From contig CAIQKV010000044.1 in assembly GCA_903872505.1 (NCBI GenBank), forward strand, positions 1 to 64,000: a DNA stretch of 64,000 bases. Reading direction: 5' to 3'. Origin of the DNA: an uncultured Opitutia bacterium (lineage in GTDB: Bacteria; Verrucomicrobiota; Verrucomicrobiia; Opitutales; Opitutaceae). Of the stretch, positions 1 to 64,000 are shown one piece after another; position 1 is the first letter of the stretch, and the number at the start of each line of letters is the position of its first letter. The translations under genes were made by a program, and so were the position numbers. The notes beneath the pieces are model-generated. The model was not told where the DNA came from, ran no database searches, and was given only the letters and a program-made list of their open reading frames with translations.

Positions 1-1639
<1,639 letters not shown>

Positions 1640-1756
1640 GAATTAGGAGCGGACAAGGTAAAGAGCACTTGAGGCGAAATCAAGTGGCCACACCTTGGAT
1701 TTCAGACGGACAGTTACCACTTGGCGCGCCCGGCGATACCCGTTTAGTCGTCGGCG

Positions 1757-3739
1757 ATGGCCCAACCAAACCTCGAGCGACTGCTCCGCTGGTCCTGGCG
1801 CTGGGCCGGACTGGCGCTGTTGGTTGTCTGGGCGGGATGTGAAACCGACACGGTCAAGCCGCCGCCGAAGCGTTCGCCGCCAGCGAGCGTTGCGGCGCCC
1901 GCGCCGGACAGCCCGCGCGCCATCATCGAAAAACGACTGCAGGACAATGCGGCCGCTCAAGCCCGCGATATCGCCAAGATCTACGCGCACACGCCGGCAG
2001 ATCAGTATCCGGGCGCCAGGGCGTTGGGCTGGCAGCTGCTCTTTGAGGTGCTCGACAAGCCCTGGCAGCCGGTCGATTTCGAAACCGCCGTGCGGCACAA
2101 CCCGCTGTTCTGGCAGGCGGCGATCGAACTGGGTCCCCACGACGTCAGCCTGCCACTTCTCTACGCCTCGCTGGCGATTCTCGGGCGGGACTACGCCTCC
2201 GCTGCGCGCATCCTGACCGTGGCCCAGGCGGCCATGCCGTTGACCCCGACGATCCGCAAGACCTACGCCACGTCGGAATCACTGCTGAATTGCATGGGTC
2301 AGCTGCAGGTGACCGACGTTCCTTCGATTGAGAACATGGGCAAGACCGGCGATTGTGTGAGAGGCTTCTTCCATGTGTGGGCCCGCCTCCAAACCGATCC
2401 GGGCTGCCTCCAGTTGCAATATGCGCTGGTCGAGGTGGAGGCCCGATGGACCCAGCTGCTAATCTGGTCGACGACGACGGCCGAAGCGCAGGAAGCCCTC
2501 CTCGGCGAGAGGGTGATGGGACGAGCTGGACTGGCATCTGATTTTGAAAAGCAGATCACCAAGTCGGATCCGCTGTGGGCCACGGCGCTGAATGCGACGG
2601 CCAAGCAATGGCTGGGCAACGCCACCCTGCTCCAGAAGTGGACGCGGTGGTCCACTTATTGCGAGCCGGCCGACCTTCGCACCTTGGACGAATCCATCGA
2701 CTTCTACACGGCGGCTGGGCGCGGGGATCTCGCTTGGATGGTGTGGCGGAGCAAACGGGCAATGACCGGCATTGTCCCCGCGAGCGAGCTCACGCGCTGG
2801 ACGACTTGGAGCGGTGCGCTGCTTCCGCCGGCGGCCAACGCCGTGCTGATGGAGGCGAGCCGAAAGCCATCGGCGGGAAGCGGTTTGGTGCCCATCGCGG
2901 GCGAAGGCCCGAGCGAGGCATGGTCGGGCGACAAGGAGTTGCATCCCCTCGTGGCGATCAAGATCGAGCGGTATATCGCCATGATCGATGGGATCCTGCA
3001 AAACGCTCAGCGCGGTTCGGACAACGAGGCGCAGCTGCGGTTGTCCCGCGCTGAACAGCTTGCGGAGGTGCGCGCCTATTCCGGGGCCCAGCGGGAAATC
3101 GACCGCGCGATACAAATTCAAGGCGCATCCGAAAAGGCCATCAGGCTCCAAGCGGCGATGCTTTCAGACCAGGGCAAGTTCTCCGAGGCGGACAAGCTGT
3201 TTGAGGGTCTGCGTCAGAAGGCGACCCCGGCGCTGTCGACGGAATATCGTTACGGATTTCATCTGTACCGCCGGCAGGATTACGTGGCGGCGCGCGGGCA
3301 GTTCCATACCCTGGCAGACAAGGCAACGTGGGACGTCTCCATGGCCATCATGGCGGACTTGGCCGCCCGCCGGAGCGGAGGCCGGGAACTGGAGCTCTTG
3401 TCCCGCGCTGATTCGCACGCCTTGCCCGGTTCGTGGGACGAGGCGGGGCTGAACTACCTGCTGGGCAAAAAGTCTGAGCAGCAGCTGATTGACGCCACCC
3501 GGCGCGATTCGGAGTTCGAGATGCTGCGGCGGCAGTGCGAGGCCTACTACTGGCTCTCCCAGGTCGCGCTCGGCGAGCAGCGGCGGGACGATGCCGTGGC
3601 GTGGCTCCAGCGGTGCCTGAACACCGGATTCGCTGCCGACCTCATATACTGGCTGGCGCGAGACGAGCTGCAACGGCTCGCACCTGAAAAGGTGAAGGAC
3701 CGCGGACCGCCGAATTCCGATTGGGTGATCACTACGTAA
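1757..3739 (+). CDS. TPR-like predicted lipoprotein of unknown function
   Basis: N-terminus MAQPNLERLLRWSWRWAGLALLVVWAGC has a lipobox-like VWAGC; long helical repeat-like body. Confidence 0.6.
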   Translation: MAQPNLERLLRWSWRWAGLALLVVWAGCETDTVKPPPKRSPPASVAAPAPDSPRAIIEKRLQDNAAAQARDIAKIYAHTPADQYPGARALGWQLLFEVLDKPWQPVDFETAVRHNPLFWQAAIELGPHDVSLPLLYASLAILGRDYASAARILTVAQAAMPLTPTIRKTYATSESLLNCMGQLQVTDVPSIENMGKTGDCVRGFFHVWARLQTDPGCLQLQYALVEVEARWTQLLIWSTTTAEAQEALLGERVMGRAGLASDFEKQITKSDPLWATALNATAKQWLGNATLLQKWTRWSTYCEPADLRTLDESIDFYTAAGRGDLAWMVWRSKRAMTGIVPASELTRWTTWSGALLPPAANAVLMEASRKPSAGSGLVPIAGEGPSEAWSGDKELHPLVAIKIERYIAMIDGILQNAQRGSDNEAQLRLSRAEQLAEVRAYSGAQREIDRAIQIQGASEKAIRLQAAMLSDQGKFSEADKLFEGLRQKATPALSTEYRYGFHLYRRQDYVAARGQFHTLADKATWDVSMAIMADLAARRSGGRELELLSRADSHALPGSWDEAGLNYLLGKKSEQQLIDATRRDSEFEMLRRQCEAYYWLSQVALGEQRRDDAVAWLQRCLNTGFAADLIYWLARDELQRLAPEKVKDRGPPNSDWVITT

Positions 3740-3740
3740 C

Positions 3741-4448
3741 TCACCCGCCCAGATACGTGGCCTTGAGCTGGGGGTCGGTGCGGAGCTGCCTGCTGGGGCC
3801 GTGCATCACGATGCGGCCCGTCTCGAGCACGTAGGCCGAGCTGCTGACCTCGAGGGCGAGGTTGGCGTTCTGCTCGACGAGCAGGATGGTGATGCCGTGG
3901 TTCCGGTTAATCTCCACGATCTTCTCGAAGATGGTGCTGATCAGGCGCGGGGCGATGCCGAGCGAGGGCTCGTCCAGCATGAGGAACTTCGGGCTGCCCA
4001 TCAGGGCGCGGCCGATGGCGAGCATCTGCTGCTCGCCGCCGGACAGGGTGCCGGCCATCTGCTTGATCCGCTCCTTCAGGCGGGGAAAGATGCTGAACAC
4101 GTAGTCGCGGTTCTTCGCGATGAGCTCCTTGTCGTGCTGCAGGTAGGCGCCCATCGCGAGGTTCTCGTCGACGGTGAGGTTGGAGAAGATCATCCGGCCC
4201 TCGGGCACGTGGCAGAGCCCGCGGGCGACGATCTGGTGCGCGGGGAGCCGGGTGATGTCCGCGCCGAGAAACTCGATCCGCCCGGCCTTCGGGCGCAGCA
4301 GGCCGGAGATCGTGCGGAGGGTGGTGGTCTTGCCCGCGCCGTTGCCGCCGATGAGCGTGACGATCGCGCCCTGCTCGATCGTGAAGGAGATGCCGCCGAG
4401 CGCGGAGATGGCGCCGTAGCTGACGGAAAGGTCGGTGACGGTCAGCAT
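3741..4448 (-). CDS. livF: Branched-chain amino acid ABC transporter ATP-binding protein LivF
   Basis: Walker A GGNGAGKTTTLRTISG, signature LSGGEQQMLAIGRAL, LivF-type LVEQNANLALEVSSSAYVLETGRI. Confidence 0.93.
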   Translation of the reverse strand: MLTVTDLSVSYGAISALGGISFTIEQGAIVTLIGGNGAGKTTTLRTISGLLRPKAGRIEFLGADITRLPAHQIVARGLCHVPEGRMIFSNLTVDENLAMGAYLQHDKELIAKNRDYVFSIFPRLKERIKQMAGTLSGGEQQMLAIGRALMGSPKFLMLDEPSLGIAPRLISTIFEKIVEINRNHGITILLVEQNANLALEVSSSAYVLETGRIVMHGPSRQLRTDPQLKATYLGG

Positions 4449-4450
4449 GC

Positions 4451-5242
4451 TCAGTGGTGCGCAAGGCTCTTCGTGTGGTCCTCGCCCAGGTAGGCCTCGA
4501 TGACCTTCGGGTCGCTTTGGATCGCGGCGGGGTCGCCCTCGGCGATCTTCACGCCGTAGTCGAGGACCGCGATGCGCTGGCAGACGCCCATGACCACCTT
4601 CATCGAGTGCTCGACGAGCAGGATGGAGAGGTTGAACTGCTTCTGGATCTGCTGGATCAGGCGGACGAGCTCGACCTTCTCGGTCGGGTTCATGCCGGCG
4701 GCGGGCTCGTCGAGCAGGAGGAGCCGCGGCTTGGTCGCGAGGCAGCGGACGATCTCGAGCCGGCGCTGCTCGCCGTAGGGAAGGCTCCTGGCGGGGGCGT
4801 CGCGGAAGCGCCGCAGGTTGAAGATGTCCAGCAGCTCCTCGGCGTTCCGGGTGATCGCCGCCTCATCGGCGCGGAAGGCGCGGAGCCGGAGGAGGGTGTG
4901 CAGCGGGTTGGTGCCGCGGTGGAGGTTGCAGGCGACGCGGACGTTGTCGAAGACCGAGAGGCTGCCGAAGAGGCGGATGTTCTGGAAGGTGCGGGCGATG
5001 CCGCACTCGACGATCTCGTTGACCGCGAGGCCGGCGAGGTCGCGGCCGGCGAACGTGACCGTGCCCTCGGACGGCGGGTACACGCCGGTGATGACGTTGA
5101 AGACGGTGGTCTTCCCCGCGCCGTTGGGGCCGATGAGCCCGCAGAGTTCGCCCTCGCCGACCGTGAAATCCACGCCGTTGACGGCGGTGAGCCCGCCGAA
5201 ACGGACCGTGGTCTGGTCCAGCTGGAGAAGGGAGGCGGCCAT
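4451..5242 (-). CDS. livG: Branched-chain amino acid ABC transporter ATP-binding protein LivG
   Basis: GPNGAGKTTVFNVITGVYPPSEG, LPYGEQRRLEIVRCLATKPRLLLLDEPAAGMNPTE. Confidence 0.93.
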   Translation of the reverse strand: MAASLLQLDQTTVRFGGLTAVNGVDFTVGEGELCGLIGPNGAGKTTVFNVITGVYPPSEGTVTFAGRDLAGLAVNEIVECGIARTFQNIRLFGSLSVFDNVRVACNLHRGTNPLHTLLRLRAFRADEAAITRNAEELLDIFNLRRFRDAPARSLPYGEQRRLEIVRCLATKPRLLLLDEPAAGMNPTEKVELVRLIQQIQKQFNLSILLVEHSMKVVMGVCQRIAVLDYGVKIAEGDPAAIQSDPKVIEAYLGEDHTKSLAHH

Positions 5243-6186
5243 CAGACCCGGGCCTTTCCGAACTTGAAGTTAAACAGGCCCTGGGGCCGGGAGAGCATCA
5301 GCACGATCAGCAGGAAGGAGTAGAGCACCATGCGGTACTCGGCGACGGGCCGCAGGACCTCGGGGAGCAGCGTGAGCAGGATGGCGGCGAGGATGACGCC
5401 GACCGTGTTGCCCATGCCGCCGAGGATGACCATGACGACGATCTCGATCGACTTGGTGAAGTCGAAGCCGGTGGGCGTGATGGTGAGCTTGAAGTGGCCG
5501 TAGAGCCCGCCCGCGATGCCCGCGAAAAACGCGCCGATCACAAAGGCGACGATCTTGTAGCGCGTGGTGTTGAGCCCGACGGCCTCGGCGGCGATCTCGT
5601 CGTCATGGGTGGCGAGGAAGCCGCGGCCGTAGGTGGAGTGGACGAGGCAGGTGACGACGAAGACCGTGAGGGCGACGAAGGCGAGGACCCAGAAGATCGA
5701 GGTGTACGCCGGGATGCCGTTCAGGCCGAGCGCGCCGCCGAGCGACTCCACGTTCTGGAACGTCACGCGGATGATCTCGCCGAACCCGAGGGTGACCAGC
5801 GCGAGGTAGTCGCCCTTGAGCCGGAGCGAGGGCACGCCGACGAGCAGGCCGGCGAGGGCGGCGCTCAGGCCGCCGGCCAGGAGCGCGACGAGAAAGAGCC
5901 CGCCCTCCTGCAGCGCCGTGCCGCCGTCCTCGCCGAACAGCCGCGGCGCGAGGTACATCGAGACCGCCGCGGAGAGGTAGGCGCCGACGGACATGAAGCC
6001 CGCGTGGCCGAGCGAGAACTGGCCGGTGTAGCCGTTCACAAGGTTGAGCGAGACGGCGAGGATGACGTTGATGCCGATGCCGATGAGGACGTCGAGGTAG
6101 TAGGGATTGATCGAGTCCGAGAAATGCTGGACGCCGAAGGCCACGAGCAGGGCGGCGAGGAGGGCGAGGTGCGGTTTCGGGGGCAT
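5242..6186 (-). CDS. livM: Branched-chain amino acid ABC transporter permease LivM
   Basis: MPPKPHLALLAALLVAFGVQHF... LNLVNGYTGQFSLGHAGFMSVGAYLSA. Start moved in from the track's 6387, which overlaps livH. Confidence 0.92.
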   Translation of the reverse strand: MPPKPHLALLAALLVAFGVQHFSDSINPYYLDVLIGIGINVILAVSLNLVNGYTGQFSLGHAGFMSVGAYLSAAVSMYLAPRLFGEDGGTALQEGGLFLVALLAGGLSAALAGLLVGVPSLRLKGDYLALVTLGFGEIIRVTFQNVESLGGALGLNGIPAYTSIFWVLAFVALTVFVVTCLVHSTYGRGFLATHDDEIAAEAVGLNTTRYKIVAFVIGAFFAGIAGGLYGHFKLTITPTGFDFTKSIEIVVMVILGGMGNTVGVILAAILLTLLPEVLRPVAEYRMVLYSFLLIVLMLSRPQGLFNFKFGKARV

Positions 6187-6205
6187 GGGGCGCGGCCGCG
6201 GGGCG

Positions 6206-7096
6206 TCAGACTTTCTCCACCGTGAACTTGCCGAGCAGGCCGGCGGGACGGAACAGGAGGATGATGATGAGGATCGCGAAGGCGATGGCGTCCTTGTAGG
6301 TGGACCACTCGCTGCCGGCCACGAAGGTCTCGACCGTGCCGAGGATGAGGCCGCCGAGCGCGGCGCCGGGGATGTTGCCGATGCCACCGAGGATGGCGGC
6401 GACGAAGGCCTTGAGGCCGGGCATCACGCCCATCAGCGGGTCGATCGACGGGTAGTTGAGCGCGTAGAGGATGCCGCCGGCGGCCGCGAGCGCCGAGCCG
6501 AGGCCGAAGGTGAAGGAGATGACGACGTCGTTGTTCACCCCCATGAGGACGGCGGCCTTGGGGTTGAGCGAGACGGCGCGCATCGCGGTGCCGATCTTGG
6601 TCCGGTAGACGATGAACTGGAGGACCACCATCAGCACGACCGAGACGGCGATGACGATGAGCTGGTTGCTGGAGACGATGACGCCGCCCAGCGAGAAACT
6701 CCGGACCGGGAAGACCGCGGGGAAGTTGCGCGGCGCGGCGCCGAAGAAGACCTGGCCGGTGTACTCCAGCAGGAGCGAGACGCCGATGGCGGTGATCAGG
6801 ACATTGAGCGTGGGCGCGCCGCGGAGCGGGCGGTAGGCCAGCCGCTCAATCGTCATGCCGAGGAGGGCGCAGCCGACCATGGCCGCGCCCAGCACGGCGA
6901 GGCCGCCCCAGAGCGTGTGCTCGGGGACGAGCTTGCCCATGTAGTAGCCGATGAAGGCGCCGACCATGAAGACGTCCGAGTGGGCAAAGTTGATGAAGCG
7001 CAGCACGCCGTAGACCATGGTGTAGCCGAGCGCGATGAGCGCATAGATCGCGCCGAGCGAGAGGCCGTTCAGGAGCTGTTGGAGGAGTTCGGACAA
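6206..7096 (-). CDS. livH: Branched-chain amino acid ABC transporter permease LivH
   Basis: MSELLQQLLNGLSLGAIYALIALGYTMVYGVLRFINFAHSDVFMVGAFIGYY. Confidence 0.93.
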   Translation of the reverse strand: MSELLQQLLNGLSLGAIYALIALGYTMVYGVLRFINFAHSDVFMVGAFIGYYMGKLVPEHTLWGGLAVLGAAMVGCALLGMTIERLAYRPLRGAPTLNVLITAIGVSLLLEYTGQVFFGAAPRNFPAVFPVRSFSLGGVIVSSNQLIVIAVSVVLMVVLQFIVYRTKIGTAMRAVSLNPKAAVLMGVNNDVVISFTFGLGSALAAAGGILYALNYPSIDPLMGVMPGLKAFVAAILGGIGNIPGAALGGLILGTVETFVAGSEWSTYKDAIAFAILIIILLFRPAGLLGKFTVEKV

Positions 7097-7228
7097 GCGG
7101 GAGGGGGACAGAGTTGAAAGGCCGGCCGGCGCGGGTCAATCGCCGCGTTCATCCCGCCGGCACGCGCGCGGGGAAGACCCCGGCGCCGGGGGTGGGGCGG
7201 CACGCGGGGCGGGACCGGGCCGCTCGCG

Positions 7229-8359
7229 TCAGGGGGTGATGGTCTCGACGAACTTGAACTCGCCATCCTTGACCGTGATGACCACGGCGGACTTGGTGGC
7301 GTTGCGGTGCGCGTCGATCGTGGTGCGGCCCGTGACGCCGTCGAAATTCCTGGTGGCGGCGATGGCCGCCCGGAGCTTGATGTGGTCGGTCGTGCCGGCG
7401 CGCTTGATGGCGTCGGCCAGGACCATGACGGAGTCGTAGCCGAGCGCGGCCATCGCGTCCGGGGTTTCGTCCGCGTAGCGGGCGCGGAATTTCTTCACGA
7501 AGCCCTGCACGCCGGGGGAGCTGCTCTCCGGGGAGTAGTGGGTCGAATAATAGGTGCCCTCGACGGCCTTGCCGCCGATCTCGATGAGCTGCGGGGCCTC
7601 CCAGCCGTCACCGCCGAAGAGGGGGCAGTTCAACTCGAGTTCCCGGGCCTGCTTCGAGATGAGCGCCGCCTCGGTGTAGTAGCCGGGCACGAAGATCCCG
7701 TCGACGCCCGCGGCCTTGACGGCGGTGAGCTGGGCCTTGAAGTCCTTGTCGCCCTCCGAGTATTTCTGCTCGATCGTGATCGTGCCCCCCATGGCCGCGA
7801 AGGTCTCCTTGAAGTACTTGGCGAGGTCGACGCTGTAGGCCGAGGAAACCGAGGTGAGGAGCGCGACCTTCTGCAGGTGGAGGCTGTTGCGGGCGAACTT
7901 CGCCATCACGGTGCCCTGGAACGGGTCGATGAAACACACGCGGAAGATGTAGCTGCCCATTTCCGTCACGCGCTTGTTGGTGGAGGAGGGCGAGATCATC
8001 GGGATCTTGCCGGCCTGCGCGATGGGCGCGGCCTCCAGCGAGCGGCCCGAGGCCACCTCGCCGAGGAGGGCGACGACCTGGTCGCGGGAGATGAGCTTCT
8101 TGACGATGGTGGCGGACTCGCCCTGCTTCGACTGGTTGTCCTCGGTGAGGAGCTCGAATTGGCGGCCGAGCACGCCGCCGGTGGCATTGAGCTCCTCGAT
8201 GGCGAGGAGGGTGCCCTTGTGGGAGGACTGGCCGAAGGCGGCCTCCTTGCCGGTGAGCGAGGCGAACTCGCCGACCTTGATGGGTGCCTGCGCGAGGGCG
8301 GAGCCGGCCACGGCCGCGGCGAACACCGGCAGCAGGAGGGTGGAAAGGGCTTTGGTCAT
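7229..8359 (-). CDS. livK: ABC transporter substrate-binding protein, LivK type
   Basis: Signal peptide MTKALSTLLLPVFAAAVAGSALAQAPIKVGEFASLTGKEAAFGQSSHKGTLLAIEELNATGGVLG; start chosen inside the track ORF 7229..9898. Confidence 0.9.
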   Translation of the reverse strand: MTKALSTLLLPVFAAAVAGSALAQAPIKVGEFASLTGKEAAFGQSSHKGTLLAIEELNATGGVLGRQFELLTEDNQSKQGESATIVKKLISRDQVVALLGEVASGRSLEAAPIAQAGKIPMISPSSTNKRVTEMGSYIFRVCFIDPFQGTVMAKFARNSLHLQKVALLTSVSSAYSVDLAKYFKETFAAMGGTITIEQKYSEGDKDFKAQLTAVKAAGVDGIFVPGYYTEAALISKQARELELNCPLFGGDGWEAPQLIEIGGKAVEGTYYSTHYSPESSSPGVQGFVKKFRARYADETPDAMAALGYDSVMVLADAIKRAGTTDHIKLRAAIAATRNFDGVTGRTTIDAHRNATKSAVVITVKDGEFKFVETITP

Positions 8360-8503
8360 GAAAAAACAGGAAGGGGGTTGAAGGGCCGCGGAAGCAAAGG
8401 GGTGCCGGGGGGCCTTTTCAACCCATCTGTTCGGCGCGGCGGCGGCGGCGGGCGGGCGGTTTGGGTTTTGCTTTCGCGCCCGTGCGGGGTATGACCGGCG
8501 GGG

Positions 8504-9616
8504 TTGAACACCTACGACCGACACCTGCTGCGCGAATGGCTGACGATCCTCGGGCTCGTGCTGGCCGCGACCATCGGGCTGATGCTGGTGCAGGTCCTGT
8601 ACGACGACTTCCGCACGCTGCGCGACCTCGGGGCGCGCGGGGTGGACATGTGGATGTACTTCTTCGTGACGATGCCGAGCTTCCTCGCGGTCGTGCTGCC
8701 GCTCGCGCTGCTCCTCTCCCTGCTGTACGTGCTGGGCAAGCTCCACCGGGCGAACGAATTTACCGCGCTGCGCGCCGCCGGGGTGGGCCTGCTGCGCATC
8801 ACGGCGCCGCTGTGGCTGGTCGGGGTGCTGGCCTGCGGGCTCTCGTGGTGGCTCAATTCCACCGTGGTGCCCTGGTCGGTGGAGACCTCGCGCGAGCTGC
8901 GCAACAACCTGGATTTCCGCCGGCAGGCCCGGACCATGGCGGCTGACCGCATCGGCGCCGTGGACAGCGTGGCCTTCAACAACCCCCGGGCGCGGCGCAT
9001 GTGGTTTTTCAACCGGTACAGCCAGGTGCTGCACCGGGGCTTCGGCGTGACGGTGTCCGAGCTCGACGGCCGGCGCCGGGAAGTGACGCGGCTCGCCGCG
9101 ACCGAGGCGTTTCCGAACCCGGGCGGCGGGGGCTGGACCTTCAAGGACGGCCGCGAGCTGACGTTCAATCCCGAGACCGGCGAGCTGCTCGGCACCGCCC
9201 CGTTTGCCGAGAAGGTCGTGCCGGGATATCACGAGGACCCGAAGCTGATGCTGCTCATCGACCGCCGGCCGGTCGACCTGTCGTTCTTTGAACTGCGGCA
9301 GCTGATTGACTACTTCGAATCCGAGGAGAGCCCGAAGGTCACGCCCTACGCGGTGCGCTATTACAGCCTGATCGCGGACACGCTCGGGCCGCTGATCGTC
9401 ATCGCGATCGCCATCCCGTTTGCCGTCACCGGTGTGCGCGTGAATCCCGCCGTGGGCGTGTCGAAGTCCTTCGGGTTGTTCTTCCTCTACTATGTCTTTA
9501 CCAACATCGCGGCGTCGCTGGCGACCAAGCAGCTGATCGATCCCGTGCTGGCGGCCTGGCTGCCGAACCTCGGCATGATCCTGCTGGCGGGGTGGCTGTT
9601 CAGCAAGCTGCGCTGA
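8504..9616 (+). CDS. lptG: LptF/LptG family LPS export permease
   Basis: MNTYDRHLLREWLTILGLVLAATIGLMLVQVLYDDFRTL... PSFLAVVLPLALLLSLLYVLGKLHRANEFTALRAAGV; TTG start. Confidence 0.85.
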   Translation: MNTYDRHLLREWLTILGLVLAATIGLMLVQVLYDDFRTLRDLGARGVDMWMYFFVTMPSFLAVVLPLALLLSLLYVLGKLHRANEFTALRAAGVGLLRITAPLWLVGVLACGLSWWLNSTVVPWSVETSRELRNNLDFRRQARTMAADRIGAVDSVAFNNPRARRMWFFNRYSQVLHRGFGVTVSELDGRRREVTRLAATEAFPNPGGGGWTFKDGRELTFNPETGELLGTAPFAEKVVPGYHEDPKLMLLIDRRPVDLSFFELRQLIDYFESEESPKVTPYAVRYYSLIADTLGPLIVIAIAIPFAVTGVRVNPAVGVSKSFGLFFLYYVFTNIAASLATKQLIDPVLAAWLPNLGMILLAGWLFSKLR

Positions 9617-9708
9617 GCGGGGAACGCGTCGGGCCCGGATTGGAGCCGCGGCGCCCCCGCCGCGGATGGGTCTAGGACGCGGCGAAGGCGCCGCATCCCC
9701 AACAAGCC

Positions 9709-9730
9709 AGCGCGTTGGAGACAACGCGTT
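9709..9730. repeat. Short hairpin repeat (cgcgttg-gaga-caacgcg)
   Basis: agCGCGTTGgagaCAACGCGtt between lptG and dgkA. Confidence 0.55.
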
Positions 9731-9738
9731 CCAGCTGC

Positions 9739-10191
9739 TCAGCCGACGAGGCGGCGCCACACGGCGTTGCTCGGCCACAGCAGGATGGTCCACACGACGA
9801 TGCAGTTGATGTAGCTGAGAAAGACGGCGGCGCTCGCCATGTCCTTGATGCGCTTGGCCAGCGGGTGCTGCTCGGGCCGGAGGTAGTCGATGACCCACTC
9901 GATGGCGGAGTTGAGCAGCTCGACGATGAGGATGAGAATGAGCGAGGCGATCATCAGCGCGGTCGAGACCGCGTTGACCGGCAGGATGATGGCGAAGGGG
10001 ACGAGCAGGAGGGCGAAGATCAGGTCCTCGCGGAACGAGGGCTCATGCTTCACCGCCGCGAAGAACCCCTCGACGGAATAGCGGACCGACGAGAAGAAAT
10101 TGTGAAAGCTGCGCCGCTTGGGCTCGGGGGTCTCGGCGGGAGGGGCCACGGCGGCAACGCTAGGCGCCGCGCCGGCGGGGCGGAAGCGCAT
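9739..10191 (-). CDS. dgkA: Diacylglycerol kinase DgkA family
   Basis: SVEGFFAAVKHEPSFREDLIFALLLVPFAI...ELLNSAIEWVIDYL...KRIKDMASAAVFLS. Confidence 0.92.
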   Translation of the reverse strand: MRFRPAGAAPSVAAVAPPAETPEPKRRSFHNFFSSVRYSVEGFFAAVKHEPSFREDLIFALLLVPFAIILPVNAVSTALMIASLILILIVELLNSAIEWVIDYLRPEQHPLAKRIKDMASAAVFLSYINCIVVWTILLWPSNAVWRRLVG

Positions 10192-10224
10192 TCTTGCGCG
10201 CCGCGAAAATCCCGCCCGCCCGGG

Positions 10225-10935
10225 TCAGGGCGTCGCTGGCACCGGCGCCGGCGCCGCGGTCGGGGCGGGAGTGACCGGGCGGAGGGTGAGGATCTTCGTC
10301 TCGGTCTTGCCGCCGACACGCAGCGTGATCGTCACGGGCACGGTGTAGGTGTCCAACCCGAGCAGGGATTCCATGGGGTCGGGCTCGGCGGATTTGCCCG
10401 GCTCGAGCACCAGCCGGTCGGGGCGGATGGCAAAGTTTCCGAGGACCGAGTCGAGGTCGCGCACTTCCACGATCACAGTTTCCGGGCCCGTGTTCTCGAG
10501 CCGCAGCCGCAGCATCGCGGGCGGCATCTCGCTCTCGCCGTGATGCACGGGCACCTCCGCAATGCTGCCCACGTCCGTGGCGCCCAGTCTTTCATTGCCC
10601 TCGTAGGAACCGAAGGAAGGCTCACCGCCCATGCCGCCCCGGTTGCCACTGCCGCCGGTGAGGCTGGTCCCTCCGCCGTGGTGGCCGCCCCCGTGCCGGC
10701 TGCTCCCGCCGCCGCGGCTGCCACCCCGCTCATCCGGGGAGACGTCGAGGCCACCCAAGGTGAGTTTGACTCCCACCTGGCCGCCAAAAAAAGTGTCGCT
10801 GGCGGCCATGGGCGGCACGGAGTGACGGGCCTCCTCCCGCATGGCCCGGCGGTCGGGGCCGGTATCGCAGCCGGCGAACAGCAGGACGGCGAGAACCGGC
10901 CAGGATGCGCGCAAAAGCAGGGAGGCGGGTTTCAT
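10225..10935 (-). CDS. Predicted lipoprotein with Gly/Ser/His-rich linker
   Basis: MKPASLLLRASWPVLAVLLFAGC lipobox; internal RGGSRGGGSSRHGGGHHGGGTSLTGGSGNRGGMGG. Confidence 0.6.
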   Translation of the reverse strand: MKPASLLLRASWPVLAVLLFAGCDTGPDRRAMREEARHSVPPMAASDTFFGGQVGVKLTLGGLDVSPDERGGSRGGGSSRHGGGHHGGGTSLTGGSGNRGGMGGEPSFGSYEGNERLGATDVGSIAEVPVHHGESEMPPAMLRLRLENTGPETVIVEVRDLDSVLGNFAIRPDRLVLEPGKSAEPDPMESLLGLDTYTVPVTITLRVGGKTETKILTLRPVTPAPTAAPAPVPATP

Positions 10936-10993
10936 GGGTAGTGTTCAGACGTGCGGCGCCCGCGAATGTTTCATCAAACCGCGCCGGGGCCGG

Positions 10994-11611
10994 TCAGCTC
11001 CAGCTCCAATTGAAGCTGACGCTGATGCGCTCGGCGGCGACCGGGTTGGCGGCGACCTCGTGCCGGAGCCAGCTCTCGAAGAGGACGACATCGCCCGCCC
11101 GGGCCGGGTAGGTGACATGCGCGCGGTGGGCGGGCCGGGCGGTGGCGAGCCGCGGCGGGGCGGCCATGAACTTGCTGAGGCGCGGATCCTCGAATTTCAG
11201 GCCGGAGCAGCCGGGCGGGGTGGCGACGTAGTACGTGCCGCTGATGAACGACAGGGGATGCAGGTGCAGCGAGTGCGCCGCCCCCGGCGGCATGATGTTC
11301 ACCCAGCAGTCGGACATCCGCACCGTGCGGCCGCGCAGGTCCAGGTCGAGGGCGCGGGCGAAGGCGCGCACATGCCGCGTCAGTTTTTGCTCGAGCCCGG
11401 TGAACGTGCTGGAAAAGCGGTGGAGCTCGTTCATCGAGGCGTAGCTCGTGTAGCCGCCCGGGTAGTTCTTCGCCGACCAGCGCCGGCCCGCGGCGTCAAA
11501 CTCGCGCAGGCGCCGGCATTCGTCGGCGAGCTCCGCATTGAAGCGCGCCAGCCCGGCGGACTGCAGCGGCGCGCGGTAGATGAGCGTGGGAAACCAGGAT
11601 CGGACGGGCAT
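10994..11611 (-). CDS. TIGR02466-like putative 2OG-Fe(II) oxygenase
   Basis: SDCWVNIMPPGAAHSLHLHPLSFISGTYYVATPPGCSGLKFEDPR ... GDVVLFESWLRHEVAAN ERISVSFNW. Confidence 0.8.
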   Translation of the reverse strand: MPVRSWFPTLIYRAPLQSAGLARFNAELADECRRLREFDAAGRRWSAKNYPGGYTSYASMNELHRFSSTFTGLEQKLTRHVRAFARALDLDLRGRTVRMSDCWVNIMPPGAAHSLHLHPLSFISGTYYVATPPGCSGLKFEDPRLSKFMAAPPRLATARPAHRAHVTYPARAGDVVLFESWLRHEVAANPVAAERISVSFNWSWS

Positions 11612-11734
11612 GGCGGGAAGTGTGGACGGCGGGGACGGCCCCAGTTTCGCCCGCGGCGACGGCGCGGCAACGGTGAAAGTTCACGGCGATTTGGCTTCGC
11701 CCGGTCCGCGGCGGGGTTAACGGTGTCGCGCGTG

Positions 11735-13228
11735 ATGAAGAAGATCCTGCTGATCGGCCTGCTGGCCGCCGCGTGCCGGCTGGGCGCGACCGTCGCGGCG
11801 GAACCGCGGACGCTGCTGGTCGAGGTGCGCGACATCCCGGCGGCGGCCCAGGGCGACAAGGGCCGCTTCGCCTTCAACGACTACAACCGCGACAAGCTGC
11901 TCACGCTCGTGCGCCACACCGCGATGATGCTGGCGACGCGCGCGGAGTTCGCGGCGCTGCAGCACGACGGGTTTCACGCGACGCTGGTGATGGAGAGCCC
12001 GGATCTGCTCACGCTCTACAAGCGCGGACTCTACGGCCCGACCAGCGCGCTGCCGGCGTGCTACCATCGCTACGACCAGATCGTGGCCCGCGCGGACCAG
12101 CTGGCGCGGGAGCACCCTGAGCGCATCGCGCGGGTGCAGATCGGCGAAACGACCCAATTTCACCGGCCGATCTACGCCTACCGCATCTCGAGCGACGCCC
12201 GCCGGCCGCAGGACAAGCCCGGCGTGCTCCTCGATGCCTGCCATCACTCCGACGAGATCATGGGGGCGGAGATCGTCTTTACGCTGCTGGAGAAACTGGT
12301 GCTCGACTACGGGCGCGACCCCGAGGTCACCGCGTGGGTGGACCGTTGCGAGATCTACCTCGTGCCGGTCGTCAACGTCGACGGCCACGACATCGTCACC
12401 TCCGGCCGCGATCCCCGCTGGCGCAAGAACGCACGCGACGTGAACGGCGACGGCGTGACGGGGGTTTTCCCGGAGGGCGTGGATGTCAACCGCGGCTACG
12501 ATTTCAACTGGGCGATGGGCGGCACCGACCAGCCGGACAGCGACCGCTACCGCGGCGAGCATCCGTTCTCGGAGGCGGAAAACCGCGCGATGCGCCGGCT
12601 GCTCGAGCTGAAGCCGTTCGTGCTCTCGCTCTCCTACCACAGCCAGGGCGAGGTGATTTATTATCCGTGGTCCTGGAACGGCCAGCCCGCGCCGGACGAC
12701 GTCCTCATCCGCGAAATCGCCGGCGAGGTCGCCGGGCACATCCCGACGATGGACGGGCATGGCACCTACGCGATCTCCCCGGGCGGGCCCTCGAGCCAGA
12801 GCTATCCCTGGCTGTACGGTCGCAAGGGCGACTTCGACTTCATCGTCGAGACCGGGATGGGCGCCCACATTTTTGCGGCGGAGGACCGGGCGGGCATCAT
12901 CGCCGCCAACCTCGGCGGCGTGCGCGCGCTGCTGGCGCGTACCGCCGGGCCGGGACTCGCCGTGCACGTGGTGGATGCGGCCACCAACCGCCCGCTGGCG
13001 GCGCAGGTCTGGCTGCCCCGGATCGAGAACGAAACGGTGGACCGGCGCTCGACCGAGGCGACGTTCGGGCATTACTGGCGCCTGCTGCGTCCCGGCAAGT
13101 ACGAGCTGATCATCTCGTGCCCCGGGTACCGGACCGCCGTGCTGCACAACGTGGCGGTGGCGGCGGGGGACTGGACGCCGCTCGAGGTGCGGCTGCAGCC
13201 CGAGGCGCCCGTCGCGGCGCGCCCCTGA
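11735..13228 (+). CDS. M14 family zinc carboxypeptidase with C-terminal carboxypeptidase-regulatory-like domain
   Basis: MKKILLIGLLAAACRLGATVAAEP signal; DACHHSDEIMGAEIVFTLLE zinc-site-like segment; CEIYLVPVVNVDGHDIVTSGRDPRWRKNARD; C-terminal GKYELIISCPGYRTAVLHNVAV. Confidence 0.85.
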   Translation: MKKILLIGLLAAACRLGATVAAEPRTLLVEVRDIPAAAQGDKGRFAFNDYNRDKLLTLVRHTAMMLATRAEFAALQHDGFHATLVMESPDLLTLYKRGLYGPTSALPACYHRYDQIVARADQLAREHPERIARVQIGETTQFHRPIYAYRISSDARRPQDKPGVLLDACHHSDEIMGAEIVFTLLEKLVLDYGRDPEVTAWVDRCEIYLVPVVNVDGHDIVTSGRDPRWRKNARDVNGDGVTGVFPEGVDVNRGYDFNWAMGGTDQPDSDRYRGEHPFSEAENRAMRRLLELKPFVLSLSYHSQGEVIYYPWSWNGQPAPDDVLIREIAGEVAGHIPTMDGHGTYAISPGGPSSQSYPWLYGRKGDFDFIVETGMGAHIFAAEDRAGIIAANLGGVRALLARTAGPGLAVHVVDAATNRPLAAQVWLPRIENETVDRRSTEATFGHYWRLLRPGKYELIISCPGYRTAVLHNVAVAAGDWTPLEVRLQPEAPVAARP

Positions 13229-13252
13229 GTATTTCCGCGGGGGCCCGGCCGG

Positions 13253-14779
13253 CTACTTCACGCCGCCCATCAGCTTCCGGACCCACGGCACGCAGGCGAA
13301 CAGGGCGAGGGCGGCGACGCCGACCCAGGCCGCCTGTTGGAGAAAGAAACTGGCGAGCGCGTGGCCGTCGGTGGCGGTGAACTCGCCCGCGAGCACGCCC
13401 GCGAGCTTGTTGCCCAGCGCGGCGGCGAGGAACCAGATGCCCATGATGAGGCCGAGCAGCTTGGGCGGCGCGAGCTTGGTCATGGTGCTGAGGCCGACGG
13501 GGCTGAGGAGCAGCTCGCCGACGGTCTGCAGGAAAAAGAGTCCGACGATCCAGAACGGGCTGACCCGGCCCTCGACGGTCAGCCGGGCGGCGGGCACCAT
13601 CAGCACGAAGGAGAGGCCGAGAAATATCAGGCCGAGCGTGAATTTCGCCGGGCTCGAGGGCTGCCGCTCGCCGAGCTTCACCCACAGCCACCCGAACACC
13701 GGGGCGAGCGTCATCACGAAGAAGGAGTTGACCGACTGGAACCACGCCGAGGGGAATTTCCAGCCGAGGACCTCGTTGCGCGTGAGCTGGTCGCCGAAGA
13801 GCGAGATGGTGGAGCCGGCCTGCTCGAAGATCGCCCAGAAGATGATCGCCGCGAGCGAGAACACGAAGACCGCGGCGATGCGCTTGCTGTCGAGGTTGGC
13901 CTGGAAGCCGAACCAGAGGATGGCGAGCACGGGCAGCACCACGTAGCCGTAGCGGATCCAGGCGAAGCGCGGGTCGGTGTCGGAGAGCCGCACCAGCGCG
14001 AACAGGATGGCGGCGCCGAGCAGCACAAGCGCGAGCTTGCCCCACGGCCGCGGCGCCTCGGCGGCGGGCGGCCGGCCCACGTGCGCCAGCCGTCCGGCGG
14101 TGAGCAGGTAGACGACGAGCCCGAGGGTCATGCCCACGCCGGCGGCCGCGAAGCCCCAGTGCCAGCTGTGCACGGGGTTGAATCCCCAGCCCCGCAGCAC
14201 GTCCTTGAACGCCGCGCTCTGCGCCAGCCAGCCCGTGATGAGCGGCGCGCTGAAGGCGCCGATGTTGATGCCCATGTAGAAGAGGGAGAACCCGGCGTCG
14301 CGACGGACGTCCTGGGCCCGGTACAGGCTGCCGACCATCGAGCTGATGTTGGGCTTGAGGAGCCCGGTGCCGACGGCGATGAGCACCAAGCCGACGTAGA
14401 ACGTGCCCTCGGACTGGAGCGCGAGCGTGAAATGCCCCGCGGCGATGATGATGCCGCCGTAGAGCACCGAGGCGCGGGCGCCGAGGAAGTTGTCCGCCAG
14501 GAAACCGCCGGGGATGGACAGCATGTAGACGCACATCGTGTACGTGCCGTAGATCATGCCGGCCCTCCGGTTGTCGTAGGCGAGGCCGCCGGCCGCCACC
14601 GGGGCGACCATGAAGAGCGTGAGCAGCGCCCGCATGCCGTAGTAGCTGAACCGCTCCCACAGCTCGGTGAAGAACAGGGTCGTCAGGCCGCGCGGCTGGC
14701 CGCCGATGCCGCCAGTGTCATGGGGGTCAACGGTCGGGACGGCGCCAAGGTCGGACGGGGTCGCGGAAGGGGAACTCAT
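13253..14779 (-). CDS. POT/PTR2 family peptide MFS transporter
   Basis: TLFFTELWERFSYYGMRALLTLFMV signature; GTGLLKPNISSMVGSLY. Confidence 0.9.
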   Translation of the reverse strand: MSSPSATPSDLGAVPTVDPHDTGGIGGQPRGLTTLFFTELWERFSYYGMRALLTLFMVAPVAAGGLAYDNRRAGMIYGTYTMCVYMLSIPGGFLADNFLGARASVLYGGIIIAAGHFTLALQSEGTFYVGLVLIAVGTGLLKPNISSMVGSLYRAQDVRRDAGFSLFYMGINIGAFSAPLITGWLAQSAAFKDVLRGWGFNPVHSWHWGFAAAGVGMTLGLVVYLLTAGRLAHVGRPPAAEAPRPWGKLALVLLGAAILFALVRLSDTDPRFAWIRYGYVVLPVLAILWFGFQANLDSKRIAAVFVFSLAAIIFWAIFEQAGSTISLFGDQLTRNEVLGWKFPSAWFQSVNSFFVMTLAPVFGWLWVKLGERQPSSPAKFTLGLIFLGLSFVLMVPAARLTVEGRVSPFWIVGLFFLQTVGELLLSPVGLSTMTKLAPPKLLGLIMGIWFLAAALGNKLAGVLAGEFTATDGHALASFFLQQAAWVGVAALALFACVPWVRKLMGGVK

Positions 14780-14908
14780 GGGCGGGGAGCTTGCTTTGCC
14801 CTCCGGCCGGGGCAAAGCCGAAATCACGCGAGGGTAGGGCGCGCCGCGGCGCAGCCTAACCTATTGGGTTATACTGCCGATTGGGTCCGCGCGCCCGCCG
14901 GCGGCACC

Positions 14909-16768
14909 TCAGGCGGGCCGCAGCACCGTGCGCACGGTCGCCGACCGGACGTCGCCCCGGCAACGCAACGCGAGGCGGGTGGGGTGCGGCGGCTGGTTGA
15001 TCGTGTCGGTGCTGATCTCCAGCGCGGCGCCGTCGACCGTCACTTCTGCCTCGAGCACGGCCGGGCCGTCGGTGAGGCGGATCCGCGCGCCGTCGATCGC
15101 GACCTTGCCGGGCGTGATCAGCGCCGACTCGAACGCGGCGGGTTCGGCAAACTCCACGCGGTCGGTGATGGTCAGGCTGCCCGCGCCGCGGCGGTCGAAG
15201 AGGAACTCGCGCTCGAGTTTGCGCAGTGAGGGCACGTCGTAGGCCGTGCGCAGGTCGAGCACCATCCGGTCGGTGTCCGGGGAGAATTCCTTCACCAGCA
15301 CCCGGGCGCGCCACTCCGGCCCGGCCTCCTGCAGCCGGCCGGCGACGCGCGGTACGGGGTGGCCGTAGGAGTTGAGCAGCTGGCTCTCGTAGCGCTGGGC
15401 GCTGAAGGTGCGGAAGCTGTAGACCTCGGCCCCCGGGTCGAGGACGAGCGTGCGGCCGTCGAGCACGACCGTGAACGTGCCGAGGTCGTTGTGGTTGTGG
15501 TTCACACCGTTGTGGCCGCCGAGCAGTGTGGCGGAGAAGCGTCGCGTGGTGGCCGGGCCCGCCCGGCAGACGAGCAGGGCGGAGTTCTCGAACCAGTTGC
15601 GCAGGGCCGGCGCGAGGGCGGGCTGCCGCGGGTGGCGGGGGTCGTGCGTGCGGAACATCCACAGCAGCGGCTCGGTCGCGGATTGCAGCGCCATGCCGGC
15701 GAAGGGGTCGGTGCCGGCCGGCGCCGGCACGGTCGCGTGATCCACGGTGCCCTGGCGGTTGTCGAGCCAGAGCCGCGCCCACGCCAGCGGCTTGGGATCG
15801 AGCGCGCAGTCGGCAAACGCCGGGAACACCCCGGGCTCGAGCTCGACGGATTCGGGAAACCGCGCGACGCGGGCCATCTTCGGCTCGTCGAGCAGATCGA
15901 TCGCCCCGCCGGTGCCGAACCGGAGCAGCTCGGCGAGCGAGATGTAGTTCATGAAGCCGTAGCTCCAGTAGCCGACGCCCTCGGTGCAGACTCCGTCGTC
16001 GGCGAACCCGTCGCGGAAATTCCGCACCAGCGCCTCGGTGAACGCCAGCCACCACGCCCGGTCGGCGGCGTCGGGCAGGAGCGCGGCGGCGGTGTGCGCG
16101 CAGCAGGCGAGGCACACGGCGTTCCAGTTGTGCTTGACGTTGATCCACCAGTAAATGTCCCGCCCGGTCTCGATGCGGCGGCGCAGGGGTTGCAGCACCC
16201 GGCGGTCGATCTCGCGGCGGATCAGCGCGCGCACGTCGGCCGGCAGGCGCGGGCCCAGCACGAAATCGGTCAGCGCCAGGTTTTCGGCAAAATGGACGAC
16301 GCCGAGGTCCGGCTCGACGGTCTTCAGGTCGTAGTTGAGCTTCTTGAGGTCGTTGCCGGGATGAATCCACGTGCGCACCGCGGCGAGCCGGCGGAGATCG
16401 TCACCGATGACCTTGATGAACTCGCCCTGGTCGTAGATCGCCTCGGCGAGCAGGAACGCCACCTGGCGTTTGCGCGCGAGCGGGAGGACCTGGTTGATCT
16501 TGGTCACATCCTCGCGCGCGAGGCAGTCGAGGTAGGTGGCGTCGGTGTAGTCGGGGAAGGGCGCGGCGGCCAGTTCGCGCGCCGACGACAGCACCTGCCG
16601 GCCGAAGGGATCGTCCTGCCAGCGCGCCCACGCCGCGCGGTCGGTGACCACGGGCGCGACGGCGAAGGGTTCCTTGGGCAGGAGCGCCTGCAAGGCGCGC
16701 CGCCGGTCGGAGCTGGGGACGTAGGTTTCGCCCGGAGGCAGGTCGAAATTGAAATCTTGGTGACCCAT
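14909..16768 (-). CDS. Heparinase II/III family protein (polysaccharide lyase-like)
   Basis: INVKHNWNAVCLACCAH; GGHNGVNHNHNDLGTFTVVLDGRTLVLDPGAEVYSFRTFSAQRYESQLLNSYGHPVP. Confidence 0.82.
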   Translation of the reverse strand: MGHQDFNFDLPPGETYVPSSDRRRALQALLPKEPFAVAPVVTDRAAWARWQDDPFGRQVLSSARELAAAPFPDYTDATYLDCLAREDVTKINQVLPLARKRQVAFLLAEAIYDQGEFIKVIGDDLRRLAAVRTWIHPGNDLKKLNYDLKTVEPDLGVVHFAENLALTDFVLGPRLPADVRALIRREIDRRVLQPLRRRIETGRDIYWWINVKHNWNAVCLACCAHTAAALLPDAADRAWWLAFTEALVRNFRDGFADDGVCTEGVGYWSYGFMNYISLAELLRFGTGGAIDLLDEPKMARVARFPESVELEPGVFPAFADCALDPKPLAWARLWLDNRQGTVDHATVPAPAGTDPFAGMALQSATEPLLWMFRTHDPRHPRQPALAPALRNWFENSALLVCRAGPATTRRFSATLLGGHNGVNHNHNDLGTFTVVLDGRTLVLDPGAEVYSFRTFSAQRYESQLLNSYGHPVPRVAGRLQEAGPEWRARVLVKEFSPDTDRMVLDLRTAYDVPSLRKLEREFLFDRRGAGSLTITDRVEFAEPAAFESALITPGKVAIDGARIRLTDGPAVLEAEVTVDGAALEISTDTINQPPHPTRLALRCRGDVRSATVRTVLRPA

Positions 16769-16889
16769 GGCGCGCGACTATCGCGGCGCGCTCCGGGCTT
16801 GGCAAGCGGTGGCACGAACGATGACACTCCTCCCGCCGGCGTAGGATGATTTGACCACGGATTACACTGAATGACACGGATACATAACA

Positions 16890-16948
16890 CATGGGTGGGG
16901 ACACCCATGCCACGGCGGACCGATGTGGCACGGGTCTCCCGACCCGTG
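16890..16948. repeat. Two adjacent hairpin repeats, inverted relative to one another
   Basis: CATGGGTG-GGGA-CACCCATG (16890-16909) and CACGGGTC-TCCC-GACCCGTG (16929-16948). Confidence 0.75.
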
Positions 16949-17743
16949 TTTTTGCTCACGTGGATACTGGCCTTCGGCGCGGCCGCGACTTCCCACGCCG
17001 CCCCCGCGGCGGACGAGGGCTGGCAGCTGCTCGCCGGCTACCTGTTTCGCGACGCGCATGACGCGTTCACCCGCGAGGGCGCCGGCCCGGACCGGCTGCG
17101 CGCGCTGGGCGAGGCCGCGAGCCTGCTCAACGCCCCGCCGATCACCGCCGGCAGGGTGGCGCAGGCCGAGGCGCGGCTGCGCGAGCTCGTCGCCGCCGAT
17201 CCCGCGGATGAGCCCGCGCTCTACGCGCGCTACCTGCTCGCGCGGATCGCCCACCTGCACCGGCCGGCGGAGGGCGCCGAGATCGAGTCCGCCTACCGGG
17301 CGGTCATCGCGGCGGGGCCCGGCCATCCGCTGGCGCAGCTCGCCGCGGGCAAGCTGTCGCTGCTGCTGCTCTACGAGCGGCCCGACCTGAAGGTGCCGCA
17401 GCGGCTGGCCGCGGCCGTCGCGCTCGCGCCGGTGGCCGGGGGTGACCTGCTGCCCGAGACGGCCTGCGCCTACTACCGGACGCTCGCGGACGCGGCGATG
17501 TTCTACGACGTGCTCGATGCGCGGGTGCTCGTCTGGCTGCAGCGCGCCGATGCGATCGGGACGCGCGACGTCGTGGCGGCCACCGGCATCCGCATCCAGC
17601 TGGCCGAGGTTGCCCGGGCGCTGGGCCGGCGCGACGAGGCGCTCGGATATTACCGCCAGTTCCTCGCCACCGCGGTGCCGACGGACAACCGCTACCGCAC
17701 CGCGGCGGAGCGCATGGCGGAACTCGCCCAGGAGCCCCGATGA
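16946..17743 (+). CDS. Secreted TPR-like protein of unknown function (track ORF 16871..17743; GTG start preferred)
   Basis: Signal VFLLTWILAFGAAATSHAAPA follows an in-frame GTG at 16946; the upstream part of the track ORF is hairpin repeat sequence. ATGA overlap with the next gene. Confidence 0.55.
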   Translation: MFLLTWILAFGAAATSHAAPAADEGWQLLAGYLFRDAHDAFTREGAGPDRLRALGEAASLLNAPPITAGRVAQAEARLRELVAADPADEPALYARYLLARIAHLHRPAEGAEIESAYRAVIAAGPGHPLAQLAAGKLSLLLLYERPDLKVPQRLAAAVALAPVAGGDLLPETACAYYRTLADAAMFYDVLDARVLVWLQRADAIGTRDVVAATGIRIQLAEVARALGRRDEALGYYRQFLATAVPTDNRYRTAAERMAELAQEPR

Positions 17744-19341
17744 ACCGCCGCCGGATCCGCAACCTGCTGGTGCTGGCGCTGCTCGCCGCCGCCTACCTTT
17801 TCGCCGCCGGCCGCCTGCTGCTGCGCCGCGGGTCCGGGGTGGTGGACCCCGGGATCGAGGTCATCCGCTTCGCCCACTGGCAGATCGAGCCGGGCGTGCG
17901 CGAGGCGTTCAACGAGATCGCGGCCGACTACATGGCGCTGCACCCGAAGGTGCGAGTCGAGCAGCTGGACATTCCCGGGCGGGCTTGGAAGCAGTGGCTG
18001 CGCACCGGGCTCACCGGCGGCACCGCCCCGGACCTGATCGAGCTGGCGTCCTACGAGAACCCGGACGACATGCTGGCGCGCTACTTCACGCCGATCACGT
18101 CGTACCTCGAGGAGCCCAATCCCTACAACGCCGACGAGCCCGACCTGCGCAACGTGTCCTGGCGGAAAACCTACGCCGCGGAGCTCATTCCGAGCGAATT
18201 CGGGCACTATTTCAGCCTCAACCTGCTCGAGTATTACGGCGCGCCGAGCGCGATGGTGACCGTGCGGGTCTTCTACAACCGCCGGCTGGTCGCGGAGGCG
18301 CTCGGGGCGGACCGCCCGCCGCAGACGTTCGGGGAGTTTGTCGCCCTGTGCGCAGCGCTGCAGCACCACGCGCAGGTCACGGGCCGGCCCATCGTCCCGC
18401 TCGCAGGCTCGTGGTTCAATTTCACCAAGATCACCGACGGGTTGTTCAGCGCGGCCTCGCAGCGCGTGGCGCTCACGCTCGACCTCTCGCACAACCTCGA
18501 GATGACGAAGCACGAGGGGCTGATCACCTACATCCGCGGGCGCTGGTCGCTGGCGACGCCGGCGGTGCGCGCGGGGCTGGAGACGGTGGAGGCGTTCGGC
18601 CGCTACATGGGACCCGGCTGGGTGCAGCTCAACCGCGAGGATGCCATGCTGCAGTTCCTGCAGGGGCGCGCCGCCATGCTCGTGACCGGCACCTGGGATG
18701 CGGGCGGCCTCGTCACGCAGTCGGCTTTTCCCGTCGGCGCGTTCAAGATGCCCACGTTCCGGCGCGATGACCCGAAGTACGGCCGCGAGACGCTCGGGCC
18801 GGAGTCGGAGGCCGGGACCTTTGCGGGCGTGCCGTTCGGGCTGACCCGCGGGTCCCGCCACCCGGAGCGGGCGCTCGACTTCCTGCGTTTCCTGACCTGC
18901 CGCAAGTCCAACGCCAAGTTCTCCCGCATCTCGACCTGGCTGCCCGTGATCAAGGGCGTGCCGGTGCCCCCGGTCTCCGCGTCGTTCCGCCCGGTCGAGG
19001 ACGGCTATGTCGCCGGCATCAACATCCGGTACCTCGGCGGCGCGGAGGTTCTGATGCAGAACATGTACCTGCTGAGCGGCAACGGCGCGAGCGCCGACGC
19101 CTACATCACGAAGACCCGCGGCCTGTACGACCGGGCCTACCGGGAGGAGCTGGAGCGGGTGGCGCACGTCAGTCTCACCACCGTCCGGCAGAAGGACTCG
19201 GTGCTGGCCGGGCTCTACCAACTGGAACGCCCGGCCGGGCTGGGCCGTGCGAAGTTCGACCGCATGGCGGCCAACCAGCTCACGGTCGAGGCGGACCGGT
19301 TGCAGAACCTCCGCACCCTCGCGGACTATCCGCTGAAGTAG
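17740..19341 (+). CDS. Extracellular solute-binding protein, sugar ABC-type, N-terminal TM/signal
   Basis: IEVIRFAHWQIEPGVREAFNEIAADYMALHPKVRVEQLDIPG... GTAPDLIELASYENPDDMLARYFTPITSYLEE. Confidence 0.8.
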   Translation: MNRRRIRNLLVLALLAAAYLFAAGRLLLRRGSGVVDPGIEVIRFAHWQIEPGVREAFNEIAADYMALHPKVRVEQLDIPGRAWKQWLRTGLTGGTAPDLIELASYENPDDMLARYFTPITSYLEEPNPYNADEPDLRNVSWRKTYAAELIPSEFGHYFSLNLLEYYGAPSAMVTVRVFYNRRLVAEALGADRPPQTFGEFVALCAALQHHAQVTGRPIVPLAGSWFNFTKITDGLFSAASQRVALTLDLSHNLEMTKHEGLITYIRGRWSLATPAVRAGLETVEAFGRYMGPGWVQLNREDAMLQFLQGRAAMLVTGTWDAGGLVTQSAFPVGAFKMPTFRRDDPKYGRETLGPESEAGTFAGVPFGLTRGSRHPERALDFLRFLTCRKSNAKFSRISTWLPVIKGVPVPPVSASFRPVEDGYVAGINIRYLGGAEVLMQNMYLLSGNGASADAYITKTRGLYDRAYREELERVAHVSLTTVRQKDSVLAGLYQLERPAGLGRAKFDRMAANQLTVEADRLQNLRTLADYPLK

Positions 19342-19368
19342 GGCGGACGTACGGAGATCGGAAGGTGG

Positions 19369-19503
19369 AGCGCGTTGCCCTCAACGCGCTTGCATGCAGA
19401 TGGGGATGCGGCGCCCTGGGGTAGGGCGCGTTATCCTTAACGCGCCGGGTTCGATTTGCATACGCTGATCAATGCACGGCGGATTAGGGATAATCCGCCC
19501 TAC
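19369..19503. repeat. Cluster of three hairpins; the last two framed by inverted gtagggcg/cgccctac
   Basis: AGCGCGTTG-CCCT-CAACGCGCT (19369-19390), GGCGCGTTA-TCCT-TAACGCGCC (19425-19446), GGCGGATTA-GGGA-TAATCCGCC (19478-19499). Confidence 0.8.
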
Positions 19504-19523
19504 CTCAAACCAGAGGGCCAAGC

Positions 19524-19949
19524 CTACGGCTTGGCAGCCTTCCGCTTGAACAGCGGCGCGAGGATTTCGTGGACGACCTCTGGCGGCGACTTGGTGTACG
19601 CGGAGGCCTGGTGGTAGGAACCGGTGGCCAGCGGCTTGTTCGTGTAGTTCGCCCGCAATTCCACACGCAGGTCGATCAGGTAGCTTTTGAAATCCCACGT
19701 CCAGCGGTCCTGGTAGGTGATGATGGCGTCCACGTGGTCCGGCATCATGGTCGGCCAGCCGCAGGTGGCGTCGTAGCCGAGGGTCTTCAGCTCCGCGGCG
19801 ATCAACTCGTCGATCCGGTGGTTGTCCGTCAGCTGGTGCTCGACGTAGATGCGGTGAACGGAGCTGTAATCCGCCACTTTTTGCGTCGATTCGGACGAGC
19901 ATCCGCCCAGCAGGGCGCCGGCGGCGAGCAGCAGCACAAAGGTCTTCAT
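19524..19949 (-). CDS. Small predicted lipoprotein
   Basis: MKTFVLLLAAGALLGGCSSES lipobox. Confidence 0.65.
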   Translation of the reverse strand: MKTFVLLLAAGALLGGCSSESTQKVADYSSVHRIYVEHQLTDNHRIDELIAAELKTLGYDATCGWPTMMPDHVDAIITYQDRWTWDFKSYLIDLRVELRANYTNKPLATGSYHQASAYTKSPPEVVHEILAPLFKRKAAKP

Positions 19950-20088
19950 CGGGCATGAGACGTGGCCCGCCGGGAAAAGTTATCAACTCATTCTTTCCTT
20001 GGCTCGCGCCGGCCCGATCTCCTCCGCCGGGTTGCATCGGTGGCGCATTGTTCTAGCTTGGTTCGCGATGCCCCCGGGATTCCCAGCG

Positions 20089-20628
20089 ATGAGCCACGCA
20101 TGCGTCCGCCTCGGCGCGGCGGTCCTGCTCGCCGCGGTGGTCGCGGGCTGCGCCGGCGATCCCGGCATCGCCGCCCGCACGCGGGAAAAGTCCGCCGTCT
20201 ACGCCGCGCTGACGCCCCGGGAAAAACGGCACATCGACAAGGGCGCCATCGCCCTCGGCTACACCCCCGACATGGTCTACCTGGCGCTCGGGCATCCCTC
20301 AAGTACGCGCCCGGTGGACGCGACCGGGGGCCGGGGCGAATTGTGGATCTATCTCAATTTTTATCCGCCGCTGGACGCCCGGCATGTGCGGCGGGCGCCA
20401 TACACGACCGAGTCAATTTACCCGCCGCCCCGGACGGATCCGTCGGCACAGGTGCGCGGCGGGTACGGCGCCGACGCGATCCAGTTCGACATGGGAATCA
20501 ATCCCCCCGCGACCACCACCGGCGCCCCGCAGGGCGGGCCGATGGTCCCGGCGGATTTGAAATCCTACACGCTCTTCGTCCTGTTCCAGCAGGGGAAGGT
20601 GACGAAGATCGGGATGCGGCCCAGCTAG
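20089..20628 (+). CDS. Predicted lipoprotein of unknown function
   Basis: MSHACVRLGAAVLLAAVVAGCAGDPG lipobox; alternative ATG at 20068. Confidence 0.65.
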   Translation: MSHACVRLGAAVLLAAVVAGCAGDPGIAARTREKSAVYAALTPREKRHIDKGAIALGYTPDMVYLALGHPSSTRPVDATGGRGELWIYLNFYPPLDARHVRRAPYTTESIYPPPRTDPSAQVRGGYGADAIQFDMGINPPATTTGAPQGGPMVPADLKSYTLFVLFQQGKVTKIGMRPS

Positions 20629-20653
20629 GGACGGGGCCGCGCCGCCGCCTCGA

Positions 20654-21838
20654 TCACGCCGCGGCCGGAGTCGCGCGATGCGCGCGGAGCCACAGCACCA
20701 CCGGCAGCATCAGGGCCGGCGCGAGGGTGGAGACGGCGAGGCCCCAGTGCAGGTTCCGCAGATCGGCCACCCAGCCGACGATCCAGGGCATGCAAATGCC
20801 GCCGGCGTTGCCGAACGCCGACAGCCCGCCATACATGCTGGCCCCGCCTTCGGGATAGCGATCGGCGGTCACCGCGAGCATGGTCGGCCAGAGGCAGCTG
20901 CCGGTGAACCCGACGGCGATGCAGGCGGCCAGCGCCAGCAGCGGCACCGGCAGAAAGGCGCCGCCGAGGAAGAGGAGCACGGACAGCCCGCAGCTCCACG
21001 CCATCACGCGGTAGGGATCCAGCCGCGCGCCCGCGGCGCCGACGGCCATCCGGCTGACGGCCATCGCCACGGAAAAAAGCAGCAACGCCATCCCGCCGAC
21101 CCACGCGGGATAGCCCAGCGAAGTCTCCGCATACGCCGGCAGCCACTGCGCCATGCCGGCCTCCGTGGCCCCGCCGAGCGCGAGCGCGGCGAGCGCCGCC
21201 AAAAACCAACCGCGGCGCAGCAACGTCCGGAGCTGCAGCCGGCCGCCCTCGGTCGAGAGCGCCGGAAAGCGCAGCGGGGCAAACGCCGCCAGCAGGCCGG
21301 CGGGCAGGGGCAGGAGCATGAGGCAGGAAACGCGCCAGCCGAGCCCGGCCCGCAGCGCCAGCGAGCCCGCGAGAATGGTCACGACCGCGCCCACGCAGTA
21401 GAAGGAGTGCAGCCAGTTCATCGCGGCGGACCGGCGCGTGGGATTGAGCGCGGCCACGATCGGGCTCAACACCATGTCGAGCAGGCCGGCGCCGAGCCCC
21501 TGGAAGAAGATGGCCCCGCAGAGAAAAGCATAACTCGGGGCGAAGGCCGCGGCGACGAGGCTCGCGACGATGAGCAGGTTGCCCAGCTGCGCAAAAGGCT
21601 TGGCGCCCCAGCGGTCGGCGAGCGGGCCCGTGATCAGGATGCCGACCACGAGCCCGGCGAAGCCCACGGCCCCGAGCCGGCCGAGCTGCTCCTGCGTCAG
21701 CCCGCCCGGGCCGCCAAAGGTGCGGCTGATCGTGGTCAAGTACACCGGCAGCAGGTTGATCCCGATCGCGAGGCTCATCATGGCCCCGTAGCACAGCAGC
21801 GTGAGCAGGCGGGGGGCGGTGCGGAGCGCGGCGGACAT
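20654..21838 (-). CDS. MFS transporter (sugar permease-like)
   Basis: MSAALRTAPRLLTLLCYGAMMSLAIGINLLPVYLTTISRTFGG; multiple TM segments. Confidence 0.8.
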   Translation of the reverse strand: MSAALRTAPRLLTLLCYGAMMSLAIGINLLPVYLTTISRTFGGPGGLTQEQLGRLGAVGFAGLVVGILITGPLADRWGAKPFAQLGNLLIVASLVAAAFAPSYAFLCGAIFFQGLGAGLLDMVLSPIVAALNPTRRSAAMNWLHSFYCVGAVVTILAGSLALRAGLGWRVSCLMLLPLPAGLLAAFAPLRFPALSTEGGRLQLRTLLRRGWFLAALAALALGGATEAGMAQWLPAYAETSLGYPAWVGGMALLLFSVAMAVSRMAVGAAGARLDPYRVMAWSCGLSVLLFLGGAFLPVPLLALAACIAVGFTGSCLWPTMLAVTADRYPEGGASMYGGLSAFGNAGGICMPWIVGWVADLRNLHWGLAVSTLAPALMLPVVLWLRAHRATPAAA

Positions 21839-22129
21839 CCCGGGAGACGAGCGCGCCCCCCGCCGGAGCGCAATGCGCAAGCGGCCAAACCGGTTCAGTC
21901 CCTGTTGCAACCCCGTTGACTTCGCCCCGGGCGATCACTGACAAACATCGCGCGCTCACCTGCGCACCGACGGTGGTGGGGAACAACCCGCCCCCTGCTT
22001 GCCCTTCCGGGCGCAATCGCTTTTGTCGTTGGTCGCAGACGCTGGAGGATGGGCGAGGCCGGGTTCCCGGGTGGGAAACCGGCGGCGCCTCCACTTCCGG
22101 CGTGTGATGCCCGCCCAGCCGCCCTCCCC

Positions 22130-23230
22130 ATGAACGCATTCAACGGACTCGGTCTCAACCTCGGCAACCTCAGCCGCCTGTCGGCGGCGAAAACCCGCTC
22201 GATCAGCGCGGAAAATTTCACCGGTGCGAAGGGTGCCGGCGGCATGGCCACCGAGGGCAACGGCGCCACCTATGCCCGCGATCTCGGGCGCGGCTGGAAG
22301 ATCTCCCCCTCGGTCAGCATCAAGGCCGGTGACACCTTCACCGTCGCGGACATCGCCGGCAGCGGGGCCATCCAGCAGATCTGGCTGACGCCCACCGGGC
22401 CCTGGCGCTACAGCATCCTGCGCATCTACTGGGACGGACAGGAACAACCCTCGGTGGAGTGCCCCCTGGGCGATTTCTTCGGCATGCCGTGGGGCCGCTA
22501 CGCGCCGCTCGTCTCGCTGCCGGTCTGCGTCAACCCCGGCCGGGCGTTCAACTGCTACTGGGAAATGCCCTTCCGCCGGCGGTGCCGCATCACCCTGGCC
22601 AACATCGGCGACGACGTCATGCACCTCTACTACCAGGTCAACTACACCCTGACCGACGTGCCGGACGACTGCGCCTATTTTCACGCCCAGTTCCGCCGCA
22701 CCAACCCGCTCCCGTACAAGCAGGACTACACCATCCTCGATGGCGTCCGCGGCCGCGGCCATTATGTCGGCACCGCCATGGGCTGGGGCTCCAACAATGC
22801 CGGCTGGTGGGGCGAGGGCGAGATCAAGTTCTTCCTCGATGGCGACCGGGAGTGGCCGACGATCTGCGGCACCGGCACCGAGGACTATTTCTGCGGCTCG
22901 TACAACTTCGAGAGCCCGGTCACGCACCAATACCAGGAATTCTGCACGCCCTACGCCGGCCTGCACCAGGTCCTCCGGCCGGACGGCCTCTACCGTTCCC
23001 AGACCCGTTTCGCCATGTACCGCTGGCATGTGCTGGACCCGGTGCGCTTCGAGTCGGACCTGCGCATCACGAACCAGGCCCTGGGCTGGCGCAACGACGG
23101 CGCCTGGCGCAGCGACGGCCGCTACCTGCCGCTGCAGGACGACATCTGCTCGGTGGCCTACTGGTACCAGACCCTGCCCACGGCGCCATTCCCGGCCCTG
23201 CCCAATCGGGATTTCCTCGAGGTTATCTGA
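22130..23230 (+). CDS. DUF2961 / GH172-like family protein
   Basis: GSGAIQQIWLTPTGPWRYSILRIYWDGQEQPSVECPLGDFFGMPWG; GTGTEDYFCGSYNF. Confidence 0.85.
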   Translation: MNAFNGLGLNLGNLSRLSAAKTRSISAENFTGAKGAGGMATEGNGATYARDLGRGWKISPSVSIKAGDTFTVADIAGSGAIQQIWLTPTGPWRYSILRIYWDGQEQPSVECPLGDFFGMPWGRYAPLVSLPVCVNPGRAFNCYWEMPFRRRCRITLANIGDDVMHLYYQVNYTLTDVPDDCAYFHAQFRRTNPLPYKQDYTILDGVRGRGHYVGTAMGWGSNNAGWWGEGEIKFFLDGDREWPTICGTGTEDYFCGSYNFESPVTHQYQEFCTPYAGLHQVLRPDGLYRSQTRFAMYRWHVLDPVRFESDLRITNQALGWRNDGAWRSDGRYLPLQDDICSVAYWYQTLPTAPFPALPNRDFLEVI

Positions 23231-23287
23231 GGCTCAGCGCGGGTCCGAACGGGTCGGCGGCAACTAAGGGCGGGCGTCGGCGTGCGA

Positions 23288-24151
23288 TCACTTCGTGGCC
23301 GCGCCGACCAGGCACTCACCCGGCACCTCGAACCCACCGGACGTTTCGAAACTGCGCAGCGAGTCTGCCACCTCGTTCCACACGGACTCGCGTTCCGGGG
23401 GAGACAGGTGGGCCATCATGACATTGAAGGAACCGAAGGCTTCCCGGGCGACCCGCACGTACTCGGCGGCGCTGGCCGCTCGCAGGGGCACCGGCACGGC
23501 GCGAACCTCGGGGTCGGCAAATCCGGCTTCACGAAAGACGCCAGCGAGCACCCCGGAACCGCCCAGGCTGAACGGTCCGGGTTGCCCCGGAACGGGCGGC
23601 GGGAGTTGTGCGCGTCGGCGGATGATAGCCGCGGGCACCGCGCCCCAGTCGTTGCGCTCAGGCGTGGAGAAGACCACGACGGCGACCCGGCCGCCCGCCC
23701 GCAGCGCCCGGCGCCATTCACGCAGCGCGGTCACGGGGTGCGGCATGTACATCAAACCGAGCCGGCACAGCACCGCATCGAAGGAGGCGTCGGGGAGATC
23801 CAGTTTCTCGCCGTCCATGGCGCGGGTCTCAACCTGGTCGAGGCCGCGTTCGCGGGCGACCTGGCGCGCCAGCTCGACGATCCCTTCCGAGAGGTCGGTT
23901 GCCAGCACGTAGCCGCTGGGGCCGACGCGCGCGGCGGCGCTGACCGCCGGCTCACCGGCCCCGGCGGCGACGTCGAGGATGCGCTGACCGAGCTGAAGCC
24001 GGGCCAGGTCGAGCATCTGGCGGGTGACTTCGCCATACCAGCGCTCCAAGGTGGGACTCCAGCGCCGCCAGGCCGCGCCGTCCTCGTTCCAGCGCTCGCG
24101 CTGGGCGTTCTTGTACTTCGCAGCGTCGAATGAGGGTGGTGGTTCGGCCAT
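23288..24151 (-). CDS. Class I SAM-dependent methyltransferase
   Basis: QRILDVAAGAGEPAVSAAARVGPSGYVLATDLSEGIVELARQ motif I; FDAVLCRLGLMYMPHPVTALREWRRALRAGGRVAVVVF. Confidence 0.87.
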   Translation of the reverse strand: MAEPPPSFDAAKYKNAQRERWNEDGAAWRRWSPTLERWYGEVTRQMLDLARLQLGQRILDVAAGAGEPAVSAAARVGPSGYVLATDLSEGIVELARQVARERGLDQVETRAMDGEKLDLPDASFDAVLCRLGLMYMPHPVTALREWRRALRAGGRVAVVVFSTPERNDWGAVPAAIIRRRAQLPPPVPGQPGPFSLGGSGVLAGVFREAGFADPEVRAVPVPLRAASAAEYVRVAREAFGSFNVMMAHLSPPERESVWNEVADSLRSFETSGGFEVPGECLVGAATK

Positions 24152-24163
24152 GGGGCTTCTGAG

Positions 24164-24253
24164 AAGGGGTCAGGTATTAAGTCTTTCAAAATCAGCCTCG
24201 AACACGCGTTAGGACGCACCCACGGAAAAACTTAAACCCCAACCTGACCCCTT
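24164..24253. repeat. MITE/REP-like element with AAGGGGTCAGGT/ACCTGACCCCTT termini
   Basis: 12-bp perfect inverted termini, ~90 bp, noncoding, between methyltransferase and HNH gene. Confidence 0.65.
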
Positions 24254-24298
24254 CGATGGGCTTTGACCACTTCGATGGGCTTCCCCGCCTGTTGGGTC

Positions 24299-25087
24299 CT
24301 AGCGATGACTTATAGGAGGTGAGACAATAAATTTCTTGAGCACGTGGTTCACGGATGAGCCGCCAACAATGTGAACATCGGTAAGTTTGTTCTGTGCGTC
24401 CCTGATAACGATCGCGCTTTTACCCCACTTCATGCTCACGTCTTCACGTATTCTACCGTCAGGTAGGCTAGTAAGATTCCTGCTCAAGACCAAGTTCTCG
24501 GGAATCTCGACTGAATACTCGCTTAGTGGATAAGGGAGTTTGAGGTCTTTGAGATTACCTTGTTTGTCCAAAACACCGTATGTAATGACACCTGGACTGG
24601 ATTCGTGCTCAAAGTGCAGCAAGTCCCCAATCAGGTAATACTGTATCCTTTGCCCACCGAACTCTTTTTCATAAAGACCGTTTGGTTTAATCTGCTCCCA
24701 ATCTATCTGATTGTTCAATGGGGCTCCACTAGAGACACTGAGCTGTCTATTTAACCGTTCTCCCGCATTTTTCTCCGCGTTCTTTTTCCAATCTCTCAGA
24801 ACCTCGATCGAATACTTTGGCAAATCGGAATCGATCAGCTTCGAGCACGATTGACACAACCATAGTCCGTTATCGACCGACGATCTTTGCTGCTCATCAC
24901 AATTAGGATCGTATCGCGGTCCGCCAATTGACGCTGCTGTTATATGCGCAGCTACGCCAATGTTTGTGATCTTCGTATCGTCTGAGTGCGGACCGACAGT
25001 CGGCATATTACATGCCGGATTTGAGCACAAAAAGCCGACCCGTTTAGCCAATATATCTTTTGTCCTAAGTGAGAAATCGTCTCTCAT
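24299..25087 (-). CDS. HNH-like nuclease-domain protein, probably horizontally acquired
   Basis: RVGFLCSNPACNMPTVGPHSDDTKITNIGVAAHITAASIGGPRYDPN...SSVDNGLWLCQSCSKLIDSDLPKYSIEVLRDWK; visibly lower GC than neighbours. Confidence 0.72.
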   Translation of the reverse strand: MRDDFSLRTKDILAKRVGFLCSNPACNMPTVGPHSDDTKITNIGVAAHITAASIGGPRYDPNCDEQQRSSVDNGLWLCQSCSKLIDSDLPKYSIEVLRDWKKNAEKNAGERLNRQLSVSSGAPLNNQIDWEQIKPNGLYEKEFGGQRIQYYLIGDLLHFEHESSPGVITYGVLDKQGNLKDLKLPYPLSEYSVEIPENLVLSRNLTSLPDGRIREDVSMKWGKSAIVIRDAQNKLTDVHIVGGSSVNHVLKKFIVSPPISHR

Positions 25088-25188
25088 AAACTTTGATTGG
25101 CGGCAGACAAATGCACCAGCTGCGAGGGGGGGCGGTCAACAGAGGTCCTAAAAAGTGGTCATACTGCTATTTAACTTAGGGCGGCGGC

Positions 25189-26517
25189 TCAGCCGTGGAG
25201 GTAAGAATTGAGCAGGTTTTCCAGATACTCCTGCTTGCCGGAGCGCGGGGTGGGCTCGCCGAGTTTGGTGAGGACGAGCTTGTTCAGGTCGCGGAAGCCC
25301 ACGCGGCGCTTCTCGATCGCGCGGCCGTAGCCGGTGTCGTAGCTGGCGTAGCGATCCTTGAGAAACGCGGAGAACTTGCCGTCGGCGAGGATCCGGCGGG
25401 CCAGCTTGAAGGCGAGGGCGTAGGTGTCCATGCCGCCGATGTGCGCGTGGAACAGGTCCTCGGGGTCGATGCTGGGGCGGCGGAGCTTGGCGTCGAAATT
25501 CAAGCCGCCCTGGCCGAGGCCGCCGGCGCGGAGGATCGCGACCATCGCGAGCGTGATCTCCTTCACGTTGGTGTTGAACTGGTCGGTGTCCCACCCGAGC
25601 AGTTCGTCCCCGGCGTTGGCGTCGATCGAGCCGAGCATCCCCTGCGCGATGGCGGTCTCGATCTCGTGCTGGAAGGTGTGGCCGGCGAGCGTCGCGTGGT
25701 TCGTCTCGATGTTGAACTTGAAATGCTTCTCCAGGCCGTAGGTGCGGAGGAAGGCGATACCGGCGGCGACGTCGAAGTCGTACTGGTGCTTGGTCGGCTC
25801 CTTCGGCTTGGGCTCGATGAGGAACTGGCCCTTGAAGCCGATGCTTTTGGCGTAATCCACCGCCATGTGCAGGAACGCCGCGAGGTGGTCCTGCTCGCGC
25901 TTCAGGTTGGTGTTGAGCAGCGTCTCATAGCCCTCGCGGCCGCCCCAGAAGACGTAGTTCTCGCCGCCGAGGGTTTTGGTCACCTCGAGCGCCTTCTTCA
26001 CCTGCGCGGCGGCGTAGGCGAAGACGTGGGCGTCGGGGTTGGTCGCCGCGCCGCACATGTAGCGCCGGTTTGAGAACAGGTTGGCCGTGCCCCAGAGCAT
26101 CCGGACGCCGGTGGCCTTCTGGAGCCCCTTGGCGTGGGCGACGAGTTTATCGAGGTTGCGGTTCGTCTCGGCGAGCGAGCGGCCCTCGGGCGCGATGTCG
26201 CGGTCGTGGAAGCAGTAGAACGGCGCGCGGATTTTCTGGAAAAACTCAAATGCGGCATCCATGCGCGCCTTCGCGATGGAGATCGCATCGGTGCCCTTTT
26301 CCCAAGAACGGACGATGGTGCCGGGACCGAACGGGTCGGAGCCGACGCCGCGGAAGGAGTGCCAGTAGGCGATGGAGAAGCGCAGGTGCGCCGACAGCGG
26401 CTTGCCGTCGACGATCTCGTCGGGGTTGTAGTGGCGGAAGGCGAGCGGGTTGGCGGATTTCGGGCCCTCGTAGGCGATGGTCTTGATCCGGGGGAAATGG
26501 GCGCGGGTTTTTTTCAT
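25189..26517 (-). CDS. xylA: Xylose isomerase
   Basis: [78 protein letters not shown]. Confidence 0.96.
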
Positions 26518-26592
26518 GGCTGCGTGGGAAACGTGGGCGATTGCGCGGGCGCTGTCACGCCCGGACGGCTGGCGGGAGTGTCCTCATATGCC

Positions 26593-26693
26593 TTGTCATC
26601 GCGAGCCCAGCGCAGCCGGGCGTGGCGATCCATCCGGATGGATTGCTTCGTCGTCCCGTCCCGCAATTGCGGGAGGACTCCTCGCAATGACAA
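26593..26693. repeat. Intergenic palindromic repeat with TTGTCATCGCGAG...CTCGCAATGACAA ends
   Basis: Inverted ends (one mismatch) with internal perfect palindrome ATCCATCCGGATGGAT. Confidence 0.75.
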
Positions 26694-26797
26694 AGTAGGG
26701 CTTCATCTGCCGTGTCGGGGTGGCTGGTGGGATGGCGGGTGCCGATGGGCGAATGCGCGTTTGACCTCCCGGGAGGGCAGGATTTGGTGGAGCCGCC

Positions 26798-27895
26798 ATG
26801 GCTGAAACCCTCACCGTCAATCTGCAGGAGCGGAGCTACCCGATCGTCTTGGGCGCGGGCCTGCAGCGCGACGTGCGCGCGGAGGTGGACCGGCGGCGGC
26901 AGGCGGGCGGGCGGGTGGCGGTGCTGACCGATGCCAACGTGGCGAGCCGGCAGGGCGAGGCGCTGGCGGCGATGTTTGGCGATGCCCCGTGCTGCACCGT
27001 GGCGCCGGGCGAGGCCGCGAAGTCGGTCGCCGGGCTGGGCGAGGTGCTGGAATTTCTGGCCGGCCAGCGGTTGGACCGGGGCGGCGCGCTGTTCACCGTT
27101 GGCGGGGGCGTGGTGGGCGACCTCGGGGGGTTCGCCGCGGCGAGCTACCTGCGCGGGATCGAATTCTTCCAGGTGCCGACGACGCTGCTGGCGATGGTGG
27201 ACAGCTCGGTCGGCGGCAAGACGGGCATCAACCTCGCGGCGGGCAAGAACCTCGCGGGCGCCTTCCACCAGCCGCGCGGCGTTTTTGTCGACACCCATTT
27301 CCTGGCGACGCTGCCGGCGCGCGAGTTCGCCGCCGGGGCGTCCGAGGTCATCAAGTACGGTCTGCTGGGCGACGCGGAGCTTTTCAGCCAGCTCGAGCGT
27401 GCGCCGCTGACCGCCACGGGCGCGAACCTGGCCGCGGTCATCCGCCGCTGCTGCGCGCTGAAGGCCCGCATCGTGGAAGCCGACGAGCGCGAGCTGGCCC
27501 CGGATGGCGGGCGGGCGCTGCTCAACCTCGGGCACACTTTCGGGCACGCGATCGAGCAGGCCGCGGGCTACGGGACGTATTTGCACGGCGAAGCGGTGGC
27601 GATCGGCCTCGGTGCCGCCGCCCGGCTCTCGCAGAAACTGGGACTGGTCTCCGCCGGGGACGTGGCGCGCGTCGAGGCGGTGGTCGCGGCGCATGCGCTG
27701 CCGGTCCGCCTGCGGGCGCCGCTGGCGGTGCCGGCGCTGCTGGCTGCGATGGCGCGGGACAAGAAGGTTCGCGCCGGGCTGCCGCGGTTCGTCGTGCTGT
27801 CACGGTTGGGCGGGGCCGCCACCCAGTCGGACGGCATCACGCCGGCCCTGGTGGAGGCCTGTTTCCGGGAAGTCGGCGCGGTGGATTCGCTGTGA
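26798..27895 (+). CDS. aroB: 3-dehydroquinate synthase
   Basis: GGGVVGDLGGFAAASYLRGIEFFQVPTTLLAMVDSSVGGKTGINL; LNLGHTFGHAIE; LHGEAVAIG. Confidence 0.96.
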   Translation: MAETLTVNLQERSYPIVLGAGLQRDVRAEVDRRRQAGGRVAVLTDANVASRQGEALAAMFGDAPCCTVAPGEAAKSVAGLGEVLEFLAGQRLDRGGALFTVGGGVVGDLGGFAAASYLRGIEFFQVPTTLLAMVDSSVGGKTGINLAAGKNLAGAFHQPRGVFVDTHFLATLPAREFAAGASEVIKYGLLGDAELFSQLERAPLTATGANLAAVIRRCCALKARIVEADERELAPDGGRALLNLGHTFGHAIEQAAGYGTYLHGEAVAIGLGAAARLSQKLGLVSAGDVARVEAVVAAHALPVRLRAPLAVPALLAAMARDKKVRAGLPRFVVLSRLGGAATQSDGITPALVEACFREVGAVDSL

Positions 27896-27927
27896 CTTTT
27901 GCGCGGGTTTCCTGTTGAGTTGGGATC

Positions 27928-28560
27928 ATGTCCGCCATCGACGAAGGCATTGTCCGCGAGTATTTTGAGCAGAACGGCTTCCTGGTCCGCCAGGCCCGCA
28001 AGTACCAGGTGTCGGCGCGGCGGAAGACCGGCGAGGAGGAGATCGACCTCGTGGTCTTCAACCCGGCGTGGCGGCGCGGGTCGAGGAAGCCCGATTTCTT
28101 CCTGTTTTCCAACGAGCTGGCGTTCGTCCACAAGGCGATCGTGGCGGTGAAGGGCTGGCACACGGGGGTGTTCACGCCGGCCACGCTCAAGAGCAGCCCG
28201 GAGATCTTCCGCTTCCTCGAGGAGAACGTGCTGAAGGAGATCTCGCGCTACTTTCCGGCTGAGTCGCCAGAGGAGGGCGGCGGCGAGCTGACCAAGATCC
28301 TCGTGCTGCCGAGCTTGCCGACGGCCGAGCCGTTCCGGACGCAGAGCGTCGAGCTGCTGAAGGCGCATGGCATCGACGCCATCATCTCGTTCCGCGCCAT
28401 GCTCATCGACATCCTCGAAAAAATCGAAATCAACCAGAACTACAGCAAGAGCGACACGCTGCAGGTCATGCGGATTTTGAAGAACTACGACCTGCTGAAG
28501 GATGCGCAGCTCGACATGTTTCCCGACCGAGCGGCGGCCGCACGCCGGACGAAGGCCTGA
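27928..28560 (+). CDS. Conserved protein, possible PD-(D/E)XK-like nuclease fold
   Basis: YFEQNGFLVRQARKYQVSARRKTGEEEIDLVVFNPAW...KAIVAVKGW; sits between aroB and lpxA on the same strand. Confidence 0.55.
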   Translation: MSAIDEGIVREYFEQNGFLVRQARKYQVSARRKTGEEEIDLVVFNPAWRRGSRKPDFFLFSNELAFVHKAIVAVKGWHTGVFTPATLKSSPEIFRFLEENVLKEISRYFPAESPEEGGGELTKILVLPSLPTAEPFRTQSVELLKAHGIDAIISFRAMLIDILEKIEINQNYSKSDTLQVMRILKNYDLLKDAQLDMFPDRAAAARRTKA

Positions 28561-28565
28561 CCGCG

Positions 28566-29327
28566 ATGCCCACGGTCATTCATCCCACGGCGATCGTGGA
28601 AAAAGGCGCGCAGCTCGGCGCGGATTGCGAGATCATGGCGGGCGCGATCGTCACGCGGCACTGCGTGCTGGGCGACCGGGTGGTGGTGCACCCCTACGTC
28701 GTGCTCGGCGGCGACCCGCAGTACCTGAAATTTGACCGCGCGATCGCCTCGGGCGTGCGCATCGGCGCCGGCACGGTCCTCCGTGAGCACGTGACCATCA
28801 ACCGCTCGATCCAGCCCGGGGGCTTCACCACGATCGGGGACGGGTGCTTTTTCATGGCGGCGAGCCACGCCGCGCACGACTGCGCAGTGGGCAACCAGGT
28901 CGTGCTGGCCAACGGGGCGCTGCTGGCCGGCCACGTGAGCGTGGGCGACCACACCTTTTTTGGGGGCGGCGCGGCGGTGCACCAATTCACCCGCATCGGC
29001 GAGAGCGTGATGGTCGCCGGCCACGCATCGATCACCCGCGACGTGCCGCATTTCACGATGGTGGCGGAGCGCGACGACGTGATCGGTTTCAATCTGGTCG
29101 GCCTGAAGCGCCGCGGGTTCAGCCGCGCGGCGATGGTCGAGCTGAAGTCGGCCTACCACGACGTCTATTTCACGCCGGGCAACATCCGCACGGTCGCGGC
29201 GGCGGTGCTCGCCACCGGCCGGTTCACTACGCCCGAGGCCCGGCGGTTCCTGGAGTTCTTCGCGGGCGGCAAGCGCAGTTTCGCCCGGGCGCGCCGGGCG
29301 GCCGCGGAAGAGCACGATGCGAGCTAG
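28566..29327 (+). CDS. lpxA: Acyl-ACP--UDP-N-acetylglucosamine O-acyltransferase
   Basis: Left-handed beta-helix hexapeptides; IHPTAIVEKGAQLGADCEIMAGAIV; HDCAVGNQVVLANGALLAGHVSVGDHTFFGGGAAVHQF. Confidence 0.93.
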   Translation: MPTVIHPTAIVEKGAQLGADCEIMAGAIVTRHCVLGDRVVVHPYVVLGGDPQYLKFDRAIASGVRIGAGTVLREHVTINRSIQPGGFTTIGDGCFFMAASHAAHDCAVGNQVVLANGALLAGHVSVGDHTFFGGGAAVHQFTRIGESVMVAGHASITRDVPHFTMVAERDDVIGFNLVGLKRRGFSRAAMVELKSAYHDVYFTPGNIRTVAAAVLATGRFTTPEARRFLEFFAGGKRSFARARRAAAEEHDAS

Positions 29328-30240
29328 GCTGGCCATCACGTGCGGGGACCCGGCGGGGGTCGGCCCGGAAATCATCGCCAACTGGCTCGCGGCGAACCCC
29401 GCCGAGGCGGCGGACACGGCGGTGATCGGACCGGCGCGCTGGCTCGCCACCCTGGTGGCCCCGGCGCAAATGATCCCGGTGGGGCTGGAGGATTTTTCCG
29501 CGACGCCGGGCCAGCCGACGGCCGACGGCGCGCTGGTGGCGTGGGCGGCGATGGAGCGGGCGGCGCAGGGCTGCAAGTCCGGGGAGTTTGCCGGCGTCGT
29601 GACCGGGCCGGTCAGCAAGGAGTGGCTCGCGCGCATCGGGTATCCGTTTCCCGGGCAGACGGAGTTTTTCGCCGCGCGCTGGGGCGGCGAGCCGACGATG
29701 GGTTTTTGCGGCGGCCGGTTGCGCGTGGCGCTGGCCACGTGGCATGTGCCGCTGTTCGAGGTCGGGCGGCTGCTCGGGCCGCACCTGCTGCACCGGACGG
29801 TCCGGGCGGCCCACGAGCTGGCGCAGGCCGACGGCGTGGCCCGGCCGCGCATCGGCGTGTGCGGGCTCAATCCCCACGCGGGCGAGGGCGGGCTGCTCGG
29901 CTACGAGGAGCGAGACCTGCTCAATCCCGCGCTGGACCACCTGCGGCCCGAGTTTCCCGAGCTGTCGCGCTGTGAGCCGGCCGACACGCTGTTCGCCCGG
30001 GCGCTGCGCGGCGAGTTCGACGTGGTGGTGGCGCTCTACCACGACCAGGGGCTCGCGCCGCTGAAGGCGGTCGATTTCGACGAGGCGGTGAACGTGACCC
30101 TCGGGCTGCCGTTCGTCCGGACCAGCCCGGACCATGGCACGGCCTTCGGCATCGCCGGCCAGGGCGTGGCGCGGACAACGAGCTTCACCAACGCGGTAAA
30201 GATGGCGCGGCGCTTGATAAAACGCCGGGCGGCGCGATAG
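29317..30240 (+). CDS. pdxA: 4-hydroxythreonine-4-phosphate dehydrogenase
   Basis: LAITCGDPAGVGPEII; VTGPVSKEWLARIGYPFPGQTEFFA; GLNPHAGEGGLLGYEE; ALYHDQGLAPLKAVDF. Confidence 0.95.
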   Translation: MRARLAITCGDPAGVGPEIIANWLAANPAEAADTAVIGPARWLATLVAPAQMIPVGLEDFSATPGQPTADGALVAWAAMERAAQGCKSGEFAGVVTGPVSKEWLARIGYPFPGQTEFFAARWGGEPTMGFCGGRLRVALATWHVPLFEVGRLLGPHLLHRTVRAAHELAQADGVARPRIGVCGLNPHAGEGGLLGYEERDLLNPALDHLRPEFPELSRCEPADTLFARALRGEFDVVVALYHDQGLAPLKAVDFDEAVNVTLGLPFVRTSPDHGTAFGIAGQGVARTTSFTNAVKMARRLIKRRAAR

Positions 30241-30250
30241 TCCCCGCTCC

Positions 30251-30631
30251 ATGCCCGACACCGCCACACTCACCGCCCTGCCCGAGGGCGTCCGCGAGGG
30301 GAACGAAAACCTCGTGCAGCTGACCGCGGCCGCCGGGGCGAAGGTGGCGGCGCTGACGGCCCGTGAAGGGCAGGGGGAGTTTCTGCGCGTCGCCATCCTG
30401 GGCGGCGGCTGCAACGGGCTGAGCTACAAGCTGAAGTTCACCCCCGCCCCGAAGCGCGGCGACATCCTGGTGCGCACGGCCGGCGTGCCGGTCGTGGTGG
30501 ACAGCAAGAGCGCGCTTTATCTCAAGGGTACCCGCCTGGACTATTCGAACGCGCTGGTGGCGGGCGGTTTCAAGTTCTCCAACCCCAACGCCAAGGCGAG
30601 CTGCTCCTGTGGCGAAAGCTTCAGTGTTTGA
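30251..30631 (+). CDS. Iron-sulfur cluster assembly A-type carrier (HesB/IscA/ErpA family)
   Basis: LRVAILGGGCNGLSYKLKF...SALYLKGTRLDYSN...GGFKFSNPNAKASCSCGESF. Confidence 0.93.
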   Translation: MPDTATLTALPEGVREGNENLVQLTAAAGAKVAALTAREGQGEFLRVAILGGGCNGLSYKLKFTPAPKRGDILVRTAGVPVVVDSKSALYLKGTRLDYSNALVAGGFKFSNPNAKASCSCGESFSV

Positions 30632-30739
30632 GCCCAAACCGGGCGCGGGCGGGAACCAAGGGGCTAAATTGGTGTTGTCATCCCGGCACTTACCGGCGAA
30701 AAACCCCGCCCGACCTAGACACCAGACCCAACCTTATTG

Positions 30740-31399
30740 ATGGCCAATTCGTTCCCCTCCGCTGGTGGCAGCTCCCGCCCCGGCTCTTATCAGCGTCGCA
30801 ATGTCGACCCGTTCGCGGCCATCCGTCGCAACCACCGCATCAAGGTTCCCCAGGTCCGGGTGATCTCCCCCGAGGGCAAGCAGCTCGGCGTGATTGACAC
30901 CGCCAAGGCCGTCAACCTCGCGCTCGAGGTCGGGCTCGACCTCGTCGAGGTGGCGCCCAACGCCACGCCCCCAGTCTGCCGGATTATGGACTTCGGCAAG
31001 TACGTCTACGAGGAGCAGAAGAAGCACACCCACTCGAAGTCGACCGCGAGCAAGATCAAGGAGATCGAGTTCAGCGCGCGCATCGAGCAGAACGACTTTT
31101 TCACCAAGCTCCGGCACGCCGAGGAGTTCCTCGACCACGGCAACAAGGTGAAGCTCCGCTTGAAGTTCCGCGGCCGCGAGATGGCGCACACCGAGATCGG
31201 CTTCGACGTGATGAAGCGCGCGGTGAACGAGCTCGTGGGCATGGGCCATCCCGACGCCGACCCGAAGCTGATCGGGCGCAACATTCACGTCATGCTCACG
31301 CCGCTCCCCGTCAACAAGCGCAAGCTGAAGTGGCACATCAAGGACGACCAGCAGGCCGAGGGCGAGGACGAGGCCCCGGCCGCCGCATCCCCGGCCTGA
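30740..31399 (+). CDS. infC: Translation initiation factor IF-3
   Basis: RRNHRIKVPQVRVISPEGKQLGVIDTAKAVNLALEVGLDLVEVAPNATPPVCRIMDFGKYVYEEQKK. Confidence 0.96.
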   Translation: MANSFPSAGGSSRPGSYQRRNVDPFAAIRRNHRIKVPQVRVISPEGKQLGVIDTAKAVNLALEVGLDLVEVAPNATPPVCRIMDFGKYVYEEQKKHTHSKSTASKIKEIEFSARIEQNDFFTKLRHAEEFLDHGNKVKLRLKFRGREMAHTEIGFDVMKRAVNELVGMGHPDADPKLIGRNIHVMLTPLPVNKRKLKWHIKDDQQAEGEDEAPAAASPA

Positions 31400-31410
31400 G
31401 GCCCGGCCGC

Positions 31411-32559
31411 ATGTTCCCGGCGGCCTTACGTCTGGCGGCGTTCGCAGCGTGGGCGCCGGTTGTGCTGGCCGCCGCCGAGCCGGTGCCGCACGTCGCCCCC
31501 AGCCGGCCCGGTGCGGTCCCGACCAGTCCCGTCGCCGCGGCCAGCGGCCGGCGGGCGCTGCTGCCCGCCATCCGCATCGCCGGGGTGGACTACGTCGCGT
31601 GGCGCGAGGTCGCGGCGCTGCTCGGCATGAAGGTCACCTGGGTCGAATCCACCCGCCGGCTCACTCTGGCGGACGCGTCCGCCAAGGTGGAGCTGACGGC
31701 CGGCAGCCGCGAGGTCGCCCTCAACGGGCTGCGGCTCTTCCTGGGCAATCCCACGGTGCTGCGGGGCGGGGCGCTGTACGTCAGCCAGACCGATTTTGAG
31801 CGCAGCCTTCTGCCGCGGCTGCGCCCCGCGCTCCTCGGCGCGCCGCCCGCCCGCCCGCGGATCGTCGTCCTCGACCCGGGCCACGGCGGCATCGACCATG
31901 GCATGGAGAACAAGCAACTCGGGCTGCAGGAAAAGATCCTCACCCTCGACGTGGCCCAGCGGCTGAAAAAGCTGCTGGCGGCGCGCGGTTACACGGTGGT
32001 CCTGACCCGCGACGACGACCGCCAGCTGGGGCCGGACAAGCAGACGGATTTCCTGAAACGCGCGGACATCACCAACCGCGCCAAGGCGGACCTCTTCGTC
32101 AGCATTCATTTCAACTCGCTCTATCCCGACACCAAGACGAGCGGCACGGAGACCTACGCGTTCACGCCGCCGTTCCAGCGCTCGACGCGCGCGTGGAGCC
32201 CGGGCGAGGCCGACGATGTCGAGCACGACCAGGCCCCCGTGAACCGGTTTGACCCCTGGAGCGCGCTGCTGGCGCAAGCGATGCACCGCGAGGTCATTGA
32301 CACGCTCAAGACCTTCGACCGCGGGCAAAAGACGATGCATTCGGCGGTGCTGCGCGGGCTGAACTGCCCGGCCGTGCTCGTCGAATCTGTGTTCCTTTCC
32401 AACGACGCCGAGGCGCGGCACGCCGCGACCCCGGCCTACCGGCAGCAGATGGCCGAGGCGCTGGCCGCGGGCATTGGCGACTACGCGGAAACGCTGGGAA
32501 AACTGCAGCCGAAAGCCGCATTGCCGCCGGCCGCCCCAGCCCCATCCTCCTCTCCATGA
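31411..32559 (+). CDS. N-acetylmuramoyl-L-alanine amidase (Amidase_3/AmiC type)
   Basis: RIVVLDPGHGGIDHGMENKQLGLQEKILTLDVAQRLKKLLAARGYTVVLTRDDD; SIHFNS; VLVESVFLSN. Confidence 0.92.
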   Translation: MFPAALRLAAFAAWAPVVLAAAEPVPHVAPSRPGAVPTSPVAAASGRRALLPAIRIAGVDYVAWREVAALLGMKVTWVESTRRLTLADASAKVELTAGSREVALNGLRLFLGNPTVLRGGALYVSQTDFERSLLPRLRPALLGAPPARPRIVVLDPGHGGIDHGMENKQLGLQEKILTLDVAQRLKKLLAARGYTVVLTRDDDRQLGPDKQTDFLKRADITNRAKADLFVSIHFNSLYPDTKTSGTETYAFTPPFQRSTRAWSPGEADDVEHDQAPVNRFDPWSALLAQAMHREVIDTLKTFDRGQKTMHSAVLRGLNCPAVLVESVFLSNDAEARHAATPAYRQQMAEALAAGIGDYAETLGKLQPKAALPPAAPAPSSSP

Positions 32560-33794
32560 AATCGACCCGCCTGATCCGTGCCGCGATCCTGGCCCTGCTC
32601 CTCGTTCCCGCCGCCGCGCTGCGGGCCTGGGATTACGAGGGCCACCGCATCGTCAACCAGCTCGCGCTCACCGCGCTGCCGAAGGAGTTCCCGGCGTTCG
32701 TGCACGAGCCCGCCGCCGCGGAGCGCATCGCCTTCCTGGCCGGCGAGCCCGACCGCTGGCGCAACACGGCCGACCTGCCGATCCAGAACTACAACGGCGT
32801 GGACCATTACCTCGACATGGAGGAGCTGGCCGAGGCGGGGCTCGATGCGCGCACAGTGCCGTCGCAGCGGTATCCCTTCGCCCTGGCGTTCGCCGCCGGC
32901 CGCGTGGCGCACGCGGACAAATTTCCCGCGATCGACCCGAAGAAAAACACCGACCACTCCCGCGAATGGACCGGCTTTGCGCCGTGGGCGATCGCGGAGT
33001 ATTACGGCAAGCTCAAGTCGGCCTTCTCCTACCTGAAGGCGTTCGAGGAGCTGGGCACGCCGGCGGAGGTCGCCAATGCGCAGGCCAACATCGTCTACCT
33101 GATGGGCGTGATGGGGCACTACGTCGGCGACTGCGCGCAGCCGCTGCACGCCACGGTCCACCACCACGGCTGGGCGGGGGCGAATCCGAACGGTTACACG
33201 ACCTGGCCGGGCATCCATGCCTGGGTCGATGGCGGACTCATCGCCAAGGCGGGGATCAAGACCGCGGCGCTCGCGCCCCGGGTCACGCCCGCGCCGGCGA
33301 TCGCGCTCACGCCGCAGGCCGACGGCCGGGACCCGCTGTTCGTCGCGGTGATGAATTACCTGCTGGAGACGGAGGCCACGGTCGAGCCGCTCTACCAGCT
33401 GGAGAAGGCCGGCAAGCTTGGCGATGAGCACGCCAAGACCCGCGCAACGGGCCCGGACATCCAGCCGGTCAGCCCGGAGGGCCAGGCCTTCGTCGAGGGC
33501 CAGCTGCTCAAGGGCGGCGAGATGCTCGGCGCGGTCTGGGTGACGGCGTGGCACAATGCGGCGCCGGACACCTACCTGCGTGCGTCGCTGCTCAAGCGGC
33601 AGGCGGCGGCGAGTCCGGTTGCCCCAAATCCTGCGGTGGAATATTGGGCCTCTGCCAAGTCATCCAAGCACTTGTATCACAAGTCGACCTGTGAGTGGGC
33701 CCAGAAGATCAAGGAATCGAACAAAGTCGTTTTTAAGTCGAAGGCGGAAGCGGAGGCGGGCGGTTATCATGCCTGCGAGACCTGCAAACCGTAA
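32556..33794 (+). CDS. S1/P1-family nuclease with C-terminal Ada-like metal-binding domain
   Basis: LRAWDYEGHRIVNQLAL (mature N-terminal Trp); GVDHYLDME; VYLMGVMGHYVGDCAQPLHATVHHHGW; C-terminal YHKSTCEWAQKIKESNKVVFKSKAEAEAGGYHACETCKP. Confidence 0.85.
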   Translation: MKSTRLIRAAILALLLVPAAALRAWDYEGHRIVNQLALTALPKEFPAFVHEPAAAERIAFLAGEPDRWRNTADLPIQNYNGVDHYLDMEELAEAGLDARTVPSQRYPFALAFAAGRVAHADKFPAIDPKKNTDHSREWTGFAPWAIAEYYGKLKSAFSYLKAFEELGTPAEVANAQANIVYLMGVMGHYVGDCAQPLHATVHHHGWAGANPNGYTTWPGIHAWVDGGLIAKAGIKTAALAPRVTPAPAIALTPQADGRDPLFVAVMNYLLETEATVEPLYQLEKAGKLGDEHAKTRATGPDIQPVSPEGQAFVEGQLLKGGEMLGAVWVTAWHNAAPDTYLRASLLKRQAAASPVAPNPAVEYWASAKSSKHLYHKSTCEWAQKIKESNKVVFKSKAEAEAGGYHACETCKP

Positions 33795-33848
33795 GGCCGA
33801 ATCCTGCCGCGGGAATTTTTCGGATCGCCGGAGGCGCGGACGCCGCGT

Positions 33849-34277
33849 CTAGGCTTTCCAGGCCAGCACCAGCGCGCCCGCGACGATCAGCAGGCCGCCG
33901 ATCCCGGTCCGGACCGTGAGCGTCTCGTGCAGGAACAGCGCGGCGAAGAGCAGCACGAAGACCACGCTGAGCTTGTCCACGGGCGCGACCTGCGAGGCCT
34001 GGCCGAGTTGCAGGGCGCGGAAATAGCACAGCCACGAGAGGCCCGTCGCGATCCCCGACAGCGCGAGGAAAAGCCAGGTGCGCCCGGTCAGTGTCGCCAG
34101 CGCGGCGGGCCGGGCCGTCACGAACGCGATGGCCCACGCAAAGCAGAGGATCACCGTCGTGCGGATCGCCGTGGCGAGGTTGGAGTCGACCCCGGCCACG
34201 CCGACCTTGGCGAGCACGGCGGTGGCGCCGGCGAAGACGGCGGAGAGGAGGGACCAGAAGATCCAGGAGTTGCTCAT
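33849..34277 (-). CDS. EamA/DMT-family single-repeat transporter
   Basis: MSNSWIFWSLLSAVFAGATAVLAKVGVAGVDSNLATAIRTTVIL... ALQLGQASQVAPVDKLSVVFVLLFAALFLHE. Confidence 0.85.
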   Translation of the reverse strand: MSNSWIFWSLLSAVFAGATAVLAKVGVAGVDSNLATAIRTTVILCFAWAIAFVTARPAALATLTGRTWLFLALSGIATGLSWLCYFRALQLGQASQVAPVDKLSVVFVLLFAALFLHETLTVRTGIGGLLIVAGALVLAWKA

Positions 34278-34285
34278 GACGGGGA

Positions 34286-34678
34286 TCACCGCGCCGGTGC
34301 GAGCGCCACGGCCAGCAAATGGCCGAGCCAGACGCCGAGGAGGCACAAGACCACCGAGCCGGCCACGTACGCGCCGGCGCGCTGCCACTCGCCGATGCGC
34401 AGCAGGTTCAGGGCCTGCAGGCTGAAGGCCGAGAAGGTCGTGTAGCCGCCGCAGAGGCCGACCATGAAGAACGACCGCCCCTCCGGCGTGGTGAAAGGGC
34501 GCCAGCCGGGACCCGTGAGCGACGCGAAGAGGCCGATGAGGAGGCAGCCGCTGAAGTTCACCAGGAACGTGCCCCAGGGAAACTCCGTGTCGAGGCGGGC
34601 GGAAACGGACTCCGTCAGCCAGTGGCGGGCGACGCTGCCGAGCGCACCACCGAGTGCAATCCAGAGATAGACGATCAT
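34286..34678 (-). CDS. crcB: Fluoride ion channel CrcB/Fluc
   Basis: MIVYLWIALGGALGSVARHWL...FPWGTFLVNFSGCLLIGLFA...FFMVGLCGGYTTFSAFS. Confidence 0.95.
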   Translation of the reverse strand: MIVYLWIALGGALGSVARHWLTESVSARLDTEFPWGTFLVNFSGCLLIGLFASLTGPGWRPFTTPEGRSFFMVGLCGGYTTFSAFSLQALNLLRIGEWQRAGAYVAGSVVLCLLGVWLGHLLAVALAPAR

Positions 34679-34699
34679 GACGGGCCTGTTAATTGAAGT

Positions 34700-34772
34700 T
34701 GGAGTAACAGGAGTCATCAGCGGGCGCGAGGCCGGCGGTTTACCCTTGCGGGAAGGCGGAATCCATCGCCGC
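34700..34772 (-). promoter_or_regulatory. Fluoride riboswitch (crcB motif) upstream of crcB
   Basis: Minus-strand RNA GGCGAUGGAUUCCGCC-UUCCCGCAAGGG-UAAACCGCCGGCCUCGCGCCCGCUGAUGACUCCUGUUAC matches the crcB-motif layout: GGCGAUGG..CGCC stem, UAAACCGC, terminal GCUGAUGACUCCU. Confidence 0.85.
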
Positions 34773-34868
34773 GGTGGAGCCAAAGGCCCGCGGGGATTTT
34801 TGCAAGCCGGGCGAATCGGGCCTCGAAATTCCGCTCCCGCGCGGCACAGTCCCACGCCGTTGAGCGTG

Positions 34869-36467
34869 GTGCGAAAACTCCTTCCCGCCTGGCTGGCGGC
34901 CCTCGTGGCGCTGGGCCTGCCCCTGCGGGCGGCGGTGCCGTCCCCGGCGGCCGGCGTGATCCTCCTGGCCAACCGCGACGACCCCGACTCGCTGCGCATC
35001 GCCGAGCACTACGCGGAGGCGCGGGGTGTGCCCCGGGAAAACATCATCGCGCTGGCCATGCCGCTGGCCGAGACCATCACCTGGCTGGAGTTCGTGTCTA
35101 CGATCTGGCAGCCGCTGCAGGACGAATTGGTGCGGCGCCGGTGGATCGATGCCATGCCGATGACCCTGACCGACGGGGTGGGGCGGAAAAAATACGCCAT
35201 CGCCGGGCATCGCATGGCCTACCTCGTCGTCTGCCGCGGCGTGCCGCTGCGGGTCGCGGCGTCCGCGGATTTGGCAGCGCCGCCGGCGGCGCCGTTTGAC
35301 CGGGCCGAGTTCCGCACCAACCAGGGGGCGGTCGATTCCGAGCTGAGCCTGCTGGCGCAGACCAATTATCCGATCAACGGCTTCGTGGCGAACCCGCTGT
35401 ACCGGAACGACGTCCCGTCCGAGTGGGAGCGCGCGCAGGTTGTGAAGGTGTCGCGCCTCGACGGGCCGACCGCGGCGGATGCGCTGGCCCTGGTGGACCA
35501 GGCGCTGGCCGCGGAACGCACGGGCCTGCTGGGGCGCGCCTACGTGGACCTCGGGTACCAGCTCCCCGGCGGCGACCGCTGGCTCGAGTTGGCGGCGGAC
35601 CAACTGGCCGGGCTGGGCTTCGACCTCGATATCGACCGCAAACCGGACACGTTGCCGCTGGCGGCGCGGTTCGATGCCCCGGTGCTCTATTTTGGCTGGT
35701 ATGCCGGCACGGTCAACGGGCCCTTCCTGCTGCCCGGGTTCAGGTTTCCGCCCGGCGCGATCGCGGTGCACCTGCACAGCTTTTCGGCCGAGACGCTGCG
35801 CTCGGACCGCACGGGGTGGTGCGGGCCGTTTGTCGCCCGCGGGGTCACGGCGACGGTCGGCAATGTCTTCGAGCCGTACCTCGGTTTCTTGCACCGGCCG
35901 GACGCCCTGCTGCGCGCGCTGGCCCGGGGCGCCACGTTTGGCGAGGCCGCGTATTATGCCGAGCCGGTGCTGAGCTGGCAGGCCATCGCGATCGGCGACC
36001 CGCTTTACCGTCCGTTCGCCCGGTCGTTCGACGAGCAGTGGCGGAACCGCACGGGCCTGCCGGCGCCGCTGGCGGGGTATGCCGTGCTCCGCAAGCTGCA
36101 CCTGCTTGAGGCGAAGCATCAACCCGCGGAGGCGCTCGCGGCCGCGCGGGCCGCGCTGCAGGCGCAGCCCAACCTCGCGCTCGGTTTCGCCCTGGCGCGG
36201 CGGCGGGAGCAGGCGGGCGACGCGGCGGGTGCGGCCGGGGCGCTGGCCTTTGCGGCCGGGATGCCCGCCTTTCCGCCCGACCAATGGACGCTGGCCCACG
36301 AGGCCGCCCGGCTGCTGGAGCGGGTCGGCGCCGGGACCGAAGCCGGGCAAATCAATGACCGACTCCTGGAGGATCCGGCGTTGCCGGCCGAGCTGCGGGA
36401 AGCCTGGCAGGCGGAGGCGGGCGAGGCGGCCAAAGACGGCGAGCCGGAACCCGGGACAAAAAAATAG
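34869..36467 (+). CDS. TIGR03790 family protein
   Basis: GVILLANRDDPDSLRIAEHYAEARGVPRENIIALAMPLAETITWLEF...LVVCRGVPLRV. Alternative starts at 34860 (TTG) and 34866 (GTG). Confidence 0.8.
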   Translation: MRKLLPAWLAALVALGLPLRAAVPSPAAGVILLANRDDPDSLRIAEHYAEARGVPRENIIALAMPLAETITWLEFVSTIWQPLQDELVRRRWIDAMPMTLTDGVGRKKYAIAGHRMAYLVVCRGVPLRVAASADLAAPPAAPFDRAEFRTNQGAVDSELSLLAQTNYPINGFVANPLYRNDVPSEWERAQVVKVSRLDGPTAADALALVDQALAAERTGLLGRAYVDLGYQLPGGDRWLELAADQLAGLGFDLDIDRKPDTLPLAARFDAPVLYFGWYAGTVNGPFLLPGFRFPPGAIAVHLHSFSAETLRSDRTGWCGPFVARGVTATVGNVFEPYLGFLHRPDALLRALARGATFGEAAYYAEPVLSWQAIAIGDPLYRPFARSFDEQWRNRTGLPAPLAGYAVLRKLHLLEAKHQPAEALAAARAALQAQPNLALGFALARRREQAGDAAGAAGALAFAAGMPAFPPDQWTLAHEAARLLERVGAGTEAGQINDRLLEDPALPAELREAWQAEAGEAAKDGEPEPGTKK

Positions 36468-36509
36468 CGCGGCCGGTGAGGGCCGCGCCATCAGAAGGAG
36501 AAAGCCGGC

Positions 36510-37166
36510 TCAGACCTTGTCGACGATGCGGTCGGCCAGCCCGTAGGCGATGGCCTCCTGCGCATTGAGGTAGAAGTCGCGGTCGGTGTCGCGGTTGATG
36601 TTCTCGAGCGGCTGGCCGGACGCGGTGGCGAGGATCTGGTTCAGCTCCGAGCGGAGTTTTTCCATTTCCTTGGCCTGGATGTTGATGTCCGTCGCGGGGC
36701 CGACCATGCGGCCGGAGATGAGCGGCTGGTGGATGAGCACGCGGGAATGCGGGTAGAGCAGCCGGCGGCCCTTGGGGGCGCCGCACAGGAGGATGGAGCC
36801 CATCGAGGCGGCCATGCCCGTCACCACGACGGTGATCGGGGAGGTGATCAGCTTCATCGTGTCGTAAACCGCCATGCCGGAGGTGATGGAGCCGCCCGGG
36901 GAGTTGATGTAGAAGGTGATCGGCTTGCCCGGGGCCACCGACTCCAGGTACAGCAGCTTCTCGGTGATGTCCTTGGCGGTCTCGTCGGTCACGGCGCCCC
37001 AGAGGAAGATTTTCCGCTGCTCCAGGAACTTCTTCTGGATCAGCATCGCCACGGGGGTCTGGCCCTTCTTGGCCGAGGGGGTTTCCTGTTCCTCGTCGTC
37101 GTCATCGTCCTCATCGGCGCGGGGGAGCGGGGCGGCGAGACCGGGTTGAAGATTGTCGAAATGCAT
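36510..37166 (-). CDS. clpP: ATP-dependent Clp protease proteolytic subunit, acidic N-terminal extension
   Basis: ITFYINSPGGSITSGMAVYDTMKLITSPITVVVTGMAASMGSILLCGAPKGRRLLYPHSRVLIHQPL; N-terminus MHFDNLQPGLAAPLPRADEDDDDDEEQETPSAKKG. Confidence 0.94.
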   Translation of the reverse strand: MHFDNLQPGLAAPLPRADEDDDDDEEQETPSAKKGQTPVAMLIQKKFLEQRKIFLWGAVTDETAKDITEKLLYLESVAPGKPITFYINSPGGSITSGMAVYDTMKLITSPITVVVTGMAASMGSILLCGAPKGRRLLYPHSRVLIHQPLISGRMVGPATDINIQAKEMEKLRSELNQILATASGQPLENINRDTDRDFYLNAQEAIAYGLADRIVDKV

Positions 37167-37271
37167 AGGCCGTGAACGTTGGCGGGCTTGGCGCGGTTGG
37201 CAAGTGGTTTGGCCGTTTCGGCCTGTCCCGGGGTTGCCAACCGGGCGGCCGGCCGCCATGACCGGGCCAGC

Positions 37272-38906
37272 ATGAGCGTCCAACGCATCTCCGGCCGCAT
37301 CGTCGATGTGCTCCACCGGGCCGAGTACCCCGGCACGATCGAGATCGCCGGCGGCGTCATCCGCCGGATCACCCGCGACGCCCGCGTCCGGGGCGCGCGG
37401 CTGCTCCTGCCGGGGTTCGTGGACGCGCACATCCACATCGAGAGCTCGATGCTGCCGCCGGCGGAGTTCGCGCGGCACGCCGTGGTGCACGGCACGGTGG
37501 CGACGGTGTCGGACCCGCACGAGATCGCCAACGTGCTCGGCGTCGCGGGGGTGAACTACATGATCGCGGACGGGCGGCGCACGCCGTTCAAGTTCCACTT
37601 CGGCGCGCCCTCCTGCGTGCCGGCGACGACGTTTGAGACGGCGGGCGCGGCGCTGGACGCCCGGGCCGTGGGCCGGCTGCTGGCGCGGCCCGAGGTCAGG
37701 TTTTTGGCGGAGGTGATGAACTTTCCCGGCGTGCTGGCCGGCGACCGGTCGCTGCGCGCGATGATCGCGGCGGCCCGGAAGCGCGGAAAGCCCGTCGACG
37801 GCCACGCACCCGGCCTGCGCGGCGCCACCGCCGCGCGCTACGCCGCGGCGGGGATCACGACCGACCACGAGTGCTTCACGCTCGGCGAGGCGCGGGACAA
37901 GCTGGCCGCCGGGATGCGGATCCTCATCCGCGAGGGCTCGGCGGCGCGGAACTTTGCCGCGCTGGCGCCCCTGCTGAAGACCGACGCGGCGCGCTGCATG
38001 TTCTGCTGCGACGACCTGCACCCCGACCTGCTGATGGTGCGTCACCTGGACGAACACGTGCGGCGGGCGCTGGCGCTGGGCATGGACCGGTTTGACGTCC
38101 TCGCGTGCGCCTCGGTCAACCCGGTGCGGCACTACGGCCTCGCAGTCGGCTTGCTGCGCGAGGGCGACCCGGCGGATTTCATCGAGGTGGAGAGCTGGAG
38201 AAACTTTCGCGTGCGCCGCACCTGGCTCGATGGCCGATTGGTGGCCGCCGGTGGCCGGAGCCTGCTGCCGCGCCAGCCGGCGCGCGTCGTGAACAAATTC
38301 CAGGCCCGGCCGCGCCGGGCCGCGGACTTCGCCGTGCCCGCGGGCCGCGGAATGCTCAACGTCATCGAGGCGCTCAACGGCCAGCTCATCACCCGCCACC
38401 GGCGGCTGCGCGCGAAGGTGGTGGCCGGCCGGGTGGTCGCCGACCCCGCGCGCGATGTGCTCAAGATCGTCGTGGTCAACCGCTATGCGCGGTCCGCGCC
38501 GGCGGCGGTGGGCTTTATCCGGGGCTTCGGGCTGCGCGCGGGGGCGCTGGCCTCGTCGGTGGCGCACGACTCGCACAACATCGTCGCCGTCGGGGCGGAC
38601 GACGCCTCGCTCGCGGCCGCGGTGAACCTCGTGATCGCGCACCGTGGCGGGATCAGCGTGGCCGGCGGGGGCCGGCGCGCGGTGCTGCCGCTGCCGATCG
38701 CGGGCCTGATGTCCGACGCCGACGGCCGCGCGGTGGCGCGGCGCTACACGGCGCTGGATGCCCGGGCCAAGCAGCTCGGCTCGCGGCTCGACGCCCCGTT
38801 CATGACGCTGTCCTTCATGGCGCTGCTGGTGATCCCCGACCTGAAACTCAGCGACCGCGGGCTGTTCTCGGCGGCGCAGTGGGCGTTTCAACCCGTCGTT
38901 GGCTGA
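37272..38906 (+). CDS. ade: Adenine deaminase
   Basis: LLLPGFVDAHIHIESSMLPPAEFARHAVVHGTVATVSDPHEIANVLGVAGVNYMI; GHAPGLRG; TTDHECFT. Confidence 0.94.
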   Translation: MSVQRISGRIVDVLHRAEYPGTIEIAGGVIRRITRDARVRGARLLLPGFVDAHIHIESSMLPPAEFARHAVVHGTVATVSDPHEIANVLGVAGVNYMIADGRRTPFKFHFGAPSCVPATTFETAGAALDARAVGRLLARPEVRFLAEVMNFPGVLAGDRSLRAMIAAARKRGKPVDGHAPGLRGATAARYAAAGITTDHECFTLGEARDKLAAGMRILIREGSAARNFAALAPLLKTDAARCMFCCDDLHPDLLMVRHLDEHVRRALALGMDRFDVLACASVNPVRHYGLAVGLLREGDPADFIEVESWRNFRVRRTWLDGRLVAAGGRSLLPRQPARVVNKFQARPRRAADFAVPAGRGMLNVIEALNGQLITRHRRLRAKVVAGRVVADPARDVLKIVVVNRYARSAPAAVGFIRGFGLRAGALASSVAHDSHNIVAVGADDASLAAAVNLVIAHRGGISVAGGGRRAVLPLPIAGLMSDADGRAVARRYTALDARAKQLGSRLDAPFMTLSFMALLVIPDLKLSDRGLFSAAQWAFQPVVG

Positions 38907-39011
38907 GACGGGCGCGCGCCCGGCCGGATGCGTAATCTCCCCGAGCAGAAGCGGCTCGAATGAATTATACCGGCGATTTACCGTGGGACTCTGGTTCGCC
39001 ATTGCGTCGCC

Positions 39012-40604
39012 ATGCCCCCACCTGACATTTTTCCCAATATGCGTGATCGGATCATTGACCGGTGGCGGGGCCGGTGGCTGGAACTGGCGGGGCGGGTGGT
39101 CAATGCCGCGTGCATCGTGATCGCCCTGGGCTGGTTCCTCGCGCTGCTCCTGCCGCACCTCCGGATCATCACCCAACCGGGCCCGCAGGAGTACAACGAG
39201 CCGGCGATCTGGCACACGACCTGGTTGCTCGACCACGGACGGAATCCCTACACGGCCCAGGAACTGCCCGGCGCCGCCTACTGCTTCGATCCCCTCTACA
39301 ACTACGTGGTGCTGGCGCTCAAGCCCCTGCTGGGGATCGATTACACGGCGCACCGCCTGCTCAACCTGTTCTTCCTGCTGGGCTCGCTCGCGATCCTGGT
39401 GCGGGCGATGACCAAGGCGGGCGCGGGGCTGGGCATCGCGCTGCTGTCCGCGGTCTTTCTCTACGGGATGTGCCTCGGCAACATCATGGTCACGGCCCGC
39501 CCGGACCTGATGGGGTGGTTCTTTTTCCTGCTCGGCCTGCTGGTGCCGTGGGAGCGCAACTACACCCGTTGGTCCACGGTGTTCGGGCTCGTTTGCGCGC
39601 TGATCGCCTTCCACTGCAAGTTCTACTTCGCCCTGGCGGCCTGCGCGACCCTGCTGGCCCATTTCATGGTGCGCGACAAGAAGGAGGCATGCTGGCTGGG
39701 GGTGGGTTTCTTCACCGTGCTGGGGATCTCCTTCGCCATCTGCTGCCACTATTTCCCGTATTACTACATCGAGACGGTCATCGTGCAGCGCGGCGGCGCC
39801 GTGCTGAACTCCCGCGACGACATCTCGGTGATGCACACCACGATGCTGTTCGAGCGCGCCTGGCCGTTCCTGCTGCTGATGCTCTACGGGCTGGGCGTGC
39901 GGCTCTGGCGGCGGCAAGTCGCGCGGCGCGCGGGCCGGCCGGCGACGCAGCCGGAGGACCTGCGCTTCCACGCCTTGGGGGCGGTCTTCCTGATTTTCCT
40001 GGTCATCGTCTACTTCTACATGGGCCGCAATGCCGGCGCGTATTTCACCTACCACCTGCACCTCCTGTTTCCGCTGATGTTCGTGCTGGCGGCCTGGGCC
40101 ATCACCGGGCCGTGGGTGCGGATCGGCTTCGGCGTGCTGCTGGCGGTGTTTGTCACGGTCCGCCTGGCGATCCCGCCGGTGCCCGACTCGGACGCGCCCT
40201 ACCGGCGGATGGAGGAGCTGATCATGACGTGCCACGGCGAGGTGCTGGGCATCGCGTCCGTGACCGACATCTTCGAGCGCCAGGGCCGCCGGGTGCTGCA
40301 CAACGGCAACACCATGTTCATCGGGTTTGCCTTCGGGGACAACGGGATCGGGCGCGACCCGATGATCGCGGTGCTCGGGGCGAACTACAACGCGACGATC
40401 GCGGAGGTGGAGCGCAAGGTCGCCGCCCGCGAATACGCCATGGTGCTGACGGAGTTCGACGCGCCGTACTTCTGCTCCGAGGAGCTGCTGAGCAAGAACT
40501 ACGACAAGGTGGAGCAGATCGACTACTTCACCTATTTCGGGCACAGCCCGGTGCGCGTCTGGCGCCCCAAGGCGCAGGAAGCGGACGCCGGCAAGACACC
40601 CTGA
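39012..40604 (+). CDS. Polytopic membrane protein, GT-C (family 39-like) glycosyltransferase candidate
   Basis: Multi-TM protein with early GPQEYNEPAIWHTTWLLDHGRNPYTAQELPGAAYCFDPLYNYVVLALKPLLG. Confidence 0.65.
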   Translation: MPPPDIFPNMRDRIIDRWRGRWLELAGRVVNAACIVIALGWFLALLLPHLRIITQPGPQEYNEPAIWHTTWLLDHGRNPYTAQELPGAAYCFDPLYNYVVLALKPLLGIDYTAHRLLNLFFLLGSLAILVRAMTKAGAGLGIALLSAVFLYGMCLGNIMVTARPDLMGWFFFLLGLLVPWERNYTRWSTVFGLVCALIAFHCKFYFALAACATLLAHFMVRDKKEACWLGVGFFTVLGISFAICCHYFPYYYIETVIVQRGGAVLNSRDDISVMHTTMLFERAWPFLLLMLYGLGVRLWRRQVARRAGRPATQPEDLRFHALGAVFLIFLVIVYFYMGRNAGAYFTYHLHLLFPLMFVLAAWAITGPWVRIGFGVLLAVFVTVRLAIPPVPDSDAPYRRMEELIMTCHGEVLGIASVTDIFERQGRRVLHNGNTMFIGFAFGDNGIGRDPMIAVLGANYNATIAEVERKVAAREYAMVLTEFDAPYFCSEELLSKNYDKVEQIDYFTYFGHSPVRVWRPKAQEADAGKTP

Positions 40605-40611
40605 GCGGCGG

Positions 40612-40656
40612 TCAGATCAGGCCCAGCTTCATCTTACCTTCCTCGGAAATCATCGA
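40612..40656 (-). pseudogene. 3'-terminal remnant of a second sufT copy
   Basis: Reverse strand reads TCG ATG ATT TCC GAG GAA GGT AAG ATG AAG CTG GGC CTG ATC TGA = SMISEEGKMKLGLI*, identical in protein to the C-terminus of the intact sufT. Confidence 0.75.
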
Positions 40657-40682
40657 TCCTCCTACGCCGAGGCTGCGGAGGA
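40657..40682. repeat. Small REP-like palindrome next to the sufT remnant
   Basis: TCCTCC TACGCCGAGGCTGC GGAGGA. Confidence 0.5.
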
Positions 40683-40696
40683 CAGGCTGGTTCCGA

Positions 40697-41242
40697 TCAA
40701 ATCAACCCGAGCTTCATTTTGCCCTCTTCACTGATCATCGATTGGTTCCAGGGCGGGTCCCAGGTGACGCGGACATCGGCGGCGCCCACTCCGGGGATGA
40801 GCAGAATCTTGTCCTTCGCGTCGGCGGCGATGGCGGGGCCCATGCCGCAGCCGGGCGCCGTGAGGGTCATGGCGACGTCGACCTTGTGGGCGCCGTCGTC
40901 CTGCTTGGAAATGTCCATCGAGTAGACGAGGCCGAGGTCGACGATGTTCACCGGGATCTCGGGGTCGTAGACCTTCCGGAGCTGGTCCCAGACGGCCGCG
41001 GGATCAGGCGCGCCGCCGGGCAGCGGCGCGGCGGCGACGGCGGTGCTGACGACCTTCTCGCCGAGGGTATCGCCATCCTTGGCGTCGATGCGGAAGAGGC
41101 CGAAGTCCGTCACCACGGTGAAATTGCCGCCCAGGGTCTGGGACAGCGTGACGCGGGTGCCGGCGGTCAGCGGGACCTTGTCGCCTGAGGGAATCTGCGT
41201 GGCGGTGACGTCGCGGGACAGGATGCGGTCGGTCGGGGGCAT
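40697..41242 (-). CDS. sufT: SufT/DUF59-domain iron-sulfur assembly protein
   Basis: VWDQLRKVYDPEIPVNIVDLGLVYSMDI...VDVAMTLTAPGCGMGPAIAADAKDKILLIPGVGAADVRVTWDPPWNQSMISEEGKMKLGLI. Confidence 0.92.
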   Translation of the reverse strand: MPPTDRILSRDVTATQIPSGDKVPLTAGTRVTLSQTLGGNFTVVTDFGLFRIDAKDGDTLGEKVVSTAVAAAPLPGGAPDPAAVWDQLRKVYDPEIPVNIVDLGLVYSMDISKQDDGAHKVDVAMTLTAPGCGMGPAIAADAKDKILLIPGVGAADVRVTWDPPWNQSMISEEGKMKLGLI

Positions 41243-41262
41243 GGCGAAAAGTGGCGGGTGCG

Positions 41263-42606
41263 TCAGGCCGGCGACGGGGCGGCCGCGGCGGGTTGCGCCT
41301 GGAACTTGGCCTTGACCAGGTCGCGGAGGGCGTCGTGCAGCGGCTCGTGGCCGAGCTTGCTGAGCACCTCCTCGAAGAAGCCAAAGGTCAGCAGTTCGTC
41401 GGCGGCGTCCTTGGCGATGCCGCGGGCCTGCAGGTAGAATTCCTGCTCGGGATCGATGCGGCTCGAGGTGGCGCCATGGGAGCAGCGGACGTCGTTGGCC
41501 TGGATCTCGAGGCCGGGGAGCGAGTTGGCCTCGGCGTCGTCGCTGAGCATCAGGTTGCGGTTGCTCTGGTAGGCGTCGGTCTTCTGCGCGTCGGGGTCGA
41601 CAACGATCAGGCCGGAGAAGATGGTCTTCGACCGGCCGAGCAGGGCGTTCTTGTAGAGCAGGTTCGAGCTGGTGTGCGGCGCCTGGTGGATCTGCCGCGT
41701 GCGCTGGTCGAACTCCTGGGCGCCGTGCGCGACGGTGAGCGCGAGCATCTCGCTGTGCGCCCCGGGCGCCTGCAGCTGGCTGTGGCTCTCGTGGCGCGAC
41801 TGGCGGCCGCCGAGGTGGAGGTTGAGCGAGAGCACGCGGGCGTCGCGGCGCGCGACGGTGGAATTCGACTGGAAGGAGAGGGTCTCGCGTGACCAGGTCT
41901 GCGCGGCGACGTAGGTCAGCTGGGCGCCGTGGCTGGCGTAGAGGTCGTTGCGGCCGCAGGCGAAGTGGGCGCCGGCGTCGGCCGAGCGGAAGAAGTCCAC
42001 GATGGTCGCCCGGGTGTCCTGTTCCGCGATGACGAGGGTGTGCGGGAACACCGCCGCGCCTGCGCCGGCGGCGTAATGGAACACCGCGAGCGGGTCCGCG
42101 ATCTCCACGCCCTTGGGCAGGAAAATGAACGCGCCGTCGTCCAGCAGGGCGGTATGCAGCGCGGAGAATTTCTCCGCGCCCAGCGTCGCGGGCTGCGCCA
42201 GCAGGTGCGACTTCACGAGGTCCCCGTGCTTCCGGAGGGCGTTTTGCAGCGTCTCGAAGATGACGCCGCGCTCCGCGAGGGCGGCGGCGACCGGGTCCGA
42301 TGCGACCAGGCGGTTGTTGGCGAAGACGAGCCGGCCGGCTTTGGCGATGCCGATGGGGGTGTGGCCGAGCCCGGCGGCGGTGACGGGCGCGGGCAGGGCG
42401 TAGCCGTCAAGCTTGAGGCCGGTGAGCGTGGCGAAGCGCCAGGCCTCGTCGGTGCGCTTCGGCAGCGGCAGCGCGCAGAAGCGCGCCCAGGCCTCGCGCT
42501 TCCGGTCCAGCCACCACGCGGGGAGGTGGGCGACGGAGGCGAGGTGGGCGTCGAAGACTTCGGCGGTAAAGGAACCGACGACGGAGTCGGGCGTGGTGAC
42601 GGACAT
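41263..42606 (-). CDS. sufD: Fe-S cluster assembly protein SufD
   Basis: YASHGAQLTYVAAQTWSRETLSFQSN...QIHQAPHTSSNLLYKNALLGRSKTIFSGLIVVDPDAQKTDAYQSNRNLMLSDDAEANSLPGLEIQANDVRCSHGATSSRID. Confidence 0.94.
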   Translation of the reverse strand: MSVTTPDSVVGSFTAEVFDAHLASVAHLPAWWLDRKREAWARFCALPLPKRTDEAWRFATLTGLKLDGYALPAPVTAAGLGHTPIGIAKAGRLVFANNRLVASDPVAAALAERGVIFETLQNALRKHGDLVKSHLLAQPATLGAEKFSALHTALLDDGAFIFLPKGVEIADPLAVFHYAAGAGAAVFPHTLVIAEQDTRATIVDFFRSADAGAHFACGRNDLYASHGAQLTYVAAQTWSRETLSFQSNSTVARRDARVLSLNLHLGGRQSRHESHSQLQAPGAHSEMLALTVAHGAQEFDQRTRQIHQAPHTSSNLLYKNALLGRSKTIFSGLIVVDPDAQKTDAYQSNRNLMLSDDAEANSLPGLEIQANDVRCSHGATSSRIDPEQEFYLQARGIAKDAADELLTFGFFEEVLSKLGHEPLHDALRDLVKAKFQAQPAAAAPSPA

Positions 42607-42616
42607 GGAAATTTTC

Positions 42617-42692
42617 GATTTTCGAATTTCGATTTTCGAATGGGTGCGGAGGTGAGGGACAATCGAAATTCGAGAATCGAAATTCGAAAATC
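42617..42692. repeat. 25-bp near-perfect inverted repeat between sufB and sufD
   Basis: gattttcgaatttcgattttcgaat (42617-42641) and attcgagaatcgaaattcgaaaatc (42668-42692), 24/25 complementary. Confidence 0.85.
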
Positions 42693-42712
42693 CGTCGGCG
42701 TCAGCCGACGGA
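42691..42712 (-). terminator. Terminator/attenuator-like hairpin overlapping the sufB stop codon
   Basis: Minus strand TCCGTCGGC-TGAC-GCCGACGGA-TTTT, 9-bp stem; the sufB TGA lies in the loop. Confidence 0.55.
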
Positions 42713-44155
42713 TCCTTCCATCTCGAGGTCGATAAGCCGCTTCAGCTCGACCGAGTATTCCATCGGGAACTGGCGGGCGAGGTCGTTGATGAAGCCGTTG
42801 ACCGAGAGGCTCATTGCCTGGCCCTCGGTGAGGCCGCGCTGCTGCATGTAGAAGATCTGCTCCTCGCTGACCTTGGAGACGCTGGCCTCGTGCTGGGTGG
42901 AGTTGCCCTCGCCGCGGGAGGTGATGGCCGGGTAGGTGTCGGTGCGGCTGTTGGTGTTGATCAGCAGCGCGTCGCACTCGGTGTTGTTCTTGCAGCCCTT
43001 GAGGTGCTTCGGGATGTGGACAACGCCGCGGTAGGTGCTGCGGCCCTGGCCGACGGAGATGGACTTGGCGACGATGTTGGACGTGGTCTCGTCGGCGGCG
43101 TGGATCATCTTGGCGCCGGTGTCCTGGTGCTGCCCGTCGTTGGCGAGGGCGATGGAGATGACCTCGCCGCGGGCCCGGCGGCCCTTCAGGACGACGCCCG
43201 GGTACTTCATGGTCAGGCGGCTGCCGATGTTGCAGTCGATCCACTTGATCTCGGCGTCCTCGTGCGCGACGCCGCGCTTGGTGACGAGGTTGAAGACGTT
43301 GTTGGCCCAGTTCTGGACGGTGATGTACTGGATCTTCGCGCCCTTGAGCGCGACGAGCTCGACCACGGCGCTGTGGAGCGTCGAGGTGCTGAACTTGGGC
43401 GCGGTGCAGCCCTCCATGTAGGTGACCTCGGCGCCCTCGTCGGCGATGATAAGGGTGCGCTCGAACTGGCCGAAATTCTCCGCGTTGATGCGGAAGTACG
43501 CCTGCAGCGGCATGGCGACCTTCACGCCCTTGGGCACGTAGATGAACGAGCCGCCGGAGAAGACCGCGCTGTTGAGCGCCGAGAACTTGTTGTCGCCGGT
43601 CGGGATGACCTTGCCGAAGAACTGGCGGAAGAGGTCGGGATGCTCGCGCAGGCCCTCGGTGGAATTGACGAAGATGACGCCCTGCTTGGAGACGGCCTCC
43701 TTGATGTTGGAGTAGGCGGCCTCGGAGTCGAACTGGGCCTCGACCCCGGCGAGGAACTTGCGCTCATGCTCGGGGACGCCGAGGCGCTCGAAGGTCTTCT
43801 TGATGTCGTCGGGCACCTCGTCCCAGGTGCGCTTGGGCTTCTGGCCGCTCGAGAGGTAATAGCGGATCTTGTCGAAATCGATGTTCTCGAGGTCCTTCGT
43901 CGCCCAGTGCGTGGGCATGGGCTTGGCGAGGAACGTCTTCAGGGCGTTGAGCCGGAACTCGAGGATCCACGGCGCCTCCTTCTTGACCGCGCTGATGTAG
44001 CGCACGGTCTTCTCCGAGAGGCCGGTGCCGGCGTCGAACTCGTAGTCCATCTTGTAGCTGAAATTACCGGCGGCCTGGTCGATGCCGGAGAGGGGATTCT
44101 CGGCGGTGTCGGCCGGCGAAGCCGGGACCGGGGCGGTGGCAGGGAGGTTGGCCAT
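42701..44155 (-). CDS. sufB: Fe-S cluster assembly protein SufB
   Basis: [65 protein letters not shown]; start [12 protein letters not shown]. Confidence 0.96.
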
Positions 44156-44175
44156 GGCGGGGGAGCGGGGAGGGT

Positions 44176-44931
44176 TCAGGCGGGGACGAGCTCGTTCTTG
44201 ACCCAGTCGTAGCCCTTGGCCTCGAGCTCGAGGGCGAGGGACTTGTCCCCGCTCTTCACGATGCGGCCGTCCCACATGACGTGCACGTGGTCGGGCACGA
44301 TGTAGCCGAGGAGGCGCTGGTAATGGGTGATCATGAGCACGCCGAGGTTGGTGCTGCGGAGGGCGTTGACGCCGTCGGCGACGATGCGGAGCGCGTCGAT
44401 GTCGAGCCCGGAGTCGGTCTCGTCCATCAGGGCGAAGGCCGGCTCGAGCATGGCCATCTGGAGGATCTCGCAGCGCTTCTTCTCGCCGCCGGAGAAGCCG
44501 TCGTTGACGGATCGGGAGGTGAATTTGCGGTCGATCTGGAGCAGGTCCATCTTCGAGTACAGCCGCTTGTAGTAGGCGGTGGCGTCGAGCTCCTCGCCCT
44601 CGCCGAGGCGGGCCTGCACGGCGGCGCGGAGGAAGTTGGCGATGGAGACGCCGGGGATTTCGCTCGGGTATTGGAACGCGAGGAAGATGCCGGCGCGGGC
44701 CCGCTCATCGGGATGCATCGCCAGGATGGAGCGCCCGTCCAGCAGCACTTCGCCCGAGGTGATGGTGTAGCTGGGGTGGCCGGCGATGGCCTTGGCGAGG
44801 GTGGACTTGCCCGTGCCGTTGGGCCCCATGAGGGCGTGCACCTCGCCGCGGCGGACGGTGAGCGTGAGCCCCTTGACGATGGGCTTATCGCCGATGGAAA
44901 TGTGGAGATCTTTGATTTCGAGCTGGGACAT
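44176..44931 (-). CDS. sufC: Fe-S cluster assembly ATPase SufC
   Basis: [81 protein letters not shown]. Confidence 0.96.
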
Positions 44932-44958
44932 GGAGGGAAATTCCGGTTGGCGGGACAG

Positions 44959-45375
44959 TCAGGCGGCGGGCTGGGACTTGCCGCGGAAGGTGACTTCGAC
45001 GGACTTGGCGTCGAAGCCGGGAGGGAGGATGGAGGCGACCTTTTCAAGCAGGTCGGCGGGCAGGTCGATGTCGTGGATCGTGCCGCTCTGCTCGTCATGA
45101 AAATGCGCGTGGGGGCTCAGATTGGGGCAATACCGGGTGGGGCCGCGCTCGAAGTTGACCACCCGGATAAGACCGCACTGCACCAGCGTCTCGAGGCAGT
45201 TGTAGACCGTGGCGAGGGAGATGGACGGCAGGTCGGCACGCACGCGGGCGTAAACCTCGTCGGCCGTGGGGTGATCGCGCTTCTTCATCAGCACGCCGTA
45301 GATGAATTCGCGCTGCGGCGTGGACCGGAGCCCGCTGTCAGCCAGGCGCTGAGCAAGCGCATCGGGGGGATTCAT
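44959..45375 (-). CDS. Fur-superfamily transcriptional regulator lacking CxxC zinc motifs
   Basis: GLRSTPQREFIYGVLMKKRDHPTADEVYARVRADLPSISLATVYNCLETLVQCGLIRVV; SPHAHFHDEQSGTIHDID. Confidence 0.88.
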   Translation of the reverse strand: MNPPDALAQRLADSGLRSTPQREFIYGVLMKKRDHPTADEVYARVRADLPSISLATVYNCLETLVQCGLIRVVNFERGPTRYCPNLSPHAHFHDEQSGTIHDIDLPADLLEKVASILPPGFDAKSVEVTFRGKSQPAA

Positions 45376-45409
45376 GATTACGGAGGGCATCGGTGGAGGA
45401 CCTAACAAA

Positions 45410-45454
45410 TTGGAATGGTTCTAAGTAGCAAGTGATATTGAGAACTATTCTTAA
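45410..45454. promoter_or_regulatory. Two tandem GAA-N3-TTC inverted-repeat operator candidates upstream of the fur-suf operon
   Basis: TTGGAATGGTTCTAA (45410-45424) and TTGAGAACTATTCTTAA (45438-45454) in an AT-rich divergent promoter region. Confidence 0.55.
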
Positions 45455-45484
45455 GATAAACACATAACATTTACCTTAAGCTAC

Positions 45485-46036
45485 TTACCTATTTTTCCAG
45501 CACCAGTGCCACGGTTCATAGGCGATGCCGTGGGCATTCTTTCGCGGGTAGGAGAGGTAAAACCCGAAATCGCTCCCGTGCTGCTTCAACCAGCGGAATT
45601 CCCGGGTTTTCGCGAAATGCACATCGAGTTTCGGGTCGTCGGGCGAGCCGATGTCGAGCGCGCAACCGGTATGGTGCTCGCTGCAGCCGGGCGCGGCCAC
45701 AAGTTGCAGGATCCCGGCGAGAGTCTCGCCGGCGGCGAGTCTCTGCCGGATGATCGCGGCCTGGCGCGCGATGCTGCGATAGCCCGAGAGCGGGAGCAGG
45801 GCGACGCCATCCCGCGCCGCGGTGGCGAACATCCGCCGCCAGGCGGCCGCGGCCCGCGGCGCGAGCCGGACCGGTTTGCCGTCATCCACGGCACGGCCGA
45901 CCGTCACCAACCGCCGGGCCTCGCGCTGCCACGGCAGGTGCCGCCTCGCGCCGTAGTCGGCCGGGATGCCGAGCGCGCGGTGCAGGGAGCGGAGGCGGGT
46001 CCGGTAAGCGGCGGGCATGGCGGCGGAGAATGACAT
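45485..46036 (-). CDS. M15-family D-alanyl-D-alanine carboxypeptidase (VanY-like)
   Basis: LPLSGYRSIARQAAIIRQRLAAG...APGCSEHHTGCALDIGSPDD...FYLSYPRKNAHGIAYEPWHWC. Alternative start at 46018. Confidence 0.87.
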   Translation of the reverse strand: MSFSAAMPAAYRTRLRSLHRALGIPADYGARRHLPWQREARRLVTVGRAVDDGKPVRLAPRAAAAWRRMFATAARDGVALLPLSGYRSIARQAAIIRQRLAAGETLAGILQLVAAPGCSEHHTGCALDIGSPDDPKLDVHFAKTREFRWLKQHGSDFGFYLSYPRKNAHGIAYEPWHWCWKNR

Positions 46037-46178
46037 TCCGCCGGAGCCGGTCGAGGACTTCGCGCCGGCCGGGCAGATTTTTTCGCACCATCCTAGACAA
46101 AACCCGGCCGATCCGTACGGTTTTGCCCCGGCGGTCATTTCGACCTCTGAGCCTCAACCCCCAAAAATAATAAATGAC

Positions 46179-46619
46179 ATGAGTACCTTCGTTCCCCTGA
46201 TCAGTTCCGGCACCGCCGGCCCGCTCGGCGTGCTGCACCTGCCCCGTTTCTGGCAAAAGGCCTCGCTTGAGGCACGCGGCAAGCTCGACTCCCGCTATCC
46301 CGGCTGCGGCAAGGGCTACGACCAGATGACGCTCGATGCGCTCGGCCTGAACAAGGACGCGACGCTGAAGTTCATCAAAGACAGCCGCCCGACCTACCCG
46401 CAGCTCGAGGCCTGGATCAAGAAGCAGCCCGGCGTGAAACTCGACAAGGCCACCATCGAGAAGCACAACGCGGGCGTCCGCGGCTACAACCACGACGACG
46501 CGACCCGCCAGGGCATCCTCAAGAACAACGGCCTGCCGGACGACGGCTCGGTGAAGGACGCGGTGCGCCTCAACGACCTCGACAGCTGGCAGGAATTCCA
46601 CGCCGACGTGCTGAAGTAA
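46179..46619 (+). CDS. DUF5069-like protein
   Basis: MSTFVPLISSGTAGPLGVLHLPRFWQKASLEARGKLDSRYPGCGKGYDQMTLDALGLN. Confidence 0.7.
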   Translation: MSTFVPLISSGTAGPLGVLHLPRFWQKASLEARGKLDSRYPGCGKGYDQMTLDALGLNKDATLKFIKDSRPTYPQLEAWIKKQPGVKLDKATIEKHNAGVRGYNHDDATRQGILKNNGLPDDGSVKDAVRLNDLDSWQEFHADVLK

Positions 46620-46641
46620 GCCCGGCTGCCGCCAAAGATTC

Positions 46642-46679
46642 AAACGCCGCTCCACCGCAAGGTGGACGGCGTTTTTTTG
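46642..46679 (+). terminator. Rho-independent terminator
   Basis: AAACGCCGCTCCACC-GCAA-GGTGGACGGCGTTTTTTT hairpin with one bulge plus T-run, just after 46619 stop. Confidence 0.85.
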
Positions 46680-46691
46680 CAGCCGCGCGGA

Positions 46692-47636
46692 TCACCCGCC
46701 GTGCTCGGCGAGCCAGCGTTCGGCCTCGATCGCGGCGGCGCAGCCCATGCCCGCGGCGGTGATCGCCTGGCGATACACGTGATCCGAGCAATCGCCCGCC
46801 ACGTAGATGCCGGGGATGTTGCTCTGCACCTGCGAACCCGGCGCCGGCTTGAAATAGCCGCCCTCGTCCACCGCGAGCGGTGGCGCGAACGGACCCGTGT
46901 TCGGGACGTGGCCGATGGCGACAAAAATGCCCTTCACGGGCAGCACGGTCTCGGCGTTGGTCTTCACGTTTTTAACCTTCAGGCCGCTGACCGACCCCTC
47001 CTTCACGCCGAGCACCTCGACCGGCACGCTGTCCCAGACGGGGACGATCTTTTCGTGCGTCGTGGCGCGGTCGGCCATGATCTTCGAGGCGCGCAGCGAG
47101 TCGCGGCGGTGAACCAGGTAAACCTTGCTTGCGAAACGCGTGAGAAACAGGGCCTCCTCGGCGGCGCTGTCGCCGCCGCCGATCACGGCGACCTCCATCT
47201 TGCGGTAGAAGGCGCCGTCGCAGGTCGCGCACGTCGTCACGCCCTTGCCGCCGTAAAGTTCCTTCTCCCCCGGGATGCCGGTCATGCGCGGCGAGGCGCC
47301 GGTGGCGATGATGACGGTCTTGGCCAGGATGGTGCGGTCCGCGACGACGAGCTTGCGCGGCATCGCGGTGAAATCGACGGACGTCACCTGCGCCTGCTCG
47401 AAGCGCGTGCCGAAGCGCGTGGCCTGCTCCCGCATGTTCTGCGTCAGCTGGAAGCCGTCCACGCCATGGGGAAAGCCGGGAAAATTCTCGACCTCGCTGG
47501 TCGTGGTCAGCTGGCCGCCGGGCAGCGGTCCCTCGAGCACGAGGGGATTCAGGCTGGCCCGGCCGGTGTAGATGGCGGCGGTGAGGCCCGCGCAGCCCGT
47601 GCCGATGATGACGACGTTTTCGACGGTGGAGGACAT
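46692..47636 (-). CDS. trxB: Thioredoxin reductase
   Basis: [63 protein letters not shown]. Confidence 0.95.
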
Positions 47637-47776
47637 GGGAGAGGTGCTGTTGAATACGGAGACACGAATCCCGCCAAGCGCAAATCCGCCGGACGCGGAA
47701 TGTAAGGATTGTTTTACAGGGGAAAATGGAGGAAACAGGGGGTAGTCGCCTGCCCCGTTTTGCCCGTACCCCTCCG

Positions 47777-48925
47777 GTGAAAAACCTTCCTTCCGACGCC
47801 GAGCTGCCGGCCCTGCACCGGCGGCTGTTCACGATCGACACCCACACCGACACGCCGACGGCGAGCCTGGGGCGCGCGGGCTGGGACTTTGGCGCGCGGC
47901 ACGATGTGGCGACCGACCACTCGCAGTGCGACCTGCCCCGGATGGAGGCCGGCGGGATCGATGCGATGGTGTTCGCCGTCTACAGCACGCAGGCGGCGCG
48001 CACGCTGGCGGGCTATGCCGCGGTGCATGCCGCGGCGCTCGGCGTGCTGGCCCGGACGCGGGAAATCCTGGAGCAAAATGCCGGCCGGTGCGCGCTCGCG
48101 CTGACGGCGGCCGACGGCCCCCGGCTTAAGGCCGAGGGCCGGCGCGCGATCTACCTCAGCATCGAGAATGGCTATTCGTTGGGCCGTGACCCCGGGAACG
48201 TGGGGGTCTTCCACGGCCTCGGCGTGCGGATGCTCGGGCTCACGCACATGCTGAACAACGACCTCGCCGATTCCTCCACCGACCCGCGCGGGCCGGAGTG
48301 GAACGGGCTGAGCCCCCTCGGCCGCGAGGTGGTCGCCGAGTGCAACCGGCTCGGGATCGTGGTCGACACCTCGCACGCCTCGGACCAGGCGCTGCGGGAC
48401 CTGCTCGCGCAGTCCGAGCTGCCGGTGATCCTGTCCCATTCCGGCTGCCGGGCGGTGTGCGACCATCCGCGCAACATCGGCGACGACCTGTTGCGCGCGC
48501 TGGCGGCGCAGGGCGGCGTCATCCAGATCAACGCCCTGCCCATCGCCGTCGTGCCCACCCCGGAGGACGGCCGCACGGGGGCGCTGTCGGACATGCTGAT
48601 GCAACTCAAGGACGCGGTGCTGACGCCCGAGGTGCTGGCGGCGGCTGGCCGGGAGTGGCATCGGATCGAGGGGGCTTACCCGAACCCGCGCGCGACGCTC
48701 GACGACTATGTGAAGCACATCGAGCACGCCGTGCAGGTGGCGGGCATCGACCATGTCGGCGTGGGCTGCGACTTTGACGGCGGGGGCGGGGTGACGGGAC
48801 TGAACGACGTCAGCGAGTATCCGAACCTCACGGCGGCGCTGCGGGCGCGCGGATGGAACGAGGCCGACCTCGCGAAGTTCTGGGGCGGCAACGCCCTGCG
48901 GGTCCTGGGCGCCACCCGGGCCTAG
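47777..48925 (+). CDS. Membrane dipeptidase (M19 renal dipeptidase family)
   Basis: [82 protein letters not shown] start preferred over the track ATG at 47726. Confidence 0.9.
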
Positions 48926-49911
48926 TTTTTCCGGGCGGTGCTTTCGGTGATGACGGCCGTGACCGTCTCGAAGGGCCGGGGCACGGGCTTGAGCCAGCGG
49001 GAAAAGAACTCGTCCACCATGGCGTTGATCTCGGGGGCGACGAAGGCCGGGCCGGTGTGGCCGGCCCCGTGAATGAGGTGCAGGTGCACCGGAATCCGCT
49101 GCTTCGCGAGCGCGTCGTAGAGCAGCCGACTCTGCGCGGGCGGCACCACGGTGTCCGCGGTGCCATGCACGAGCAGGAAGGGCGGCTCATCCCCCTTCAG
49201 GTGCGTCACGGGGTTGGCCTGCTCGGCCTGCTGGAGTTGGACCCGAGGATTTCCGCCGAGCAGTTTTTCAATCTCTTCGGCCAGCGGCGTCCGAGACCCC
49301 TGCGCGGTTTCATGCAGCCGGGCCAGGTCGATCGGCCCGAAAAAAACGCCCACGGCCTGCACGCCGCTGGGCGCGCCCATGTGCCCGAGGCTGTCGAACA
49401 GGTGGTTGGAGCCCGTCGTCCCGAGCAGGGCCGCGAGGTGACCGCCGGACGACACGCCCACGGCGCCGATGTGGGCGGCGTCGAGCCGGTAGCGGACGGC
49501 GCTGTCGCGCAGCCAGCGCACGGCCGACTTGCAGTCCTCGAGTTGGGCCGGGAACGGGGCCGCGCTGCTCGGCCGGAAGTTGGGGCAGGCCACGGCGTAG
49601 CCCCGCGCGACCATACGGAATGCGAACCCGCGGCCGTCGACCTTGCTGCCCTTCTCCCAGCCGCCGCCGTGGAGAAACACGATGAGCGGGATCGGCTTTG
49701 CCGGGATCGGGAAGGGCAGGTAGAGGTCCAGCCGATGCTGCGGACCGCCCTGGTCCTCATAGGCAAGGTCGGGGAAAATGCGGACGCCGGGCGGGGTCGG
49801 CAGGTTCAGCGGCGTATCGGCCCCGAACTCCTGCGCGCGGACCGGCCGCGCGGTCAGGGCCGCGGCGAGGGCGAGCAGGGCGAGCCGGCGGAGGGCGGGG
49901 AAGGGTTTCAC
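48922..49911 (-). CDS. Secreted alpha/beta hydrolase (BD-FAE-like esterase)
   Basis: PLIVFLHGGGWEKGSKVDGRGFAFRMVARGYAVACPNFRPSS; IGAVGVSSGGHLAALLG; HGAGHTGP. Confidence 0.85.
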   Translation of the reverse strand: MKPFPALRRLALLALAAALTARPVRAQEFGADTPLNLPTPPGVRIFPDLAYEDQGGPQHRLDLYLPFPIPAKPIPLIVFLHGGGWEKGSKVDGRGFAFRMVARGYAVACPNFRPSSAAPFPAQLEDCKSAVRWLRDSAVRYRLDAAHIGAVGVSSGGHLAALLGTTGSNHLFDSLGHMGAPSGVQAVGVFFGPIDLARLHETAQGSRTPLAEEIEKLLGGNPRVQLQQAEQANPVTHLKGDEPPFLLVHGTADTVVPPAQSRLLYDALAKQRIPVHLHLIHGAGHTGPAFVAPEINAMVDEFFSRWLKPVPRPFETVTAVITESTARKN

Positions 49912-51917
49912 CAGGCGTAGGTGCGCTTGATCTTGAGCGGCTCGTAGAGGTCGGTCGGGAGCTCGAGAATGAAACGGCTGGGCGTGAGCATCATCCCGCC
50001 GGGGCCGGCGCGCGAGGCGATTTTGGGATAGCTGAGGTAGAGCTCGTTGCGCGCGCGGGTGACGGCGACGTAGAACAGCCGGCGTTCCTCCTCGACGTCG
50101 CCGGCCTCGATGGAGCGGCGGCCGGGAAACTGGCCGTCGGCGAGCCCGATGAGGAAGACGACGTCGTATTCGAGGCCCTTCGCCTGGTGCACCGTGGTGA
50201 GCTTGATGGCCTCGGCGTCAGGATCGACCTGGCGGTCGCTGGTCTCGGAGTTGAGCAGCATGATCTGCGCGAGGAAATCCTGCATCTCCTCGAAGCGGCT
50301 GGCGAAGCCCACCAGCGCCTTCAACTCGTCGAGCCGGTCCACGTAGTCGGCGTACGCGCCCTTCAGGTAGTCGCCGTACCAGCCCTCGATCGCGGTCTCG
50401 ACCGCCTCGCTCGGCTTGCCGTCGCGCATCGTGTCCGCCACCTGCCGGAGCGAGTCGCAGAAATTCTGCCAGTCGTCGCGCGCGTCCTTCGCGACCTTGC
50501 TCTTCACGTCGTCGCTCGGGAGCACGTCGAGGAAATCCTTGTGCAGCAGCCGGGCGTGGTCGTGGGCGGCGGCGTAGATCTTCTGCGCGCCCTTCTCGCC
50601 GATCTTCGGCAGCAGCACGGCGACGCGCTGCCACGCCTGGGCGTCGGCCGGGTTGTAGACGAAGCGCAGCAGCGCGACGGCGTCGCGGATGTGCTGGCGT
50701 TCGAAGAATTTCACGCCGCTGGTGATGTGGTAGGGCACGCCGGCGCGGGAGAGCACGAGCTGCACCTCGAGCGCGAGGAAGTGCGAGCGGTAGAGCACGG
50801 CGATCGAGCTCATCGACACGCCCTCGTCCTCGACCAGCGCGCGGATGCGCTTGAGGATGAACTCGGCCTGCTCGGTGTCGTCCATCACCTGCACGAGGTA
50901 CGGCTTCTGGGCGTGGCCGCGCGCGGCGCGGAGCTCCTTGTCGAAGTGGTGGCCCTTCGGCTGCGCGAGCAGGACGCCGTTGGCGAGGGCGAGGATCTCG
51001 GGCGTCGAGCGGTAGTTCGTCTCGATCCGGTGGATGACGGTTCCCGGGTGCCGGTTGGGGAACGTCATGATGTTTTCAAAATCCGCCCCGCGCCACGAGT
51101 AGATGCACTGCGCGTCGTCGCCCACGGCCATGATGCAATGGTGCGCGGCGAGCCGGTCCACGATCTGCGCCTGGATGGTGTTGGTGTCCTGGTACTCGTC
51201 GACCAGCACGTGGCGGAACCGGTGCGAGAAATACTCTGCGACCTCGGGCGCCTTGGTCAGGAGCTCGAGCCAGAGCTCGAGCAGGTCGTCGTAGTCCACG
51301 ACGTTCTGCTTGCGCTTCCGGGCCGTGTAGGCGGCGGCGAAGGCGGGGAAACGGTGGCTGATCTCGGCGTACTGCGGGAAGTTGTGCGCGACGGTGTCGT
51401 CGAGGGAGCGCTGGGTGTTGCGGGCGAGGGAGAGGACGTTGAAGAGCGGGCCGGGCCGGGGGTTGGTCTTGTCCTTGAAGAACACCTTGTCCTCGGCCTC
51501 GACGGTCTGCTTGAGGAGCGACTCCGACTCGTCGGCGTCGAGGATGGTGAAGTTGCGGGGCAGGCCGACGGCCTCGCCGTAGATCCGGAGCGCGCGGTGG
51601 CCGAGCGAGTGGAACGTGCCGCCCCAGAACCGGGCCGGCTCGATGCCGGTGAGGTCCTGCACGCGGTGGAGCATCTCCTTCGCGGCCTTGTTGGTGAAGG
51701 TGAGGAGGAGGATCTCGCCGGGCTTCGCGCCCTGGGAAAGCAGGTAGGCGACGCGGTAGGTGAGGGTGCGGGTCTTGCCCGAGCCGGCGCCGGCGAGGAC
51801 GAGCAGCGGGCCGGGCGGGGCGGTGACGGCGGCATATTGCTCGTCGTTGAGCTGCGCGCGAAAATCGATCGGCGGAATGCCGTCGGGCGGGCGCGGGGCG
51901 TCGAGGGAGAGCTCCAT
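49908..51917 (-). CDS. UvrD/PcrA-family superfamily 1 helicase
   Basis: LNDEQYAAVTAPPGPLLVLAGAGSGKTRTLTYRVAYLL; VLVDEYQDTN; AVGDDAQCIYSWRGADFENI; ETNYRSTPEIL; TVHQAKGLEYDVVFLIGLADGQFPG; VAVTRARNELYLSYP. Confidence 0.93.
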   Translation of the reverse strand: MELSLDAPRPPDGIPPIDFRAQLNDEQYAAVTAPPGPLLVLAGAGSGKTRTLTYRVAYLLSQGAKPGEILLLTFTNKAAKEMLHRVQDLTGIEPARFWGGTFHSLGHRALRIYGEAVGLPRNFTILDADESESLLKQTVEAEDKVFFKDKTNPRPGPLFNVLSLARNTQRSLDDTVAHNFPQYAEISHRFPAFAAAYTARKRKQNVVDYDDLLELWLELLTKAPEVAEYFSHRFRHVLVDEYQDTNTIQAQIVDRLAAHHCIMAVGDDAQCIYSWRGADFENIMTFPNRHPGTVIHRIETNYRSTPEILALANGVLLAQPKGHHFDKELRAARGHAQKPYLVQVMDDTEQAEFILKRIRALVEDEGVSMSSIAVLYRSHFLALEVQLVLSRAGVPYHITSGVKFFERQHIRDAVALLRFVYNPADAQAWQRVAVLLPKIGEKGAQKIYAAAHDHARLLHKDFLDVLPSDDVKSKVAKDARDDWQNFCDSLRQVADTMRDGKPSEAVETAIEGWYGDYLKGAYADYVDRLDELKALVGFASRFEEMQDFLAQIMLLNSETSDRQVDPDAEAIKLTTVHQAKGLEYDVVFLIGLADGQFPGRRSIEAGDVEEERRLFYVAVTRARNELYLSYPKIASRAGPGGMMLTPSRFILELPTDLYEPLKIKRTYAW

Positions 51918-52019
51918 GAGTCGCCCCACGCTCGTGCAAAGCGGCGGGGGCGCAAAGAGAAAATTCCCGGCTAAGAAAACCGCGGCCCGCGCGTCTGTGG
52001 GGTGAATCCGAATCCCCTG

Positions 52020-53528
52020 ATGAAAACGACCCTGCTCTCCCTCCTCGGTGCCGGCGCTGCCGTGCTGACCGCGTCCGCCCAGCCGGCCCTGACGATCTAC
52101 AACCAGAATTTCGCGGTCGTGCGCGAGCACGTGCCGCTCGACCTCCGCGCCGGCGTCAACTCCGTGGTTTTCAGCGGCGCGACGGTGCACCTCGAGCCCG
52201 ACTCGGTGGTGCTGCGCGACCCCACGGGCAAGGTGTCGCTCCGGGTGCTGGAGCAGAACTACCGGTCCGACACGATCTCGCCCGGCCTGCTGCTCTCGCT
52301 CTACGAGGGCAAGACGCTGGACTTCCTGACCCGCGACGGGAGCGGCAAGGAGATCCTGGTGAAGGGCCGGGTCATCCGCAGCGGCTACGTGCCGAATTTC
52401 ACCGGCGCGCAGCTCTACGGGAACAACTTCTACCAGCAGCAGGCGATGATGCAGCAGGCCGCCGGCACGCCGATCATCGAGGTGGACGGCAAGCTGCGCT
52501 TCTCCCTGCCCGGCGAGCCGCAGTTCCCGGCGCTGACCGACGACGCCATCCTCAAGCCGCAGCTGGTGTGGCAACTGGCGAGCGACCAGCCGGCGAAATT
52601 CGACGCCGAGCTGAGCTACGTCACCGGCGGGATGCGCTGGGAGGCGTCCTACAATCTGATCGCGCCCGAGCAGGGTGACACGATGGACATCATCGGCTGG
52701 GTGACGATCGACAACCAGAGCGGCAAACAGTTCGACAATGCCACGCTCAAGCTGCTGGCCGGCGATGTGAGCAAGCTGCAGCCGGAGGAATCGGGGCGCG
52801 TCTATGGTCTGGCGATGAAGGCGGCGCGCAGCGAGATGGACCAGGTCAGCGTGACCGAGAAGGCCTTCGACGAGTTTCACCTCTATTCACTCGCCCGGCC
52901 GACCACGCTGCGCAACCGGGAGACCAAGCAGGTGGAGTTCATCCGCGCGACGGGCGTGAAGGCGAAGACGCTCTACATCTACAACGGGATCGCGATCGGC
53001 CAACAGTACCGCGGCTGGAACATGGAGAACATCCGCAACAACCGCGACTACGGCACGCAGTCGAATCCCAAGGTCTGGGTGATGCGGGAGTTCGTGAACA
53101 GCGAGGCGAACGGGCTCGGCCAGCCGTTGCCGAAGGGGCGCACGCGGTTCTACCGGCGCGACGATGCGGACGGCCGCCTGGAATTCACGGGCGAGAACAC
53201 CATCGACCACACCCCGAAGAACGAGACCGTGCGCATCTACACGGGCGACGCCTTCGACCTCGTGGGGGAGCGCACCCGCACCGACTTCGTGCTCAGCAAC
53301 CGCAACGACTCGGTGGAGGAGACGTTTTCGATCAAGCTCCGCAACCGGAAGTCGGAGGCGGTCGAGGTGCGCGTGGCCGAGCGGCTCTACCGCTGGGTGA
53401 ACTGGGAGATCGTGCAGCAGTCGCACGATTTCACGAAGACCGATGCGCAGAACATCGAGTTCCACGTGAAGGTGCCCGCTGACGGCGAGACCGTCGTGAC
53501 CTACCGCGTGCGCTACAACTGGCAGTGA
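52020..53528 (+). CDS. DUF4139 domain-containing protein
   Basis: Signal MKTTLLSLLGAGAAVLTASAQPALTIYNQNFAVVREHVPLDLRAGVNSVVFSGA; AELSYVTGGMRWEASYNLI. Confidence 0.82.
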   Translation: MKTTLLSLLGAGAAVLTASAQPALTIYNQNFAVVREHVPLDLRAGVNSVVFSGATVHLEPDSVVLRDPTGKVSLRVLEQNYRSDTISPGLLLSLYEGKTLDFLTRDGSGKEILVKGRVIRSGYVPNFTGAQLYGNNFYQQQAMMQQAAGTPIIEVDGKLRFSLPGEPQFPALTDDAILKPQLVWQLASDQPAKFDAELSYVTGGMRWEASYNLIAPEQGDTMDIIGWVTIDNQSGKQFDNATLKLLAGDVSKLQPEESGRVYGLAMKAARSEMDQVSVTEKAFDEFHLYSLARPTTLRNRETKQVEFIRATGVKAKTLYIYNGIAIGQQYRGWNMENIRNNRDYGTQSNPKVWVMREFVNSEANGLGQPLPKGRTRFYRRDDADGRLEFTGENTIDHTPKNETVRIYTGDAFDLVGERTRTDFVLSNRNDSVEETFSIKLRNRKSEAVEVRVAERLYRWVNWEIVQQSHDFTKTDAQNIEFHVKVPADGETVVTYRVRYNWQ

Positions 53529-53540
53529 GGTTGAACGTGG

Positions 53541-53560
53541 CACGGGTGTCCCCACCCGTG
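53541..53560. repeat. Hairpin repeat, same family as 16890-16948
   Basis: CACGGGTG-TCCC-CACCCGTG preceded by GTGG. Confidence 0.75.
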
Positions 53561-53618
53561 GATTTAGTTCTAATTCGAAGGTCGCGAGCATGCCGAGGGG
53601 CTCGCTCGTGCTGCCTTT

Positions 53619-53674
53619 GTAGCCACGAGCGTGAGCGAGTGGAGGTTCGACCACTCGCTCACGCTCGTAGCTAC
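53619..53674. repeat. 56-bp palindromic repeat, copy 1
   Basis: GTAGCCACGAGCGTGAGCGAGTGG-AGGTTCGA-CCACTCGCTCACGCTCGTAGCTAC, 23/24 bp arms. Confidence 0.9.
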
Positions 53675-53759
53675 CGGATCAATACCGGCAAGCGCCTGAA
53701 AGCAGGCGGCCTACCTGGTTGAGCGTCGGTCCGCCAAGCGGATCGCCTCAGACTCTACG

Positions 53760-54872
53760 CTATAGCAGCACGAGGTCGTTGCGGTGGATGACCTCGAGGC
53801 GCTTGCGGTTGGGATACAGGGCGGCGACGGCGTCGCCCTTCTTGCCGGCGAGCGCGGGGATCTCGTCGCTGCCGAACGCGGCCCGGCCGCGGGCGAACAC
53901 GATGCCGTCGGGCCCGGCGAGGTTGACGATGTCGCCGGCGGCGAACTCCCCGCGGGCGCCGGTCACGCCGACGGCGAGGAGGCTGCGGCCCTGCTCGCGG
54001 AGGACGGGCACGGCGTGCTCGTTGAGGAGGATGGTGCCGGCCGGGCGCTGGAAGTAGGCGAGCCAGCGCTTGCGCGCCTCGAGCGGGAGGCCGCTGGGCA
54101 CGAAGAACGTGCCCTGGCCGCGGCCGCAGAGCAGCTTGGCGAGGATCTCGGGCTCGGCGCCGCTGGCGATGAACACGCCGCAGCCGGACTTGGTGGCGAG
54201 CTTGGCGGCGGCGATCTTGCTCACCATGCCGCCGGTCGCGGTCTCGCTGGTGGTGCCGTCGGCCATCGCCTCGATCTCGGGCGTGATCCGCTCGACGACC
54301 GGGACGATCTCCTTCGTGCCGCGCAGGTCGATCAGGCCCGGCGCGGTGGAGAGGATGATGAGGTGCTGCGCGCCGGTGAGGCTCGCGACCATCGCGGAGA
54401 GCATGTCGTTGTCGCCGAACTTGATCTCGGCGGCGCTGACGGTGTCGTTCTCGTTGATGACCGGGATGGTGCCGTAGCTGATGAGCTGGCGGAGCGTCTC
54501 CTGCACGCCGAGGTAGCGGGAGCGCAGGCGGAGGTCGTCGTGGGTGAGCAGCACCTGCGCGACGGTGAGGCCGTGCGGCGCGAAACCCGCCTGCCACGTC
54601 TGCATGAGCAGCGACTGGCCGATCGCGGCGCAGGCCTGCTTCTTCGAAATCTCCTTCGGTTTCTTCTCCAGCCCGAGCCGGCCCATGCCGAGGCCGACCG
54701 CGCCGGACGAGACGACGATGACCTCCGTGCCGCGGGCGCGCAGGGCGGCGATGCCGGCGCAGACGGCGGCGATGCGCGCGGTGTTGAGCTCGCCGATGCC
54801 CGACGTGAGGACGCCGGTGCCGAGCTTGACGACGACGCGGCGCGGCGCCGAGTTATGTCCGGAAATTTTCAC
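53760..54872 (-). CDS. proB: Glutamate 5-kinase (with PUA domain)
   Basis: VVVKLGTGVLTSG; VSSGAVGLGMGRLGL; PVINENDTVSAAEIKFGDNDMLSAMVA; C-terminal PUA-like region. Confidence 0.95.
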   Translation of the reverse strand: MKISGHNSAPRRVVVKLGTGVLTSGIGELNTARIAAVCAGIAALRARGTEVIVVSSGAVGLGMGRLGLEKKPKEISKKQACAAIGQSLLMQTWQAGFAPHGLTVAQVLLTHDDLRLRSRYLGVQETLRQLISYGTIPVINENDTVSAAEIKFGDNDMLSAMVASLTGAQHLIILSTAPGLIDLRGTKEIVPVVERITPEIEAMADGTTSETATGGMVSKIAAAKLATKSGCGVFIASGAEPEILAKLLCGRGQGTFFVPSGLPLEARKRWLAYFQRPAGTILLNEHAVPVLREQGRSLLAVGVTGARGEFAAGDIVNLAGPDGIVFARGRAAFGSDEIPALAGKKGDAVAALYPNRKRLEVIHRNDLVLL

Positions 54873-54879
54873 AAGGGTA

Positions 54880-54985
54880 GGGCGGGTCTTTGACCCGCCC
54901 TTTCCGATAGGACGGCGCCAGCGATCACGCAGGACGACACGGACAGCGACAGTTTTACAATCCAGGGCAGGTCAAAGACCCGCCC
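54880..54985. repeat. Pair of inverted hairpin repeats (BIME-like) between proB and frr
   Basis: GGGCGGGTC-TTT-GACCCGCCC (54880-54900) and GGGCAGGTC-AAA-GACCCGCCC (54965-54985) in opposite orientation. Confidence 0.75.
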
Positions 54986-55014
54986 CACCACGGAGCCTAT
55001 CGCCGGCGATGTCA

Positions 55015-55560
55015 TCACACCGTGAGCAGGTCCTTTTCCTTGTGCGCGAGGTGGTCGCCGATGTCCTTGATCGCCTTGTCGGTGGCGGTCTGGATGTCCT
55101 TCTCGAGGCGCTTCGCCTCGTCCTCGGGCGGCTTGGCCTTCTTGACGGCCTCGATGGCGTCGCGGCGGAGATTGCGGACGTGGACGCGGCCTTCCTCGGC
55201 GAGCTTGTGGCAGGTCTTGACGAACTCGAGCCGGCGCTCGCGGCTCATGTCCGGGAGCGGGACGCGGATGAGCTTGCCGTCCACGATGGGATTGAAGCCG
55301 AGGTTGGCGTCGATGATGGCCTTGCCGATCGCCTTGGCGAGGGAGGCGTCCCAGGGCTGGATCTGGATGAGGCGCGCGTCGGGCGTGCTGATGGCGGCGC
55401 AGGACTTAAGCGGCACCATCGAGCCGTAGGCCTCGACCATCACGCTCTCGACGAGCGCGGGGGTGGCCTTGCCGGTGTGGATCGCGCTGAACTCGTGCAG
55501 CGTGTAGTCGACGGCCTTCTTCATCTTGGCCTGCAGGTCGGTGAGGATGGGGTGGGACAT
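55015..55560 (-). CDS. frr: Ribosome recycling factor
   Basis: AKMKKAVDYTLHEFSAIHTGKATPALVESVMVEAYGSMVPLKSCAAISTPDARLIQIQPWD. Confidence 0.95.
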   Translation of the reverse strand: MSHPILTDLQAKMKKAVDYTLHEFSAIHTGKATPALVESVMVEAYGSMVPLKSCAAISTPDARLIQIQPWDASLAKAIGKAIIDANLGFNPIVDGKLIRVPLPDMSRERRLEFVKTCHKLAEEGRVHVRNLRRDAIEAVKKAKPPEDEAKRLEKDIQTATDKAIKDIGDHLAHKEKDLLTV

Positions 55561-55650
55561 GGTGGGATCCGGGGTTGAGAGGGGACGAGGAAAGCCGGAA
55601 AGCGGGCGCGGCGCGAATGTTTTCTCCCGCGGTCGCCAGCCGCGGCGGGC

Positions 55651-56391
55651 TCAGTTCTTCACCAGCGTGCCGACCTTCTCGCCCATGACGGCCTTCTTGA
55701 TCGCGTGCTCGTCGGCGAGGTCGAACACGAGGATGGGCACGTTGTTGTCGAGGCAGAGCGAAAACGCGGTCGAGTCCATGACGTTGAGCCGCTGCTTCAG
55801 GGCGTCGATGAAGGTGAGCGTCTCGTACTTGACGGCGTCGGGGAATTTCTTCGGGTCCTTGTTGTAGATGCCGTCCACCTTGGTGGCCTTCATGATGATG
55901 TCGGCGTGCATCTCCGAGGCGCGGAGGGCCGCGGTGGTGTCGGTCGAGAAGTAGGGGTTGCCCGTGCCGGCGACAAAGATCACGACGCGCTGCTTCTCCA
56001 GGTGGCGCATGGCGCGGCGGAGGATGAACGGCTCGGCGATCTGGTTCATCGGGATGGCGCTCTGCACGCGGGTGGTGACGCCCATTTTCTCGAGGCAGTC
56101 CATCAGGGCGAGGCCGTTGATGACCGTGGCGAGCATGCCCATGTAGTCGCCGGTGGTGCGGTCGACGCCGCGCTTCTCGCCGTTGAGCCCGCGGAAGATG
56201 TTGCCGCCACCGATGACGACGCAGACCTCCACACCAAGGTCGTGGATCTCCTTGATCTGGAAACTGATCTTCTCGAGCGTCGCCGCGTCGATCGGGTCGC
56301 CGGACGCGCCCCCGCGCAGCACCTCCCCGCTGAGCTTCAAAATGATGCGCTTATACTTGGCCCGGGGATCAACAGGTCGGGAGGCGTGCAT
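55651..56391 (-). CDS. pyrH: UMP kinase
   Basis: [79 protein letters not shown]. Start set at 56391; the longer track ORF runs into repeats. Confidence 0.96.
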
Positions 56392-56452
56392 GCCAATCAG
56401 GAAACGGGAAGGCAAAATCCACGTCAATTCCGGAGATGGCGGCTTTGAACTG

Positions 56453-56508
56453 GTAGCTACGAGCGTGAGCGAGTGGAGGCGCGACCACTCGCTCACGCTC
56501 GTGGCTAC
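56453..56508. repeat. 56-bp palindromic repeat, copy 2
   Basis: GTAGCTACGAGCGTGAGCGAGTGG-AGGCGCGA-CCACTCGCTCACGCTCGTGGCTAC. Confidence 0.9.
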
Positions 56509-56531
56509 ATTGATTGCACGAGCAAGGCCAG

Positions 56532-56559
56532 CGACAGGCTCGGGGCCTTGAGCTTGTCG
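56532..56559. repeat. Small palindrome CGACAGGCTC...GAGCTTGTCG
   Basis: Ten-bp arms with one mismatch, upstream of pyrH. Confidence 0.5.
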
Positions 56560-56573
56560 AAACGGCGCGTGGC

Positions 56574-57050
56574 CTACGCGAGGTCCTTGCCGAAGCAAAT
56601 GCTGGTCTCCGGGGTGAGGCAGTATTCGTCGTAGAGCGGGATCGGCTGAAACCCGGTCGCCCGGTAGAGCGCGATCGCGGCGGACTGGCGGGTGCCGGTT
56701 TCGAGCACCAGCCGCTTCGCCCCCAGCGCCCGCGCCTCGGACTCGAGCGCGGCGATGAGCCGCCGGCCCAGTCCCTTCCCGCGCGCGGCGGGCGACAGGT
56801 ACATCCGCTTAAGTTCGCCGGTGTCGGGGGCGATCAGCCGCACTGCACCGCAGCCCACGGGTGTGCCGTTGAGCGAGACAACGAGGAACACGCCGCTCTG
56901 GCCGGACACCTGCGCGGGCTTCAGGCCGAAGTGATTCGCCCCCGGCTCCGGATACAGGGCGCGGAGCTCGACGTTCAGCGCAGCGATGAGTTCCTGGCTG
57001 GCGTCAGCGGCCAGTTCCGCGCGGGCGATCGTAATCGTATCTGGGCGCAC
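56574..57050 (-). CDS. GNAT-family N-acetyltransferase
   Basis: [52 protein letters not shown]. Confidence 0.88.
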
Positions 57051-57056
57051 AGAAAG

Positions 57057-58040
57057 TCAGGCCACGGCCTTGATCGCCCGCCCCAGTGCCTCGACGTGCG
57101 GGCGGAACTCCTCGTCGATCTGGCCGTTGTAGGTGAGCGGCGCATCCCATGTCACCACGCCGCCCTTGCTGTTCATGAACTTCGTGTAGCCGATGGTGAG
57201 CTCGTCGGGGAAGCGCACCGGGCCCTTGCCCCACCATTCGCCCAGGATCGTGAGCACGTGGAGCTGCGCGCCGTTGAGGTAGCGCTCGTAGTTCGTGAGC
57301 CGCGAGTAATCCGGCGTGTTTCCCGGTGCCACGGTCATGTCGCGCTCGATCTCGCCCGGCGTGAAGTCCTCGTACTCGGTCATCGAGTAGAGCGGCGTGC
57401 GCAGGCCGTTGTTGAACGCCACGAGCGAGTCCGGGTTGCCGGCCTTCAGCGCCTCGGCAAAGCTGCGGTAGTTTGGCGCGTCGGGATGCGAGTAGGCCGG
57501 GGCGTTGTAGGGCCCGTCAATCCACCAGCCGTGCACCGATTTGCCCCAGCGCAGCGACCACTCGCGGGCGACCGCCTCCCAGTGCCGCTGGATCGTGCTG
57601 AGCCGCTCGTCCACGGGCTCCTCCAGCTTGGCCTTGGCGACGGCGTCCGTCGCGGGCGCGCCGCCCGGCAGGTAGACCATCAGCCGGATGCCGTACGGCT
57701 CGACGGCCTTCGCGAGGTCGGCGATCAGGTCGCGCCGCGAACACTTGCTCGGCTTGATGCCGGTGATCTCGTCGTAGGTGCGGTTGGGGGAAATGTAGAA
57801 ACCGGAGTTTTGCCCGAGCGTGATGATGAAGTAGGGCACGTGGGCGGCGGCCAGCTGGCGGGCCAGGCCGTCCACGTCAAAGGCGTCCACGCGGCGGTTC
57901 CAGTCGTCGACCGTCAGGTCGATCGGCTTCAGGTTGCTGGCCGTGTCGGCGAGGTAGTGGGCAAACAGGCCCCAGCGGCAGCGCATGAACCAGTCAGTGT
58001 TGGCGCGTTTCCAAGGCTTGGCGCCGGTGGGTTGGCTCAT
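57057..58040 (-). CDS. GH29 alpha-L-fucosidase-like protein
   Basis: WFMRCRWGLFAHYLADTASN; LAAAHVPYFIITLGQNSGFYISPNRTYDEITG; GWWIDGPYNAPAY. Confidence 0.6.
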   Translation of the reverse strand: MSQPTGAKPWKRANTDWFMRCRWGLFAHYLADTASNLKPIDLTVDDWNRRVDAFDVDGLARQLAAAHVPYFIITLGQNSGFYISPNRTYDEITGIKPSKCSRRDLIADLAKAVEPYGIRLMVYLPGGAPATDAVAKAKLEEPVDERLSTIQRHWEAVAREWSLRWGKSVHGWWIDGPYNAPAYSHPDAPNYRSFAEALKAGNPDSLVAFNNGLRTPLYSMTEYEDFTPGEIERDMTVAPGNTPDYSRLTNYERYLNGAQLHVLTILGEWWGKGPVRFPDELTIGYTKFMNSKGGVVTWDAPLTYNGQIDEEFRPHVEALGRAIKAVA

Positions 58041-58210
58041 GGCACCTGCTTACCGGCGGGCGAGGGGCGTTGTCCACGACCGAATGGCCCGGGCGTGGTG
58101 GGTCGATTCAAAAAACCCCGGCTGGCACGCAGACTGTCCTTGTCCGGCGGGGTGCATTCCGCAAAGGTGGAGGAGCTTCCTCTCCCGCTGCCGCCACCAT
58201 CCAGCCACGC

Positions 58211-59878
58211 ATGAAAGTCCCCGCCCTGCAGCGCCTCCGCGCGAAACTGAAGGCCTCGACCCCGGTCTACGGCCTGTGGATCACGCTGGAGTCGCCGAGT
58301 ATCTGCGAAATGGCGGTCGCGCTCGGGCTCGACTGGGTGACGATTGACGCCGAGCACGGCCACCTGGATTGGAAGGAAATCGTCGAGCACGTCCGCGCGG
58401 CGGTGCGCAGCGACACCGTGGTGTTCGTGCGGCTGGCGGAAAACTCCCCGGCGCTGATCAAGCGCGCGCTCGATATCGGCGCCGACGGCGTGATCATTCC
58501 CTGGGTCGAGACGGCCCTGCAGCTGGAGGCGGCGGTGGCCGCGGCGACCTATCCGCCGCGCGGCATCCGCGGCATCGGTGCCGAGCGCGCCACGTGCTGG
58601 GGCCAGTGCTTCATCGAGCACACCGGCGAGGCGGACCAGAACGTCATGGTTATCCCCATCATCGAGTCCGTGCGCGCGGTGAAGAACATCGGCGAGCTCG
58701 CGCGGGTGAAGGGCGTGGACCTGTATTTCTTCGGGCCGGCCGACCTGTCCTCCACCGCGGGCTTTCCCGGCCAGTGGGAGGGACCCGGCGTGGCCGACCT
58801 GATCCTCAAGACCAAGGAGACCCTGCGCGCCGCCGGGAAGCACTGCGGCGTCATCACGACGGACAACGCCAATCTCACCCTGCGCCGCGAGCAGGGGTTC
58901 GCCGCGCTCGGGATCGGCCTCGACGCCGGCCTGCTGCTGCGGAGCATGCACACCGCGCTCGCCTCGCAGGGTCGCGACCGCCAGATCCGCGCCAGCCTCA
59001 CTCTCGAGAACAATGCCGCGGCCCTCGCCGCGGAAAAGCCGGTCAAGTGCGCGCCCCCGGAGATGCGGCCGGACCGCCCCGAGGTCATGACCCCGCGCGG
59101 CAGCGGCCCGCAGCTCGACGTGGCGCCCGGCGTCACGTTCGACTGCCAGGTCGGCGCGCACAACTCGGCGCGCAACCTGACCACCGCCCTTGTCACCTTC
59201 GCGCCCGGCGCGGTGCTGCCGTACCACCGCCACACGTTTGGCGAGTCGATCACGCTGCTGCAGGGCCGCGCCCTCGTCGAGGTGGAGGGTCGGTACTACG
59301 AGGTCGGCCCGCTCGACAATGTGACCATCCCGCGCGGGATCGCCCACCGCGTTTCCAACCTCTCCCGCTCGGCTCCGGCGCTGTTCCACGTTGCGCTGGC
59401 TTCGGCCGAGCCGACCCGCGAACTCGTGACCACATTCTTCCCGAAGCGCACGATGCCCGAGGTCACCGCCACCCGGCCCGGCGCCGAGCGCGTGACCTAC
59501 GTGAAGAAGGTGGAGCGCTACTCGCCGGGGGCGAACGCGTCCTTTGTCGATTACTGCAATTCCGGGCTGGTGCCCGCGATGGAGATGAGCGGCGGCTACG
59601 GGCTGTTCCAGCCGGGCGGCCGCCTGCCGGCGCACCTGCACGACTTCGATGAGTCCATCTGCATCGTGGACGGCGCCGCCACCTGCGTGGTCGAGGGCCG
59701 GCGGCACCACCTGGACAACCTCGCCACGGCGCTGCAGCCGCGCGGCCGCGTGCACTATTTCGTCAACGAGTCCAACGCCCCCATGGCGATGATCTGGTTC
59801 TATGCCGGCCCGCTGCCCGAGCGCCTCGTGGTCGAAGAGAGCTGCGCCGTCGACCCCGGTGTGGCGTGGAGCGCCTGA
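58211..59878 (+). CDS. HpcH/HpaI-family aldolase fused to a C-terminal bicupin
   Basis: Aldolase half VYGLWITLESPSICEMAVALGLDWVTIDAEHGHLDWKEI...FVRLAENSPALIKRALDIGADGVIIPWVETA; cupin 1 VLPYHRHTFGESITLLQGRALVEVEGRYYEVGPLDNVTIPRGIAHRVSN; cupin 2 RLPAHLHDFDESICIVDGAATCVVEGRRHHL. Confidence 0.88.
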   Translation: MKVPALQRLRAKLKASTPVYGLWITLESPSICEMAVALGLDWVTIDAEHGHLDWKEIVEHVRAAVRSDTVVFVRLAENSPALIKRALDIGADGVIIPWVETALQLEAAVAAATYPPRGIRGIGAERATCWGQCFIEHTGEADQNVMVIPIIESVRAVKNIGELARVKGVDLYFFGPADLSSTAGFPGQWEGPGVADLILKTKETLRAAGKHCGVITTDNANLTLRREQGFAALGIGLDAGLLLRSMHTALASQGRDRQIRASLTLENNAAALAAEKPVKCAPPEMRPDRPEVMTPRGSGPQLDVAPGVTFDCQVGAHNSARNLTTALVTFAPGAVLPYHRHTFGESITLLQGRALVEVEGRYYEVGPLDNVTIPRGIAHRVSNLSRSAPALFHVALASAEPTRELVTTFFPKRTMPEVTATRPGAERVTYVKKVERYSPGANASFVDYCNSGLVPAMEMSGGYGLFQPGGRLPAHLHDFDESICIVDGAATCVVEGRRHHLDNLATALQPRGRVHYFVNESNAPMAMIWFYAGPLPERLVVEESCAVDPGVAWSA

Positions 59879-59895
59879 ATTTTTCCCCCTCCACC

Positions 59896-60936
59896 ATGCC
59901 TGCGCCGTTCAACCTGAAACTCACCGGCGACTTCTTCGACGCCGCCGGCAAACCGAAGTACGCGGACATCGGGTTGTCCGCGCTGGCCGATGCGCCGCAC
60001 ATCCGGCAGGCGGCCTTTCCCTCGCACAGCCCGGAGATTGCGCCGGAGCAGCTGGCCGGGGCGAACGGCGTGATCGTGCTGACGCCCAAGGTGACGGCGC
60101 AGTCGGTCTCGCGGGCGAAGGACCTGCTCGCGGTCGGCCGGTTCGGCGTGGGCTACGACTCGGTGGACGTGCCGGCCTGCACGGCGGCGGACGTGGCGGT
60201 GTTCATCACGAGCGGCGCGGTGGACCGCCCGGTGGCGGAGGCGACCGTGGGCTGGATGATCGCGCTCACGCATCATTTTCGCACGAAGGACCGCCTGGTG
60301 CGCACGGGCGAGTGGGACGCCCGCTCGCGTTTCATGGGGAGCGAATTGCGCGACCGCACGCTCGGCGTCATCGGGCTCGGCGGCATCGCCCGCCACGTGA
60401 TCAAGCTGCTGGAAAACTGGGGCATGAATCCGCCGCTGGCCTACGATCCGTTCATCGACGATGCCGGCGCCGCCAAGGCCGGCGCGCGCCGCGTGAGCCT
60501 GGACACCCTGTTGAGCGAGTCGGATTTCGTGTCGATCCACTGCCCGCTGAACGACCAGACGCGCGGGCTGATCGGCGCGGCGCAGCTCGCGCTGATGCGA
60601 CCCGACGCCTACCTCATCAACACGGCGCGCGGCGGGCTGGTTGACGAGGACGCGCTGTACGCCGCGCTCAAGGAGGGCCGGCTCGCGGGCGCGGCGCTGG
60701 ACTGCTATGCGCAGGAACCGGTGACGAAGCCGTCGCGGTTCGCGGACTTGGACAACGTGCTGCTGGCCCCGCACTGCATCGCGTGGACGCACGAGCTGTT
60801 CCGCGACATCGGCCGCACCGCCTGCCAGGGGATGATCGACCTGTCCCTCGGCCAGAAGCCGCGCGGCGTGGTCAACCCCGAGGTTTTCGCCAAGCCCTCC
60901 TTCCAAGAAAAATGGAAACGGATCTGCCCGCGCTGA
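59896..60936 (+). CDS. D-isomer-specific 2-hydroxyacid dehydrogenase
   Basis: RTLGVIGLGGIARHVIKLLENWG; HCPLNDQTRGLIGAAQLALMRPDAYLINTARGGLVDEDALYAALKEGRLAGAALDCYAQEP. Confidence 0.92.
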   Translation: MPAPFNLKLTGDFFDAAGKPKYADIGLSALADAPHIRQAAFPSHSPEIAPEQLAGANGVIVLTPKVTAQSVSRAKDLLAVGRFGVGYDSVDVPACTAADVAVFITSGAVDRPVAEATVGWMIALTHHFRTKDRLVRTGEWDARSRFMGSELRDRTLGVIGLGGIARHVIKLLENWGMNPPLAYDPFIDDAGAAKAGARRVSLDTLLSESDFVSIHCPLNDQTRGLIGAAQLALMRPDAYLINTARGGLVDEDALYAALKEGRLAGAALDCYAQEPVTKPSRFADLDNVLLAPHCIAWTHELFRDIGRTACQGMIDLSLGQKPRGVVNPEVFAKPSFQEKWKRICPR

Positions 60937-60943
60937 ATTTGCC

Positions 60944-61786
60944 ATGAGCACCAAAACCACCAAGCAGCAGGGGACCGGCCGGCTCGCCGGCCGCGTGGCC
61001 TGGATCAGCGGCGCCACGTCCGGCATCGGCGAGGCGGCGGCGGAATTGTTCGCCCGCGAGGGCGCGAAGGTGGCGCTCGTGGGCCGCCGCGTCGAATTGG
61101 GCCGGAAGATCGCGGACCGCATCAACCGGAAGACGCCGGGCGCGGCGGTCGCCCTGGCCTGTGACGTCAGCCAGGAGGCCGACGTCGAGCGCTCGATCGC
61201 CGCGACCGCCAAAAAGTTCGGCCGGCTCGACATCCTCGTCAACAACGCCGGCCTGGTCGAGGTGCGCGACCTGCACGAGTACACCGCGGCGCAATGGGAC
61301 CGCGTGATGGACGTGAACGTGAAATCCATGTTCTTCGCCTTCAAGCACGCCTTCCCGCTGCTGCGCGCCGCGCGGCGCGGCTACGTCGTGAACGTCGGCT
61401 CGATCAGCAGCTTTGTCGGCCAGGCCCGCACCCCCGTCTACACCACCTCGAAGCACGCCATCCTCGGCCTCACGCGCTCGATCGCGCTCGACTACGCGGC
61501 GCACGGCATCCGCTGCAACTGCGTCTGCCCGGGCATCACCGACACGCCGATGCTCTGGGAGCACCTGAACGTCCGGCCCGACCCGCAGGCCGCCCTCGAC
61601 GAGCGCCTGCAGCGCGTGCCGATGGGCGTGCGGCTCACCCCGCTCGACGTCGCGAAATCGATCCTCTACTTCAGCTGCGAGGATTCGGCCGGCGTGACGG
61701 GCACGTCACTGACGATCGACTGCGGCTACCTCACGGCGGCGGAGTGGCAGTGCACCGGCCCAACCCTGTTCCAGGAAAACGCCTAG
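60944..61786 (+). CDS. SDR-family oxidoreductase
   Basis: RVAWISGATSGIGEAAAELFAREGAKVALVGRR; ILVNNAGLVEV; YTTSKHAILGLTRSIALDYAAHGIRCNCVCPGITDTPM. Confidence 0.93.
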   Translation: MSTKTTKQQGTGRLAGRVAWISGATSGIGEAAAELFAREGAKVALVGRRVELGRKIADRINRKTPGAAVALACDVSQEADVERSIAATAKKFGRLDILVNNAGLVEVRDLHEYTAAQWDRVMDVNVKSMFFAFKHAFPLLRAARRGYVVNVGSISSFVGQARTPVYTTSKHAILGLTRSIALDYAAHGIRCNCVCPGITDTPMLWEHLNVRPDPQAALDERLQRVPMGVRLTPLDVAKSILYFSCEDSAGVTGTSLTIDCGYLTAAEWQCTGPTLFQENA

Positions 61787-61790
61787 ACCC

Positions 61791-62636
61791 ATGAAGGCCA
61801 AATTCGCCTGCGCCGACTTCACCTTTCCGCTGCTGAGCCACGCGCACGCGCTGGACCTCATCGCGAACCTCGGCTTCCGGGGCGTGGATATCGGCCTGTT
61901 CGAGCAGCGCTCGCACCTCTGGCCGTCGCGGGAGTTCAAGAATGTCCGCGCGAGCGCCCGGAAGCTGAAGCGCGCCCTGGCCGACCGCGGCCTCGTCGCC
62001 GCCGATATTTTCCTGCAGATGCGGCCGGATTTCACGCCCTATGCGATCAACCAGCCGGACGCCCGTCGCCGGCGGCAGGCGCGCGACTGGTTCCTGCGCA
62101 CGCTGGAGTATGCCGAGGCCGCGGGCAGCCGCCATGTGACGACGTTGCCGGGTGTCGTGTTCGAGCAGGAGGGCAGGGCGGCCTCGCTCGCGCGCTCGGT
62201 GGACGAGCTCGGCTGGCGCGTCGAGGAAAGCCGCGCCGCCGGCCTGGTCTTCGGCGTGGAGGCGCACGTCGGCTCGATCGTCCCGACGCCCGCCACCGCC
62301 GCCGACCTCGTGCGGCGCGTGCCGGGGCTGACGCTGACGCTCGACTATACGCATTTCACGCGGATGGGCGTGCCCGACCGGCGGATCGAGCCGCTGGTGC
62401 GCCACGCGAGCCACGTCCACATGCGCGGGGCGTGCCGCGGCCGCCTGCAGTGCAACCTGCGGCAGAACACCATCAACTACCCCCGGATGCTCGCGGCGAT
62501 GAAGCGGGCCGGCTACCACGGCTGGATCGGCGTCGAGTACATCTGGATCGACTGGGAACACTGCAACGAAAGCGACACCATCGCGGAGACGATCCAGCTC
62601 CGCGACCTCCTCCGCCGGGCCGCGGCGGCGCTCTGA
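61791..62636 (+). CDS. Sugar phosphate isomerase/epimerase-like TIM-barrel protein
   Basis: LDLIANLGFRGVDIGLFEQRSHLWPSREF; LTLTLDYTHFTRMG; HVHMRGACRGRLQCNL; YHGWIGVEYIWIDWE. Confidence 0.85.
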   Translation: MKAKFACADFTFPLLSHAHALDLIANLGFRGVDIGLFEQRSHLWPSREFKNVRASARKLKRALADRGLVAADIFLQMRPDFTPYAINQPDARRRRQARDWFLRTLEYAEAAGSRHVTTLPGVVFEQEGRAASLARSVDELGWRVEESRAAGLVFGVEAHVGSIVPTPATAADLVRRVPGLTLTLDYTHFTRMGVPDRRIEPLVRHASHVHMRGACRGRLQCNLRQNTINYPRMLAAMKRAGYHGWIGVEYIWIDWEHCNESDTIAETIQLRDLLRRAAAAL

Positions 62637-62645
62637 CCATGCCCC

Positions 62646-63287
62646 ATGGCTTCCCCGGCCACCAGGCACCCCGCCGTCGCGCTCCTCGAGATCTACTCGC
62701 TCGGCGCCGCGCTGGTCGTGCTCGACCGCATCGAGAAGGCCGCGATCGTGCGCGTCCTGCAGGCGGAGCTGAACGACTATTACGGGCTGCTGCTCAAGCT
62801 CACGGGCGATTCCGATTCGCTGCGGATCGCCCTGGACTGCGCCCGTGTCGTCACGAAGGAAATGTCGGTGGCGCTCACCGCGGAGGTCCTCGATGCCCCC
62901 GATGCCGGCACCTGGAAGGTGATCGACAGCCCGCCGGAGTACCAGCCGCTGCTTGAACAAGAAGTCATTTTCATCCCTCGTCCCCACCAACTCTCCATGA
63001 CTGAAAAATCCAAAGTTCCCGACGCGCTCGGCCTGCTCGAAACGCAGGGCTTCACTGCCGTCACTGCCGCCACCGACGCCGCCTGCAAGGCCGCCAACGT
63101 GCGCGTCATCGCCAAGGAAAAACTCGGGGGCGGCTACGTCACCGTGATCTTCGAGGGCGAGGTCGCCGCCGTGACCGCCGCCGTCGACGCGGGCCGCTCG
63201 GCTGCCGAGGCGGTCGGCAAGCTGATCTCGGCGTACGTCATCGCCCGGCCCAGCGAGGGCGTCGGTCAGATCCTGACCCGCCTCTGA
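62646..63287 (+). CDS. Two-domain BMC-fold microcompartment shell protein
   Basis: C-terminal half DALGLLETQGFTAVTAATDAACKAANVRVIAKEKLGGGYVTVIFEGEVAAVTAAVDAGRSAAEAVGKLISAYVIARPSEGV is a classic BMC domain; N-terminal half ALLEIYSLGAALVVLDRIEKAAIVRVLQAELNDYYGLLLKLTGDSDSLRIALDCARVVTKEM...FIPRPH is a divergent BMC-like domain. Confidence 0.85.
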   Translation: MASPATRHPAVALLEIYSLGAALVVLDRIEKAAIVRVLQAELNDYYGLLLKLTGDSDSLRIALDCARVVTKEMSVALTAEVLDAPDAGTWKVIDSPPEYQPLLEQEVIFIPRPHQLSMTEKSKVPDALGLLETQGFTAVTAATDAACKAANVRVIAKEKLGGGYVTVIFEGEVAAVTAAVDAGRSAAEAVGKLISAYVIARPSEGVGQILTRL

Positions 63288-64000
63288 TGCCGGTGTCGCG
63301 TCCAGCCCTGAAAACCGTCGCCGGCCAGCCCGGCTGGAGCTTCGCGAGTTCCCGCGCGCAGGCCTTTCTCACGCGGACCGGCGGGCACCTCGCCCCGGTC
63401 GTGTTCAAGCTCGGCCGGCGTTCCGTGCAGCCGTTCTCCATCACGCCGTGGGGCAAGGAGCCGCTGCCGGGCCAGCCGACGATGCTGCGGGTCGCCCGCG
63501 GCGATTTTTTCTGCGTGCCGTTTGGCGGGAACGCGGAGCCCTTCCGCGGTGAGCGCCATCCGCCGCACGGCGAGACCGCCAACCGCGACTGGCGGCTGGA
63601 GTCGCTCGAGCGCGCGGCCGGCGCGGTCACCCTGCACACCTCGATGCAGACCCGGGCGCGCCGCGGGCGGGTGGACAAGAAGCTCACGCTCCGCGACGGC
63701 CACACGGCGGTGTACTGCGAGCACGTGCTTTCCGGTTTCTCCGGGCCGATGCCGATCGGCACGCACCCCATGCTGCTGTTCCCAGACCAGCCGGGCGCCG
63801 GCTACATTTCCACGAGCGCGTTCAAGCGCGGCTACGTGGTGCCGAGTGACTGGGAGAAACCCGAGGCGTGCGGCTATTCGCTCCTGAAGCTCGGCGCGGC
63901 GTTTTCCTCGCTCGCGCGCGTCCCCGCCAGCGCCGGCGGCACGATCGACCTAACCCGGTATCCGGCCCGCCGCGGTTTCGAGGAGCTGGTGCAGCTCGTC
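63287..64000 (+). CDS. Galactose mutarotase-fold-like protein, truncated by window end
   Basis: Open frame from ATG 63287 (overlapping the previous TGA) to the window end: MPVSRPALKTVAGQPGWSFASSRAQAFLTRTGGHLAPVVFKLGRRSVQPFSITPWG...FCVPFGGNAEPFRGERHPPHGETANRDW. Not in ORF track because there is no stop. Confidence 0.65.
   Translation, partial: MPVSRPALKTVAGQPGWSFASSRAQAFLTRTGGHLAPVVFKLGRRSVQPFSITPWGKEPLPGQPTMLRVARGDFFCVPFGGNAEPFRGERHPPHGETANRDWRLESLERAAGAVTLHTSMQTRARRGRVDKKLTLRDGHTAVYCEHVLSGFSGPMPIGTHPMLLFPDQPGAGYISTSAFKRGYVVPSDWEKPEACGYSLLKLGAAFSSLARVPASAGGTIDLTRYPARRGFEELVQLV

Follow-up and report, generated by a model that had tools for sequence, protein, structure and literature searches.

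A single reading frame in this DNA encodes two BMC domains and carries an in-frame ATG, at position 62997, ahead of the second, raising the question of whether the gene makes one shell protein or two. The initial annotation of the locus had left two answers side by side: an unusual tandem BMC-T protein, or a pair of shell proteins produced by internal initiation. The gene lies in a 64,000-nucleotide stretch (the window, by which we mean the whole of the DNA analysed) of contig C44 of a 3.55-Mb genome, and its closest homologues come from Opitutae. The findings described below support the view that a tandem BMC-T and internal initiation hold together, and are not alternatives. Coordinates of the relevant features are collected in Table 1.

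Table 1. Positions of the fused shell gene, its parts and its neighbours in the window
Feature	Coordinates	Strand	Basis or remark
HpcH/HpaI aldolase fused to cupin domains	58211..59878	+	PF03328, PF07883; conserved MKVPALQRLRA start
D-isomer 2-hydroxyacid dehydrogenase	59896..60936	+	PF02826/PF00389; start from conserved MPAPF N-terminus
Short-chain dehydrogenase	60944..61786	+	PF13561/PF00106
Xylose-isomerase-like TIM barrel, directly upstream	61791..62636	+	PF01261
Fused two-domain BMC shell protein (long product, BMC-T type)	62646..63287	+	213 aa, two PF00936 matches
Divergent N-terminal BMC domain	62673..62855	+	residues 10-70; PF00936 26.8 bits
Open, G-poor, low-GC3 initiation region	62967..63027	+	MFE, GC3
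Predicted short product, 96-aa free BMC-H	62997..63287	+	in-frame internal ATG, start model
Canonical C-terminal BMC domain	63024..63251	+	residues 127-202; PF00936 87.3 bits
Downstream gene, conserved, ~381 aa	63287..64000 (continues to C44:64432)	+	overlaps fused-gene stop (TGATG)

Two BMC domains in one reading frame

Scanned alone, each half of the fused gene matched PF00936 above the Pfam cut-off. The C half, whose residues ~118-213 had been read as a single BMC domain, gave the stronger match; the N half, which had been read as a divergent BMC-like domain lacking the pore-loop glycines, exceeded the cut-off of 24.5 and returned an E value of 1.1e-5 in a whole-genome scan. Both readings were borne out at the level of the pore as well, in that the loop of the N half is ELNDYYG, without the canonical glycines, and its equivalent in the C half is KEKLGGGY. 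In the alignment of homologues the N domain is invariant at K31, Q39, A40, E41, N43, D44 and G47, and its pore segment, QAE-ND--G, is unvaried from Opitutae through Planctomycetota L021-L025. Each half also retains an invariant edge lysine (K31 and K148), consistent with both halves tiling in the same sheet. Among Opitutae, the N half had a median dN/dS of 0.20 and the C half one of 0.14, indicating that both are maintained as protein. Since the N half is under purifying selection, the long form is real.

A structure of the single chain (monomer) was modelled with AlphaFold from a 14-sequence alignment, yielding a mean pLDDT of 83 and a pTM of 0.80. The monomer model displayed a BMC fold in each half, including the divergent N half. 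Strands and helices follow the order E-H-E-E-H-E within each half of this model, and hence the domains are not circularly permuted. Residues 113-121, which span Met118, had pLDDT values below 50 and are predicted to form a disordered linker. The best match to the model in the PDB was the tandem BMC protein 6ner (TM 0.7-0.8). With respect to the packing of the two domains against each other, the model resembled the engineered 6ner (TM ~0.8) and not PduT (rmsd ~16 A), an arrangement that could be an artefact of modelling one chain on its own.

Homologues were collected as a set of 15 full-length proteins, to which further ones were added from genome searches, giving 37 distinct fused genes (the window gene and 36 others) distributed over Verrucomicrobiota and Planctomycetota. 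The concern that homologues might be two separate genes, joined here through a frameshift or an assembly error, did not hold: none of the 37 is split, and the fusion of all of them, including one in the single-contig genome G024, rules out such an error. This universality among the homologues found, together with purifying selection, upholds the proposal of a tandem BMC-T. A second homologue group (L066-L076) has a different N domain joined to the same kind of C domain. Profiles of the two N-domain types gave strong matches in 8 and 10, respectively, of the 385 genomes of the class, indicating that the gene is accessory.

In a domain tree, the N domains cluster together and the C domains cluster together across the two phyla. 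The C domains fall together in a single clade among the BMC-H proteins and away from the domains of standard BMC-T, and the N domain stands apart from both BMC-T controls; the fused gene thus does not group with BMC-T domains in this tree, which has a short alignment, long branches that meet and weak resolution, and serves as a guide only. The C domain is a fourth BMC-H lineage, the 'ETQG' type, which occurs only in fused form in the PVM loci examined. We found no free-standing BMC-H of this type in those loci, and the sole free match was an unrelated shell protein of Proteus.

A conserved start codon ahead of the second domain

The initial annotation held that the ATG at 62997 would open a free BMC-H. 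The codon is indeed in frame, and the length given for its product, 97 aa, is corrected here to 96 aa. An in-frame ATG, GTG or TTG was present 3-9 codons ahead of domain 2 in all 37 fused genes, counted in 26 homologues scanned first, for which the span was given as 4-10 codons, and 11 added afterwards. The distance to domain 2 is 9 codons in Opitutae, 7 codons in the related Planctomycetota as well as in two further Verrucomicrobiota, and 3-6 codons in the second homologue group and the distant Planctomycetota L131-L133. As controls we used 17 other tandem BMC proteins, mostly from other phyla, whose codon usage differs, and only one from the window's genome, of which 5 had any start codon in a 10-codon interval, at no fixed position. 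Comparison of 37/37 with 5/17 gave a Fisher p of 1.8e-8, with related genes counted as separate.

As the initial annotation had remarked, no obvious Shine-Dalgarno sequence precedes 62997, where we calculated a duplex energy of +1.2 kcal/mol. The mean Shine-Dalgarno pairing energy of 79 well-defined starts in Opitutae loci was +0.4 kcal/mol, indicating that most genuine Opitutae starts lack such a sequence. We therefore rejected, for Opitutae, the argument that 62997 is not a start for want of a Shine-Dalgarno sequence.

Initiation sites were also scored with a start-site model, for whose second version the training set comprised 45 starts taken from other, unrelated genes in the window. With this model, the internal ATG came top among 172 codon positions in 13 Opitutae homologues and third in the remaining two of the 15. 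In the window, 62997 scored 18.6 (19.1 in another run with a slightly different background), compared to 13.2 for the long-form start at 62646; the other 249 internal ATGs scored no higher than 6.2, and no codon among the 13,351 in the background attained 19.1. The first version of the model, which had BMC-H starts in its training set, gave similar results. Its weakest case was L093, which 5.7% of background positions tied or beat, and which ranked first in its own gene with the second version.

Folding and codon composition point to the same site. The 61 nt around 62997 had a minimum free energy of -1.3 kcal/mol, compared to -21.3 for the same span around 62646. Across 14 Opitutae genes, structure and GC3 both reached their minimum at the internal start or at most 4 codons after it: folding energy was -3.1 kcal/mol at the start codon versus a mean of -11.5, and GC3 fell to 0.47, versus mostly 0.8-0.95 elsewhere. 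In the window gene taken alone, the stretch of lowest GC3 starts at residue 103, in a broad trough that extends past Met118. The mean drop in linker GC3 was -0.21 in 36 family members versus -0.02 in the 17 controls. Taken together, these comparative and compositional signatures of initiation are strong; they favour the earlier suggestion of two products, and the predicted internal start is strongly supported by them.

The identity of the codon speaks further to its function. In three Planctomycetota the internal start is not ATG, being GTG in L024 and L130 and TTG in L025, and the long protein accordingly reads V or L at this position, indicating that it is the start codon, and not a methionine residue, that has been conserved. 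Such substitutions are not explained if the gene encodes a plain two-domain BMC-T protein, in which a conserved Met and an AT-rich stretch would serve only as a flexible linker or to pause translation between the domains and no second product is made. This explanation gains something from the predicted disorder around Met118, from the fact that tandem BMC-T proteins are common (PMC8217296), and from synonymous codon identity, which shows no clear rise at the internal start in the linker (observed/expected at most 1.22, over few sites). It does not, however, account for the strong Shine-Dalgarno-like motifs (pairing energies of -5.4 to -8.5 kcal/mol) in eight homologues (L021-L025, L130, L132 and L071), nor for the standard BMC-T on contig C69 of the window's own genome, whose linker has no start codon and a GC3 of 0.93. 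We accordingly regard it as unlikely. L129 and L131 differ from other Planctomycetota homologues in that their Shine-Dalgarno sequence is weak or absent.

We consider it very improbable that the internal codon is a scar, left from the fusion of two adjacent genes, in which the former BMC-H start survives unused. Although the place of the C domain among BMC-H proteins in the tree makes a free BMC-H its probable origin, the coherence of the N and C domains, each across two phyla, points to a fusion that is probably ancient. The linker has changed in length and sequence, yet the start codon stays close ahead of domain 2, and the GC3 trough has not been erased at a median dS of 0.4-0.8 among Opitutae. 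Finally, we give almost no credence to the idea that the short BMC-H is the sole product of consequence, with the N half no more than a leader or a domain in decay, for although the long-form start is highly structured and the internal start open, the N half has a dN/dS of 0.20 and an invariant pore segment, and 62646, with its score of 13.2, follows closely upon the upstream stop.

Genomic setting of the fused gene

The start of the fused gene at 62646 is separated from the stop of the TIM-barrel gene by 9 nt. This spacing suggests translational coupling, and initiation of the long form is probably coupled to the upstream gene. The genes at 58211-62636 belong to the operon of the shell gene, with which they form a closely packed series, and in Opitutae they are conserved alongside it. 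Together they could constitute a non-phosphorylating deoxy-sugar route that provides lactaldehyde for the PVM compartment. For the part of the downstream gene that lies within the window (63287-64000), searches returned no match to Pfam or NCBIfam. In relatives, this downstream gene adjoins either the fused gene or an inserted shell cassette.

A PVM locus is present in the same genome on contig C69, where class II aldolases, AldDH, PduL and acetate kinase are encoded together with three BMC-P and three free BMC-H proteins, and the standard two-domain BMC-T mentioned above lies nearby. In eight Opitutae relatives a PVM-type BMC-H is located directly 3' of the fused gene, and in some of these eight a larger shell cassette occupies the space between the fused gene and the conserved downstream gene; the window genome, L011 and L016 lack the shell cassette at this site. 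In the Planctomycetota loci the fused gene stands apart from other shell genes. Presence of the PVM locus in the same genome and adjacency to PVM shell genes in relatives point to a PVM shell protein, and the microcompartment in question would be of the PVM, or fucose/rhamnose, type.

Two further observations concern the organization of these loci. In L012-L015 and L017-L020 the fused gene is succeeded by at least one shell gene, and none lies there in L011, L016 and the window, indicating that rearrangement of the PVM locus has taken place within Opitutae. At L009:30-1197, near the PVM locus, a standard two-domain BMC-T adjoins a gene with an RnfC-like N-terminal domain, a neighbour that suggests a redox link.

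Predicted products and their precedents

We hold with good confidence that this is an accessory, often satellite, PVM-type shell gene that gives rise to two shell proteins from one reading frame, the shorter one presumably from the internal start. Ribosomes arriving from the TIM-barrel gene would probably restart at 62646 and produce the 213-aa protein, which is predicted to form a BMC-T trimer with a pseudo-hexameric pore lined alternately by three KEKLGGGY and three ELNDYYG loops. Other ribosomes would enter at the unstructured ATG at 62997 and produce the 96-aa BMC-H, which would assemble into a homohexamer displaying six KEKLGGGY loops. We infer that the trimer and hexamer tiles share edges and could join the same PVM shell, in which case shell permeability could be adjusted through the relative use of the two starts. 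It also seems probable that, across both phyla, this shell gene specifies both classes of tile, the BMC-T trimer and the BMC-H hexamer, within a single frame by means of a selected internal start, so that the cell would set the ratio of pore types translationally.

The nearest precedent is PduB/PduB' of the Pdu microcompartment, an established case in which long and short shell proteins are encoded by overlapping in-frame genes, with PduB' lacking the 37-aa N-terminal extension of PduB (PMC9132943). The predicted short form likewise begins at an internal start codon, and the features that characterize such a case, namely conservation of an in-frame internal start codon (here 37/37) and initiation signals at that codon, are found in the fused gene. 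Whereas PduB and PduB' are the same type of tile, internal initiation would here skip a whole BMC domain and convert a predicted BMC-T to a BMC-H. In text searches of the literature for microcompartment genes with internal starts, PduB was the one relevant case to emerge, and in the main text of two papers that cover PVM (PMC4207490, PMC8217296) we found no fused BMC-T described as having an internal start.

Like standard BMC-T proteins (e.g. PduT), the fused protein has two non-permuted PF00936 domains per chain and is expected to form trimers. It differs from them in the ELNDYYG pore loop of its N domain, in a linker that contains a conserved start codon and, in so far as the weakly resolved tree can be followed, in a C domain that belongs with BMC-H and an N domain that stands apart. 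The engineered BMC-H tandem fusion 6ner, the best match in both sequence and structure, also has two BMC-H-like domains per chain; unlike the window gene, it is man-made with identical domains, and we know of no internal start in it. In the beta-carboxysome, CcmM58 and CcmM35 are long and short forms of one gene, the short form arising by internal initiation, and both are part of the organelle; in contrast to the product of the window gene, CcmM is a scaffold and not a shell tile.

The permeability of a shell is set by the tiles from which it is built, and a trimer and a hexamer translated from one message would, if our interpretation is correct, link two types of pore genetically. Standard annotation would list the long protein alone and so overlook one shell component in every genome that carries the gene. 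If true, the arrangement also suggests a route by which a fused BMC-T tile could arise from a BMC-H without loss of the BMC-H itself.
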